This document shows positions 1 to 41,189 of a stretch of DNA of 41,189 nucleotides, in pieces. Both the position numbers and the translations under genes were made by a program. The stretch spans positions 1 through 41,189 of the IMG/VR virus record IMGVR_UViG_3300042507_002200; one strand, 5' to 3'. Each line of letters begins with the position of its first letter. Within the stretch, counting starts at the first letter, position 1. The stretch comes from a virus. The notes under the pieces were generated by a model that saw only the letters and a list, made by a program, of their open reading frames with translations, was not told the origin of the DNA and made no database searches.

Positions 1-1166
1 CGGCTATTGAGCGTGCCGTCAAGCTTGTAGGTACCGGTAACGCTTCCCCCGTCCTGCGCGTATGCCGCGTTCACCAAGGTGTTGCAGTCAAGGTCTTGCG
101 TGCCGCCCGAGGGAATGGTCAGTAGTTCTTCTCCGTCCCATGTCAGGGTCGCATCCTCGCAGGGGGTAGGCTCACACGGGCACAGGTCCGCGATGGTGGC
201 TTGGATAACGGTGCCACCCTCCCACGTTGCCGTGATGGGCGAACTCTGATCGCCCGTTGAAACAGCTTCAAACGTCTCATCCGTTATATTCCAAAGCCCC
301 CATGCTTCATCCCCAACAGACCAAGCTATTGCAAGGGCAGGGTCAAGCTGAGGCTGCGGATACCAAGCGTGGAACCCAAAGAGATCCGCGCCGGGTACGA
401 ATAGAAGTGTCACCGCTGGCTCTCCTGACAACTCCGCCACCAAAGCATTTACGGGGTCGTCGCAGTCCAGCGTGATTTCAGCGCCGCACGGCTCGGCCTC
501 GTTGATAATCTCCACGCCGTTCAGCGTTGCCGTCAATGGGTCGCATGGTCCGCCGCCTTCGCATATCTGCGCTACCCGATCAGGCCCCAAACACTCTACG
601 ACCTTGGCGTTGGACGCCTTGGCGATGATGGCGCACACCACATCCGTCAACTCGCCACACCCTTCAAAGCATCCTTCCGCCGCATCCACCTCCATAATGA
701 TGTCGATGGCCACAAGCACGCGCTCGCTCGGTATAATGGGCAGTGGCTGGAACTCCTGCGTAGCGAAGTCATCTATCTGCCACAGGATGCTCGACATATT
801 CACCCGATATGCACCGGATGCCGTGACAAACTGCTTGCGAGCTTGGCGTATACTACCTGCCGTCTGAACAAGCAATCCCGGCAACTCCGCACACTCGCTA
901 CGGTCCAGCAATGCCACAAGGCGGAAGGGCAGGCGCACTCGGACGCCGCTGCAAGGGTCTCCGATGTCTGTCGGCTCCACGCGGGCCTGCCCGTTTATCC
1001 GCACGTATGACCACGACCCGTTGAGGTCGTTGGCTACCGATACCCATTGGCCGGCGCCTACGTGTACCGCTGGCTGGCCTTGCACGATCTGCGCCCATCC
1101 GTGCCGCGTATCCACCGGCAGCGTCTCTGCCGCCACATTCAGCACGTCTATGATTTGCGCAATCAT
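1..1166 (-). CDS. Virion structural protein, N-terminal part (cut by left window edge)
   Basis: An open frame starts at the ATG at 1166, which overlaps the stop of the upstream gene as ATGA, and runs with no stop for 388 codons to the window edge. The first ~140 residues look like a compact virion domain (WAQIVQGQPAVHVGAGQWVS near residues 24-43). After that come cysteine-flanked beta-rich units, one beginning CDPLTATLNGVEI and another CEDATLTWDGEELLTIPSG. The second kind, an ATL/ATV-strand followed by IPSGG and a short strand, is common in structural proteins of Bacteroidota phages. The position after the capsid gene suggests a head-completion, decoration or fibre protein. The true length is unknown and no enzymatic motif is seen. 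Confidence 0.8.
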   Translation of the reverse strand, partial: MIAQIIDVLNVAAETLPVDTRHGWAQIVQGQPAVHVGAGQWVSVANDLNGSWSYVRINGQARVEPTDIGDPCSGVRVRLPFRLVALLDRSECAELPGLLVQTAGSIRQARKQFVTASGAYRVNMSSILWQIDDFATQEFQPLPIIPSERVLVAIDIIMEVDAAEGCFEGCGELTDVVCAIIAKASNAKVVECLGPDRVAQICEGGGPCDPLTATLNGVEIINEAEPCGAEITLDCDDPVNALVAELSGEPAVTLLFVPGADLFGFHAWYPQPQLDPALAIAWSVGDEAWGLWNITDETFEAVSTGDQSSPITATWEGGTVIQATIADLCPCEPTPCEDATLTWDGEELLTIPSGGTQDLDCNTLVNAAYAQDGGSVTGTYKLDGTLNS

Positions 1167-1687
1167 CGTAGGGCCTCGTTTATCAGCCGTTGCACTTGCT
1201 CGGCTTGGTACTGGATCTCAAAATCGGTCAACTCCAGGAACTCACCTTTTTGCTTGGCGATGCCTTCGGCCTTCTTCCATTGTTCATCGGACATGACAAT
1301 CTCGCACAGCAGCCCGCCATCCGATACCCGTGGTGATGGCACCGGACCACCGAGCCACGAGATACGCATGTCGCCGGTCAGTTCAAAGGGGAAGTCCTTG
1401 CGCCCCTGCGATGCCTTGGCAGCAAGGTAGGTCGGTGCCCACTGTCCTTTGATCTTGCGGCCCGTCTTCCCTTTGCCGTTGGGCTTCTGGGGGAATGGTG
1501 GCTTGTAGATGTAGACTTGGTAGTCTTCCTTGTACTGGATCGGCGAACCGTTCGTTAGTTGCCCATCGGTCCAGATACGGCGCTGCATTTGCACCATCGT
1601 GAGCGTAGTGGCGTTGAACAGCACAGTGGTATTGTTGAATACCATGGTTAGGCGCTTCAAATACTCTATGTATTCCTGCCGCGTCAT
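1163..1687 (-). CDS. Probable head-tail joining or neck protein (hypothetical)
   Basis: 174 residues from the ATG at 1687, chosen because it overlaps the stop of the preceding gene (ATGA). The longer reading upstream has no such support. The N-terminal third is helical (MTRQEYIEYLKRL), the middle is basic and rich in Lys, Gly and Pro (QKPNGKGKTGRKIKG), and the C-terminus is again helical and acidic. It lies two genes downstream of the major capsid protein, where small connector-completion or tail-terminator proteins usually sit. That is an inference from position, as I do not recognise the family from sequence. Confidence 0.6.
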   Translation of the reverse strand: MTRQEYIEYLKRLTMVFNNTTVLFNATTLTMVQMQRRIWTDGQLTNGSPIQYKEDYQVYIYKPPFPQKPNGKGKTGRKIKGQWAPTYLAAKASQGRKDFPFELTGDMRISWLGGPVPSPRVSDGGLLCEIVMSDEQWKKAEGIAKQKGEFLELTDFEIQYQAEQVQRLINEALR

Positions 1688-2718
1688 GGCAGCGAAATGG
1701 TTGAGCGAAGCGGCGTGTAGCAGGTGAAGCACTTGGGGTCATCCGGCAACCTCATCCGTCCGACCGTGTTCTGCATAGCGGCTACGTATTGCTGCCCGTA
1801 GCGGTCGGCCCGTGCCTGCAAGTTGTCAAGGTTCAGGCGCGTGCTGTTGAGTCTGGTGTAGCTTTCGATACCGCGCCGCATGATGGCCTCGCCTACCTTG
1901 TACAAGTACGGCAGCGCCAGCACGTCCTTAACCTCGCACAGCAGTTGCGAATGGGCGCATTCCAGGGTGACCAGCACGCTAAGGCCGCTGGTATTGCTGC
2001 TGCGTTGGATGTTGGACCTCTTCACCGGCAATGCGGGGGCAATCCGACCACCCCACACCGACACGTCGGACCCAAGTTGGCCCTTTACGCATGTGGTGCA
2101 TCCGCTGGCATCGGTAGTGGTCCGATACCAATCCGGCAGTGTGTGCGTGATGAAGTAGCTTTTCTTGCGGCGGTAAGCAGGCAGTGCTATCTGCACGCCT
2201 TCAGTGATGTTTCGCCCCGCGATGATGTCGATGGTTCGCGTAGCGACCACGCTACTGTCATCAAGGTCGTACACCGTTACGGTCGCCTGTGTAGTGACGT
2301 TCGACCACAGCCCGATGCTGCCGATGCGCAGGACCATGTTGCTGTTCTGCCACGTCTGGTTCCGCCCGATCTCGATGACGATGCCACCGATGCCGGTGCC
2401 GCTTTCCAAGGTCTGCCGGTCGTCGGCCTGTCCTACAAGTACGCGGTCAAGGAAGGTCCGGCGTATCATGCGCGGGGCGAACTGCGCCACCACGTCATTG
2501 TACATCACGGCGCGGGCTATTTTCTCCGCATTAGCAAGGACCGACCCCGTGGTATCCTCGCGTCCTGCGATGTCGGCCAGTAGTGATTCGTCGATACCTA
2601 TGCTCTGCAATGTCAACACGCCGGGGTCACCACCAGCACAGGTGGCATCCATGGTGATCAGTCCGTCGAAACATTCGAGCATCGGTGAATGTGTTATGAC
2701 GTTCGGGGGGCGGGTCAC
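1684..2718 (-). CDS. Virion structural protein next to the major capsid gene
   Basis: 344 residues if it starts at the GTG at 2718; an ATG 36 bases further in (2682, MLECFDGLITMD) is a credible alternative. The protein is rich in beta-branched residues and contains SVVATRTIDIIAGRNIT and a cysteine pair CTTC, with no catalytic motif. It is separated from the capsid gene by 40 bases that form a strong hairpin whose 3' arm covers the first codons, so it may be made at a lower level than the capsid protein. A head-associated or head-tail interface role is inferred from position only. Confidence 0.6.
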   Translation of the reverse strand: MTRPPNVITHSPMLECFDGLITMDATCAGGDPGVLTLQSIGIDESLLADIAGREDTTGSVLANAEKIARAVMYNDVVAQFAPRMIRRTFLDRVLVGQADDRQTLESGTGIGGIVIEIGRNQTWQNSNMVLRIGSIGLWSNVTTQATVTVYDLDDSSVVATRTIDIIAGRNITEGVQIALPAYRRKKSYFITHTLPDWYRTTTDASGCTTCVKGQLGSDVSVWGGRIAPALPVKRSNIQRSSNTSGLSVLVTLECAHSQLLCEVKDVLALPYLYKVGEAIMRRGIESYTRLNSTRLNLDNLQARADRYGQQYVAAMQNTVGRMRLPDDPKCFTCYTPLRSTISLP

Positions 2719-2744
2719 AGTGAGCGGTTAGTTTCCCGCCCCCC
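2705..2744 (-). terminator. Perfect 10-bp GC hairpin between capsid gene and next gene
   Basis: The minus-strand RNA reads GGGGGGCGGG, a 20-nt loop, then CCCGCCCCCC, a perfect 10-bp stem. It follows the capsid stop codon by about 15 bases, and the GTG start at 2718 of the next gene lies in the loop with codons 2-5 in the 3' arm. No U-tract follows, so it may be a translational brake or an mRNA 3'-end stabiliser rather than a classical terminator. Confidence 0.6.
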
Positions 2745-2758
2745 TCGGTCAGTTTGTG

Positions 2759-3841
2759 TTACTCAGCGCACGCGGTGTCCACGCACTTCAGGGCTTGGCC
2801 CAGAGCGGTGTAGATGACACCGTTGTACTCATCGCCGATGGCGAACAGGTCGGTCGGCAGCGCGATCACCTTGCCCGTGAAGGTCACGGCAACGCTCAGC
2901 GTGCCGCAAGGATCCTTCAACGTCACATCATACAGCAGGCCCAAGCGGGGGCTGCGGATGGTGAAGTAGGCGTAGTTGCTGGACTGGTTCCACAGTTCGC
3001 CCATGGCGGTCTTACCCTCCGAGCGGCTGAAGTTCAGCACCTGCAACGCGCCGGGGGCGGTCACCAAGAAGCCGTCCTGTCCGTCGGGGTGTGCATTGGC
3101 CACGCGCTTGTCGTAGCCGTAGGCGAAGCCGAACTCCGCTTGGATGCCACCGAGATCCAGACCGTAGTCGCCGCAGCAACCGTGGTTGAGGAACTGCATG
3201 TACTTCCGCATGGTCTGGCCACCGAAGGCAGCGAACTCGCCGGGATATCCCGAATCGTCCAGCGCGTTACGCAGGTCGATGAAGGTGTCCGGCAGCGGCT
3301 TGCTGTTCAGGTCGAACGTGGGCAGTTGCAACACGTCGTTCGTGACAGTCGTGGTCACGTTGGCACCCCATCCACCGGTAGCGGCCAAAGCCACAGCCTG
3401 GTTCGTGAGTTCCGTGGCGATGCGGCGATCCAACGCGTCGATGTGCTTGGCCAAGTGACGGGCCAGGAAAGCGGCGTTGTCCTCACAGGCCAGTTCATTC
3501 ACGTCGATGGGGATGGCTCCAGTGATCTGGAAGTTCTCGTCCGGGTCGAGGGTGTAGGTGGCTACCTCCTGACCGTAGTACCCCGTGCCTTCGCAGTTGG
3601 GGTTCGGCTGGTTGGCTTGCACCGCGCTCTCAGGCAGACGGCGATCGTACAACACCTCTACCGTGCGGATCTTGCCGCGGCCGGGGGTGATGCTTTGGGC
3701 GATGTTCCTGCGGTTGGCAGGGGACGCCAGGTACTCGATGAACGGCATACGGTCGATACCGCTTGCGCCGATCCACTGTTGGTCCAAGAAGCCCTGCACA
3801 GCGGGGCAGGCTTGTTGGATGGCTGAGAAATAGCTTGGCAT
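2759..3841 (-). CDS. Major capsid protein
   Basis: 360 residues from the ATG at 3841 (MPSYFSAIQQACPAV). Evidence is positional and compositional: about 40 kDa, no enzymatic motifs, directly after a coiled-coil scaffold-like gene, followed by head-completion genes. Features include a helical N-terminus, a long central helix (FLARHLAKHIDALDRRIATE, near residues 125-145) resembling a spine helix, and paired cysteines (NHGCCGDYG and the C-terminal CVDTACAE). An in-frame upstream ATG at 3901 would add 20 residues (MVQAGSRRCNSGG). I prefer 3841 because the intervening DNA has strong RNA structure and unusual composition. Confidence 0.75.
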   Translation of the reverse strand: MPSYFSAIQQACPAVQGFLDQQWIGASGIDRMPFIEYLASPANRRNIAQSITPGRGKIRTVEVLYDRRLPESAVQANQPNPNCEGTGYYGQEVATYTLDPDENFQITGAIPIDVNELACEDNAAFLARHLAKHIDALDRRIATELTNQAVALAATGGWGANVTTTVTNDVLQLPTFDLNSKPLPDTFIDLRNALDDSGYPGEFAAFGGQTMRKYMQFLNHGCCGDYGLDLGGIQAEFGFAYGYDKRVANAHPDGQDGFLVTAPGALQVLNFSRSEGKTAMGELWNQSSNYAYFTIRSPRLGLLYDVTLKDPCGTLSVAVTFTGKVIALPTDLFAIGDEYNGVIYTALGQALKCVDTACAE

Positions 3842-3962
3842 GGTCTTCGGTTTTTGAAGTTTTCCGCCTGAATTGCAGCGGCGGGAACCTGCTTGAACCA
3901 TTTACGGTCTGGTAGACCGAAGACCCATTTACGGCCGGGGCAGGCCGAATGTCATCCCGAAC
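3842..3962 (-). promoter_or_regulatory. Structured leader of the major capsid gene
   Basis: 121 bases between scaffold stop and capsid start, the longest gap in the head module. On the minus strand, GGTCTTCGG (3925-3917) is a perfect 9-bp complement of CCGAAGACC (3850-3842), which directly precedes the capsid ATG. Overlapping the first arm is a 6-bp hairpin, CGGTCT-ACC-AGACCG (3919-3905), so the two helices exclude each other. CCGTAAATGG occurs twice (3934-3925 and 3907-3898). An 8-codon upstream reading frame (MGLRSTRP, stop at 3904-3902) lies in the same region. No TAnnTTTG box was found here. Confidence 0.5.
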
Positions 3963-4808
3963 CTACGACACGGGCATCACGGGTGGCCCGGTTCGACGTA
4001 CCGCAGGGGTCTGGGGCGTGCCGGGTTGGGCGGGCGTGGTGGTGGTCGTAGATACAGTCTTGCGTACCGGGGTGCCCGCTTGCGGAGCACCACCGATCAA
4101 TTTTGCTTCCTCCGCGTGCTGCTTGGCCAACTCATCAAGCGTGGCAAAGGTCTGCGCCTTGGTCTTGTTCATCACGATGGAACCGTCAGGACCGAGCACC
4201 TTGTACGTGCCGTCCTCGTTGAACTCCGGCTTGTACTTGCTGCGAATCTCAGCCTCAAAGCCTTTCTTCTCGTAGCTGCTGATGCCTTCGCGGTATTGGA
4301 TGGATTCCAAAGCACGGGTGTAGGCTGCTTCGATTTTGGCTTGTGCCTCGCGCTGCTTCAGTCCACCCTCCAGCGTGGTGTACTTGGTCTCGTACTCCTT
4401 GGCCTGTGTGCCGAACGCATCGCGCTCTCTGATGGCATCGGCCAACTGCTTCTTCAGTTCCTCCACCTCGGCGGGGGACTTGCCTCCCTTTTGCGCTGCG
4501 GCTACTTCGCTACGAAGCGTGTTCACTTGGCCGCTCAGGACACCGCTCAGCGTGTCGATTGCCTCGGTAGGGTCCAAGGTATCGAAGTCGATGTCGGTCA
4601 CGCCAACGGCCTTGCCGAACGCTTTGAGCTTGGAGCGGATGCCGTTGTTGACCTTTCCGAACACGCGGGTCTGCACTTCCTTATCGGTGTGCGCGATGTC
4701 ACGGCGTAGGAAGTTCTGATCGAAGTGCGCCTTGAGGGCATCTTCATCGGCGAACTCTTCCAAGTTCAGGTCCAGGTACTGGACAAGGGCTTCAGGCTTG
4801 ATCGGCAT
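3963..4808 (-). CDS. Capsid scaffolding protein
   Basis: 281 residues, highly charged, with a predicted long coiled coil around residues 95-170 (EVAAAQKGGKSPAEVEELKK and following) and a Pro/Thr-rich C-terminal tail. This layout, its place immediately before the major capsid gene, and the absence of catalytic motifs are typical of assembly scaffolds. No separate protease gene is visible, so proteolytic maturation is not implied. The start ATG at 4808 lies inside the preceding small gene (17-base overlap). Function is inferred from architecture and position. Confidence 0.7.
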   Translation of the reverse strand: MPIKPEALVQYLDLNLEEFADEDALKAHFDQNFLRRDIAHTDKEVQTRVFGKVNNGIRSKLKAFGKAVGVTDIDFDTLDPTEAIDTLSGVLSGQVNTLRSEVAAAQKGGKSPAEVEELKKQLADAIRERDAFGTQAKEYETKYTTLEGGLKQREAQAKIEAAYTRALESIQYREGISSYEKKGFEAEIRSKYKPEFNEDGTYKVLGPDGSIVMNKTKAQTFATLDELAKQHAEEAKLIGGAPQAGTPVRKTVSTTTTTPAQPGTPQTPAVRRTGPPVMPVS

Positions 4809-5073
4809 CGCTCACTGTGGTTTTGACGCGCGGGCGTCCGCGCTTGGGTTTCTCTTGCACTTCCTCGGCGACCTCTTGGAATGTATTGTCCGTGTCGGTC
4901 ACTTTGTTCGCCACTGTGTTCTTCAACTCGTTCCACACAGCGGTCGGAGCAACTGCGGTGAACACCTCGTCATATGGCCGGTATCCCATCTGCCGGATGC
5001 TGGTGCCTTGCAGCACCTTTTCACCCAGCCAAACAACCTTTCCCGATGGCGATACGAATTTGACCTTGCTCAT
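4792..5073 (-). CDS. Small head-module protein with basic, proline-rich tail
   Basis: 93 residues from the ATG at 5073 (MSKVKFVSPSGKVVWLG). The N-terminal half is a compact beta/alpha domain. The C-terminal part is basic and contains KPKRGRPRVK, an AT-hook-like GRP core flanked by Lys and Arg, and then ends in a short acidic tail. Earlier ATGs upstream would lie inside the promoter described at 5079-5108. It could be a minor head or DNA-associated protein; the family is not recognised. The gene has its own promoter and would have an almost leaderless transcript. Confidence 0.6.
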   Translation of the reverse strand: MSKVKFVSPSGKVVWLGEKVLQGTSIRQMGYRPYDEVFTAVAPTAVWNELKNTVANKVTDTDNTFQEVAEEVQEKPKRGRPRVKTTVSDADQA

Positions 5074-5078
5074 GCCTG

Positions 5079-5108
5079 CAAATATAGTAGCATTCTTGGA
5101 ATGCAAAA
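5079..5108 (-). promoter_or_regulatory. Bacteroidota-type promoter with a palindrome between its boxes
   Basis: On the minus strand TTTTG, 17 bases, then TATATTTG (5086-5079), a full match to TAnnTTTG. The perfect palindrome GCATTC-CAA-GAATGC (5104-5090) fills most of the spacer and overlaps the upstream box by one base, a classic operator position. The expected start site is within a few bases of the ATG at 5073. It sits directly between the head morphogenesis gene and the scaffold operon, so it may give separate control of capsid genes. Confidence 0.6.
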
Positions 5109-5978
5109 CTATTCGATGTATCCTTTCTCACGCATCCGGTCAAGGTCTTCCTCCGGCACGCCGATACGCGGCACCGGAATCAACACATGACGGCAGCTAT
5201 TCCGATCTCCATACCACCCGCCAAGGTGCAGAAAGATGGTTTGCTCGTTGGTGCCTTCCACCATCCCATCCCATCCATCGCCACGCGCAGCATCGCGTCC
5301 CCATTGCTTGATTTCTTCGCGGTGCCAGTACTTCCCTTCCCGGTCACGGCAGAACTCGCGCGTGGTCTTGATTGGTCGGCCTTGGTAGAAGAAGAACTCA
5401 GCCCCTACGCTCTCGGCCACGGCAGCGGTAGCGGTGCGCTGCAGCATGAGCGGTGCGCTTTCTACGATGCCTGCGGTGGCCTGCGTCACGGCTCCGCTCT
5501 CCACGATGTTGTCGATACTACCGAGCATATCGGTAACAGGACCGCCAACGGCCACGGCGTAGATCATGCCGTTCGCCACGGTGTTCCAAAGACTGCGCTC
5601 GTAGGTCTCCGGCGACAGAAGTAACCCTGCGGCTTGTTGCTTGAATGTGCGGTCTATGGCGGCTACCAAGTCCGGGTCAAGGTCATCGAAGTCGCCGAAG
5701 GCATCAAGCACATCCTGCGAAATGGTGTCGAACGATTCGACGTATTCCGTGATGGCCTCAACAAGTTCATCGTCGATGAAATCGTTGCGCATGGCGGCGA
5801 CAAGGGCTGCGATGGATGCAAGGTTCTCCGGCGTGCTTCTTACGCGGCCTCCTTCCGTCTCGATACCCGCTGCAATGCGTTGGATGCGGGACGATAGGCG
5901 CGGAGCGAACTCCAGCAGGGCCTCGTTTAAGCGCGTGGCTGCGCTTTCTCCGGTGTCGCGTGCCTCGGTTATGCTCAT
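5109..5978 (-). CDS. Minor head / head morphogenesis protein (Mu gpF / SPP1 gp7-like)
   Basis: 289 residues, directly downstream of the portal (ATGA overlap). The first two thirds are helical. The C-terminal part (residues ~195-260) has the pattern expected of the phage Mu F-like family: FYQGRPIKTTREFCRDREGK, then GGWYGDRNSCRHVLIPV, with the Cys-Arg-Asp and Asp-Arg-Asn-x-Cys-Arg elements typical of this fold. Such proteins are minor head components packaged early in procapsid assembly. The assignment rests on this motif and the portal-adjacent position. Confidence 0.7.
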   Translation of the reverse strand: MSITEARDTGESAATRLNEALLEFAPRLSSRIQRIAAGIETEGGRVRSTPENLASIAALVAAMRNDFIDDELVEAITEYVESFDTISQDVLDAFGDFDDLDPDLVAAIDRTFKQQAAGLLLSPETYERSLWNTVANGMIYAVAVGGPVTDMLGSIDNIVESGAVTQATAGIVESAPLMLQRTATAAVAESVGAEFFFYQGRPIKTTREFCRDREGKYWHREEIKQWGRDAARGDGWDGMVEGTNEQTIFLHLGGWYGDRNSCRHVLIPVPRIGVPEEDLDRMREKGYIE

Positions 5979-7864
5979 GCGGTCACAGCCCTAAGAAGCG
6001 TCTGCATTGGGTTGGATGCCGTAGCCGCTGGAGTGGTCGTCTGCGTTGCTTCCACCTTGGCCTGCGCGATAAGGCGGTCCACCTGCTCGGTAACCGGCAA
6101 ATTCCTCAATCCTGGGTCTTGGGCGGTCATCTTTTCCCAGATACCCATACCGCTGAAGTGAAGCAGGATTTCCCAAGGCTGAACACGTCCGGCTGCCGCC
6201 TCGGTCTGGATAGCAGTCCAGTCCATCGTCTGCAATCGGTCGGCACGAAGCACCACCGCGAAGTTGTCCATCGCTTCGGGGTCGTTCCCGTAGCGGCTCT
6301 GCACGTACTGCCATGTGAGGTAGTCCACGATGGGCGGCGGCAAACGTTTGTCGATGGCCTGCGCGATTTCAGCCAGCAGGTCGGCATCCGTGCGCAGGTC
6401 GTAGTGGCTCGGTGGGCGCAGGACGTAATCCTGCCAGTCCTTGCCGTGGCGCATCTTCCCGATGCACAACACCGCGAAATCCTTGATGACGAACAGGCGG
6501 TCCGCGATGGGTTTCACGAACGCATCCTTTGCGCGTGCATTCAGGCCCGCCTCCGTTGCTGTCTTTGCGTCGCCACCCACCATAGGCGCTTCCGCGTCAA
6601 GGTGCATGATGTTCCGGGCGTCTTTGATGTTGCCCTTGTACCGCTCCCAGATGTAGCGCACCGTTTCCACGGAGGGACTGACAAAGGCCAGCGCGTTGGT
6701 CGCATCAATGCGGGTGCTATCGCTGCCTACTTGGTCCGGCACGGGGTTGATGACCACCTGACCCATCGGAGAAAGGCGCGTCTTCCATCCGCTTCCTTTG
6801 CAGCTTGGGCATTCATGCTTGATGGTGTGCTCGGCACCCGTTACGGCGTTCGCCTGCACCCATTCCAGCCACCCTGTCCCGTTGCAGGCGTGGTGGTCTT
6901 TATCCTCAAAGTCGCAAGGGCTACCCATCACCACGGTATGCGGGTAGACGCACTTCGCCTCAGATGCTCGCAGGTAGTGCTCCTGAAGCATGGCGATGTC
7001 CAGGATACCGGCCACAGCGAGATACGGGCTTTCCCACACCAAGCGGTTGGACCGATACACAGCCTCGCCGCCCCAATGGATGCAAGGCGGGAACCCTACT
7101 CCATGCGTGAAGTCCTCCACAATGCTGAAGGTCCAATCCAGCATCCTTCCGGTCTGCTCGATGCGCCACACCTTTTCGTCATCCACCAGCCACAGCACAA
7201 GGCCCCAAGGCTTCGTGGTGTTGCCATATTGCACGTTGCTTTTCTCTTCGCGCAACAGCAGGTAATAACGGTCGTATTCAAAGCCCCACACCTGCTCGCA
7301 CTTGTAGTAGGCGATGTCGGGGTCAAGCATCCCGAGCGGGTCCATGACCATCGTTCCGTCTTCGCGCTCGATGGCGGGGATGGTCGTTGGAAGGAACGTC
7401 AACACGCCCATGCTGTCCTGCATCATGGTCGATATGCCTGCCGACTTGATGAAGTTGGACAGGCTACCCCATTCCTTGATATTCTCGGTCACGTATTGCT
7501 CAACGTCCTGTGCCGCTGGGTTCTCTCCGAACTCCAAGGCCCAGTTACGTTCATGCAAGGCACGGCCAACGGTGTTCTTCAGGTCGCTGAATACCGGCAG
7601 CGTCACGGGCTTGTAATTGGCCCGCAGCCAGGCAAGCTCTCGCTCGGTCTGGTTGGGTGCGCGTTCCATGAACAGGTGGTCCGGGAACTCCCCTTGCACG
7701 GTGTGTGGCAGCAGTTGGTGACGCTGCTGGGAAGCGCGGTTGTACCCCGGCCAAAGTTCGGGGTATAGCCCGTCATTGGTCTTGGTCAACTCACCTTCCT
7801 TGATGTGGTCCTTCACCTTCGCCAAGACCACATCCCATATGTCACGTACCTGCTGCTCGTTCAT
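5975..7864 (-). CDS. Portal protein
   Basis: 629 residues from the ATG at 7864, which shares its A with the upstream TGA stop. The size, acidic helical character, central region (PPCIHWGG, LVWESPYLAVAGILDIAMLQ) and adjacency to a head morphogenesis gene fit a dodecameric portal. Unusual is an insert at about residues 315-365 with CDFEDKDHHACNGTGW and CPSCKGSGW, resembling DnaJ-type CxxCxGxG zinc-binding knuckles. A long helix near the C-terminus (residues ~430-480) could be the clip/stem region. The portal lies far from the terminase genes. Confidence 0.75.
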   Translation of the reverse strand: MNEQQVRDIWDVVLAKVKDHIKEGELTKTNDGLYPELWPGYNRASQQRHQLLPHTVQGEFPDHLFMERAPNQTERELAWLRANYKPVTLPVFSDLKNTVGRALHERNWALEFGENPAAQDVEQYVTENIKEWGSLSNFIKSAGISTMMQDSMGVLTFLPTTIPAIEREDGTMVMDPLGMLDPDIAYYKCEQVWGFEYDRYYLLLREEKSNVQYGNTTKPWGLVLWLVDDEKVWRIEQTGRMLDWTFSIVEDFTHGVGFPPCIHWGGEAVYRSNRLVWESPYLAVAGILDIAMLQEHYLRASEAKCVYPHTVVMGSPCDFEDKDHHACNGTGWLEWVQANAVTGAEHTIKHECPSCKGSGWKTRLSPMGQVVINPVPDQVGSDSTRIDATNALAFVSPSVETVRYIWERYKGNIKDARNIMHLDAEAPMVGGDAKTATEAGLNARAKDAFVKPIADRLFVIKDFAVLCIGKMRHGKDWQDYVLRPPSHYDLRTDADLLAEIAQAIDKRLPPPIVDYLTWQYVQSRYGNDPEAMDNFAVVLRADRLQTMDWTAIQTEAAAGRVQPWEILLHFSGMGIWEKMTAQDPGLRNLPVTEQVDRLIAQAKVEATQTTTPAATASNPMQTLLRAVTA

Positions 7865-7968
7865 CACTTCTTAGGGGTCTGGCGCACTACCGGACGCACC
7901 ACGGGGCGCGGCGTTTGGGTCTTTGGGCGGCTGGAGGAAGGGCGGCTTCCACATGCTTTACAGGCCAT
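7864..7968 (-). CDS. 34-residue Cys-x-x-Cys basic microprotein
   Basis: ATG at 7968 two bases after the stop of the glycosyltransferase gene, TGA shared with the portal start (TGATG). It begins MACKACGSRP and continues as a Pro/Arg/Lys-rich tail ending VVRQTPKK. It contains one CxxC knuckle only, so a zinc site would need a partner or dimer. The tight coupling on both sides and similar one-knuckle peptides ahead of portals in other Bacteroidota phages (from memory) argue that it is real. Function unknown. Confidence 0.6.
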   Translation of the reverse strand: MACKACGSRPSSSRPKTQTPRPVVRPVVRQTPKK

Positions 7969-7970
7969 GG

Positions 7971-8831
7971 CTATCGGGGTTTTTGGTCAACGAATTTGTC
8001 CTCTCGAATGAAGTTGCTCTTTAGGTCGTGCGGCCTTCCTTTGGCCGTCATCACCTGGCGCATAACGGCATCGTATTTCTCAACGTGGCGCGGTGGCACG
8101 CTGCCTTTGCCGCGTCCGCTGCCCCACAATGAAAGGATGTAGTACTTATCCCGCACCTGCGGCAGGCTGTCGAAGCCCTTGCCAAAGAACATCGGGGTAT
8201 CGGTCCATGACGGGTCGTGGCCCATCACCGTGCAAGCAAGGCTGAAGAACAACTCGTCGGGGAAGGTCGTTCCCCACTTGTGCTTCAGGTCCGTCAACGC
8301 CCACTTCTTGTACATCGCGTTGGCGTTGATGTAGATCTCGTCCAAGAACAGGCCCGGACGCATGAACGCCCAACTCGATTGCAGGCCGTAGAAGATGGCG
8401 GTATCCGGTAGGTCGTGTTTCTCCCGGCACTTGGCAGGCGTGGCCCACTCGAAATACTGGATCGTCTCGCCTTCCTTGCCTTTGCCTTTCACCTCTGTGA
8501 TGTAGGCTCTTCCGTCCTTTTGCAGCGCCTCGATCCACGGTGTGATGTTCTTCAGCACCACACCATCAACGTCAAGGTACAGCGTTGGTCCGTCTATCAG
8601 TTGTGGCAGTTGCAGCTTGATGTCGCACGGGTTGTTCCCGATGTCGGCAGGGAGCATCTTGACCGAGGCCATTGGATGCACCCAATCCGGCAACACGGTA
8701 CGGCAGCGATCATCGACCAGAAGGTTGATGTCGCCGCCGAAGCCGTAGTGCCGTAGTGACGCGATAAGGTTAGCGGCTGCAAAGGCATAGCCCTTGCGAC
8801 CGAAAGCCAGCAGCGTCACCGAGGCCAGCAT
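7971..8831 (-). CDS. GT-A type glycosyltransferase located in the head module
   Basis: 286 residues, start at 8831 sharing bases with the preceding stop (TGATG). The N-terminus (MLASVTLLAFGRKGYAFAAA) starts a Rossmann-like beta strand; around residues 83-92 is LYLDVDGVVL, a DxD motif that in GT-A enzymes binds Mn2+ and the nucleotide sugar. Later DELFFSLAC and the Gly-rich LWGSGRGKG region fit a family-8-like or capsular glycosyltransferase. It sits between a probable tail-tube gene and the portal, so the substrate could be a virion protein; this is inference. Confidence 0.65.
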   Translation of the reverse strand: MLASVTLLAFGRKGYAFAAANLIASLRHYGFGGDINLLVDDRCRTVLPDWVHPMASVKMLPADIGNNPCDIKLQLPQLIDGPTLYLDVDGVVLKNITPWIEALQKDGRAYITEVKGKGKEGETIQYFEWATPAKCREKHDLPDTAIFYGLQSSWAFMRPGLFLDEIYINANAMYKKWALTDLKHKWGTTFPDELFFSLACTVMGHDPSWTDTPMFFGKGFDSLPQVRDKYYILSLWGSGRGKGSVPPRHVEKYDAVMRQVMTAKGRPHDLKSNFIREDKFVDQKPR

Positions 8832-9415
8832 CAGAACACGCCGGTTACGAAATCCAGGATGTCCGGGTCCACCTTGTTCTTCCACTTCACCTCGAAGCTG
8901 AAGAACTGGCGCTCGGAACTGGTCGCAGGGCTTTGACGACCACCGGCAAACTTCACCTCATCGCTGATGTAGGTGAACCGCTGCGCGTCACACTCCAAGA
9001 TCAGCGCACCTCCGATGAGGAAGCCCACGGATTCGTTGATGGAGTTGTAGAACCGCTGGCGGTCGGCGTTCACGTTGGCATCTTCCCATGTCAGCGTCCG
9101 GTCGTAGTTGATCGTCTGCTCGGACCCGCATGGGTCGAAGCTCTCGGCGGTCACTGCGCTCGGCGCGTTCATGGTGATACGCAGGTTCGGACCCGTCACC
9201 TTCTTCGCCCGATCGGTAGCAATGAGTGCTTCGATCTTGGCGGCGTCGATAAGGTCGGGGTCGCCGTCATCCGTGATGTCTTCACGGGTGACGTCACATT
9301 TGAACAGGATAGCGGCGGACATACCGCCGTTGACTGCTTCTGGGCATAGGTCCAATGAACCTACATCGGCCCATTCGTCCACGCAGTAGTACGGGGGGCA
9401 AATTGCTTCGGCCAT
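8831..9415 (-). CDS. Virion protein, possible tail tube or tail completion protein
   Basis: 194 residues from the ATG at 9415 (MAEAICPPYYCVDEW). Beta-rich, six or more cysteines, with a clean C-terminal strand pair (FFSFEVKWKNKVDPDILDF). It has its own promoter candidate and an 80-base structured leader, consistent with an abundant product. The size suits a tail-tube subunit, but its place between tail-tip and portal genes leaves other options such as a neck protein. The family is not recognised. Confidence 0.5.
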   Translation of the reverse strand: MAEAICPPYYCVDEWADVGSLDLCPEAVNGGMSAAILFKCDVTREDITDDGDPDLIDAAKIEALIATDRAKKVTGPNLRITMNAPSAVTAESFDPCGSEQTINYDRTLTWEDANVNADRQRFYNSINESVGFLIGGALILECDAQRFTYISDEVKFAGGRQSPATSSERQFFSFEVKWKNKVDPDILDFVTGVF

Positions 9416-9494
9416 CTTAAAGGCTTGGTTAGATAAACGCAAGCCTTGGGATTTATACGGCCCCCCAAGGTTTGGGGCCGAAAGATGGGATGAC
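9416..9494 (-). promoter_or_regulatory. Structured 5' leader of the gene at 9415
   Basis: Two hairpins lie in this leader on the minus strand. The first is CGGCCCC (9480-9474) with GGGGCCG (9464-9458), a 7-bp stem. The second is AAGGCTT (9447-9441) with AAGCCTT (9426-9420), a 7-bp stem ending about four bases before the ATG, where it could limit ribosome access. The first stem could alternatively be a terminator for the tail-tip operon. Confidence 0.4.
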
Positions 9495-9532
9495 GGGCGC
9501 TAAGGTATTGCAAAGATGTTGGCCTTGCAATA
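9495..9532 (-). promoter_or_regulatory. Promoter candidate with TATTGCAA inverted repeat
   Basis: Minus strand: TTG (9530-9528), 20 bases, TACCTTAG (9507-9500). A perfect inverted repeat TATTGCAA...TTGCAATA with an 11-base spacer (9532-9506) spans exactly the region between and overlapping both boxes, as expected for an operator. The -7 box is part of a 13-base string (TACCTTAGCGCCC) found at two other places in the tail module. Confidence 0.5.
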
Positions 9533-9539
9533 GTGCGGC

Positions 9540-9632
9540 CTAAGTTGGTTCGGGATAGTCGTCGTCGCTTCCCATTATCCACGCTATGAGGATGACCACT
9601 GCGGCGAGGGCTGTCAGGAGTAGGTAGGTCAT
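9540..9632 (-). CDS. 30-residue single-span membrane peptide
   Basis: ATG at 9632 overlaps the stop of the large tail gene (ATGA). The peptide starts MTYLLLTALAAVVILIAWIM and ends with an acidic tail (GSDDDYPEPT): one hydrophobic segment of ~19 residues and no charge inside it. The translational coupling and clean membrane profile support a genuine gene. Role unknown; a small tail-associated or membrane-active peptide are both possible. Confidence 0.55.
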   Translation of the reverse strand: MTYLLLTALAAVVILIAWIMGSDDDYPEPT

Positions 9633-11728
9633 GGGTCAACGGTTATGGTCCATCCGGGGGAGCGGCCTTCGAGTTCGGCCTTGGCGGTCAAGCCTGCGCC
9701 GGAAGGGGGGGCTGCGGGGGTTTGGTCCTGAAGTTCGATGAAACCACTTGTCGCAGTGAAGGTTGCAGATGCCTGAACAAGCAAGGTGTTTACCTCGGAT
9801 GTTGTCAGATTCGAGTCCACAATGGCGAAGTATTGAATGCCGGGGAAACCGGAAACCGAAGGGACCGCTCCGGGCGAAAACTCAGCACCCTGAAGCTGAA
9901 GCCGTTCCAGGTTCACCATCTGGTCGATTGCAGGTGGTTCACTAAACCGAACACCAGTGGGCTGCCACTCAACCATCGTGTCTAAGTTTGATGAATCGAG
10001 ACTTGACAGGTGTAGCTCCCCGAAGTCGGTTCCCATCTGTATGCTGTAGAAGGCGCCAGCCACGGGATTGCCAACACTGTCGGATGCGTAGACACAGTAT
10101 GAGCCGGGCTTCACACTTCCTTCTGCGATGATATAACCGCTGTCGTCGTTCAGTGTCGGCACCACATTACCATCAGGCTCTATGACGGTGAAGTACTCCG
10201 TCTCGCCAACGGTTGTTGATGTCCTTTGAATAAAAAGCCCTTGGTCGGGGTCGTCATCGTAGTCGAACGTGAAGTGCTGGCACCCTTCGGGGAAGTCGAT
10301 GACTTCGCAGGACGATGGCACTTCAAGAACCTCCCGCACATCATTGCACAGCGGATCCTGTGCGTTTACGAACGTGATCTGGATCAGTTGGCCGCTGAGC
10401 ACGGGGCCGAGCGCGTATGGACCAGCGACCCCGCCCACACTCACGGGAGTCTGTGCTACTTCGTCGATGCTCCAGTTGATTTGTGACACCTCGAATCCGA
10501 GGCTGCTCAGGACATCTACACGGATGAACAATTCGCCCTCTACCCACACGGTAGCAATGGTGACATCGGCGGTGCTACAGATGGGGTCGTCTGCTGGATC
10601 GCACCCCGGCCCGGCGTCGTCGCACAAGACTTTCCGCACCAACTCCTGCACCTTGCGTACATTGAGAGCCACGCCGCCAGAGCCGGTCAGCGAATCATAT
10701 CCTGGCGCGTAGGCCTCGGCATCGATGCTCCATGCTCCGTCTTCGATATAGAAGTGGTCGAACATCGACATCGCAGCGAGGAACGGATGCAACTTCTCGT
10801 TCTGGATTTCGATCAGGAACTGGTACACGCTCTGCCTGTCGATAAAATGCCGGTTGATGCGGCCATTGCTCAGACGTTCCTCCGCGACTTCATATTCCCA
10901 CGTCGGACGTATCAAGGACGCTTGCACACGGACCTCGAAGCGGCCCGCCACGAAGCCCAGGGCCTCGGCATCGTTGCATACGCGCAACTTGACGGTGCTC
11001 TTGCAATCCGCGACCTTGAACGGCTGGCTGCACCATTCGACCGGATTGCCGTAGCCGCAGGCATCGCGGAGCACGAAGCCGAAGCAACCGGACACGGCCT
11101 CCGGCAGCGGCCACTCGACCACCACGTTGCGACCCGAGTAGGTGAAGAGGTATGGTTGGTTGACGGGATCGACCACGGCGACATCCACCCCATTCTGCAC
11201 GATGGCGAGTTCGAAGGAGGTGTTGGCATCGTAGACGAAGACCGAACCGATGCAGCCCGCGCTCGTGTCGTCCGCGAGTTGCAGCTGCAGTTGGTCCGTG
11301 TTCTGCGCTATGAACGTGAAAACATACTCGCCGACTCCAGTCAACGAGAAGATGAGGCCAGCGACGTTCACAAAGAAGCCGGAACCCTGCACGGAGTTGA
11401 CCACGATGCGGAGCTCATATAACTGCCCGACATTTGGAGTCCAGTTCGTGTTCTGCAGGATGCTACCGCCGTTGTCCACAACCGCGCACACACCACCGGC
11501 CCCTGTCTGAACGGTCCACCCGACCGTTTCGTTCGTATTCCAATCACCGCCCTTGAACGTGGGTGATACGATCCACTGTTCGGCACCCTCGCAACGTTCC
11601 TGTTGGAACTGCAGTAGCACCGTGTCGCCTTCTGCAATCAGGGTCGGATGATCGACATCGGGACACGACGTGATGATCTCTGTCGGCAACAAGTTGATGG
11701 GCTGATTCGGTATGGGCGTCAGGCTCAT
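9629..11728 (-). CDS. Large tail-tip / receptor-binding candidate
   Basis: 699 residues, coupled to the preceding tail gene by ATGA. Residues ~60-180 (GGDWNTNETVGWTVQ ... LQLQLADDTSAGCIG) look like a jelly-roll carbohydrate-binding module of the kind found in surface-binding phage proteins. The middle (DRQSVYQFLIEIQNEKLHPF) resembles tail proteins that contact the distal tail. The C-terminal ~130 residues have leucine-spaced segments (LHLSSLDSSNLDTMVEW, LERLQLQGAEF) suggestive of a small leucine-rich or parallel-beta repeat. Host recognition is inferred from the architecture and position at the end of the tail operon. Confidence 0.6.
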   Translation of the reverse strand: MSLTPIPNQPINLLPTEIITSCPDVDHPTLIAEGDTVLLQFQQERCEGAEQWIVSPTFKGGDWNTNETVGWTVQTGAGGVCAVVDNGGSILQNTNWTPNVGQLYELRIVVNSVQGSGFFVNVAGLIFSLTGVGEYVFTFIAQNTDQLQLQLADDTSAGCIGSVFVYDANTSFELAIVQNGVDVAVVDPVNQPYLFTYSGRNVVVEWPLPEAVSGCFGFVLRDACGYGNPVEWCSQPFKVADCKSTVKLRVCNDAEALGFVAGRFEVRVQASLIRPTWEYEVAEERLSNGRINRHFIDRQSVYQFLIEIQNEKLHPFLAAMSMFDHFYIEDGAWSIDAEAYAPGYDSLTGSGGVALNVRKVQELVRKVLCDDAGPGCDPADDPICSTADVTIATVWVEGELFIRVDVLSSLGFEVSQINWSIDEVAQTPVSVGGVAGPYALGPVLSGQLIQITFVNAQDPLCNDVREVLEVPSSCEVIDFPEGCQHFTFDYDDDPDQGLFIQRTSTTVGETEYFTVIEPDGNVVPTLNDDSGYIIAEGSVKPGSYCVYASDSVGNPVAGAFYSIQMGTDFGELHLSSLDSSNLDTMVEWQPTGVRFSEPPAIDQMVNLERLQLQGAEFSPGAVPSVSGFPGIQYFAIVDSNLTTSEVNTLLVQASATFTATSGFIELQDQTPAAPPSGAGLTAKAELEGRSPGWTITVDP

Positions 11729-13653
11729 TTCTGGGATCGTTTACAGAGCAGTGTGTAGGTAGTTGTGCCGCGATAGATGTTGCGCTTGGCCGTCTTGATG
11801 TGGCCCATTTTCAGATTCGTATCTGGTGCCACCTCGACAGCCAGCGCCGGGTTGTCGGTGAGGGCCTTCCACTTCGCGGCTGTTGTGATGCGGTCGAACT
11901 CGTAGGTGATGATGCGCGATTCGAGATTGTTGCCGGTCACGCCGCCGCCCTGCGCCACGAAATCGGTGTAGACCGATGCCCCTTCGCGCACGTAGAGCGT
12001 GGTCTGGTTGGACACGGGAAGACCGACAAGACCCCACTCCAGGGTGAAGGTCACGTAGTCGGTGGCGGTCATGGGGAAGCTGAACCCAAACACGTCCTGC
12101 CAGTTGGACATCGAACCTTGGCGTGGCTGTCCGGTCTGCTGTGCGGTGGTGATCAGCACGTTGGATGCGTCGAACAAGTTTGCGGTCACGCGCGGGAAGA
12201 AGACGCCGTTTGCGCCACCGGCAAAGCGGAAGACCATGCCGAACTGATAGAATCCGCCGTTTGGCGCCGTGTAGCGCTGCGTGCCGACATCCCATGCACC
12301 ATCGGGGTCAGTATTCGGCGGCGTCGTGTCGTCGTTGAACACCAGCGCCGGACCAGCAACATAGGTGACCACGAACGGCGCGGTGTTCGGATATGTAACC
12401 GCTGGCGTCTGCGTGGTCGCCGATGCACGGAAGTTGCCCAATAGTGGTGACGTGAACAAGCCCACACTCGATGGCAGGGCGTAACGCTCCAGCACATTCT
12501 TGTTCAGGATGGCCTCGTTATAGAGCGGGTCGGGGCTTGCGGGGTTGAACCAAAACCCAGGAGTCGCCTGCCCCGTGAATATACCAGAAATGGCATATTG
12601 GAACATCACGGTCGAATCGTCTTCACCATCATCACCCCCGAGCATCCGTTCCAATGTGTTCGTGTCGATGGTGTACTTGCTCACGAGGTCGAGCACACTG
12701 TCGGTGTTGCACTCGGTTTCAAAATGGAACTCCTCCCGGCTGAATCCGAGTAGGGTCAGAAAAGGCAGCGCCTCGACGTTCCCTTGATTCTTCGTGCCGT
12801 TCTCACTGCCCACGTCGACCCGTGCCCACAACTGCTCACGGTCCACTGATTGGATCAGGTTGTCAGTCCACTCAAAAGATGCGGCCTCGGTGTCGACGAA
12901 CGTGTCGCCCTCTGGCTCGATGTAGGCCACCGCGTTGCCGCTGGTGTCGCGCCGGATCGTGAGCCAGAGGTTATACTTCTTGGCGAGTTCCAAGAACAGT
13001 TCCTCGAACTTATATATGATGGCGGTGCCTTCCGGTGTCACGTCTGCGGTCCGGAACTGGTAGCCGGTAGTGATGGCCCACCGCTGATCTCCGGGCAGTC
13101 CCGAGTACCAAGAAGACTGCAAGGCGATGGCGCCATCGGTCATGTACTGGACCGCGTGCTGCATACACAGGAGCCAGTCATATGTCACGCGGGGATCGGG
13201 AAGCGTTGCACCACTGGCAGGGTCGAAGACGTTCAGGGGCAACTGCGGCACCGGGGTGATGGCCACACCGTTCTTGGAGAGATCGGCCAGCGGTGAGATC
13301 GGGATGCCCCGATTGTTCGATATGCGGGCGTCGACACCATCATCGACCAGACTACACTCTACCTCACACCTGTTCAGGTTCCATCGACAGTCGGCCAGGA
13401 TGATGTTGGCACGGACCACGAGCAATGTCGAATTGCCACATGTCTCGGTGCACTCGTAGGTGACGATGCCACAGTCATTTGAAACGAACATGTCGCGAAG
13501 CATGCGATAACCACCACGCGTGAATGTGCTAGAACCCGGATACTTGATCGAAATCGTGCGCTTTTCCAGATCGCGCACGATCTCCTGCTCGAAGGTCTTC
13601 CACTCCGCAGGCTCCGCAACCTCAATCCCGTTGATGGTGTGCCGGAAGCTCAT
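11725..13653 (-). CDS. Distal tail / tail-tip structural protein
   Basis: 642 residues directly after the tape measure gene (ATGA overlap), the position of distal-tail and hub proteins in siphoviruses. The N-terminal ~130 residues (MSFRHTINGIEVAEPAEWKT, then paired cysteines CRWNLNRCEVEC) form a beta-rich domain. A later part (GGFYQFGMVFRFAGGANGVF) resembles a C1q/TNF-like or galactose-binding beta sandwich. No enzyme motif seen. Hub or adaptor role is inferred. Confidence 0.6.
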   Translation of the reverse strand: MSFRHTINGIEVAEPAEWKTFEQEIVRDLEKRTISIKYPGSSTFTRGGYRMLRDMFVSNDCGIVTYECTETCGNSTLLVVRANIILADCRWNLNRCEVECSLVDDGVDARISNNRGIPISPLADLSKNGVAITPVPQLPLNVFDPASGATLPDPRVTYDWLLCMQHAVQYMTDGAIALQSSWYSGLPGDQRWAITTGYQFRTADVTPEGTAIIYKFEELFLELAKKYNLWLTIRRDTSGNAVAYIEPEGDTFVDTEAASFEWTDNLIQSVDREQLWARVDVGSENGTKNQGNVEALPFLTLLGFSREEFHFETECNTDSVLDLVSKYTIDTNTLERMLGGDDGEDDSTVMFQYAISGIFTGQATPGFWFNPASPDPLYNEAILNKNVLERYALPSSVGLFTSPLLGNFRASATTQTPAVTYPNTAPFVVTYVAGPALVFNDDTTPPNTDPDGAWDVGTQRYTAPNGGFYQFGMVFRFAGGANGVFFPRVTANLFDASNVLITTAQQTGQPRQGSMSNWQDVFGFSFPMTATDYVTFTLEWGLVGLPVSNQTTLYVREGASVYTDFVAQGGGVTGNNLESRIITYEFDRITTAAKWKALTDNPALAVEVAPDTNLKMGHIKTAKRNIYRGTTTYTLLCKRSQK

Positions 13654-15854
13654 GCGGTGTAGCGTGCGTTGCGGCCCCTGTTCAGGCCCTGTGCGACCAT
13701 CGCCAGGAGTTCGGTCTGCTTCCGCTGTTCGCGCAGGCTACCGACACCGGCCATCGTACCCACCAAACGGCGGTCGTTGAACGATGGCGTAGCGGTTGAC
13801 GTGGTGGCCTTGGCGGAATAGCCGTTCAGTTGCGCGGTGGTGTTCAGGAACTTCTCGAACTTACCGTCCCGCATCATTTCAAGGTATGGCAGGTAGCGGT
13901 TGGTCTTGTCCGTTGGCATGATCATCTCGCCCTTGTGGACGTTGGCGATATACCCGTCCCGTCCGCTGTGCATCTTGGTGCCGCCGTCCTTGCCCACGAT
14001 GCCGCCTTCGTAGAACGACCCGGCAAGCTGTGACCGAAGGGCTGCGAAGGCGCTCTTGATCAGCGCACCTATTAGCAGGCCTGTGGCTATGCCCGCGACA
14101 CCCTTGGTGCCTGCCTCGATGCCAAGGGCATTGAACGCTGCTATCAGCGCCTGCTTTTCAGCGGCCTCCAATGCGATGCCGAGCAATGCCTTGGACGTGT
14201 CCTCTGCCGTCTTAATGCTGCCATCGGCAAGGCCCGTCAGCACTCCCTCTACTTGTGTTGCGGCGTCCTGAACGATGGCCAGGCGCTGCGCCTCTTCCTC
14301 TTTCAGCTTTTCCGCATCGGCCTTTTGCTTCTCGGTCTGCGTCTGGTCGGCCTCTGCTTGGATGGCGGTAATCTTCTCCACAAGGCCCTGCTCGATCAGC
14401 GCGATGTTCTCGGCCTGCTGTGCGCGGATGTCAACGATCTGCTGCGCGTTACCCGCTGCCAGCTTTTCGAGGTTGTCATACAAGGCCCCTGCCGTCTCTA
14501 CCTCCTTAGCCGCTTGTATCTTGGCCTCTTCGATGGCGCGGTCTGTCTCGGATAGGCCCGCCAGTTCTCGCTCCTGCCGTAGTTCGTCAAGGCGGTCGTT
14601 GACTTCCTGCTGCGTCTCGATGCGTAGCTTTTGGCGTTCGGCATCGGCCTCGGCGAGCTTCTTTTGGCGCTCGATCTCTGCGGCGGCATTCTCCGCATCC
14701 ACCCCGGCGATGATAGCGCGGGCGCGGCGTCCAGCGTCCAAGCGGTCGGCCTCGATCTGGTCCTGCGCGGCGGTCAGCTTGGCAAGTTCCAACTGCCCTT
14801 CAAAGCCCACGTCGCTCTGTTTCTGCTGGAGCTTGATGCGCTCGATTAGCAAGGCGTTCTCCTTCAGGGACAGCCCGGCAAGCTGGTTCTGCGCGGCGAT
14901 GGCCTGTTCCGCTGCCGCCTTGCGTGCATCACTGGTAGCGTTCACGTCCCGAGCGATGGCAAGCTGCTCCGATATGGTCCTATTGAGCCTTGCCTCTTCT
15001 TTGGCCCTGCGGATGGCAAGGGCTTCCAATTCCTCGCCTATCTCAAAGATGCGGTCGCCTTCCTTGGCTGCGCTGGCGATCTCTGCTCCGAAGCGTTCAA
15101 AGGCACGGCCCGCCTTGCCGATGGCGTCATCCACGCCCGTGATAGCCTGCACCGTGCTCTCCCCGAAGTCCAGCACGCCAGCCTTCACGCGGTCAAAGTC
15201 CAACGTGAACACCCCTGCCACAACTTCCCCGAACGCCTTGAACTGGTCAACAAGTCCATCGAGCCTGGTCACGAGGTTCTGCTTTATGGCCTCCCACAAG
15301 TCGGCCACGGCCTGCTTGGGGTTCTTGAACGCATCCACAAGGACGAACGATACCCTTTGAGCGATTCCGAGCAAGCGGTCCAGCACGGTGGTTACAATGG
15401 TGGTGACTTTTTGCAGCGCATCGGCACCGCGCTCGGTGCTCAGGAACGCCTTTCCAAGTCCAACGATAGCCCCAACGACAAGGCCCACCAATAGCACAAT
15501 CGGGCCGAATGCCGACTTGAATATCAGGCCAAGGGCTTTGACAGCACCACCCACGCGGCCAAGGGCAGGAACGGCCTCGTTCACCTTGTCCTTGACCATC
15601 CCAATGGCACTCCCTGCGGCTCCGGCATCTTTGCCGACCTCCTTCATGCCCTTGCTGGCCTGCTTGGTAGCACCATCAAGGACTTTGAACTTTTGGGACG
15701 CGCTGCCAAGTTCCCCTTCGAGTTCCTTGGTGCCAGCATCAGCCTCGTTGGTGGCCTTGTCATAGCCCTCCATGCCCTTGGTGGCCTTGGCAAGGTTCGC
15801 CTCGTACTGGCTTATGTCAAGCTGAAACTGTGTGACTACTACCTCTGCCATCAA
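13650..15854 (-). CDS. Tape measure protein
   Basis: About 733 residues (ATG at 15854 or, more likely, the second ATG at 15851). There is a long coiled coil rich in Ala, Gln, Lys and Glu (residues ~250-540), a hydrophobic segment near residues 105-135 (FGPIVLLVGLVVGAIVGLG), and a second at ~590-612 (GVAGIATGLLIGALIKSAF). The C-terminal region has FYEGGIVGKDGG and DGYIANVHKGEMIMP, a pattern very common near the C-terminus of tape measure proteins. At the usual ~1.5 Angstrom per residue the tail would be about 110 nm. It follows a frameshifting chaperone pair, as expected. Confidence 0.9.
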   Translation of the reverse strand: MMAEVVVTQFQLDISQYEANLAKATKGMEGYDKATNEADAGTKELEGELGSASQKFKVLDGATKQASKGMKEVGKDAGAAGSAIGMVKDKVNEAVPALGRVGGAVKALGLIFKSAFGPIVLLVGLVVGAIVGLGKAFLSTERGADALQKVTTIVTTVLDRLLGIAQRVSFVLVDAFKNPKQAVADLWEAIKQNLVTRLDGLVDQFKAFGEVVAGVFTLDFDRVKAGVLDFGESTVQAITGVDDAIGKAGRAFERFGAEIASAAKEGDRIFEIGEELEALAIRRAKEEARLNRTISEQLAIARDVNATSDARKAAAEQAIAAQNQLAGLSLKENALLIERIKLQQKQSDVGFEGQLELAKLTAAQDQIEADRLDAGRRARAIIAGVDAENAAAEIERQKKLAEADAERQKLRIETQQEVNDRLDELRQERELAGLSETDRAIEEAKIQAAKEVETAGALYDNLEKLAAGNAQQIVDIRAQQAENIALIEQGLVEKITAIQAEADQTQTEKQKADAEKLKEEEAQRLAIVQDAATQVEGVLTGLADGSIKTAEDTSKALLGIALEAAEKQALIAAFNALGIEAGTKGVAGIATGLLIGALIKSAFAALRSQLAGSFYEGGIVGKDGGTKMHSGRDGYIANVHKGEMIMPTDKTNRYLPYLEMMRDGKFEKFLNTTAQLNGYSAKATTSTATPSFNDRRLVGTMAGVGSLREQRKQTELLAMVAQGLNRGRNARYTA

Positions 15855-15870
15855 GGTCGGTGCTCACCGT

Positions 15871-15883
15871 GGGCGCTAAGGTA
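15871..15883 (-). repeat. 13-base motif TACCTTAGCGCCC, copy 2
   Basis: Identical 13-mer found at 9507-9495, here, and at 16317-16305, each just upstream of a tail-module gene. Here it also encodes the last codons and TAG stop of the upstream gene and lies 20 bases before the tape measure start. It resembles the -7 box TAnnTTTG (TACCTTAG), but no TTG is found at the right distance at this copy. Confidence 0.45.
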
Positions 15884-16304
15884 AAGCAGAATACGCTATC
15901 TCTGCGTTGTGGCGCACTGCTTCCTTTAGGTATCTATCAAATGTCTTGTCTGAGCAAGTGCGCACAATAGGCCACTTGCCCCCCACCCAAAGACTGTTGA
16001 TGTAATCCTGCAATCCACAAACCTGCTGATAGGCTTCGCTTACTCCAAAATTGCTCCATGCCGCATTTAGCCACCTCTTAGCTATCGCAAAGAACCACGG
16101 GGCTGAACTGACAGTAATAATGGGATCATCGTTTTGATTCCATTGAAACTCAACCTTCGATGGCTTCCCTGTCCCGGGATGAAGGACTATAAAGTAGACG
16201 CACGAGCTTTGCATGGCCCATACTTCACTTCGGTATCGACCGCTCCAATCCTTCGGTGTACTTATTGGCCTATACGATATTTTAAGTTTACCCCGTCCGC
16301 TCAT
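15876..16304 (-). CDS. Hypothetical protein between chaperone and tape measure
   Basis: 142 residues from the ATG at 16304 (MSGRGKLKISYRPISTPKDW). It is Trp- and aromatic-rich (PWFFAIAKRWLNAAWSNFG), mixed alpha/beta, with no signal peptide. A possible promoter box lies five bases upstream, so the mRNA could be leaderless. The G+C content is lower than in neighbouring genes, which may point to recent acquisition. Not recognised as a known tail protein. Confidence 0.55.
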   Translation of the reverse strand: MSGRGKLKISYRPISTPKDWSGRYRSEVWAMQSSCVYFIVLHPGTGKPSKVEFQWNQNDDPIITVSSAPWFFAIAKRWLNAAWSNFGVSEAYQQVCGLQDYINSLWVGGKWPIVRTCSDKTFDRYLKEAVRHNAEIAYSALP

Positions 16305-16317
16305 GGGCGCTAAGGTA
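16305..16317 (-). repeat. 13-base motif TACCTTAGCGCCC, copy 3
   Basis: Third copy of the shared 13-mer, between the TGA of the chaperone frame and the ATG of the next gene. The motif ends one base before that ATG, so if it is a -7 box the transcript has no leader. Confidence 0.45.
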
Positions 16318-16632
16318 TCACTTCCGTGGCTTCTTTCTATCGGCCTCCACTTTCTCAACCAACTTCCTGAACCATTCCTCAACAAACGGAAGCGCCTCGG
16401 TCATAGGCATCCGCATCAGCCTATCGTATGCGTCCGGGTCATAGTCGGCAGCCCTTCGGAACAACTCCTTGAACCCGGACATCGCATCCTTCCTCCGGGT
16501 CGCTAAGAGGCAACCTTCAGCACCGCGTTTCTCCGGGCTTCCATCTGCACCCAGGCGCTCAGTGATTGCATGAAGCCTGCCTTGGTAGAAAGCGATGCGC
16601 CGAGCAATGTCACCAAGATCGGCGTATCGGTA
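16318..16632 (-). CDS. Tail assembly chaperone, -1 frameshift extension (T-like)
   Basis: This -1 frame has no stop from the slippery site (16638-16632) down to TGA at 16320-16318 and gives 104 residues that would be joined to the first 156 residues of the upstream chaperone (fusion of 260). It begins YRYADLGDIARRIAFYQGRL and ends in a helical, charged domain (FVEEWFRKLVEKVEADRKK). Its last 54 codons could also be translated alone from an ATG at 16482, which has a rare Shine-Dalgarno-like GGAGGAAGG upstream. The lambda G/GT arrangement (chaperone, frameshift, then tape measure) strongly favours the fusion. Confidence 0.7.
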   Translation of the reverse strand, partial: YRYADLGDIARRIAFYQGRLHAITERLGADGSPEKRGAEGCLLATRRKDAMSGFKELFRRAADYDPDAYDRLMRMPMTEALPFVEEWFRKLVEKVEADRKKPRK

Positions 16633-17099
16633 AAAAAACGTAGGCCCGCTCTCCCAGCAGACCTGAAGGCTTCGACCTTCTCAAAGTGGATGGCTTCATC
16701 GAACACCTCGGGGTCTTCATCTTTGCGCACGCAGGAGAGCGCGGCAAGGGCGTAGTACGCCTCTTCGTGGATAATCTTGCGGGGACGGGTCACCAACTCG
16801 TTGAGCGCGAACCGCGCCTTGCTCAGTGCCTTGGTGCGGGCCTTGGGGTCTTTGGCTTCGGCGGCTTCGTCAATGAACCCACCGATGAAATCACCAAGTG
16901 CCTCGGCGTCCTTGTGCATGATGCCAGCGTCGATCTGGAGCATGATGTCCTGGACCTGTGCCAAGCGGTTCGGGGGCAACTTGCCCACGTGCTCGAAGGC
17001 GTAGTACTCGACGCCGTTCTGGTCACGGAAGGCGAACGGCGGATGTCCGTTCGGTCGGGTCGGCAGTAGCCCGAAGATGCGGAGCAAAAAGGTCTTCAT
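16503..17099 (-). CDS. Tail assembly chaperone (G-like)
   Basis: 198 residues from the ATG at 17099, coupled by ATGA to the preceding gene. Mostly helical with acidic patches (DEAAEAKDPKARTKALSKAR) and no catalytic motif. At codons 154-156 the minus strand reads CGT TTT TTT, a T TTT TTT heptamer in the X XXY YYZ phase. Ribosomes that do not slip finish 42 residues later with the hydrophobic tail ILVTLLGASLSTKAGFMQ. The product with and without the extension would coat the tape measure during tail assembly, as gpG/gpGT do in lambda. Confidence 0.75.
   Translation of the reverse strand: MKTFLLRIFGLLPTRPNGHPPFAFRDQNGVEYYAFEHVGKLPPNRLAQVQDIMLQIDAGIMHKDAEALGDFIGGFIDEAAEAKDPKARTKALSKARFALNELVTRPRKIIHEEAYYALAALSCVRKDEDPEVFDEAIHFEKVEAFRSAGRAGLRFFTDTPILVTLLGASLSTKAGFMQSLSAWVQMEARRNAVLKVAS
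16632..16638 (-). promoter_or_regulatory. Programmed -1 ribosomal frameshift site (T TTT TTT)
   Basis: Seven T residues on the minus strand, positioned CG T TTT TTT ACC relative to the zero frame of the chaperone gene. Both tRNA-Phe anticodons can re-pair perfectly after slipping back one base. The -1 frame then stays open for 104 codons and stops 14 bases upstream of the next gene. Confidence 0.75.
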
Positions 17100-17365
17100 C
17101 GGTGTATGGCTTCCTGAAGTCCGCACGCCGCCAAAAGGTACACCGGCAGCAGCCATAGGTTGATGTCAGGGAAGGTAAGCAGCGCGGCAGGAATGCCCCA
17201 TGCGGATACCATGCAGCGCGGGCAGGTGGCAAGGGGCTTCTGAAGGAATGTCGGTAGGGTTGATACCAATTTAGCCCACCACTCCAGCACCATCCCTTCC
17301 CCCATCGCTACCCATGCGCCAAGGGGTACAAGGGCCATGACTGCTATCACTTCAATATGATCCAT
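17096..17365 (-). CDS. Membrane protein with CPRC motif (DUF1360-like)
   Basis: 89 residues from the ATG at 17365. There are two to three hydrophobic segments (IEVIAVMALVPLGAWVAMG; SAWGIPAALLTF; LWLLPVYLLAACG) and between them LATCPRCMVSAWG. A Cys-Pro-x-Cys followed by Trp-Gly next to a membrane span is the signature of the DUF1360-like phage/sporulation membrane family, function unknown. Overlaps the upstream membrane peptide by 19 bases and the chaperone start by four. Confidence 0.55.
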   Translation of the reverse strand: MDHIEVIAVMALVPLGAWVAMGEGMVLEWWAKLVSTLPTFLQKPLATCPRCMVSAWGIPAALLTFPDINLWLLPVYLLAACGLQEAIHR

Positions 17366-17493
17366 TGGATTGTCAGGATTGAAACCATTAGAAGAACGAG
17401 CCTCGGCATCACCTGTATCGCAACCCCCTCCAATCCCCAAGGGATATACACCTCAACAGGGTCGGCGCAGAGCCATTGCCACAACCTTGTCAT
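17347..17493 (-). CDS. 48-residue membrane peptide
   Basis: ATG at 17493 overlaps the stop of the gene upstream (ATGA). The sequence begins MTRLWQWLCADPVEVYIPWG and the second half is one hydrophobic helix (LVLLMVSILTIQWIIL). Its ending overlaps the next membrane gene by 19 bases. The two adjacent membrane proteins may act together; function unknown. Confidence 0.55.
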   Translation of the reverse strand: MTRLWQWLCADPVEVYIPWGLEGVAIQVMPRLVLLMVSILTIQWIILK

Positions 17494-17915
17494 CGGAGGC
17501 TCACCCATTGTTGCTCGTATTGGTGAACATCAGCCCCTGCAAAGACCTTCACGAACTTCACCGTGACGCCCATGACAGCATCAGCGGCGGGAATGAAGGT
17601 ATCGGTGGCTTCATCGTACTCGTATGGCGTGAACGGAACCGGCTTGATGCCAAGGTACGCGGTGGGTGCCGTGACGCGCAACTCGTACAGTTGCCCCGGT
17701 GACAGGTCCGTTGGCATCGTGGCTACCACAGCAGGAAGCTCGTCGGTGTCAATGGACAGCAGTTGCACGCGGCCCGTGGCGCGGTTGGTCAGCGTCACGG
17801 CAGGGTCGGTGATGGGTGCTGCCACCTCTCCGATGTGCAGCAGGCCGGGTCCGTAGTCCTTGGCCGTGCAGTAGCTCAGGTCTTCGGCGCGTGGGGTGGT
17901 GGTGCAGGGGTTCAT
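17490..17915 (-). CDS. Beta-rich virion protein after terminase (hypothetical)
   Basis: 141 residues, ATGA-coupled to the small gene upstream. It alternates short strands (VTLTNRATGRVQLLSIDTDE; LYELRVTAPTAYLG) like an immunoglobulin or tail-tube type beta sandwich, with one Cys pair near the N-terminus. It is the first soluble structural-looking gene after terminase and before the tail chaperone, so a tail tube or tail terminator role is plausible. Not recognised with certainty. Confidence 0.55.
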   Translation of the reverse strand: MNPCTTTPRAEDLSYCTAKDYGPGLLHIGEVAAPITDPAVTLTNRATGRVQLLSIDTDELPAVVATMPTDLSPGQLYELRVTAPTAYLGIKPVPFTPYEYDEATDTFIPAADAVMGVTVKFVKVFAGADVHQYEQQWVSLR

Positions 17916-18100
17916 TTCTTTTCAGGGATTGGATATGGCGTCCCTGTGGTAAAGATGTGGTTCATCACCTTAAGATGAGCGAGTAATATGCTTTGATGCT
18001 CCGACAAGTAACGCACAACATCTGGCGAAGGACTCATGTCGCCAAGGTACTCACCATCCTTGTCAATTACGGATAGGAATGGGCCTGTTGGAATCTTCAT
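17912..18100 (-). CDS. 62-residue hypothetical protein
   Basis: ATG at 18100 overlaps the terminase stop (ATGA) and its own stop overlaps the next start. It begins MKIPTGPFLSVIDKDGEYLG and continues with a helix carrying VVRYLSEHQSILLAHLKVM. No known motif. Small size, coupling on both sides and amphipathic helix suggest a minor virion or assembly protein. Confidence 0.55.
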   Translation of the reverse strand: MKIPTGPFLSVIDKDGEYLGDMSPSPDVVRYLSEHQSILLAHLKVMNHIFTTGTPYPIPEKK

Positions 18101-19422
18101 CGCCTACGGTTCTGTGTTATCCAGTTGCGAAGATAGGTATTGACTGCGTACCGATAGCAGTCGAGCGCGTCAGCCTGCTGTGACGCCTTGCTGCGGTCCG
18201 CCTTCTTGATCTTTATGCTCGTCCCAGTCTGCTCGATTTCCACCGTCCGCATGTCGCTTATCAGGCGCGTGCAGGTGGTGTCGATGATGCAGTCGGGGTG
18301 CGTGGTAAGCACGAAGTTACAATCCTCCCGGCTCTGAAGGTGGGTCGGGTTGGCAGGGACCAGGAAGTTGTTCGGCGATACCCTCAACTCCTTTTGCAGC
18401 ATATCGAATAGCCGCATGGGGCCTTGCGTGCCTATGCCCCGGCTCATGCCACCGCGGTCGCCGGTTATCTTGATGTTCTGGGATAGGGGGCAGATAGCCC
18501 GCATCCATTCGGCCATGCTGCGGACGCTGGCATCTTTCAGCGCAGCCTCTGCGAAGGTGTGGAAGTGGTGGCCTTTGGCGTCCTGCCAAATGTGTGATGC
18601 GGTCGCTGTGAACGGTTCCACGTTGAAGTCAACGCTGAAATAGACGGCATCGTTGGGGCGGCGTTCGGCCTTGCCTACATGCTTGCGTTCCTCGAAGGCA
18701 TACGCGAAAGGCTTGTCTGCTTTCTGCTGTGCCGTCCAGTCCCCGTCAAGCAATCGGGCGCGGTCGTATGGGTCGAGGTGTTCCAGGGTCCGGGCATAGC
18801 CTTCGCGGATGGCCTTGTCCGGGTTATCGGCCACGGTGAACAGAACACGCCGCCTGTGTTTGGGTAGGTTGATGAAGTTGTTGTTGGCGTCCATGACGAA
18901 CTGCGTCTTCACCCAACTCTCGGATGGGTTGCCGGTATACAACAGGGCCGGGCTACACTTGTCGGTGTGCTTGTAGCGCAAGCGGGATAGAAGCACCTGG
19001 CACGCCCTTGCTTGCACCTCTGGGGCTTCATCAACGAACGCATCGGTGTATTCCGTGGAGCCGAAGCGGTCATAGTTCGGGTCGCTCGGCATGTAGGACA
19101 TATGCCGGAAGTGCTGCTCTGATCCGTTGGTGAACCGAACGGTGTGCTCCTGCGCGTTGTAGTTCCATGCCTCACCCGGCTTCAGACCCATCTTGTCAAG
19201 GGTGCTGAAGTAGGTGTTCATGGTGCTGTCACGAAGAGCGGTGAAGTTCTCGCGGCCAATGAAGCCACGGGTGCCGGGGAATGCCGTTCGGCGGTATATT
19301 TGCCAGACGCATCCAAGCCATGACTTCCCACCACCGGCCCCGCCACCGGCGAACACTTCAAGGATGGCCGGGTCTTCGAGGGAGTGCCAGGCATCAGTCT
19401 GCCTCTCGCTCAGGTCCACCAT
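18097..19422 (-). CDS. terL: Terminase large subunit
   Basis: 441 residues. ATPase domain: Walker A GGGAGGGKS at residues 26-34 and Walker B AFVDEAPE near residue 130. Nuclease domain (RNase H-like): FSVDFNVEPF near 265-275, TGDRGG near 320, and QADALDCYRY near the C-terminus supply the three acidic clusters. This is the motor that translocates and cuts DNA at the portal. Its start lies 29 bases inside the small-subunit gene. Packaging strategy (cos or pac) cannot be judged from this window. Confidence 0.93.
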   Translation of the reverse strand: MVDLSERQTDAWHSLEDPAILEVFAGGGAGGGKSWLGCVWQIYRRTAFPGTRGFIGRENFTALRDSTMNTYFSTLDKMGLKPGEAWNYNAQEHTVRFTNGSEQHFRHMSYMPSDPNYDRFGSTEYTDAFVDEAPEVQARACQVLLSRLRYKHTDKCSPALLYTGNPSESWVKTQFVMDANNNFINLPKHRRRVLFTVADNPDKAIREGYARTLEHLDPYDRARLLDGDWTAQQKADKPFAYAFEERKHVGKAERRPNDAVYFSVDFNVEPFTATASHIWQDAKGHHFHTFAEAALKDASVRSMAEWMRAICPLSQNIKITGDRGGMSRGIGTQGPMRLFDMLQKELRVSPNNFLVPANPTHLQSREDCNFVLTTHPDCIIDTTCTRLISDMRTVEIEQTGTSIKIKKADRSKASQQADALDCYRYAVNTYLRNWITQNRRR

Positions 19423-19717
19423 GTGCGAGACGGATGATAGGCGTTGGTATTTGGTTCAGCGTGATGTCTGTGCTTTGCTTTGCCTTGCCGTATGCCCGAT
19501 CAAGGAGTATCTCAGCGGCCCGGATATTGCCCTGTGCTGCCATTGCCCGCAGCTTGCGTAGGATGGCATCTGCTGCGCTCACGCCGTCCTTCTCTTCCCC
19601 CAATACATCGGCCAATAGCTTGTCTATCTCAGGCAGCTTCTTGGGCCTTCCGTTGGGGTTGCCGGACTGTCCCTTCTTGAAGGGCTTACTGTTCGGTATG
19701 GGGTTCGGCTGTTTCAC
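19394..19717 (-). CDS. terS: Terminase small subunit (DUF5681-like)
   Basis: 107 residues, starting at a GTG at 19717. The N-terminal segment PFKKGQSGNPNGRPK is the hallmark of the DUF5681-type proteins found directly ahead of terL in many phages. A helical region follows (AILRKLRAMAAQGNIRAAEILLDRAYGK), then a Pro-rich tail. It would recognise the packaging start on phage DNA. The 29-base overlap with terL supports co-translation. Confidence 0.75.
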   Translation of the reverse strand: MKQPNPIPNSKPFKKGQSGNPNGRPKKLPEIDKLLADVLGEEKDGVSAADAILRKLRAMAAQGNIRAAEILLDRAYGKAKQSTDITLNQIPTPIIRLAHGGPEREAD

Positions 19718-19736
19718 GACTGTTTAGACGGCTGTT

Positions 19737-20840
19737 TCAAAGTCGAATATCAAGCCTTGGTCCGATGTATGAATAGGTGGCATTGGGCCTTCCTCCCATT
19801 TTGCCTCTTCTTGTTGACTTTGCGCCGTTCTTGCAATTATACCTACCGGGAGCTTTGACTTGTTTCCAGTTTACACTTTTATCATGGGCAGATATGAACG
19901 ATGGGTGTGCTGGGTAGTTGTTTAGCCTTTGGCCTCTGTTAGCAAACATCCCGCCCAAACTATCGAGAAGCACGAACGCAAGACCCAATCCTTGATAATC
20001 GGGCAGGGTGACAACTCTGCTGACGCCGTGTATCGCCTTGCCCTTATCTCGACCACTCGATACAGGTCTTGGCAAAAGAGCAGCAATGCACACGGGTCGA
20101 TCATGCACGAACGCCGCGTAGCACTGTGCTGCCTTGTGTAGTTCGGCACTCATATAGTGATACGGTGCAAAGGTCTTCCACAGGCTGTAAGGTACACGCG
20201 CCAAGGTGACTTCGATGGCTGGTCTTCGCCTTCGTTCCGGGCGCTCGACCCGCCCGGTAGCCATGTCAAGCACCCAATCGGGTTGCAGCCATTCTATGAT
20301 GTCGTAGTGGCAAGTGACAGCAACGAACCGCTTGTTGTTCTTGCGGATGAACTTTTGAACTGCATGGCTTGCAATCTGTGCCACTTGCCGATCCACCACA
20401 GACGTGAACTCGTCGATTACAATGGGGTCGCGTTCGTCTTCAAGGAAGTGTCGTGCAATGGTAGCGCGGAACTGCTCTCCATTACTGAGAACATGGAACG
20501 GTCGCGCCCATGACGGAATCGTGTTAAGTCCCACGGCTCCAAGTGCTGCACTTATCTCGGTCATTTGTTTGTCAGGGGCCAGCGCGTCTATTAGTGCTTT
20601 GTCATGCGGCCACTTCCATTCGATGGGTTCTCCATATGCATGTTTCATGACGGTTGATTTGCCTGAACCTGAAGGTCCGACAATCATTCCAATGCTCCAT
20701 TCGTCTTCAAGTCCTGGAACTTCAACGTGCCATTCAAGTCGTTGCTTTTTGCCAATGGGACAATCGAACACGCTTTCCAATGAAGAAGTGCGGAAGGTGC
20801 GTGGCACCTCGCTTTCGATTACAATGTCAATGGCTTGCAT
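19737..20840 (-). CDS. ABC-type ATPase fused to a GNAT acetyltransferase (COG2401-like)
   Basis: 367 residues with two domains. ABC ATPase, residues ~20-200: Walker A GPSGSGKS (55-62), signature LSNGE (118-122), Walker B IVIDE (140-144), H-loop histidine in VTCHYD (178). No membrane segments and no transporter partner. GNAT domain, residues ~209-340: RVVTLPDYQGLGLAF carries the acetyl-CoA pyrophosphate loop (QGLGLA, 283-288). This fusion matches the family catalogued as COG2401, whose function is unknown. Phage Mu Mom, a DNA-modifying enzyme, also has a GNAT fold, so base modification is one idea. It overlaps the ParB-like gene by 22 bases and precedes terminase. Confidence 0.8.
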   Translation of the reverse strand: MQAIDIVIESEVPRTFRTSSLESVFDCPIGKKQRLEWHVEVPGLEDEWSIGMIVGPSGSGKSTVMKHAYGEPIEWKWPHDKALIDALAPDKQMTEISAALGAVGLNTIPSWARPFHVLSNGEQFRATIARHFLEDERDPIVIDEFTSVVDRQVAQIASHAVQKFIRKNNKRFVAVTCHYDIIEWLQPDWVLDMATGRVERPERRRRPAIEVTLARVPYSLWKTFAPYHYMSAELHKAAQCYAAFVHDRPVCIAALLPRPVSSGRDKGKAIHGVSRVVTLPDYQGLGLAFVLLDSLGGMFANRGQRLNNYPAHPSFISAHDKSVNWKQVKAPGRYNCKNGAKSTRRGKMGGRPNATYSYIGPRLDIRL

Positions 20841-21334
20841 TCGATGCCGATATTGGTGATTTCCTTAAAGTACTGTTGCTGCTGTGCCTCGCTTGTGCAT
20901 TCAATCACAAGTCGGAAGTCAGGCGTGTAATCGCTTTGTCCTTCATCGTCGGCATCTATTGGACCTTTCGGAATGTCCAATCCCCATGCATCAAGGTCTT
21001 CGGCCTTCCACTCATTCGCCAGAGCATCCCAGTCCCATTCCCCGAAGCCCACGTTGTCCTTAATGATGAACTCCCGGCGCTGCTCTTCGGTCCATTCGTC
21101 AGCAAGGATAACGGGCACCTCCTTCATGCCAAGGTCAGCACAGGCCTTCAGGCGCATGTTCCCCCCGAGCACCATGTACTTGCCGTCTTTGTCGGTCACG
21201 GCCACGATGGGCCGCTTTTGGAGCATGTCGGGGAAGGCTTCGATGCTGTTCTTTAGTTTGATGAACTTCTCATCCCGCAGAACACGCGGGTTTGATGGGT
21301 TGCCCTTCAGCTTGGCTATCTTGATGGACTGCAT
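20819..21334 (-). CDS. ParB/Srx-domain protein
   Basis: 171 residues from the ATG at 21334 (MQSIKIAKLKGNPSNPRVLR), which shares bases with the upstream stop (TGATG). The ParB N-terminal fold is marked by NPxNPR at 12-17 and VLGGNMRLKA (GxxR-type nucleotide-binding box, 56-64). The following IKDNVGFGEWDWDALANEW is characteristic of phage-encoded ParB-like proteins, often fused to DNA methyltransferases. Here there is no methyltransferase domain but an ABC-GNAT gene overlaps it. ParB folds bind or hydrolyse NTPs or bind DNA; no segregation role is implied because no ParA is present. Confidence 0.75.
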   Translation of the reverse strand: MQSIKIAKLKGNPSNPRVLRDEKFIKLKNSIEAFPDMLQKRPIVAVTDKDGKYMVLGGNMRLKACADLGMKEVPVILADEWTEEQRREFIIKDNVGFGEWDWDALANEWKAEDLDAWGLDIPKGPIDADDEGQSDYTPDFRLVIECTSEAQQQQYFKEITNIGIECKPLTL

Positions 21335-21603
21335 CACTTCCGCTGGTCTATGATACGCTTCACGGGTCGAATCCTTCCGCCTTTCTCGGCCACCACATAG
21401 AACGTCTCGCCTTTCAGGTTGGTGCCGTATGCCATCGCCCGAAGCATCCGCCTTGCTCCCCTCCATGCCGTTGTCATGGTGACGTACCGCTGGCGGTTTG
21501 TCTCGCCTTCGGGCGCTCCTGGCCTGTCAATGACGAATGTCCAAGGCTGGGTCTTGTGCCTGCCCTTCTTCAGACGGACGTAGATCGGTGTCAACTTGCT
21601 CAT
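21334..21603 (-). CDS. Small basic beta-rich protein (hypothetical)
   Basis: 89 residues from the ATG at 21603. Two-strand repeats such as YVRLKKGRHKTQPWTFVID and GETFYVVAEKGGRIRP resemble small YegP/DUF1508-like folds, but this is only a visual resemblance. Strongly basic. It overlaps the upstream gene by 77 bases in another frame and runs into the ParB-like gene, so it probably belongs to that operon. Confidence 0.5.
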   Translation of the reverse strand: MSKLTPIYVRLKKGRHKTQPWTFVIDRPGAPEGETNRQRYVTMTTAWRGARRMLRAMAYGTNLKGETFYVVAEKGGRIRPVKRIIDQRK

Positions 21604-21757
21604 GGTTGATGGGTTTTGTTGCGTTCTTCCATTGCTGCCCGGTCAGGGTCAGGTGCTTCTTGCCCTCATAGACCCGGTAGGTCTTTTTGGGGTCCATGGC
21701 GGCTATCTGCTTGCGCAGCCTACGGACGTTCCGCCCAATGGATTTCAGCTTGCTCAC
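21527..21757 (-). CDS. 76-residue basic protein with GTG start
   Basis: Starts at the GTG at 21757 (VSKLKSIGRNVRRLRKQ), placed five bases after a promoter -7 box, so possibly leaderless. The N-terminal half is a basic helix; the last third (EGQAQDPALDIRH) overlaps the next gene and is less convincing as protein. Both genes begin with Ser-Lys-Leu after the start codon. Function unknown. Confidence 0.45.
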   Translation of the reverse strand: MSKLKSIGRNVRRLRKQIAAMDPKKTYRVYEGKKHLTLTGQQWKNATKPINHEQVDTDLRPSEEGQAQDPALDIRH

Positions 21758-21761
21758 TGTG

Positions 21762-21793
21762 CGAAGGTAGTATTTATGGGTGAACCTGTGCAA
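21762..21793 (-). promoter_or_regulatory. Promoter candidate ahead of the ParB / ABC-GNAT / terminase operon
   Basis: Minus strand: GTTG (TTG at 21793-21791), 21 bases, TACCTTCG (21769-21762), a near match to TAnnTTTG, then CACA and the GTG start. The same TACCTTCG box precedes the amidase gene. It overlaps the last codons of the sugar cassette, so it could uncouple the packaging operon from it. Confidence 0.45.
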
Positions 21794-22484
21794 CCCCATC
21801 GGCTGTACCTCTCCAAATGGCAGGCCACAGGCCGGTGTTGCCCGTGGTGCTCACCAACTTATCGGCACCGGCGAAGCTATACAAAGTGGCAAGGAAGTTT
21901 ACCGCAAAGCTGCTGTTCCCTGTTATGACTTTGGATTGGTTGGATGGTATTTGCATAGAACCTGGAGCCGAAATGGTATCTGGGAAGTGTTCCATGAACG
22001 CATTAAAGAACTCCTTTTCGTCGGTCAGTAGCATGTATGGTCCTCCCGCTTGTTCAGCGGCATCGAACATCTTTTCATAAGGCGTGGGACGTATTTCAGT
22101 CGCCTTGTCATTGCCTCGGTATATGACGCATGTTCGATTGCCTCTTACTTTGGTGATGTTGTATGCGCGGTCACCGACCTGTTGAGAAGGCCATGCGTAA
22201 GACCGGGCCAATTCATGGAGGTCTGCAATTGGAAGGTTCTTCGGATGCGCGTATTGCTGTCCGTGGTCGAAGTGTATGTGCGGGCCTTTTTGCTTGGATG
22301 AAGGGCGCAAAAGCAATGTCGACAGGTCTTGTGATGGGCTATCCTTGCAGGTAATGAAAGATCGTGATGCGTCAATACTGTCTGGCCACTCCCCGGTCAT
22401 CTTGTGCCACTTGGATACTTCGTGAAGTATAACCGTAAGGCAAGATGTCAAACCTCCGCCGTGGATTATTTTAAGAGATGCCAT
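21774..22484 (-). CDS. Fucosyltransferase-like protein (GT23/NodZ-like)
   Basis: 236 residues. Residues ~118-140 read CVIYRGNDKATEIRPTPYEK, resembling the R-x-x-D-K-x-x-T-E block of alpha-1,6-fucosyltransferases (FUT8/NodZ) that binds GDP-fucose. Farther on, VITGNSSFAVNFLATLYSFAG and LVSTTGNTGLWP fit the second half of such GT-B enzymes, where a Ser-Ser-Phe segment is typical. It is shorter than FUT8 catalytic domains. G+C content is lower than around it, suggesting later acquisition with the neighbouring sugar genes. The acceptor is unknown. Confidence 0.5.
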   Translation of the reverse strand: MASLKIIHGGGLTSCLTVILHEVSKWHKMTGEWPDSIDASRSFITCKDSPSQDLSTLLLRPSSKQKGPHIHFDHGQQYAHPKNLPIADLHELARSYAWPSQQVGDRAYNITKVRGNRTCVIYRGNDKATEIRPTPYEKMFDAAEQAGGPYMLLTDEKEFFNAFMEHFPDTISAPGSMQIPSNQSKVITGNSSFAVNFLATLYSFAGADKLVSTTGNTGLWPAIWRGTADGVAQVHP

Positions 22485-23058
22485 ACTTGGTATTGTGATC
22501 TTCGTGGGTGTAGCGGTACGTGTACAGGACGCGAGGAATGAACACCTCCGTCTTGATCAGGCGGGCTTGGCGTAGGCGGTCGCTGAAGTCCTTGTCCTCG
22601 CCAAAGTGCATGTCTTTGAACCCGATGGCGCGAACGATGTCAGCACGGATGGGTGTCTTGTGGAACGGCGTCCGAAGATAGGCGACCTTCTGCCGCATGG
22701 CTTGCGCTCCGCTGACCCATCCCGGCGCGTCCTTCGTCCATTTGGCTATCAATGGAATGGGTCCATGGCCCTCGACCAACTCAAAATGCCCAACGCAGTC
22801 CGGGTTGCTTTCAAGGGCTTTCAGGATGGTGGCAATGTAGTCTGGCGGTACAAGGTCGTCGTCATCCAGGTGGACGATGTAATCCCCCGTGCATTTCTCG
22901 ACCATCGCCTGCCGCTTGGCTCCGATGCTTACCGTGCCGCGTGGGCGGTCATCTACCACCAACTGCCAGTGCGTAGAGCTACGACCAAGCAGGTCAAGCA
23001 ATGCGCTGAACATAGCACCCCGCTCCGGAATGGTTGCTATGCACACCGATAGCTTCAT
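22471..23058 (-). CDS. Family-2 glycosyltransferase
   Basis: 195 residues from the ATG at 23058 (MKLSVCIATIPERGAMF), ATGA-coupled to the FkbM gene. A classic GT-A start (SVCIATIPER), then the nucleotide-sugar and metal site IVHLDDDDLVPPDYI (DDDD at 65-68) and a C-terminal GFKDMHFGEDKDFSDRL with the ED base typical of family 2. Short but complete catalytic domain, no membrane anchor, so it acts in the cytosol. Confidence 0.85.
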   Translation of the reverse strand: MKLSVCIATIPERGAMFSALLDLLGRSSTHWQLVVDDRPRGTVSIGAKRQAMVEKCTGDYIVHLDDDDLVPPDYIATILKALESNPDCVGHFELVEGHGPIPLIAKWTKDAPGWVSGAQAMRQKVAYLRTPFHKTPIRADIVRAIGFKDMHFGEDKDFSDRLRQARLIKTEVFIPRVLYTYRYTHEDHNTKYGIS

Positions 23059-23636
23059 CGGCTCAGGATAAGGTTGATGTCTCCGTAGTACAGCACCTGC
23101 CATCCCTTGCAGATGTCCATAATCTCGGACTGCCGTCCACCGTGTTCGATGCACAGCAGTTGCACCCCGTAGGCATCAAGGTTGATTTGCTTCAAGATGT
23201 CAATGTCCATGCCTTCGATGTCCATGGAAATAAACTCAAAGCGCCGAATGCCGTCCATAAGCACATCAAAGGTCACGCCTTGGACCTGAACGGCATCCCA
23301 CCCAAGGTTGTATGACTTCCATGTCTCCCGTTGCTGCGGGTCAAGGCTCGACAACAGCGTGTCGCTGGCTTCGTGCAGAGTTATAGGTCCGCATTCGTTG
23401 GCAAGCGCAAGGTTTAAGCAATGGATGCGGTCGTTGCTTTTGTGCGTTTCCTGAAGGGCTTTGAAAGCCTTAGGCGATGCGTCAACGCACATCCCGCGCC
23501 ATCCAAGTTGGGCCAGTGCATACGTGTTGCTGAAGGTCTTGCCGTCATTGGCCCCAAGGTCAAGGAAAGTGCCGATGCGTCCATCGAAATACCGCAGGAT
23601 GTGCTCCTGCTCTTTGTTCTGGCTGTAGTCGATCAT
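23055..23636 (-). CDS. FkbM-family methyltransferase
   Basis: 193 residues from the ATG at 23636, ATGA-coupled on both sides. SAM-binding loop FLDLGANDGKTFSNT near residues 22-37, acidic strand end MCVDASPKA, and the FkbM landmark FISMDIEGMDIDIL near 135-150. FkbM enzymes methylate hydroxyl groups, often of sugars. Flanked by glycosyltransferases, it probably O-methylates the sugar they transfer. Confidence 0.85.
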   Translation of the reverse strand: MIDYSQNKEQEHILRYFDGRIGTFLDLGANDGKTFSNTYALAQLGWRGMCVDASPKAFKALQETHKSNDRIHCLNLALANECGPITLHEASDTLLSSLDPQQRETWKSYNLGWDAVQVQGVTFDVLMDGIRRFEFISMDIEGMDIDILKQINLDAYGVQLLCIEHGGRQSEIMDICKGWQVLYYGDINLILSR

Positions 23637-24286
23637 GGGAATCCGGCTGCCTTTCTGCGTTGGTAGTTCATCTGATCTTTTTGATACCACGAATTGTTGA
23701 CGCGGTACAACTTGTCCTGCTTTTGGTTGCCTCCCCAATCCGGGCTTTCGTTCTTGATGATCAACCCCGGCACCTTGGCAAGCCTTCCGTCCCGCAAACC
23801 TACATCGGTTGCCTCGTTGTCGCACCATAGGCTCCGGTAGCTCGGGTGGTAAATATACCCAAGCCGTTCGTATTCCGCACGGCTCAGGCATTGGATGGTG
23901 TTGATGCGGTCCTGCCGTCCGTCCCACATCCATATCGCGCCAGGATCATCTTTGAACGCTTCACGGATGATGTTGTCATAGCCAACGACCTGCGGGATCA
24001 TATCGTCGGACGCAAGCAGCACGATGTCCCACGGGCCAGCCTTGTCCATGTCGGCGTTGATGGCTTGGATCTTGTTGGTGTTACGCCCGTAGTTGATTTC
24101 TATGATCACGGGGCAGTCGCGTATCGCCTGAAGGACGTTCGGCTGACGCATGGTTGGGTCGGTGATGTCTGCACTGACAACAATGTGGCACAGGTCCGGC
24201 GATGCCAGCTTTGACACGTATTCGTGCAGCGTGGCGATGAACTGCGCGGGTCGCTGGCGGGTGGGGTACTTGATGAGTAGTCTCAT
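23633..24286 (-). CDS. Glycosyltransferase (GT-A fold)
   Basis: 217 residues. The N-terminus RLLIKYPTRQRPAQFIATL is the first beta-alpha unit of a GT-A enzyme; DIVLLASDDMIPQVVGYDN near residues 86-104 supplies the metal-binding acidic pair, and AIWMWDGRQD and the GLIIKNESPDWGG region resemble acceptor-binding parts of family-2-like transferases. First gene of the sugar cassette, three bases after the nuclease gene. Confidence 0.7.
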   Translation of the reverse strand: MRLLIKYPTRQRPAQFIATLHEYVSKLASPDLCHIVVSADITDPTMRQPNVLQAIRDCPVIIEINYGRNTNKIQAINADMDKAGPWDIVLLASDDMIPQVVGYDNIIREAFKDDPGAIWMWDGRQDRINTIQCLSRAEYERLGYIYHPSYRSLWCDNEATDVGLRDGRLAKVPGLIIKNESPDWGGNQKQDKLYRVNNSWYQKDQMNYQRRKAAGFP

Positions 24287-24289
24287 GCG

Positions 24290-24682
24290 TCAGGCGAACT
24301 TGTTGGGGTAGCATTGTTTCAAAACGGCCAACACTTCAGCGGTGGACCGGCATACCTCGACGCGCCATCCGCAGGCACGTAGTTTGTCGGCCCATTCAAG
24401 TTGCGCGGGCGTTGGTTTGTTCTTTCCCACCTTCAACTCAATGGCAAGTCCGGCAAAGGAATACCTGCGCACCTCGTTCAGGTGGCGGTCGCTTTCATCT
24501 TGGCCGGGGTCAACGAACGGCGTGAAGATCAAGCAATCGGGGATGCCAGCTTTCATGCCCTTGGCTTTCATGTGGCCCCCGCTGCGTGGCGTTCTGAATC
24601 CTTCCATCGGTGGGTGGAACCACGTGAATCCGAAATAGTCCAGCACCTTAGCCACGGCGCGTTGAAGGTCGTTCTCGGTCAT
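24290..24682 (-). CDS. VRR-NUC nuclease
   Basis: 130 residues from the ATG at 24682 (MTENDLQRAVAKVLDYFG), ATGA-coupled. A PD-(D/E)xK active site is visible: GIPDCLIF (D49) and AIELKVGKNKPTPAQ (E82, K84), then LEWADKLRACGW. The x-Gly-Ile-Pro-Asp plus Glu-x-Lys with following Pro-x-Gln is the VRR-NUC pattern; such phage proteins are thought to cut branched DNA. Position after DnaB suits recombination or resolution before packaging. Confidence 0.85.
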   Translation of the reverse strand: MTENDLQRAVAKVLDYFGFTWFHPPMEGFRTPRSGGHMKAKGMKAGIPDCLIFTPFVDPGQDESDRHLNEVRRYSFAGLAIELKVGKNKPTPAQLEWADKLRACGWRVEVCRSTAEVLAVLKQCYPNKFA

Positions 24683-24945
24683 GGCTTTTCGCTTTGCCCC
24701 AGCAGCGCGGCAAGCACTGCGGGTTGGTTTGCCGGAACGATGCGGCCCACGAAGGTGTGATGCTGCCTGCACCACGCCACCACGCGGGCATCATCAGCTA
24801 CGGGGTAGTTAATCAAGAACTGCTCGGCAAAGGCGATTGATACCCGAAGGTCGCCCCAATCCCGGCGTCCACGTGTTCCGCGCATTGCAGCCTGTCGGGA
24901 TGCTATCGCGCCGCTCAGGACTTCACGAAGTGGCTTGTTGATCAT
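24679..24945 (-). CDS. 88-residue hypothetical replication-module protein
   Basis: ATG at 24945, two bases after the DnaB stop, coupled to the nuclease by ATGA. Helical, with an Arg-rich stretch (RQAAMRGTRGRRDWGD) near residues 17-32 and a Trp-Cys segment (VVAWCRQHHTFVGRIV). No known motif. It may be a small partner of helicase or nuclease; not determinable from sequence. Confidence 0.5.
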   Translation of the reverse strand: MINKPLREVLSGAIASRQAAMRGTRGRRDWGDLRVSIAFAEQFLINYPVADDARVVAWCRQHHTFVGRIVPANQPAVLAALLGQSEKP

Positions 24946-24947
24946 AG

Positions 24948-26318
24948 CTAAAAAGGTGCTTCGGTGTCGATTCGGTTATCGGGGTGCGGTGCGGTGTTAA
25001 CACGCGGCAAAGGTGGTGCAAAGGATCCGCCCGGCCAATCCAGCATCCGCGTTCCTTGCCCATCGAAGAGCAGGGTAGCAATGCCATCTTCCCCGTCCCG
25101 GTTCTTGGCAATGATCACGTCCACGTTGTCATCCGCGGCTTGGTCGTAGTACCTGGGTCGGTGCAGGAACATCACCGCTTCGGCATCCTGCTCGATTTCT
25201 CCGCTGTCTCGTAGGTCGGTCAGTCCGGGCGGCTTCACCGCTTGGCCTTTCACGGGCCTGTTGAGCTGTGCAAGGACTGCAAACGGCAGGTCCAGGTCTT
25301 TCGCCAGCACCCGGAGTTCGTTGCTGATAGCCGTCATGCGGTCGTATCCGGCCTTTTGCTTGGTAGACGGCTGAAGCAGGCCGATGTAGTCCACCCACAC
25401 CACGTCAATCTTGTGTTTGCGCTTGGCGCGGTCCAGCTTGGCGGCAAGGGTACTGACGGTCATGGATGAACTTTCGTCCACCACCATTCGCGCCAATAGG
25501 TCGCCGTTGGTCACGCTCCATTTGGCCATCGCTTCGCGCTCCCTGTCGGATAGGATGCCGCGCTTGCTCTTCCATGCCGGGATGCCACATTCACCGCACA
25601 CCAGCCTACGGCCAAGGTTGCGGTCCTTCATTTCAAGTTCTGCGATGTAGGGGCGGTGACCGTTCACGGCCTGCCTCCATGCGCAGGAAAGCATGTAGGA
25701 GGTCTTACCCATGGCGGGGCGTGCGCCGATGATCGTGACCGTCCCTGGCTCTAGGCGGATCCGCTTTTGCTCCAAGGCATCGAACCCGAACTGAATACCG
25801 CGGTCGGTGACTTGCTCGTCCACCACTTCGCTGATTACCGCATCCATGGTGCGCGGGTCTTTCGCGCTGAAGTCGGACAATAGGCGGATGTCGTGCGCTG
25901 CGGATGAAAGCAGGTCGAACGGATCCGATGTCGGGTCGTTGCCGATGTTCTGCAACCGTAGGCCCAGAAGGATTGTTTCCCGCTTCAGGTGCATCTGTAC
26001 CAGCAGGGCGGAATGGTACTGGACGTGCTTGGTGGATGCGATGGCGGTGGTAAGCCCGGAAATGTAGACCAGCCCTCCGGCCAATTCCAAGCGGTTACGG
26101 CGCTTCAGGTCCATTACCACGGTCATGGTATCCACCGGAGCGCGGTTGACGTGTAGGGCGGCAACGGATGCCCATATCTCGCGGTGCGCTGGCTTGCTGA
26201 ATGTGTCGGGCTTCAGGATGTCGGAAACATCAACGATGCAATCTGGGTAGGCAAGGCAGGCCCCAAGGACCGCAGCCTCCAATCGTTCGTCGCTGGTATC
26301 GGTGTTCACTGCATCCAT
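24948..26318 (-). CDS. dnaB: Replicative DNA helicase, DnaB family
   Basis: 456 residues from the ATG at 26318 (MDAVNTDTSDERLEAAVLG), 13 bases inside the initiator gene. N-terminal helical domain to ~150, then the RecA-like domain: Walker A GARPAMGKTS near 196-205, the catalytic Glu region YIAELEMKDRNLGRRL, Walker B DVVWVDYIGLLQP, and the C-terminal Gln/Arg segment LRDSGEIEQDAEAVMFLHRP with AKNRDGEDG. All hallmarks of hexameric DnaB are present. Loading is probably by the protein encoded immediately upstream. Confidence 0.93.
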   Translation of the reverse strand: MDAVNTDTSDERLEAAVLGACLAYPDCIVDVSDILKPDTFSKPAHREIWASVAALHVNRAPVDTMTVVMDLKRRNRLELAGGLVYISGLTTAIASTKHVQYHSALLVQMHLKRETILLGLRLQNIGNDPTSDPFDLLSSAAHDIRLLSDFSAKDPRTMDAVISEVVDEQVTDRGIQFGFDALEQKRIRLEPGTVTIIGARPAMGKTSYMLSCAWRQAVNGHRPYIAELEMKDRNLGRRLVCGECGIPAWKSKRGILSDREREAMAKWSVTNGDLLARMVVDESSSMTVSTLAAKLDRAKRKHKIDVVWVDYIGLLQPSTKQKAGYDRMTAISNELRVLAKDLDLPFAVLAQLNRPVKGQAVKPPGLTDLRDSGEIEQDAEAVMFLHRPRYYDQAADDNVDVIIAKNRDGEDGIATLLFDGQGTRMLDWPGGSFAPPLPRVNTAPHPDNRIDTEAPF

Positions 26319-27007
26319 GGCTTCGCGGTTGGGGATATGGTAGGCACTTCGGGCTTGGCTGAAAAGTTGTTCCGCTTCCACGTTCCCATGCGCTTGGCGA
26401 TGTCGAACTTGTCCATTGTGGCGTAACGGGGCTTCGTTTCGGGATGTCCTTCGGTCCAGTAGTCGAAGAACGCCTTTGCCTCGGCATCGGAAAGGATGGC
26501 GCTATCCCTGTGGACCTTCAGGCACCTTTCACGGAACCCTTCATAGTCCAGTTTTGTCGTTACAATAATCGCGCGTTCCTTTTTTTCAGAGTTAGAGTTA
26601 GATACAGATACAGACATAGATAGAACGTCCGTTGGTCGTTCGTTCAACGGTCGTTCAACGGTCGTTGGATGTTCGTTCCTCTTTGCAGCACTTGCTTTGC
26701 CAGCTTCAGACCGTTGTTTCCTGCGCCCTTCGCCGTACTCCCTTGCCGATTCAACAAAGTCAAGGCTCATACCTTCCCCGTGTTGCGTCAACAAGTCCAT
26801 GATGGCATCCGCTTCGCCCTTTGCTACCCGTCGAACGTCTGCCTCGGATAGTGGGCCGCGCTGCCATACGTGGAGCATGACCTTCGTCAGCGCACCGACC
26901 TGTGCGAAAGTCAGCCCATCGCATAGCAGGCCGAACTCCACAGGGTCGAACCGCATCCATTCCAACGGTCGTTGACCTTTCGTTGGGTTCCGTTCATCGT
27001 TCGTCAT
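26306..27007 (-). CDS. Replication initiator / helicase loader candidate
   Basis: 233 residues if started at the ATG at 27007, ten bases after a structured element; an in-frame ATG at 27097 would add 30. The N-terminal domain (~15-100: FGLLCDGLTFAQVGALTKVML ... VRRVAKGEADAIMDLL) resembles the winged-helix DUF1376-type domain of phage replisome organisers. A linker follows, rich in Glu-Arg-Pro-Thr and then alternating Ser-Val and Ser-Asn, and then a C-terminal helical domain (FRERCLKVHRDS, FFDYWTEGHPETK) typical of loaders next to DnaB. The linker DNA holds the candidate origin. Confidence 0.7.
   Translation of the reverse strand: MTNDERNPTKGQRPLEWMRFDPVEFGLLCDGLTFAQVGALTKVMLHVWQRGPLSEADVRRVAKGEADAIMDLLTQHGEGMSLDFVESAREYGEGRRKQRSEAGKASAAKRNEHPTTVERPLNERPTDVLSMSVSVSNSNSEKKERAIIVTTKLDYEGFRERCLKVHRDSAILSDAEAKAFFDYWTEGHPETKPRYATMDKFDIAKRMGTWKRNNFSAKPEVPTISPTAKPWMQ
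26580..26680 (-). other. Candidate replication origin inside the initiator gene
   Basis: On the plus strand GGTCGTT occurs at 26634, 26649 and 26660 with a variant GTTCGTT at 26671, the last three spaced exactly 11 bases, one helical turn. Beside them 26580-26625 is AT-rich (about 30 percent G+C against roughly 58 in the window) with tandem hexamers GTTAGA GTTAGA TACAGA TACAGA. A second cluster of CGTT words at 26967-27000 lies near the gene start. Iterons plus an AT-rich unwinding element in the linker-coding part of the initiator gene is the arrangement of phage lambda ori in O. Confidence 0.5.
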
Positions 27008-27017
27008 ACCAAAAGGG

Positions 27018-27075
27018 CGCCCCCCATGTTCACCTTCAGCAGCCTCTACACTGCTTCGGGTGCCCATGAGGGGCG
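27018..27075 (-). ncRNA. Two-helix RNA element upstream of the initiator gene (copy 2)
   Basis: 58 bases; P1 is a perfect 11-bp stem CGCCCCUCAUG / CAUGGGGGGCG, P2 is AGCAG / CUGCU (27055-27051 with 27042-27038). It ends exactly 10 bases before the ATG at 27007. A copy with the same length and architecture precedes the helicase gene; helices covary between the two. It also lies within an in-frame extension beginning at the ATG at 27097. Class unknown. Confidence 0.6.
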
Positions 27076-27143
27076 GGTATTTTGGTTCGTTGTTCATCGC
27101 TGGTAGAGGACAGCGGCCACCATGCGGTGACGCGGCTAAGATA

Positions 27144-27245
27144 CTAAACTTTCCACTTGTGTCCGCAGTTCATGCAGACGTATCCGCGAATATCCGTAAG
27201 CCACCGCACGGCTATCCTGTCGCTTCCGCAGCATGGGCATTTCAT
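27144..27245 (-). CDS. 33-residue zinc-ribbon microprotein
   Basis: ATG at 27245 overlaps the methyltransferase stop (ATGA). It has MKCPCCGSDR at the N-terminus and YVCMNCGHKWKV at the C-terminus: two CxxC knuckles about 19 residues apart, the size and layout of a minimal zinc ribbon. Such ribbons bind nucleic acid or partner proteins. It is the last gene before a 46-base gap ahead of the initiator leader. Confidence 0.7.
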   Translation of the reverse strand: MKCPCCGSDRIAVRWLTDIRGYVCMNCGHKWKV

Positions 27246-28264
27246 AGCTCCACCTCTTCAGCATCTTCCTGCGCAAGCTCATCAAATAGCTGCGCCTCAC
27301 GTTCACCCACGAACCGGCTGTAAACGGTGGCAAGGTTGCGGATAGCTTGCTTGTAATAGCTCTCCTTCAGTTCTATGCCGATGGCCTTGCGGCCCATGCT
27401 CACAGGTCCGTAAACCTCGGACCCTACACCCATGAACGGCGTCAACACCGTTTCCCCTGGGTTGCTGTACAGGTCCACGAGGCGGTCGATAACGTCAAGC
27501 TGCAACGGGTGGACGTGCTTTTCGTCGTCTTCCTCCCTCCCATCCTTGAACTCTAAAACATGGTTGTTCCGAATGTCATCCCACACGCTTGAAGCGTAAC
27601 GCTGCCAAATGATGTGTGATAGCTTGTTGGTGCGGTGGTCTTTCCACTCCGCATACTTGGCTTTAATGTGTTCCCATGGCCCGTACTTGCGCTCCATTTC
27701 AGGAAGCATCGGATGCGCACCGGCGTACCTTTTCAGCCCTTCGGGGTGCGTCACCGGAACTTCGTTCTCACCTGCTTTTTTGAAGATCAAGACGTAATCG
27801 GGTGCCGCTGGGAAGCTGCGCGTGCTGTCCTCAATTATCATGCGGTGTGTCAAGCTCTTTACCATGGTGCGAATACGAACCTGCAAAGGTTCCTTCCACA
27901 CTGTGATGCGGTTCATGAAGTGGAACCCGTTTTCAAGGTGCAACTTTATGATGTCGTTCGGGAAGTCATACAGCTTGTGCGCGGTGGTGTCGATTATGAT
28001 GTCCTGACAGTGAACAGCGCAAATGCGGCCTGGTTTAATAACGCGACCCATTTGCTCCACCAAGTGCCTGTACTGTTCAAGGAACTCTTCGCGCGTGGCG
28101 CAGTTGCTGAAGTCATTCTCCGAGCTGCTGTAATTATACAAGCCACAGAACGGCGGCGAATAGATGGACAGGTCTATGGACTTGTCCGGCAGCGTGGGAA
28201 GCACGTACATGCAATCGCTGTTGTACAGCGCGTAATCTTCGGTAATGTGTTGGTCCTTGGTCAT
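27242..28264 (-). CDS. DNA methyltransferase, beta class (N6-adenine or N4-cytosine)
   Basis: 340 residues. Motif IV SPPF at 36-39 near the N-terminus, then a long target-recognition region, then the SAM-binding motif I TPFMGVGSEVYGPV near 275-290 with RKAIGIELKESYY after it. This IV-TRD-I order defines the beta group. Asp-x-x-Ile-Tyr-Ser-Pro-Pro-Phe is compatible with N4-cytosine or N6-adenine. No restriction gene lies beside it, so protection of phage DNA from host enzymes or marking for replication is likely. Three bases separate it from the helicase stop. Confidence 0.85.
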   Translation of the reverse strand: MTKDQHITEDYALYNSDCMYVLPTLPDKSIDLSIYSPPFCGLYNYSSSENDFSNCATREEFLEQYRHLVEQMGRVIKPGRICAVHCQDIIIDTTAHKLYDFPNDIIKLHLENGFHFMNRITVWKEPLQVRIRTMVKSLTHRMIIEDSTRSFPAAPDYVLIFKKAGENEVPVTHPEGLKRYAGAHPMLPEMERKYGPWEHIKAKYAEWKDHRTNKLSHIIWQRYASSVWDDIRNNHVLEFKDGREEDDEKHVHPLQLDVIDRLVDLYSNPGETVLTPFMGVGSEVYGPVSMGRKAIGIELKESYYKQAIRNLATVYSRFVGEREAQLFDELAQEDAEEVEL

Positions 28265-28267
28265 GGC

Positions 28268-29641
28268 TTAGAGTTGTTTCAGGAATGATGGGAGGTTGAC
28301 GGCGTGATCGAATTTCGGGCGGTTGCCCTCGTGGTATGCGTTCAACGTGGAGTTGAGGCGGCTGAATAGTTCGTCCATCTTGGCAGACTTGCTGAACAGG
28401 CCATCAATGACCCGCTTTTGTCCATCGCTGTGAACGATGTCCACCGTGACCGAACGGTTCTGGCCAAAGCGCCAAAAGCGGCGGATGGCTTGGTAGTACT
28501 GTTCGTAGCTGAAGGTCGGGAAGTACACCGTGTGGGCGCAGTGCTGCCAGTTCAACCCGAACGCGGTGATCTTCGGCTTGGTGATCAATCGCTTGACCTC
28601 TCCATTGGCAAAGGCAAGCAATAGCTCTTCCTTCTTTTCGATGTCCATGGATCCGCTTATCTGACGCGCTTCAGGGTCCATCTTTTCCAGTAGGTCGCCC
28701 TCCTGGTTGAAGTTGCACCAGTATACCGATGTGTCATGGCCCTGCACAAGTTCCACTGCGCGTTCGCATCGCTTAACGTGGGTCATCTTTTGTTCGCTGC
28801 GGACCTCGCTCATGGTCTTTGCCACGATGTTGAACATAAGCATCTGACCGTCGATTACCCAGTTCTCATCATTGCGCACCGCGTGAAGGTTCGTGACCTT
28901 CTCCGGCAGGTTGTGCCGCGCATCGCTGAACCCGTGGTCGCTTGGCTTGCGCATCGAAATCGACCACCCGCTCACCCACTCAAAGAACGCGGTGTAAGCG
29001 TGGGGCTTGAGGTAGAACTTGGTGCCGATGTCCTGGGGGCGGATGTTGTTTTCGTTGTTGGCAAAGAACTTGCCCAGCATGTCCATGTAGCCCATGTAGC
29101 CCAAGGCTTCTGAACTTGTGCCCAGCTCAATAAAGTCGTTCGGGCTTGGCGTGGCCGTGAACAGGTAGCGGTACGGAACCTTGCGCATGAACGCGGTCAC
29201 CTGCGCCTTTATGGACCCGTCGAAGTTCTTGAGGATGCTGCTTTCGTCAAGCAACACGCAGCCAAAGTCCTCGGCCTTGAACTTGTCGAGCCGTTCGTAA
29301 TTGCATACCACGATACCCGCGCTATACCTTCCGTCCTTGCTGTATTCGATGTCCGTGATACCGAACTTAGCAGCCTCTTTGATGAACTGGAAAGCCACCG
29401 CCAGCGGGGTCAATATCAGCACCGGCTTGCCCGTGTGCTTGCGGTAGTTCACCGCCGTTGTCAGTTCGATGATGGTCTTCCCCAATCCGGTGTCCAGGAA
29501 CACCGCGCACCGTCCTTTGCGGATGGCGTATTCTGCTACGTAGGTCTGGTAATCAAATAGGCCATCCGGCATCCAATCCGGTTCGATACCGTAGTTGCTT
29601 GGCCTGTGCCGTTTGCGTTCAAGTAGCTCGTCGTAGTTCAT
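28268..29641 (-). CDS. SF2 (SNF2-like) DNA helicase
   Basis: 457 residues if started at the ATG at 29641 (MNYDELLERKRHRPSN); an in-frame ATG at 29731 would add 30. Walker A TGLGKT (51-56), motif II LDES (131-134), motif III TATPSP (163-168), and motif VI QAIRRFWRFGQNR near 385-397 make a complete superfamily 2 core; the motif VI form with Arg-x-x-Arg-x-Gly-Gln is that of SNF2-related phage helicases. A probable role is in replication or recombination of phage DNA, in a cluster with NinB-like and SSB-like genes. Confidence 0.88.
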   Translation of the reverse strand: MNYDELLERKRHRPSNYGIEPDWMPDGLFDYQTYVAEYAIRKGRCAVFLDTGLGKTIIELTTAVNYRKHTGKPVLILTPLAVAFQFIKEAAKFGITDIEYSKDGRYSAGIVVCNYERLDKFKAEDFGCVLLDESSILKNFDGSIKAQVTAFMRKVPYRYLFTATPSPNDFIELGTSSEALGYMGYMDMLGKFFANNENNIRPQDIGTKFYLKPHAYTAFFEWVSGWSISMRKPSDHGFSDARHNLPEKVTNLHAVRNDENWVIDGQMLMFNIVAKTMSEVRSEQKMTHVKRCERAVELVQGHDTSVYWCNFNQEGDLLEKMDPEARQISGSMDIEKKEELLLAFANGEVKRLITKPKITAFGLNWQHCAHTVYFPTFSYEQYYQAIRRFWRFGQNRSVTVDIVHSDGQKRVIDGLFSKSAKMDELFSRLNSTLNAYHEGNRPKFDHAVNLPSFLKQL

Positions 29642-29651
29642 TGAAAGAGTA

Positions 29652-29709
29652 CGCCCCCCACGTTCACAGTCCACACCGGCCAGGGTGCTTCGTGTGCCCG
29701 TGAGGGGCG
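29652..29709 (-). ncRNA. Two-helix RNA element upstream of the helicase gene (copy 1)
   Basis: 58 bases; P1 is a perfect 11-bp stem CGCCCCUCACG / CGUGGGGGGCG, P2 is GCACC / GGUGU (29688-29684 with 29677-29673, one G-U pair). Inside P1, GG opposite AA is followed by CAC/GUG pairing that extends the stem. It ends exactly 10 bases before the ATG at 29641, as copy 2 does before its gene. A promoter candidate lies about 45 bases upstream, so the element would be in the 5' leader. Confidence 0.6.
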
Positions 29710-29755
29710 ATGTGTTGGTTGTGGTTGTCATTGCTGCTGGCCCAGCGTGATGCTG

Positions 29756-29787
29756 CAAACGTAATGATGTTTCGACAACTATCACAA
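29756..29787 (-). promoter_or_regulatory. Promoter candidate for the helicase-methyltransferase operon
   Basis: Minus strand: TTG (29787-29785), 21 bases, TACGTTTG (29763-29756), an exact TAnnTTTG match. An imperfect inverted repeat TGATAGTT...AAACATCA fills the spacer. A start near 29751 would give a leader that contains the whole RNA element. The upstream box overlaps the last codons of the preceding gene. Confidence 0.5.
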
Positions 29788-30024
29788 GTTCGCCCGAAAT
29801 TCTTTCAGCGCCTTTCGCTCCCGTGCTGTCCACATCATAGGCGTCACGTATCCGCCGCTTCTGTCTCGCTCCACCATCATGCGGTCATAGGCTGCACTTC
29901 CTTTTTCCGGGGTCCATGGGAACTCCCTTTCATCCATCTTGGACATTACAAGCCGAATGCTATCCGGCGTAGTGGTGTGCTGCATTATTGAAGGCTTGCA
30001 CTGCTTCAGCTTTAGCTTTTTCAT
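29782..30024 (-). CDS. 80-residue hypothetical protein
   Basis: ATG at 30024 overlaps the upstream stop (ATGA). Basic start (MKKLKLKQCKPS) and a C-terminal MMWTARERKALKEFRANL helix; the middle (FPWTPEKGSAAYDRMMVERDRSG) is polar. No recognised motif. Probably a small early protein of the recombination cluster. Confidence 0.5.
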   Translation of the reverse strand: MKKLKLKQCKPSIMQHTTTPDSIRLVMSKMDEREFPWTPEKGSAAYDRMMVERDRSGGYVTPMMWTARERKALKEFRANL

Positions 30025-30212
30025 GGGTCTTTGCGTTTCAATGGTTTCGGTTCCTTCGGTTTATTGGTCCCGAGCAGCCACAAAGCTGTCAGACCTTGGT
30101 AGCGTACACCTTCGTAGGTGTAGATCTTGTCCTGTATCGGCGCTCCGGTGCTGTCGTTGGTGTATCCTTCCCGTATGGCATCACGGCCAAGTAGCTGTCC
30201 TGTGATGCTCAT
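30021..30212 (-). CDS. 63-residue hypothetical protein
   Basis: ATGA coupling at both ends. N-terminal MSITGQLLGRDAIREGYTND, a central YTYEGVRYQGLTALWLLG segment, and a Lys/Pro-rich C-terminus (NKPKEPKPLKRKDP) that could contact nucleic acid. Family not recognised. Confidence 0.5.
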   Translation of the reverse strand: MSITGQLLGRDAIREGYTNDSTGAPIQDKIYTYEGVRYQGLTALWLLGTNKPKEPKPLKRKDP

Positions 30213-30640
30213 GGCTTGATGATTTCGAGTTGTTCGTTAGGGGCGGGCAGAATTATCCCGAACTCCGCCCAGTAGTTCATCACGCGGTCAATGGTGACCA
30301 TCGCGTCTTCCTTGCTCAGTTCGCGCGTCTGCTTGGTGACCTCTACCTCCACGCCTTTCAGCCGTACCGTATCGGTCGGGTAGCACCCTTGGGCCTTGCA
30401 CCACTCCTTGACCTTTTCCATGGTCCACTTCGTGCCATCGCCCATGCCTTCGCTGTTCAGGGTATCGGCAACAATCGTGAAAAGAGTGTGTAGGTATCCG
30501 TTCTGCGCGGTGGACTTGCGCCCACTGTGACGCTTGAACGTGACGGCGTACTGCCCATCGGGGGCCGCATCCAGGAGGGCGCGAAGTGCCGAAGCCTTCC
30601 ATGTGCCGTCCTTCTTGTGGATGTAAATCGGCTCAGCCAT
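30209..30640 (-). CDS. NinB-like recombination protein
   Basis: 143 residues. The order of elements fits the NinB/Orf family of phage single-strand-annealing mediators: RHSGRKSTAQNGYLHTLFTI (basic, 'QN-Y' segment), MEKVKEWCKAQGCYP, then VTKQTRELSKEDAMVTIDRV and the terminal AEFGIILPAPNEQ, very close to the 'GI-LP-PNE' ending common in this family. It would help load recombinases on SSB-coated DNA. It lies two genes from an SSB-like gene. Confidence 0.7.
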   Translation of the reverse strand: MAEPIYIHKKDGTWKASALRALLDAAPDGQYAVTFKRHSGRKSTAQNGYLHTLFTIVADTLNSEGMGDGTKWTMEKVKEWCKAQGCYPTDTVRLKGVEVEVTKQTRELSKEDAMVTIDRVMNYWAEFGIILPAPNEQLEIIKP

Positions 30641-30854
30641 GGCTGTTATCGGTCTGGGTCCACTGGCGAAGGTGGCGGGCTACTTCCGTCTGGTTGCCCA
30701 GCGTTTCGTTCACGTAGGGCTGTTCATCGAGCATGGCGAGGATGCGGGCGGCAACCCGACCGGACACGCGGCGTTCGTCAAGAAGCCGAATGATTTGGTC
30801 AAGCTGCCACCCTTGCGCTTCCTCGGTCATCGTATCGGTTACGATGGTTCCCAT
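30633..30854 (-). CDS. 73-residue helical hypothetical protein
   Basis: ATG at 30854, two bases after the stop upstream, and overlapping the NinB-like start. Acidic N-terminus followed by helices (LDQIIRLLDERRVSGRVAARILAML and NETLGNQTEVARHLRQW). The second helix pair could be a helix-turn-helix, but there is no clear turn. Function unknown. Confidence 0.5.
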   Translation of the reverse strand: MGTIVTDTMTEEAQGWQLDQIIRLLDERRVSGRVAARILAMLDEQPYVNETLGNQTEVARHLRQWTQTDNSHG

Positions 30855-30856
30855 GT

Positions 30857-31300
30857 TCAGTAAAGCCAGCGAAGGAAGCTGCGAATGATTCCAACGGAGG
30901 GTCGAGCCTTTGCCGATTGCTTCGGTGGTGCCGGTTGGTGTACCTCTTTTTGCACCTTCGGCTTTATGGTCGGCTGTGCTTCCTGAACGAATAACGCGTT
31001 GTTCAGCGTGGTTTGTGGTGCATGCTGTTTATGTAGCATGTAATCAAATTCACGCTTTTTTGACAATATGCTCAACACCATTTGGTCAGTGATGCGCTCT
31101 CTGGTCAAATGAAGTTTACCACGGACTCTCTTAGCATGTCCGAGATGTATCATAGCTTTTGGCGCTCCGTGTCCTATTGAGTGTTTATGGCACCATTGGG
31201 CTTGGTTGTAAACGCCTGGATTGTTGCGAAGATCACCAATAGCCTCATGGTATCTTTGCAATGCACCGGACCTTGTAGATATATCCATTCTGTTGCTCAT
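30857..31300 (-). CDS. Putative DNA-binding protein with helix-turn-helix-like core
   Basis: 147 residues from the ATG at 31300 (MSNRMDISTRSGALQRYHEA). Residues ~30-65 (YNQAQWCHKHSIGHGAPKAMIHLGHAKRVRG) follow the pattern of winged-helix proteins common in Bacteroidota phages and conjugative elements, where a 'KHxIxxxxxxxLxxLGxxxRxRG' core occurs. The C-terminal third is Pro/Lys/Gln-rich and disordered. G+C content is lower than average here. Could be a regulator of the early genes; not proven. Confidence 0.5.
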   Translation of the reverse strand: MSNRMDISTRSGALQRYHEAIGDLRNNPGVYNQAQWCHKHSIGHGAPKAMIHLGHAKRVRGKLHLTRERITDQMVLSILSKKREFDYMLHKQHAPQTTLNNALFVQEAQPTIKPKVQKEVHQPAPPKQSAKARPSVGIIRSFLRWLY

Positions 31301-31339
31301 GACGTGTGGTGTTGTTGGTTGTCGGTCTGTGTTCAAGCT

Positions 31340-31945
31340 TCAAAATGGGAGCGATTCTTCGTCTTCCCCTTGGATGTGCTGCGGCTTGGCATTGTATGCC
31401 GCTGGCGGGTCGCTGGTGACGTTCGCCGTCATTGCAACCTTTTCACGGTCCTCATGCCGCACGAAGTCAGCAGGGATGGCAGGCAAGGCCGAACCCTTCG
31501 GAGGCTGCATAGCCCCCACCACGTTCGCCCATGTGTTGCCCTTCTTGTCCACCCGGTGCGCCACGGTCAGGTAGGCACCTTTGCCCACCAGCTTATCCGC
31601 ATCGAACCGCTTGAAGTCCTCGTCCTTCAGCGCAGGCCACCAAGCCTTCAGGAACTTGCGCAGGTTGCTACCGTCCGCCACCGATGCCGTTGCAACGTAG
31701 CGCACGAAGCCCGGCATCATCCTGCCGTTGATTTCCACCTCGTGATCGGTCAGGAACTCGAAGTAGATCTCGGTGATACTTTCGCGGTCGTCCGTTCCCT
31801 TGGTAGGGTCTTTTGGATCGCGCAGGCTTCCCTTCCATGGGTTCGGCCTGGTCTTCAGGTAGGCATCGCGTAGGATGCCGATGTGCGTCCCTTCGGGATG
31901 CGGGGTAAAATTGGTACTCTCTGGCGCTTCAATAATCGTAGGCAT
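31340..31945 (-). CDS. Single-stranded DNA-binding-like protein
   Basis: 201 residues. The core is beta-rich with IGILRDAYLKTRPNPWKG, ITEIYFEFLTDHEVEINGRM and VRYVATASVADGSNLRKFLKAWWP, the OB-fold-like pattern of phage SSB substitutes. It ends with an acidic tip, EDEESLPF, matching the Asp/Glu-rich x-x-Pro-Phe tip by which SSB proteins recruit partners. It heads the recombination-replication genes. The family name cannot be fixed without a profile search. Confidence 0.7.
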   Translation of the reverse strand: MPTIIEAPESTNFTPHPEGTHIGILRDAYLKTRPNPWKGSLRDPKDPTKGTDDRESITEIYFEFLTDHEVEINGRMMPGFVRYVATASVADGSNLRKFLKAWWPALKDEDFKRFDADKLVGKGAYLTVAHRVDKKGNTWANVVGAMQPPKGSALPAIPADFVRHEDREKVAMTANVTSDPPAAYNAKPQHIQGEDEESLPF

Positions 31946-31949
31946 GGTT

Positions 31950-32132
31950 CTATCGTGTTGTGCCTTTCGGCGGGTTTACTTGTTCGGGTTGCTCGTCATC
32001 CACGGGGAAGCGGGCCTTGGTGCGGTTGCAGAAGTACTGCTCCGAAAGGTACTCATCGTATTGCAGGTCTTCGCGCATCCGGGCCTCTTCCATCATGGCG
32101 TCGAACGCGGGGCTATTCTTGGTGGCGCTCAT
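31950..32132 (-). CDS. 60-residue acidic hypothetical protein
   Basis: ATG at 32132 overlaps the upstream stop (ATGA). MSATKNSPAFDAMMEEARMR then a helix DEYLSEQYFCNRTKARF and an acidic-Pro tail. Mostly a single amphipathic helix. Unknown function. Confidence 0.5.
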   Translation of the reverse strand: MSATKNSPAFDAMMEEARMREDLQYDEYLSEQYFCNRTKARFPVDDEQPEQVNPPKGTTR

Positions 32133-32326
32133 TGTTCGCGGGCTTTTAGCATGGCGTCGGCTTGTTTGTAAGCCCACTCTGCGGCGCTGTCGTAATCATC
32201 CACGATGTTGCAAAACTGTTGCATCGCCAGCCCTGCGAAGTGGTCGCGGAGGGTCATGCCGTCAGAGAAATGGTCTACGTTCGGAATAGGAAACGCCGGT
32301 CCTCCTGTGTTCTTATCGTTGCTCAT
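32129..32326 (-). CDS. Small phage protein of the 'GGPAFP...GMTLRD' family
   Basis: 65 residues from the ATG at 32326. GGPAFPIPNVDHFSDGMTLRD followed by HFAGLAMQQF and a C-terminal AYKQADAMLKAR helix is a widespread small phage protein found near early genes in many phages of Proteobacteria and Bacteroidota. Its function is unknown. Coupled by ATGA on both sides. Confidence 0.65.
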   Translation of the reverse strand: MSNDKNTGGPAFPIPNVDHFSDGMTLRDHFAGLAMQQFCNIVDDYDSAAEWAYKQADAMLKAREQ

Positions 32327-32544
32327 GGCTTCGGGGAATGTTTGGTAAAGCGCAGCCCCTCGAAGCATCGGCGGGCATTGGCGGTCATCTCTGCCTGCAC
32401 TTCAGGCTCCAGCAGTTCCAATGCGTAGGACGCCAGCACGATGCGCGTGACGGAACCCCGGTACTTCTTGGACCCCGGCTCGTAGGTGGCCGTGGCGTGC
32501 GCCAGCATATCGGTGGCGTTGATGGATCGGCGGACGGCGGTCAT
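32323..32544 (-). CDS. 73-residue hypothetical protein
   Basis: The ATG at 32544 overlaps the upstream stop (ATGA); an ATG 15 bases earlier is also in frame. Core helix ASYALELLEPEVQAEMTANARRCFEGL. The N-terminal half (TAVRRSINATDMLAHATAT) may be an Arc-like beta-helix. Unknown function. Confidence 0.5.
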   Translation of the reverse strand: MTAVRRSINATDMLAHATATYEPGSKKYRGSVTRIVLASYALELLEPEVQAEMTANARRCFEGLRFTKHSPKP

Positions 32545-32879
32545 TGACGTGTCTTGCATGGCTCTGCGTGTTTGCGGATCAATTCTTTGAGCTTCGGTTG
32601 CGCCGCAATCATGTCGGCAGCAAGTTGGTATGCGTCTCGGCTTTCATCGACCTTCTTTGCAATGGCGATAAGCTCTGCCAGCAAATCTGGAGCGGCTGCG
32701 ATAAGGCGCAGGTTCGTCATGTATTCGTCACATACTTCACCGTTCCCATCTGCCGTGAATCGTTCACATATAACGGTCCCGAATTGTCCGTGATTGCTTT
32801 CGACCCGAGTGCATTTATTGTAGCCGTACTGTGGGCCTTCAACTACATTCCAAGGTCCGGGGGTGTGCTTAGTTTCCAT
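32541..32879 (-). CDS. Phage protein of the 'HTPGPW ... LIAAAPDLL' family
   Basis: 112 residues from the ATG at 32879 (METKHTPGPWNVVEGPQYGY). HTPGPW at the start, a beta-rich middle (VICERFTADGNG), and NLRLIAAAPDLLAELIAIAKK are hallmarks of a small protein family common among tailed phages, function unknown. It lies five bases after the preceding gene. Confidence 0.7.
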   Translation of the reverse strand: METKHTPGPWNVVEGPQYGYNKCTRVESNHGQFGTVICERFTADGNGEVCDEYMTNLRLIAAAPDLLAELIAIAKKVDESRDAYQLAADMIAAQPKLKELIRKHAEPCKTRQ

Positions 32880-32883
32880 GGGT

Positions 32884-33147
32884 TCAATCGTGGTTGAGTT
32901 CAACAAGTTTGAGTTCGCGGCAGTCGCAGTAGCATTCCAGGTGTCCGTACAGCACCTCGTCCTGCTGGTCACGGTCCAGCGCGAAGAACGGGCGGGTGTC
33001 GATGCTATCGGGTCCGAAGCCCCGGTCTATCTCGACCATCGTGGGCGTCAGTGCATCGGCGCTCACCAGTTCGATGGTGTTGCCATCGCCGTCACATAGT
33101 TCGATTGCTCCTGTGGCGCGAGTGTGGAATGCGTAGGTGGGTTTCAT
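32884..33147 (-). CDS. 87-residue hypothetical early protein
   Basis: ATG at 33147 (MKPTYAFHTRATGAIELCDG). Beta-rich N-terminal half, then acidic segments and a Cys-rich HLECYCDCRELKLVELNHD end that could bind a metal. The leader (ACAACCAACCAACACCAC before the ATG) is C/A-rich without a Shine-Dalgarno sequence. Function unknown. Confidence 0.5.
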   Translation of the reverse strand: MKPTYAFHTRATGAIELCDGDGNTIELVSADALTPTMVEIDRGFGPDSIDTRPFFALDRDQQDEVLYGHLECYCDCRELKLVELNHD

Positions 33148-33177
33148 GTGGTGTTGGTTGGTTGTGTCGGTCGCGCC

Positions 33178-33222
33178 CGCCCCCTTGCAACTTCCTGTTA
33201 ACTTGGGGGAGCGGGTCGCGCC
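33178..33222 (-). terminator. GC-rich hairpin between two early genes
   Basis: Minus strand: CCCGCUCCCCC, an 18-base loop containing AAGUU twice, then GGGGGCGGG; nine pairs with one bulge of two. It begins within the 21-base repeat that follows the upstream gene, and ends 30 bases before the next start. No U-run follows, so terminator function is a guess; an RNA processing or stability element is equally possible. Confidence 0.4.
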
Positions 33223-33232
33223 GATGGGGTTA
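33212..33232 (-). repeat. 21-base repeat after early gene stop (copy 1)
   Basis: Minus strand begins TAACCCCATCGGCGCGACC; an identical 21-mer lies at 33991-33971, also starting at the stop codon of a gene that begins MNTTT. Together with the shared leaders it marks two cassettes with common ends and different middles. Confidence 0.7.
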
Positions 33233-33520
33233 TTATGCTTGTTCGGTGACTATGGAAACCACTCCGCAATCAACAAGCATCAAAGCGGCTACCTGTGCTG
33301 CGTGCTTGCCGTTTTTGGAAATTGCCGTACGGACGATTGCCTTTGCCCTTTCTCCCGCCTTTGTCACAAAGGTCTTCCTTCCTGAGCATCCAAAGCACAC
33401 GGTTCCGTGCATCATGTTGAAGGCATAGTTACCACTTCCTCCGCACCGCTTGCATGGAGCAGTCTCATACTTCACATTAAAGATTTTGAACTCTACATTG
33501 ATGTGAGTGGTGGTGTTCAT
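33233..33520 (-). CDS. Small protein with DnaJ-type zinc-finger motif
   Basis: 95 residues from the ATG at 33520 (MNTTTHINVEFKIFNVKYET). CKRCGGSGNYAF and, 15 residues on, TVCFGCSGRKTFVT form two CxxCxG knuckles like half of a DnaJ zinc domain. The last 35 residues form a helix and hydrophobic end (AAQVAALMLVDCGVVSIV). It has its own promoter and shares its first five residues and leader with the gene at 33989-34192. Probably an early host-takeover or regulatory protein; not proven. Confidence 0.65.
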   Translation of the reverse strand: MNTTTHINVEFKIFNVKYETAPCKRCGGSGNYAFNMMHGTVCFGCSGRKTFVTKAGERAKAIVRTAISKNGKHAAQVAALMLVDCGVVSIVTEQA

Positions 33521-33545
33521 GGCGTGTCGTTGTTCGTTGATGGGT

Positions 33546-33577
33546 CAAATATAACACCGTTGTCCACTGTGTGCAAC
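33546..33577 (-). promoter_or_regulatory. Promoter with degenerate operator palindrome (early cassette 1)
   Basis: Minus strand: TTG (33576-33574), 20 bases, TATATTTG (33553-33546). GTTGCACA-CAG-TGGACAAC (33577-33559) is a 6-of-8 match to the perfect palindrome at 34248-34230. The 25 bases before the ATG are nearly identical to those of the other cassette (CAACGAACAACGACACGCC). Confidence 0.7.
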
Positions 33578-33598
33578 TTTATTTGCAGTCGGGCCGTA

Positions 33599-33619
33599 AT
33601 TTAGAATGGCTTTCTAAAT
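33599..33619 (-). repeat. Inverted repeat ATTTAGAA / TTCTAAAT
   Basis: Eight-base arms with a five-base spacer, 22 bases upstream of the promoter's TTG box and overlapping the stop of the upstream gene. A related TTAGAA-CGA-TTCTAA lies upstream of the second cassette promoter. Possible activator or repressor site. Confidence 0.5.
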
Positions 33620-33778
33620 AGCGTCGTGCTGCCGCTTGACCTTCTCCACCCATTTCTCCATGCTTTCCTGCGGCTCCGGTGTTACGGTGCGCACGATGGA
33701 AAGGTTACCCACCCTGGCGCGGTAGTCCGCTGCCCGCTCTTGCTCAGTGAAGAACGTGTACTTGCCGAAGTGTCTCAT
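33614..33778 (-). CDS. 54-residue hypothetical protein
   Basis: ATG at 33778 overlaps the upstream stop (ATGA); stop TAG at 33616-33614. MRHFGKYTFFTEQERAADYR then a Pro-rich turn and an amphipathic C-terminal helix (ESMEKWVEKVKRQHDAI). Codon use resembles neighbouring genes. No recognised family. Confidence 0.6.
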   Translation of the reverse strand: MRHFGKYTFFTEQERAADYRARVGNLSIVRTVTPEPQESMEKWVEKVKRQHDAI

Positions 33779-33957
33779 GGCTTCAAGTTCTTATACCGTG
33801 CGTACTCCAGGGACTTGTTCCGCAGCCACGTTGCCGGGTGCTCCGGGTGGTCTGCAAAGGCGGAAAGGATCTCATCCAGTTCTGCCGGGTGGTACTTGAC
33901 CGTGATGCGCTTCTTGCGCTGGCCCTTGGGCTTCGGCCCTTTTCTTCGTTGTTCCAT
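33775..33957 (-). CDS. Small ribbon-helix-helix-like DNA-binding protein
   Basis: 60 residues, very basic (MEQRRKGPKPKGQRKKRITV). KRITVKYHPAELDEILSAF is a beta strand followed by a helix as in Arc/MetJ/NikA-type regulators, and ATWLRNKSLEYARYK may be the second helix. It could be the factor that reads the nearby palindromes, but nothing here proves it. Starts 13 bases after the cassette repeat. Confidence 0.55.
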   Translation of the reverse strand: MEQRRKGPKPKGQRKKRITVKYHPAELDEILSAFADHPEHPATWLRNKSLEYARYKNLKP

Positions 33958-33970
33958 TATGGGGATGTTT

Positions 33971-33991
33971 CGGGTCGCGCCGATGGGGTTA
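33971..33991 (-). repeat. 21-base repeat after early gene stop (copy 2)
   Basis: Exact copy of 33232-33212, here beginning with the TAA stop of the upstream gene. Confidence 0.7.
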
Positions 33992-34192
33992 CTGGATGCT
34001 CAGGACATCAATGTCCTGAGCATGTTGAAATCCGCAAAGAGTGAACATGGCGGCGTTGAACAACCATTCGTCGCGATCCGATTGGCTCATGCCCTTGGTA
34101 ATGATTATAGCCTCCGAACGTTGCGCAATTTCTTTCATGCGCTGGCTAAGTACTTCCATTGCTTGCTTTTCGGTGTAGGTCGTGGTGTTCAT
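33989..34192 (-). CDS. 67-residue early protein (MNTTT cassette 2)
   Basis: ATG at 34192 (MNTTTYTEKQAMEVLSQRM). Helical, with RSEAIIITKGMSQSDRDEW and a hydrophobic LFNAAMFTLCGF segment too short to be a sure membrane span. It is the first gene after the 34.3-kb terminator and has the best promoter in the window. The first five residues and the leader match the gene at 33233-33520. Confidence 0.65.
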   Translation of the reverse strand: MNTTTYTEKQAMEVLSQRMKEIAQRSEAIIITKGMSQSDRDEWLFNAAMFTLCGFQHAQDIDVLSIQ

Positions 34193-34217
34193 GGCGTGTC
34201 GTTGTTCGTTGGTTTGA

Positions 34218-34248
34218 CAAATATACAGAGTTGCACACTATGTGCAAC
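34218..34248 (-). promoter_or_regulatory. Strong promoter with perfect operator palindrome (early cassette 2)
   Basis: Minus strand: TTG (34247-34245), exactly 19 bases, TATATTTG (34225-34218), a textbook Bacteroidota promoter. GTTGCACATAGTGTGCAAC (34248-34230) is a perfect 8+3+8 palindrome that covers the upstream box and most of the spacer, as expected for a repressor site. The start site would be about 18 bases before the ATG at 34192. Confidence 0.8.
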
Positions 34249-34261
34249 ACGGCCCCGCTAT

Positions 34262-34276
34262 TTAGAACGATTCTAA
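34262..34276 (-). repeat. Inverted repeat TTAGAA-CGA-TTCTAA
   Basis: Perfect 6+3+6 inverted repeat 14 bases upstream of the promoter's TTG box and nine bases from the terminator. Counterpart of the repeat at 33599-33619. Confidence 0.5.
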
Positions 34277-34284
34277 GGAACGAC

Positions 34285-34311
34285 AAAGCCCCGAACTTGG
34301 TCCGAGGCTTT
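34285..34311 (-). terminator. Terminator hairpin of the lysis / secreted-protein operon
   Basis: Minus-strand RNA AAAGCCUCGGAC-CAA-GUUCGGGGCUUU forms 12 uninterrupted pairs with two G-U pairs. The plus-strand reading would have two C-A mismatches instead, so the hairpin is built for minus-strand transcription. It separates the operon to its right from the early promoter to its left. The AAAGCC...GGCUUU form is typical, although the U-run is short. Confidence 0.75.
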
Positions 34312-34549
34312 GCGCGAATCAGGCTGCTGCCCTCATCTCGTACTGTGGCTGTGTGCCGGTTGTATTCCGTCAGTCCTCCCCGGTGCGCTATCACGCTGTC
34401 AAATCAACTCACCCCCATGGAGTGCGCAGGCGATCGCTAATCATTCCTGCGCCGGAGACTACGCCTGTCATCCGTGGTGGAGGTGCCGCTTGCGAAGGCG
34501 GGTCCAAACATGCGCTACACCGTGTCAACGTACTGACGGTGCAAGTATA
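34312..34549. other. 238-base region without a convincing gene
   Basis: Between the secreted-protein stop and the terminator no open frame on either strand looks coding. It contains an imperfect pair on the plus strand, TGCGCTACACCGTGTCAA (34511-34528) and TGCGCTATCACGCTGTCAA (34384-34402), and the palindrome GCGATCGC (34431-34438). It could be a long 3' untranslated region or an unrecognised RNA. I saw no tRNA-like sequence. Confidence 0.5.
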
Positions 34550-36178
34550 CTACTTCAACTCCACCCGCGTGCAATTCCCTGGCAGCGCCCCGCCCTGTGA
34601 GCAGTCCGTCTGCCATATGGCGGTGATCGTGCTCTGAGGTATGGTGATGGTCACGCTCGGGTACGTGGTGTTCACCACCACCGGAGCGGTGATGCTCGAC
34701 ACGACCTTGGTGTTGTTCCAGTAGAACGAACCATCGGGCCAAAGCTGGAGCGATGGCTTGCCGTTGCCGGTGCCCACGATGCGCCCGTAGTTCAGGCTGG
34801 TGGGCTTCCAGTTGGTCAGCCGGACCTGCGTGGCCGTGACGTTGACCGTGGCGCAGGTGGTGGCGTTGACCTTGGTGCCTGTCCATACGGATGTCCATGT
34901 GCCGCTCGGTGGCACCGGCGTCGGGGTTGGCGTAGGTGTAGGTGTCGGGGTGGGTGTCGGGGTAGGTGCCGCGCCTCCCATGTCCCGCGATGCGCTCACC
35001 ACGCCCGTCTCATTCGCAATAAACGAAACGGGAGCATAGGCCCCCGGCCCCTTGTAAACCTTGGTGACACCCTTGGCGGTCAACTTCAGCAGGTTGGCAT
35101 ATCCATCGTAGCGCAGGCCCGACACGTCGAGGCCCCCGTTGTACTCCTGAAAGTCGATCTCGATGACGTTGGCCACGGAGTAGGTCGAATGGACCCATGT
35201 ACCGATTGCCACGATGTTGCAAGCCCCCTTCGCCTTGATGAACACTTGATCACGCGGCGGCTGGCGTTTGCCGTTCTCGTTCTTGTTGCCAATGACCACC
35301 ACCGTGCCACCACCGGGCCTGTCATATGCACCCTCGATCAAGATCAACGCCCCGTTGTCATCCCCGGACGGGCTGTAAAGCGTGATGGTGCTTAGGTCGT
35401 TGCCCAGCAGCCCGAAGCCTGCAATGCCGTTGCTGAATGCGCTGCACCCATCGAAGATGGACGGCGTACCGCGGACATTCAGGAACCCATAGCTGTTGAA
35501 CCCGTATGCATAGATGTGCTGCACCCGGCTCGTCTCGCCGCTGTCCCAGATGGCAATGCCGGAACTCTTGAACGATGGGTCGTGGGGCTTGAACGTGTAC
35601 CCACCCTCCAGCCGGAAGCCTTGGAACACGAACGATTCTTGATAGCCGAGGATGGTGTTGTTGGCCCACGTGTCCGTCTGGAATAGGTTGCGCTCAGGGA
35701 ATGCCCGGCTCACCCACTTGGCGTGATCCACCTCGATCTGTGTGCCTCCCGTGGTGCCGCTGGCATCGGTGTAGTTGCCTGTGCCGCCACCGCTGTAAAT
35801 GCCGAATCCCAAGATGCAGGGGATGTTGGTCTTGGCATAGTAGATGCCGCTGGCGTCGATGTTGGCGCGGCTCTGCAACCCGTTCTGCGGATAGGCGTCC
35901 TGCTTGTTGGGCGCCACGTAGCCATCAGTGGACCATACCGCATCATTCCAAGCGGCTGCGAACTCGTTGACCGATAGCACATCCGCTTGCGTCATGCCGA
36001 GGTATTCGGCCCAAATGGTGAACGCGGGATACTTGGCCTTAGCTGTGGCGTAGGTGTACTTGCCGGACAACGGGCCGGTAGCGAAGCTGCTCAGGCTGTA
36101 CTTGGTGGCAAGGTCGATGGTCTGTGCCGATGCCACGAGGGACAGGCACAACAGAAAGGCGGTCAGTAGTTGCTTCAT
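34550..36178 (-). CDS. Secreted right-handed beta-helix protein
   Basis: 542 residues. Signal peptide MKQLLTAFLLCLSLVASA with cleavage before Gln-Thr, typical of Bacteroidota. Residues ~150-395 contain repeated short strands with G-x-x-x-x turns (VFQGFRLEGGYTF, SSGIAIWDSG, GFLNVRGTPSIFDGCSAFS) as in pectate-lyase-like parallel beta helices. A Thr-Pro repeat linker (about residues 406-424) leads to a ~115-residue beta domain with a possible disulphide. No catalytic residues can be assigned. It is ATGA-coupled to the spanin candidate. Secretion to the envelope is unusual for a phage protein. Confidence 0.65.
   Translation of the reverse strand: MKQLLTAFLLCLSLVASAQTIDLATKYSLSSFATGPLSGKYTYATAKAKYPAFTIWAEYLGMTQADVLSVNEFAAAWNDAVWSTDGYVAPNKQDAYPQNGLQSRANIDASGIYYAKTNIPCILGFGIYSGGGTGNYTDASGTTGGTQIEVDHAKWVSRAFPERNLFQTDTWANNTILGYQESFVFQGFRLEGGYTFKPHDPSFKSSGIAIWDSGETSRVQHIYAYGFNSYGFLNVRGTPSIFDGCSAFSNGIAGFGLLGNDLSTITLYSPSGDDNGALILIEGAYDRPGGGTVVVIGNKNENGKRQPPRDQVFIKAKGACNIVAIGTWVHSTYSVANVIEIDFQEYNGGLDVSGLRYDGYANLLKLTAKGVTKVYKGPGAYAPVSFIANETGVVSASRDMGGAAPTPTPTPTPTPTPTPTPVPPSGTWTSVWTGTKVNATTCATVNVTATQVRLTNWKPTSLNYGRIVGTGNGKPSLQLWPDGSFYWNNTKVVSSITAPVVVNTTYPSVTITIPQSTITAIWQTDCSQGGALPGNCTRVELK
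34915..34968 (-). repeat. Thr-Pro hexanucleotide repeat
   Basis: About nine units of CCNACN (minus strand) encode alternating Pro and Thr between the beta-helix and the C-terminal domain. Units differ at third positions. Such tracts vary in length by slippage. Confidence 0.7.
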
Positions 36179-36621
36179 TGCTTTTTGTTTGGGTATCTAA
36201 TCATCAAGAACAGGGCGATGGACAACAGCAGGAAGAACAGCGCAGCAGCCCTCCACCAAGAATGCACGGTAGTTCCTGGCGGACACGGCACGATCCGGTC
36301 CACCTCCACGGTCACGGTGTGGTACACGGTATCGGGCTTCACTTCCGCCAGCACGTCCAAGGCAATAGCCGCGGTATCGCACGGGCTGCCCGTTTGGATG
36401 CGCACCACCCGCACGCTCTGCCGTTCGTTCTCGATGCGGATGGTGTCGGTGGAACGCAGCAGCACTTGCCGCCACAGGGTATCACCGGGGATGTAGATGG
36501 TATCCACGACCGTGATGGTGTCCACGCGGGACAGTTCCGGGTGCTTGTCCACCAAGCGTTGCAGGCGCTTCTCAGCCGAGCACGCGGACAGGAGGAACAG
36601 GATGGGGAGCAGGTATCTCAT
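36175..36621 (-). CDS. Candidate unimolecular spanin (lipoprotein with C-terminal membrane span)
   Basis: 148 residues from the ATG at 36621, ATGA-coupled. N-terminus MRYLLPILFLLSACSAEKRL has a lipobox with Cys-14, so the mature protein should be lipidated. The middle is beta-rich and acidic (VDTITVVDTIYIPGDT, PDTVYHTVTVEVD). Residues ~124-141 form one hydrophobic segment (WRAAALFFLLLSIALFLMI) followed by a short basic tail. A lipobox at one end and an inner-membrane span at the other is the diagnostic layout of u-spanins such as T1 gp11. Location next to the amidase and holin supports it. Confidence 0.65.
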   Translation of the reverse strand: MRYLLPILFLLSACSAEKRLQRLVDKHPELSRVDTITVVDTIYIPGDTLWRQVLLRSTDTIRIENERQSVRVVRIQTGSPCDTAAIALDVLAEVKPDTVYHTVTVEVDRIVPCPPGTTVHSWWRAAALFFLLLSIALFLMIRYPNKKQ

Positions 36622-37130
36622 GTCAGTACCACCCACATCACGCAGGCGGTGGCGATGGTTAGCTCGGTGATGTAGGCGACGGTTCCGGCGCGGTGGATCA
36701 TTTGCTTCCAGTGAAGACCAATGGGCGGCAAAAGACCAGACCTATTATCGTAGTAGTTGCGTCTTCCATAGAGTTGCATGGAGCCAAGTGGAGGAATCCA
36801 TTCACGCGCCATTGTAAGCCATGAAATGGACATGAATACCAAGTCGTAAAAGTTCGACTGGCTTACGTACCGCCAATCCAACACCCGCATCCTATTCAGC
36901 GCGTACCGGAACACGGCGCTGAACAGGAACGCCGATGCCACGGCATAGATAGCCGCGTCCCATCCGATCCAAATCGACGCAGCGCCCCACAGGTAGCATG
37001 TCACGAAGGCCCGGAGCATCCATCCGGCTCGGTGGTCGATGTCCTCGTGGCTGTTGATGCGCTCGAAGTCCTGCCATGCCTCGAACACGGCGAACAGGGC
37101 AATGATGGTGAAGATGCCGAGAGCTATCAT
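36618..37130 (-). CDS. Multi-span membrane protein of the lysis region
   Basis: 170 residues from the ATG at 37130, ATGA-coupled on both sides. Four probable spans: IALGIFTIIALFAVFEAW, AFVTCYLWGAASIWIGW, AIYAVASAFLFSAVFRY, and VAYITELTIATACVMWVVL near the end, with a polar stretch in between (YGRRNYYDNRSGLLPP). It could be an antiholin or superinfection-exclusion protein; no family recognised. Confidence 0.6.
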   Translation of the reverse strand: MIALGIFTIIALFAVFEAWQDFERINSHEDIDHRAGWMLRAFVTCYLWGAASIWIGWDAAIYAVASAFLFSAVFRYALNRMRVLDWRYVSQSNFYDLVFMSISWLTMAREWIPPLGSMQLYGRRNYYDNRSGLLPPIGLHWKQMIHRAGTVAYITELTIATACVMWVVLT

Positions 37131-37453
37131 GGTTTGAGAAGTTCGTGGTTCTCGTAGATGTTGCCAATGACTTCGCAAGTGGCGCACAAGTCATACCCCA
37201 TCCCCGAGGAATCAACAGCAACAAACTCAGTTGTTCGATATTCGACAACGCAAGGTCCAAAGGCGTCCATGTGGTCGAGTATGTCCCCCTCGTAGACTTC
37301 CTTCCCGTTCTTGTCATTCAGGCCGGTGTACTGCATCACGGGGCAGTCCGTAGTGAACTCAACCCGCCTTTGTGATTGTAGATCGTAGAGCGTGTATGGT
37401 CCGTGCATCGTGTCTACGGTATCCCACACCCTGAACTTGATCTCTCTGCTCAT
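37127..37453 (-). CDS. YopX-family phage protein
   Basis: 108 residues from the ATG at 37453. REIKFRVWD at the start, CPVMQYTGLNDKNGKEVYEGDIL in the middle and VIGNIYENHELL at the end are the conserved blocks of the YopX / TIGR01671 family, common in phages of many hosts. Function unknown. It is unusual to see it inside a lysis cluster; the coupling (ATGA on both sides) shows it is part of the operon. Confidence 0.85.
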   Translation of the reverse strand: MSREIKFRVWDTVDTMHGPYTLYDLQSQRRVEFTTDCPVMQYTGLNDKNGKEVYEGDILDHMDAFGPCVVEYRTTEFVAVDSSGMGYDLCATCEVIGNIYENHELLKP

Positions 37454-37659
37454 GCCTGCTTGCCTTTGTAGTTCCTCCAAGTCCCGTACACCAACACCAC
37501 CGCCGGCAGCAGCCCCAGCGGAGCGGCCCACAACGCCACCGTGTACAACCCGGCGACCGTAGCGATGCTGAACGCCACGATGATGCTGAACTGCGGCCAC
37601 GGGGTCTTGCCGAAGCCGGTGGGACGGGTGCAGAACTCGTAGAAGGTTTCGCCGCTCAT
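37450..37659 (-). CDS. 69-residue two-span membrane protein
   Basis: ATG at 37659 overlaps the amidase stop (ATGA). MSGETFYEFCTRPTGFGKTP then two hydrophobic segments (FSIIVAFSIATVAGLYTVALW and PLGLLPAVVLVYGTW) and a basic end (RNYKGKQA). Size and topology fit a class II holin or holin accessory protein directly after the endolysin. Confidence 0.6.
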   Translation of the reverse strand: MSGETFYEFCTRPTGFGKTPWPQFSIIVAFSIATVAGLYTVALWAAPLGLLPAVVLVYGTWRNYKGKQA

Positions 37660-38072
37660 AGGTTTGCGTATTCGACCTCCGCCCCAAAGGACGGACAGGC
37701 TTTTGAGATCGAGGGGAAATCCCGGTGGCCAAGGATACGGGCCTTCGGGTATCGCGTCTTCAGTTCCTTCAGCAACTCCAGGAGCGCGGCCTTCTGCTGC
37801 GGCGTGCGTGTGTCCTTGGGCTTGAACGTGTCCTTGTCGATGCCACCCACGTAGACCACGCCGATGCTCTTCGCGTTCTGGCCTTCGACGTGTGCGCCGA
37901 TGGTGCCCTCTGCGCGGCCCGGCTCGATCGTGCCGTCCAAGCGGATCAGCCAATGGTATCCAATGTCCCGGAAACCTCGTGCCTTGTGCCATGCACGCAC
38001 TTCCTTCACGGTGTGCGGCCTTCCTTCAGGCGTAGCTGTGCAATGTATGACGATGTGGGTGATGTCACGCAT
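37656..38072 (-). CDS. Endolysin: N-acetylmuramoyl-L-alanine amidase (T7 lysozyme type)
   Basis: 138 residues from the ATG at 38072 (MRDITHIVIHCTATPEGRPH). Zinc ligands expected for the amidase_2 fold are present: H10 in IVIHCTA, H116 in ILGHRDF, C126 in SKACPSF, with K124 in the position of the T7 lysozyme catalytic Lys and Y39 in GYHW. No signal peptide, so release depends on a holin. It has its own promoter with an almost leaderless start, which suggests separate timing from the genes upstream. Confidence 0.9.
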   Translation of the reverse strand: MRDITHIVIHCTATPEGRPHTVKEVRAWHKARGFRDIGYHWLIRLDGTIEPGRAEGTIGAHVEGQNAKSIGVVYVGGIDKDTFKPKDTRTPQQKAALLELLKELKTRYPKARILGHRDFPSISKACPSFGAEVEYANL

Positions 38073-38076
38073 GGTG

Positions 38077-38107
38077 CGAAGGTAGTTCACGATTCATGGA
38101 TTCCAAA
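38077..38107 (-). promoter_or_regulatory. Promoter of the endolysin gene
   Basis: Minus strand: TTTG (38107-38104), exactly 19 bases, TACCTTCG (38084-38077). The -33 box is perfect and the -7 box differs from TAnnTTTG at one position. The box ends four bases before the ATG at 38072, so the transcript is predicted to be leaderless. Confidence 0.6.
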
Positions 38108-38134
38108 TGTCACCGCATCCCAACATTGCAGCCC

Positions 38135-38356
38135 CTATCCGTCCAGTTTGACGCCGTGCTCCAACATTGTCTCGTAGAACTTCCGCCGCGTGTCATACGC
38201 ATCGTCCCGCGTATCATCGCTTTGGTACTTCGCCTGGTCCCGCAGGTACTCCCCGAACTCCCACAGCGCCGCGTGCATCGCCTCCGCGCTCAGCAGCTTC
38301 CGGTGCAACTCCCGCTCTTCGGGGTCGCTAAGATCAAAGGTCAGGGTCGCTTTCAT
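38135..38356 (-). CDS. 73-residue phage protein (hypothetical)
   Basis: MKATLTFDLSDPEERELHRKLLSAEAM is a strand plus charged helix, followed by LWEFGEYLRDQAKYQSDDTR and FYETMLEHGVKLDG. The same layout (short beta start 'KATLTF-L', then a helix with 'YLR-K-KY') is common in small phage proteins of unknown function. ATGA-coupled to the HExxH gene upstream; 62 bases precede the endolysin start. Confidence 0.65.
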   Translation of the reverse strand: MKATLTFDLSDPEERELHRKLLSAEAMHAALWEFGEYLRDQAKYQSDDTRDDAYDTRRKFYETMLEHGVKLDG

Positions 38357-38619
38357 GGCTTACGGTATCCGAGCCTCCAAAGTACGGCAGCGATGTCGTG
38401 TGCCGCATCATGCACGGCCCCCTCGTCCATGTCCCAATATGCTGCGTGTAGCATCTCATGTATCAGCGTGTCCAGTTCCTGCCTACCGCGCAGCCCCTTA
38501 CGGATGCGGATGCGCTTACGCTCGGTGTCGGGTGCGTCACAAATGCCAAAGGCGTCTTCCGGCAGCCGCGTGTACAGCAGCCGCCATCGCTTGCCCCTTA
38601 TGACAATGTGCTTTTCCAT
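38353..38619 (-). CDS. Small HExxH metal-binding protein
   Basis: 88 residues from the ATG at 38619 (MEKHIVIRGKRWRLLYTRLP). LDTLIHEMLHAAYWDMDE contains an HExxH site (H54, E55, H58), with possible third ligands at E66, H70 or H74. The length and SprT-like layout (RIRIRKGLRG before the helix) suggest a minimal zinc peptidase fold. Phage genomes often encode such proteins near early or lysis genes; the substrate is unknown. Confidence 0.65.
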   Translation of the reverse strand: MEKHIVIRGKRWRLLYTRLPEDAFGICDAPDTERKRIRIRKGLRGRQELDTLIHEMLHAAYWDMDEGAVHDAAHDIAAVLWRLGYRKP

Positions 38620-38747
38620 TGCAGCGCGACCCGATAGGCAATGTAGAACCTCGCCCACCTATCTTCCGTGTCGGGCGGATTGATGCGTACCTCGACGCCC
38701 TTCATGGCGAAGATGTATGCTTCTATCAGTCGCAGCTTTTCGGCCAT
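38598..38747 (-). CDS. 49-residue hypothetical protein
   Basis: ATG at 38747, one base after the metallophosphoesterase stop. MAEKLRLIEAYIFAMKGVEV then RINPPDTEDRWARFYIAYRV, ending WKSTLS. It overlaps the HExxH gene by 22 bases. A beta-hairpin plus helix is plausible. Unknown function. Confidence 0.55.
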   Translation of the reverse strand: MAEKLRLIEAYIFAMKGVEVRINPPDTEDRWARFYIAYRVALQWKSTLS

Positions 38748-38748
38748 G

Positions 38749-39768
38749 TCAGTAGATTTCCCCATCCAAGATACGGATGTTCTTCAGGCGGAAATTGCCG
38801 TTGGACAGCACGTCGACCCACGCAAAGCCGTGGTTCCACTTGTTGTGCCGTAGGTAGTCCGGTGACAGGTGGCAAAGGCATCCAGTAGACCACGCCCCGC
38901 GCTGCTCTCCGCTCAGGCTTGGCTCAGAATGCTCCGACGTACGGTGGAAGTGTCCGCAGACGGCGTTCTCGCCCGTGCGCAGGTATAGCCACCGCGCAGG
39001 GTTGACGCCACCGCCGCCACGGAACTCATGGCCGTGCAGGAATGCCAGCTTACCAGCGCGGATGATGCGTTTGTCCGTGACCCACTCCACGCGGTCCGTA
39101 GCATCGGCACGGCCCGAGATGAACCGGATGAACGACAGCAGGTCGAAGCAGTCCGTGGCAAGCAACTCCGGTGCCTTGCGCAGCAGGTACTTCAGGAACC
39201 GCTCCTCGTGGTTGCCTTCCTTCCATACGATGCGGGCCTTGGGGAAGGTTTTGCGCAGCCCGTCAAGGAACTCCGCTATCATATCCATCTCCTGCCTGAC
39301 GTAGCTTGCCAGGCTCACCTGCTCATGCGTTGAGAACTCCGACAGGTCAGCAATGTCCCCATCAAGCAGGATGATGGTCGGGTCGTTTTTTTTGCCGTAT
39401 TCGATGGCCGCATCAAGGGCTTGCGCGTCATGGATCGGGAAGTGGATGTCGGACAGGCGAAGGATACGCTGCGCACCGTGGATGACGAAGTCCGTGCGGT
39501 CCTTGCCGAAGGTCTGCGGTGCTCGGTAGGAATGCCGGACGGTGCTGGTGTCCGCGCTCGATGCGATGGGGTTCGCCACCTTGTTGCCCGACCCGTTGGC
39601 CCTTGTGCCGCGTTGGTACTTTACCGACATCCTCACGGCATGGATGCTTTGGAACACTGCATCGTGCTTGGCGTATATCATCCGCGCCAATGTCAGGTTC
39701 GGAAGGTCCGGGTACTTGGTGCAGTACTTGCGGACTATCTCGCCGCGCTTGGTCGGGTTACTGGCCAT
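38749..39768 (-). CDS. Calcineurin-like metallophosphoesterase
   Basis: 339 residues. All five metal-site blocks are visible: LSDIHFP (~residues 104-110), LLDGDIAD (~134-141), WKEGNHEERF (~184-193), FLHGHEFRGGGG (~244-255) and CGHFHR (~268-273). The first ~95 residues are basic and may contain a helix-turn-helix (NLTLARMIYAKHDAVFQSIHAVRMSVKY). Such phage enzymes are variously nucleases or phosphatases; the substrate here is unknown. An eight-A run lies in the coding strand near 39385-39392. Confidence 0.88.
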   Translation of the reverse strand: MASNPTKRGEIVRKYCTKYPDLPNLTLARMIYAKHDAVFQSIHAVRMSVKYQRGTRANGSGNKVANPIASSADTSTVRHSYRAPQTFGKDRTDFVIHGAQRILRLSDIHFPIHDAQALDAAIEYGKKNDPTIILLDGDIADLSEFSTHEQVSLASYVRQEMDMIAEFLDGLRKTFPKARIVWKEGNHEERFLKYLLRKAPELLATDCFDLLSFIRFISGRADATDRVEWVTDKRIIRAGKLAFLHGHEFRGGGGVNPARWLYLRTGENAVCGHFHRTSEHSEPSLSGEQRGAWSTGCLCHLSPDYLRHNKWNHGFAWVDVLSNGNFRLKNIRILDGEIY

Positions 39769-40012
39769 GCCTTGATGATTTAAATGGGACGTAATCGCCG
39801 GGCGTCACATAGCCCCTTACCACCTCGTTCGATGGCGGCGCGTATCGCCAGCAGTGGTCACGCCGTGGGCCGTTGTCCCCCGGCACTATCAGCGATAGGT
39901 ATACAACGGCATCGAATTGGTCGCCATGTGCATCGCGCACAAGGGCGTGCATCAGTCTTCCTGGTTGGTAGCTCACGGGAGTAGGTGTATGTATGCGGCC
40001 CAAAGTACGCAC
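39758..40012 (-). CDS. 84-residue hypothetical protein
   Basis: Starts at a GTG at 40012 inside the upstream membrane gene; an ATG at 39952 would make it 64 residues. DAVVYLSLIVPGDNGPRRDHCW and SNEVVRGYVTPGDYVPF suggest a small beta-rich domain. It overlaps the metallophosphoesterase start by 11 bases. Family not recognised. Confidence 0.5.
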   Translation of the reverse strand: MRTLGRIHTPTPVSYQPGRLMHALVRDAHGDQFDAVVYLSLIVPGDNGPRRDHCWRYAPPSNEVVRGYVTPGDYVPFKSSRHGQ

Positions 40013-40146
40013 ACCACACCTAACTCCAAAGATCTATTCGGCGTTCCCGTGCCGGTTACCGCATTGCGGATGGCATCGCCAATGATATGCGTGATGAATG
40101 CAGCCGAGGAGAACAGGCACGCGGCAAGGGCGATAGCGGCTATCAT
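39973..40146 (-). CDS. 57-residue two-span membrane protein
   Basis: ATG at 40146 overlaps the holin stop (ATGA). IAAIALAACLFSSAAFITHIIG and LELGVVCVLWAAYIHLL are two hydrophobic segments separated by a polar loop. It may be an antiholin or second holin, given that it is translated directly after the holin gene. Confidence 0.6.
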   Translation of the reverse strand: MIAAIALAACLFSSAAFITHIIGDAIRNAVTGTGTPNRSLELGVVCVLWAAYIHLLP

Positions 40147-40586
40147 TCGTCCTTGGTTTTCACGAACGCCCCCAGCTTTTCCTCCAGCCACACGATCAGC
40201 TTGGAATCCGTCAGCTTGCCGTACTTTCTTGCCACGTCAAGCAGCGCGGTCGCACAGATGAACGCCGCCACACCGAAGAACAGGAAGTTGCCGGGAATCA
40301 TCGTCTCGACAACACTTGCCGCCAGGAGCATTAAGGTGGTCAGCAGGAACTTCCGGCTCGGTCCCCATAGGAACTTGGAAGTCATGAACGCTGCGCTCGA
40401 TAGCATCGCCCCCATCACAGCATCAGCCACCAGGAGGATGAAGTACCCGAAAATGGACAGCCCTATCATTTCGAGCGATGCCCACAGGCTTGCTGCGGCT
40501 GCCAGCAGGATCTTCACAATTACCTCTGCGGGTGTCCCCCCTACGATCTCCTTCACGGTAGTCATGATTGTGTGCTTGGGTGTCAT
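40143..40586 (-). CDS. Phage holin
   Basis: 147 residues. The ATG at 40586 (MTPKHTIMTTVKEIVGG) overlaps the upstream stop and is preferred; a second ATG at 40565 is possible. Three or four spans (VIVKILLAAAASLWASLEMIG, FGYFILLVADAVMGAMLSS, LLTTLMLLAASVVETMI, FLFFGVAAFICATALLDVA) and a charged C-terminus (KLIVWLEEKLGAFVKTKDE) match the phage_holin_4 type found in Bacteroidota phages. It would open the inner membrane for the amidase. Confidence 0.75.
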   Translation of the reverse strand: MTPKHTIMTTVKEIVGGTPAEVIVKILLAAAASLWASLEMIGLSIFGYFILLVADAVMGAMLSSAAFMTSKFLWGPSRKFLLTTLMLLAASVVETMIPGNFLFFGVAAFICATALLDVARKYGKLTDSKLIVWLEEKLGAFVKTKDE

Positions 40587-40738
40587 GTTTTGTACTGTAT
40601 GAATGGGCTGCGGAGTAGCGCGGCCTTGATCTCTTCCACGGACTGCTCCAGCGCCCTGCGCTCCCTCGCTGCTTTGCGGTCCTCGTAGAACCGCCAAAGG
40701 ATAAATGATGTATAAAGGCATAGGGCGAAGGGGGTCAT
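40583..40738 (-). CDS. 51-residue membrane-anchored small protein
   Basis: ATG at 40738 overlaps the upstream stop, and its TGA overlaps the holin start (both ATGA). The N-terminal segment TPFALCLYTSFILWRFY could be a membrane anchor, followed by a charged coiled-coil-like helix (RKAARERRALEQSVEEIKAAL). Such a layout resembles small i-spanin or holin-partner proteins, but it is short. Confidence 0.6.
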   Translation of the reverse strand: MTPFALCLYTSFILWRFYEDRKAARERRALEQSVEEIKAALLRSPFIQYKT

Positions 40739-41189
40739 GGGATAAGGCCAGCGGCTTGGATGTTGGCAAAGGCCAGTTCACCAACCGCCAGTTGTGCGAT
40801 GTAGCTGGCATGGTTATCGTCGTCCCACCCGTTAGCGTTCGGAGCGCCTACGGCAACGGGCGCGGCTTCCGGCCCGGATAGTTCATCGCTCTGCGGGTAG
40901 GGCGTGGTGTCAATGAAGTACGTGTCGGCATTGGCCGCTGCGAAGGCTTCATATCCCGCGTTCACATTGGCCTCCCCTGCGCTGCGGTTGAAGTCCAGCT
41001 TGCAGATGTTCCAGATGTGCTTCTTGCCTTCATCCTGCACGAATAGGCCGCTGATTACGTAGTCCATCATGCGCTTCAACTCGCCGAACTGCGTGATGAT
41101 GTCGGCTGTCGGAACACCCGTCGATCCGTCGCGCTCCCCGCACCACCAGATCACCGCGTCCATCTGCGGGCGGAGGGTCGGGTACGCAG
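40735..41189 (-). CDS. SGNH/GDSL-hydrolase-domain protein, C-terminal part (cut by right window edge)
   Basis: The frame is open to the right edge, giving 150 residues. VIWWCGERDGSTG is a GxND-like block, and at the end NGWDDDNHASYIAQLAVGE contains the Asp-x-x-His pair (DDNH) that forms the catalytic triad with an upstream Ser in SGNH esterases. Such domains in phage proteins deacetylate polysaccharides or are parts of fibres. The N-terminus lies outside the window, so its overall role is not decided. Confidence 0.6.
   Translation of the reverse strand, partial: AYPTLRPQMDAVIWWCGERDGSTGVPTADIITQFGELKRMMDYVISGLFVQDEGKKHIWNICKLDFNRSAGEANVNAGYEAFAAANADTYFIDTTPYPQSDELSGPEAAPVAVGAPNANGWDDDNHASYIAQLAVGELAFANIQAAGLIP

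Follow-up and report, generated by a model that had tools for sequence, protein, structure and literature searches.

A kissing-loop leader between promoter box and start codon of replication genes in Bacteroidota-type phages: a candidate transcription attenuator

Kissing complexes that act between molecules are formed by RNA I and RNA II of ColE1 and by the HIV DIS, in which the loop-loop helix comprises all 6-7 loop bases. The loops of the guanidine-II riboswitch are short and conserved (ACGR), and phage T7 harbors RNase III sites, hairpins of about 60 nt located just upstream of start codons, of which there are several per genome. In the guanidine-IV riboswitch (mepA) the 5' leader holds two hairpins; the first kisses, loop to loop, a terminator hairpin that is followed by poly-U, and this contact was proposed to impede completion of the terminator stem and in this way to permit read-through (PMC11611296). 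Guanidine-II (mini-ykkC) comprises two hairpins joined by a linker and contacting each other through their loops (PMC9300104, PMC7544219). The put elements of phage HK022 are promoter-proximal, contain two hairpins and are repeated behind several promoters; the copies have a common sequence, their first stem folding into an RNA triplex (PMC9378689).

The window studied here is a virus record of 41,189 bases. It contains two copies, designated A and B and both residing on the minus strand, of a leader which resembles each of these systems in part. As in guanidine-IV, the loop of hairpin 1 kisses the loop of hairpin 2, whereas the U-tract, which in guanidine-IV follows the terminator, is strong in AT-rich leader copies and weak in A and B. 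The leader differs from guanidine-IV by the lack of an Rfam match and of a conserved ligand-binding sequence, by a kissing sequence that is different in each lineage, by a linker of about 14-27 nt and by a GG/AA loop within the putative terminator hairpin of many copies. Moreover, it occurs in phages in front of replication genes, and no genes for guanidine export or metabolism are located downstream of it in the window or in the GC-rich homologues. Judged by this analogy, the leader would most likely work like the guanidine-IV riboswitch without belonging to it. Compared to guanidine-II, its loops form fully variable kissing helices of 6-9 nt beside a promoter and a start codon, and compared to put, it possesses a loop-loop helix, a terminator-like end and sequences that are unrelated between lineages. 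Whole loops are paired as in ColE1 RNA I/RNA II and HIV DIS, but within one leader, and the loop pair changes from copy to copy. The T7 sites share size and place of the long hairpin, but have neither a kissing partner hairpin nor a promoter-proximal position. In the open-licence literature we found descriptions neither of this element nor of a post-initiation control of early genes in Bacteroidota phages.

Two leader copies in the window

A first-pass annotation of the DNA had claimed two 58-nt sequences at 29709-29652 and 27075-27018 (minus strand), each ending exactly 10 bases before an ATG. Both were recovered at precisely these positions as copy A and copy B, and the foot of P1 lies exactly 10 nt from the ATG at 29641 and 27007, respectively. 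The intervening tails are TACTCTTTCA in copy A (29642-29651), which contains a weak U-tract, and CCCTTTTGGT in copy B (27008-27017). A descriptor based purely on structure, which asks for promoter, P0, six or more kissing pairs, long stem, U-tract and ATG, likewise gave two leaders in the window; one additional match at 20068 falls within a coding region and is probably spurious. The gene under leader A (28268-29641, minus strand) encodes a DEAD/SNF2-like DNA helicase (Pfam PF00271 and PF00270; PHROG 62, DNA helicase). Leader B precedes the gene of a 233-aa putative replication-initiation protein (26306-27007, minus strand) directly upstream of dnaB. This protein belongs to a function-unknown family (PHROG 19415) and had no match in a Pfam search. 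It is probably an initiator, since dnaB adjoins its gene and since the genes preceded by the leaders of the homologues L214 and L231 encode DUF1376 or primosomal/O-like proteins (PHROGs).

Copies A and B each fold into one long hairpin, P1-GG/AA-P2-YGAN/NGAN-P3, composed of P1 with 11 pairs, a 2x2 GG/AA internal loop, P2 with 4 pairs, a 4x4 YGAN/NGAN loop, P3 with 5 pairs and an apical loop of 6-7 nt. In copy A (29652-29709, minus strand; 82.9 bits with the covariance model R1, see below) P1 (29709-29699/29662-29652) is followed by GG (29698-29697) opposite AA (29664-29663), by P2 (CACA/TGTG) with the adjoining YGAN/NGAN loop, by P3 (29688-29684/29677-29673) and by the kissing loop CTGGCC (29683-29678). 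Copy B (27018-27075, minus strand; 83.7 bits) shows the same succession with P1 at 27075-27065/27028-27018, GG (27064-27063) opposite AA (27030-27029), P2 (CACC/GGTG), a CGAA/TGAA loop, P3 at 27054-27050/27043-27039 and the kissing loop GTAGAG (27049-27044). The 11 perfect pairs that had been ascribed to P1 are indeed continuous in both copies, although one of them is a U-G wobble. The compensated change in P1 (CACG/CGTG versus CATG/CATG) and the exchange of C-G for G-C in the inner helix were confirmed. On the other hand, GGCACnCGAAGCA and GUGAA, which had been regarded as motifs flanking the helices, are not single-stranded but part of P2 and the internal loops: together they build the 2x2 GG/AA loop, the 4-bp helix CACN/NGTG and the 4x4 loop with GA on both strands.

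The functional unit reaches upstream of the long hairpin and includes a promoter box and, near the predicted 5' end of the transcript, a hairpin, P0, whose loop kisses the apical loop. P0 and its kissing interaction, the decisive feature of the leader, were absent from the first-pass annotation. In the GC-rich homologues a -7 element of the Bacteroidota type (TAnnTTTG or a close variant) is located upstream of P0. On the minus strand of the window, copy A carries the TAnnTTTG-type element TACGTTTG at 29756-29763 and copy B TATCTTAG at 27136-27143, assigned by the consensus published for Flavobacterium johnsoniae (PMC6847099). As consensus and spacing of this species set the G at -5 (PMC6847099), the transcript of copy A is predicted to start at about position 29751, five bases before P0, whereas the predicted start of copy B, about 27131, coincides with the first base of a small hairpin, H0. 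From the sequence, the boxes are presumably active promoters, and the host is presumably a member of the Bacteroidota.

P0 has the consensus CGCTG-loop-CAGCG. In copy A it reads GCTG-GGCCAG-CAGC (29733-29746) and its loop (29742-29737) kisses 29683-29678; in copy B it reads CGCTG-TCCTCTAC-CAGCG (27098-27115), and CTCTAC within the loop kisses 27049-27044. An A-rich linker, at 29710-29732 in copy A, then leads to P1. It comprises 22-24 nt in the window copies and about 14-27 nt across leaders, and contains the sequence AUGA, which is invariant in 13 of 13 GC-rich copies (29731-29728 in A, 27097-27094 in B), while the frame behind it varies. The AT-rich relative L348 has no AUGA in its linker. 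The additional 5'-terminal hairpin H0 of copy B (GTCACC-GCAT-GGTGGC, 27116-27131, folded with RNAfold) has no counterpart in copy A; it is present in L127, L128, L132, L209, L214 and L231 and absent from L204 and L216. Judged by eye, its stem exhibits two-sided changes among the homologues.

A different kind of duplicated gene start, without a kissing leader, was noticed elsewhere on the minus strand of the window. Both copies of a 52-nt repeat (33502-33553 and 34174-34225, 87% identity) include the promoter box TATATTTG and a leader that extends into ATGAACACCACN, whereby the early genes 33233-33520 and 33989-34192 share a duplicated promoter and start.

Homologues and the loop-loop helix

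By scanning phages with related helicases for P1 and the inner motif, the homologues L127, L128, L131 and L132 were found. The covariance model R1, built from five copies, added L204, L207, L208, L209 (two copies), L214, L215, L216, L231 and L267, and two further pattern scans yielded L280 and L349. L231 comes from a Flavobacteriales MAG, although this contig may be a binned phage; the remaining homologues are viral contigs. Among roughly 440 bacterial genomes, searched at class, order and family level, this MAG contig (L231/G037) was the sole member. The check suggested in the first-pass annotation, to run a covariance model of the copies on other phages, thus led to homologous leaders at 58-89 bits with extensive covariation, which are not chance matches. 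Two candidates, L281 in a histidine-kinase gene and L313, a terminator, were rejected as chance matches. A loose scan of viral contigs for GGCACNCGAAGCA followed by GTGAA produced 119 stretches, all of them chance matches and none with P1. BLAST of the leader against named phages gave no sequence homologue, which fits the sequence turnover of the leader.

Comparison with R1 also brought up the idea that the leader mimics helix 44 of 16S rRNA and binds a ribosomal protein. In 395 class-level genomes, the best non-phage match outside L231 was helix 44 of one Bacteroidia genome with 29.1 bits (L312, G161:C1:792445-792490), in which GGGCACCCGAAG and GCTGAAGGTGAAC are identical to copy B and in the same spacing. 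However, unrelated chance matches scored 27.6-28.2 bits, a model made from 17 other Bacteroidota helix-44 sequences gave copy B 8.5 bits (E = 2.2) and copy A none up to E = 10, and divergent leader copies are devoid of the motif. On account of the independent model and the similarly scoring chance matches, this highly improbable explanation was abandoned. The helix 44 of G161 is unlike the other Bacteroidota helix-44 sequences compared, and a search for its type in other genomes returned only G161.

The first-pass annotation had also asked whether the pairing or only a peptide is kept in homologues. Our data favor the RNA, as the pairing is maintained where the peptide frame is stopped or shifted. 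Although each of the 13 GC-rich copies has an ATG upstream, neither frame nor peptide is conserved. The frame continues into the gene in A, B and L128, stops within the hairpin in L127, L204 and L209b, and overruns the gene start out of frame in L131/L132 and L231; with respect to the 5' half of the hairpin, the frame of L128 is offset by one. A leader peptide or uORF was therefore rejected, and the open frames crossing the window leaders are incidental.

In each of the 13 distinct homologous copies, P0 and the long hairpin have loops that are reverse complements of each other, with six Watson-Crick pairs between the P0 loop and the apical loop. Nine types of loop pairs occur: GGCCAG/CTGGCC (A, L204, L216, L280), CTCTAC/GTAGAG (B), GGTCAG/CTGACC (L127), GTGCAG/CTGCAC (L132), GTGAGG/CCTCAC (L128), GTCAGG/CCTGAC (L231), GGCTAC/GTAGCC (L214, L349), GGGCAG/CTGCCC (L209a) and GTCGAG/CTCGAC (L209b). 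None of 72 combinations with foreign loops was perfect, and the observed kissing total was reached by none of 100,000 permutations. This permutation test, comparing own with foreign loop partners, is less exposed to alignment bias than the alignment of the paired segments, which was trimmed by hand to equal length with the structure in mind, so that its figure of 99.2% paired cells over 30 pairs is biased toward the fold. Two-sided compensatory changes affected 21 of the 30 pairs, including all six of the kissing helix.

Copies residing in one genome have kissing pairs of their own, which points to an action in cis. This weighs against a stand-alone small RNA that has its own promoter and terminator and ends by chance at a gene start. 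A promoter box and a terminator-like end are present as such an RNA would require, but in nearly all copies the start codon follows within 10-30 nt, leaving no space for a second promoter, and we regard this explanation as very improbable.

The genes downstream in the window and in the GC-rich homologues encode a helicase, a primase, primosomal or O-like proteins, a PAPS reductase-like and a methylase-like protein. L127 and L207 possess an identical leader in front of different genes, one of the primase type (BT4734-like_N, PriCT_1), the other coding for a PAPS-reductase/DUF3440 protein, indicating that the leader is a cassette. Conversely, the helicases of L204 and L209b have the same N-terminus and leaders of different sequence. 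The earlier proposal of a cis-regulatory or riboswitch-like leader of replication genes was upheld in its first part, since the element is promoter-proximal, covaries strongly and lies immediately before a start codon. A small-molecule riboswitch was not supported: Rfam revealed no match in the window at gathering thresholds, and a relaxed search of 26900-29900 (E up to 10) gave three chance matches only and no riboswitch; sequence conservation does not extend beyond one group of close phages, and identical leaders stand before unrelated genes.

Diverged copies and cultured phages

With R3, a model of the whole leader, the AT-rich relative L348 was detected at 29.5 bits; it has a 7-nt kiss (TCGCACC/GGTGCGA). 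R3 also disclosed that L216, L128 and L279 each have a second, diverged copy, and all three of these copies form a perfect kissing pair of their own. Strongly diverged second copies lie at 44-145 (minus strand) in L216, 4402-4498 in L128, 5086-5185 in L279 and about 3392 in L204, and the same phages hold a GC-rich copy. Between L204 and L279, P0 stem and kissing loop differ and both pairings are kept.

The structural descriptor gave 16 distinct matches in 0.56 Mb of helicase-bearing phage DNA, all of them on the gene strand, and one match in the reversed control. When the promoter was not required, nine of 55 non-redundant helicase starts had the element, compared to 0.25 expected from dinucleotide shuffles; for a kiss of at least 7, six were observed and 0.08 expected. 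The descriptor was tuned on the same type of data, the shuffled and reversed controls being run at identical settings; as a heuristic it misses many leaders and returns some false matches in long genomes. The 46 helicase leaders outside it mean that the device either is not universal or is under-detected.

Three leader copies each are present in the cultured Flavobacterium phages hattifnatt9-1 and snusmum6-1, and one copy each in cultured FCV-1, whose genome was scanned in part, in Polaribacter phage P12002L and in Flavobacterium phage 11b. In the third copy of the close relatives hattifnatt9-1 and snusmum6-1, GTGAGACG/CGTCTCAC is replaced by GTGGAACG/CGTTCCAC, a compensated change. The GG/AA loop recurs in the distant copies of L348, hattifnatt9-1 and FCV-1 without being universal. 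Outside one group of close phages, the architecture is kept and the sequence is not. Computation on the sequences shows that two hairpins with kissing loops, placed between promoter box and ATG, recur with differing sequence in many Bacteroidota-type phages.

The repetition within genomes (three copies in hattifnatt9-1, two each in L209, L216 and L128), each copy just behind a promoter and with two hairpins, is reminiscent of putL and putR of HK022 (PMC9378689). A leader of this kind would bind the elongating RNA polymerase in cis and cause it to ignore downstream terminators. Since put consists of two stem-loops with conserved sequence and no U-tract, and the leader has a linker of 14-27 nt, a loop-loop helix, a sequence that has turned over completely and a start codon at the foot of the hairpin, we consider processive antitermination of the put type unlikely.

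Terminator-like end and possible modes of action

AT-rich copies exhibit strong U-tracts directly 3' of the stem. In A, B and some other GC-rich copies the tract is weak (3-5 T) and often separated from the stem by 3-5 nt. Neither A nor B was flagged on the minus strand when the window was scanned for standard terminators. When no U-tract was required in the search, most kiss-bearing hairpins nevertheless had 5-9 T within the next 10 nt, compared to four of 21 controls; the background of this search was high (32 matches versus 21 in the control), and single matches without a U-tract are unreliable.

The order of promoter, 5' hairpin, kissing terminator and start codon matches the logic proposed for guanidine-IV. 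For this reason we favor, though with no better than even confidence, a cis-acting, promoter-proximal kissing-loop RNA whose long hairpin is a conditional intrinsic terminator, i.e., a transcription attenuator in which kiss and terminator compete. Transcription would begin just upstream of P0 and proceed through the A-rich linker into the long hairpin, whose apical loop pairs with the P0 loop and whose base lies directly before the start codon, usually with a U-tract. On the nascent RNA, the kissing helix would compete with completion of the terminator stem, and in the kissed state the RNA polymerase would read through into the gene. A phage or host protein, the speed of transcription, a ribosome or time alone are candidates for biasing the switch; because the leader is a cassette without conserved sequence, a metabolite is a less likely trigger than a general factor or a timing that is purely kinetic. 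Several points speak against attenuation: the U-tracts of A, B and some other GC-rich copies are weak, 46 of 55 helicase leaders do not fit the descriptor, the kissing helix may form alongside the complete long hairpin instead of competing with it, and the AUGA shared by all GC-rich linkers has no part in the model.

The weak U-tracts of A and B, together with the tuning of initiation by mRNA structure in Bacteroidota, make translational control the main rival, to which we assign a smaller yet appreciable probability. The same kissing fold would then set the access to a start codon 8-28 nt downstream, or load ribosomes through AUGA or the U-rich tail, without any termination. The start codon is located 10-17 nt from the stem in nearly all GC-rich copies, AUGA is invariant there, and Bacteroidota do without Shine-Dalgarno sequences; initiation in F. 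johnsoniae depends on structure (PMC6847099). Yet the strong U-tracts behind the stems of AT-rich copies are the signature of an intrinsic terminator, a tail rich in U instead of A is unusual at a Bacteroidota start, and the upstream reading frame is not kept. A 5'-terminal kissing structure might also protect early mRNAs or be cut by RNase III like the early hairpins of T7, in line with a hairpin at the predicted 5' end of the transcript and a long hairpin directly upstream of the start codon. Kissing helix and U-tracts are poorly explained by processing or stability, which we deem rather improbable.

Bacteroidota phages might share a general expression switch for which nothing but the architecture of the RNA is decisive: a promoter, a hairpin at the 5' end, a kissing terminator hairpin and a start codon. 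Tentatively, such a switch would spread as a cassette among early genes, lose nearly all of its primary sequence, escape sequence and covariance-model searches, and act without a metabolite as a kinetic timer or by sensing the state of the transcription machinery. Full sequence turnover combined with a strict loop-loop helix illustrates how regulatory RNAs evade family-based annotation, and it provides a search rule for further leaders: a P0 loop complementary to the loop of hairpin 2, behind TAnnTTTG and before ATG. The cultured Flavobacterium phages with three copies each make the leader directly testable.

The leader also bears on the annotation of gene starts, as open frames cross it in the window. 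In hattifnatt9-1 (NC_048832, L369; region 9409-9477), the annotated helicase start at 9441 sits within the leader hairpin; the likelier start is the ATG at 9477, which is in frame and directly follows the U-tract.
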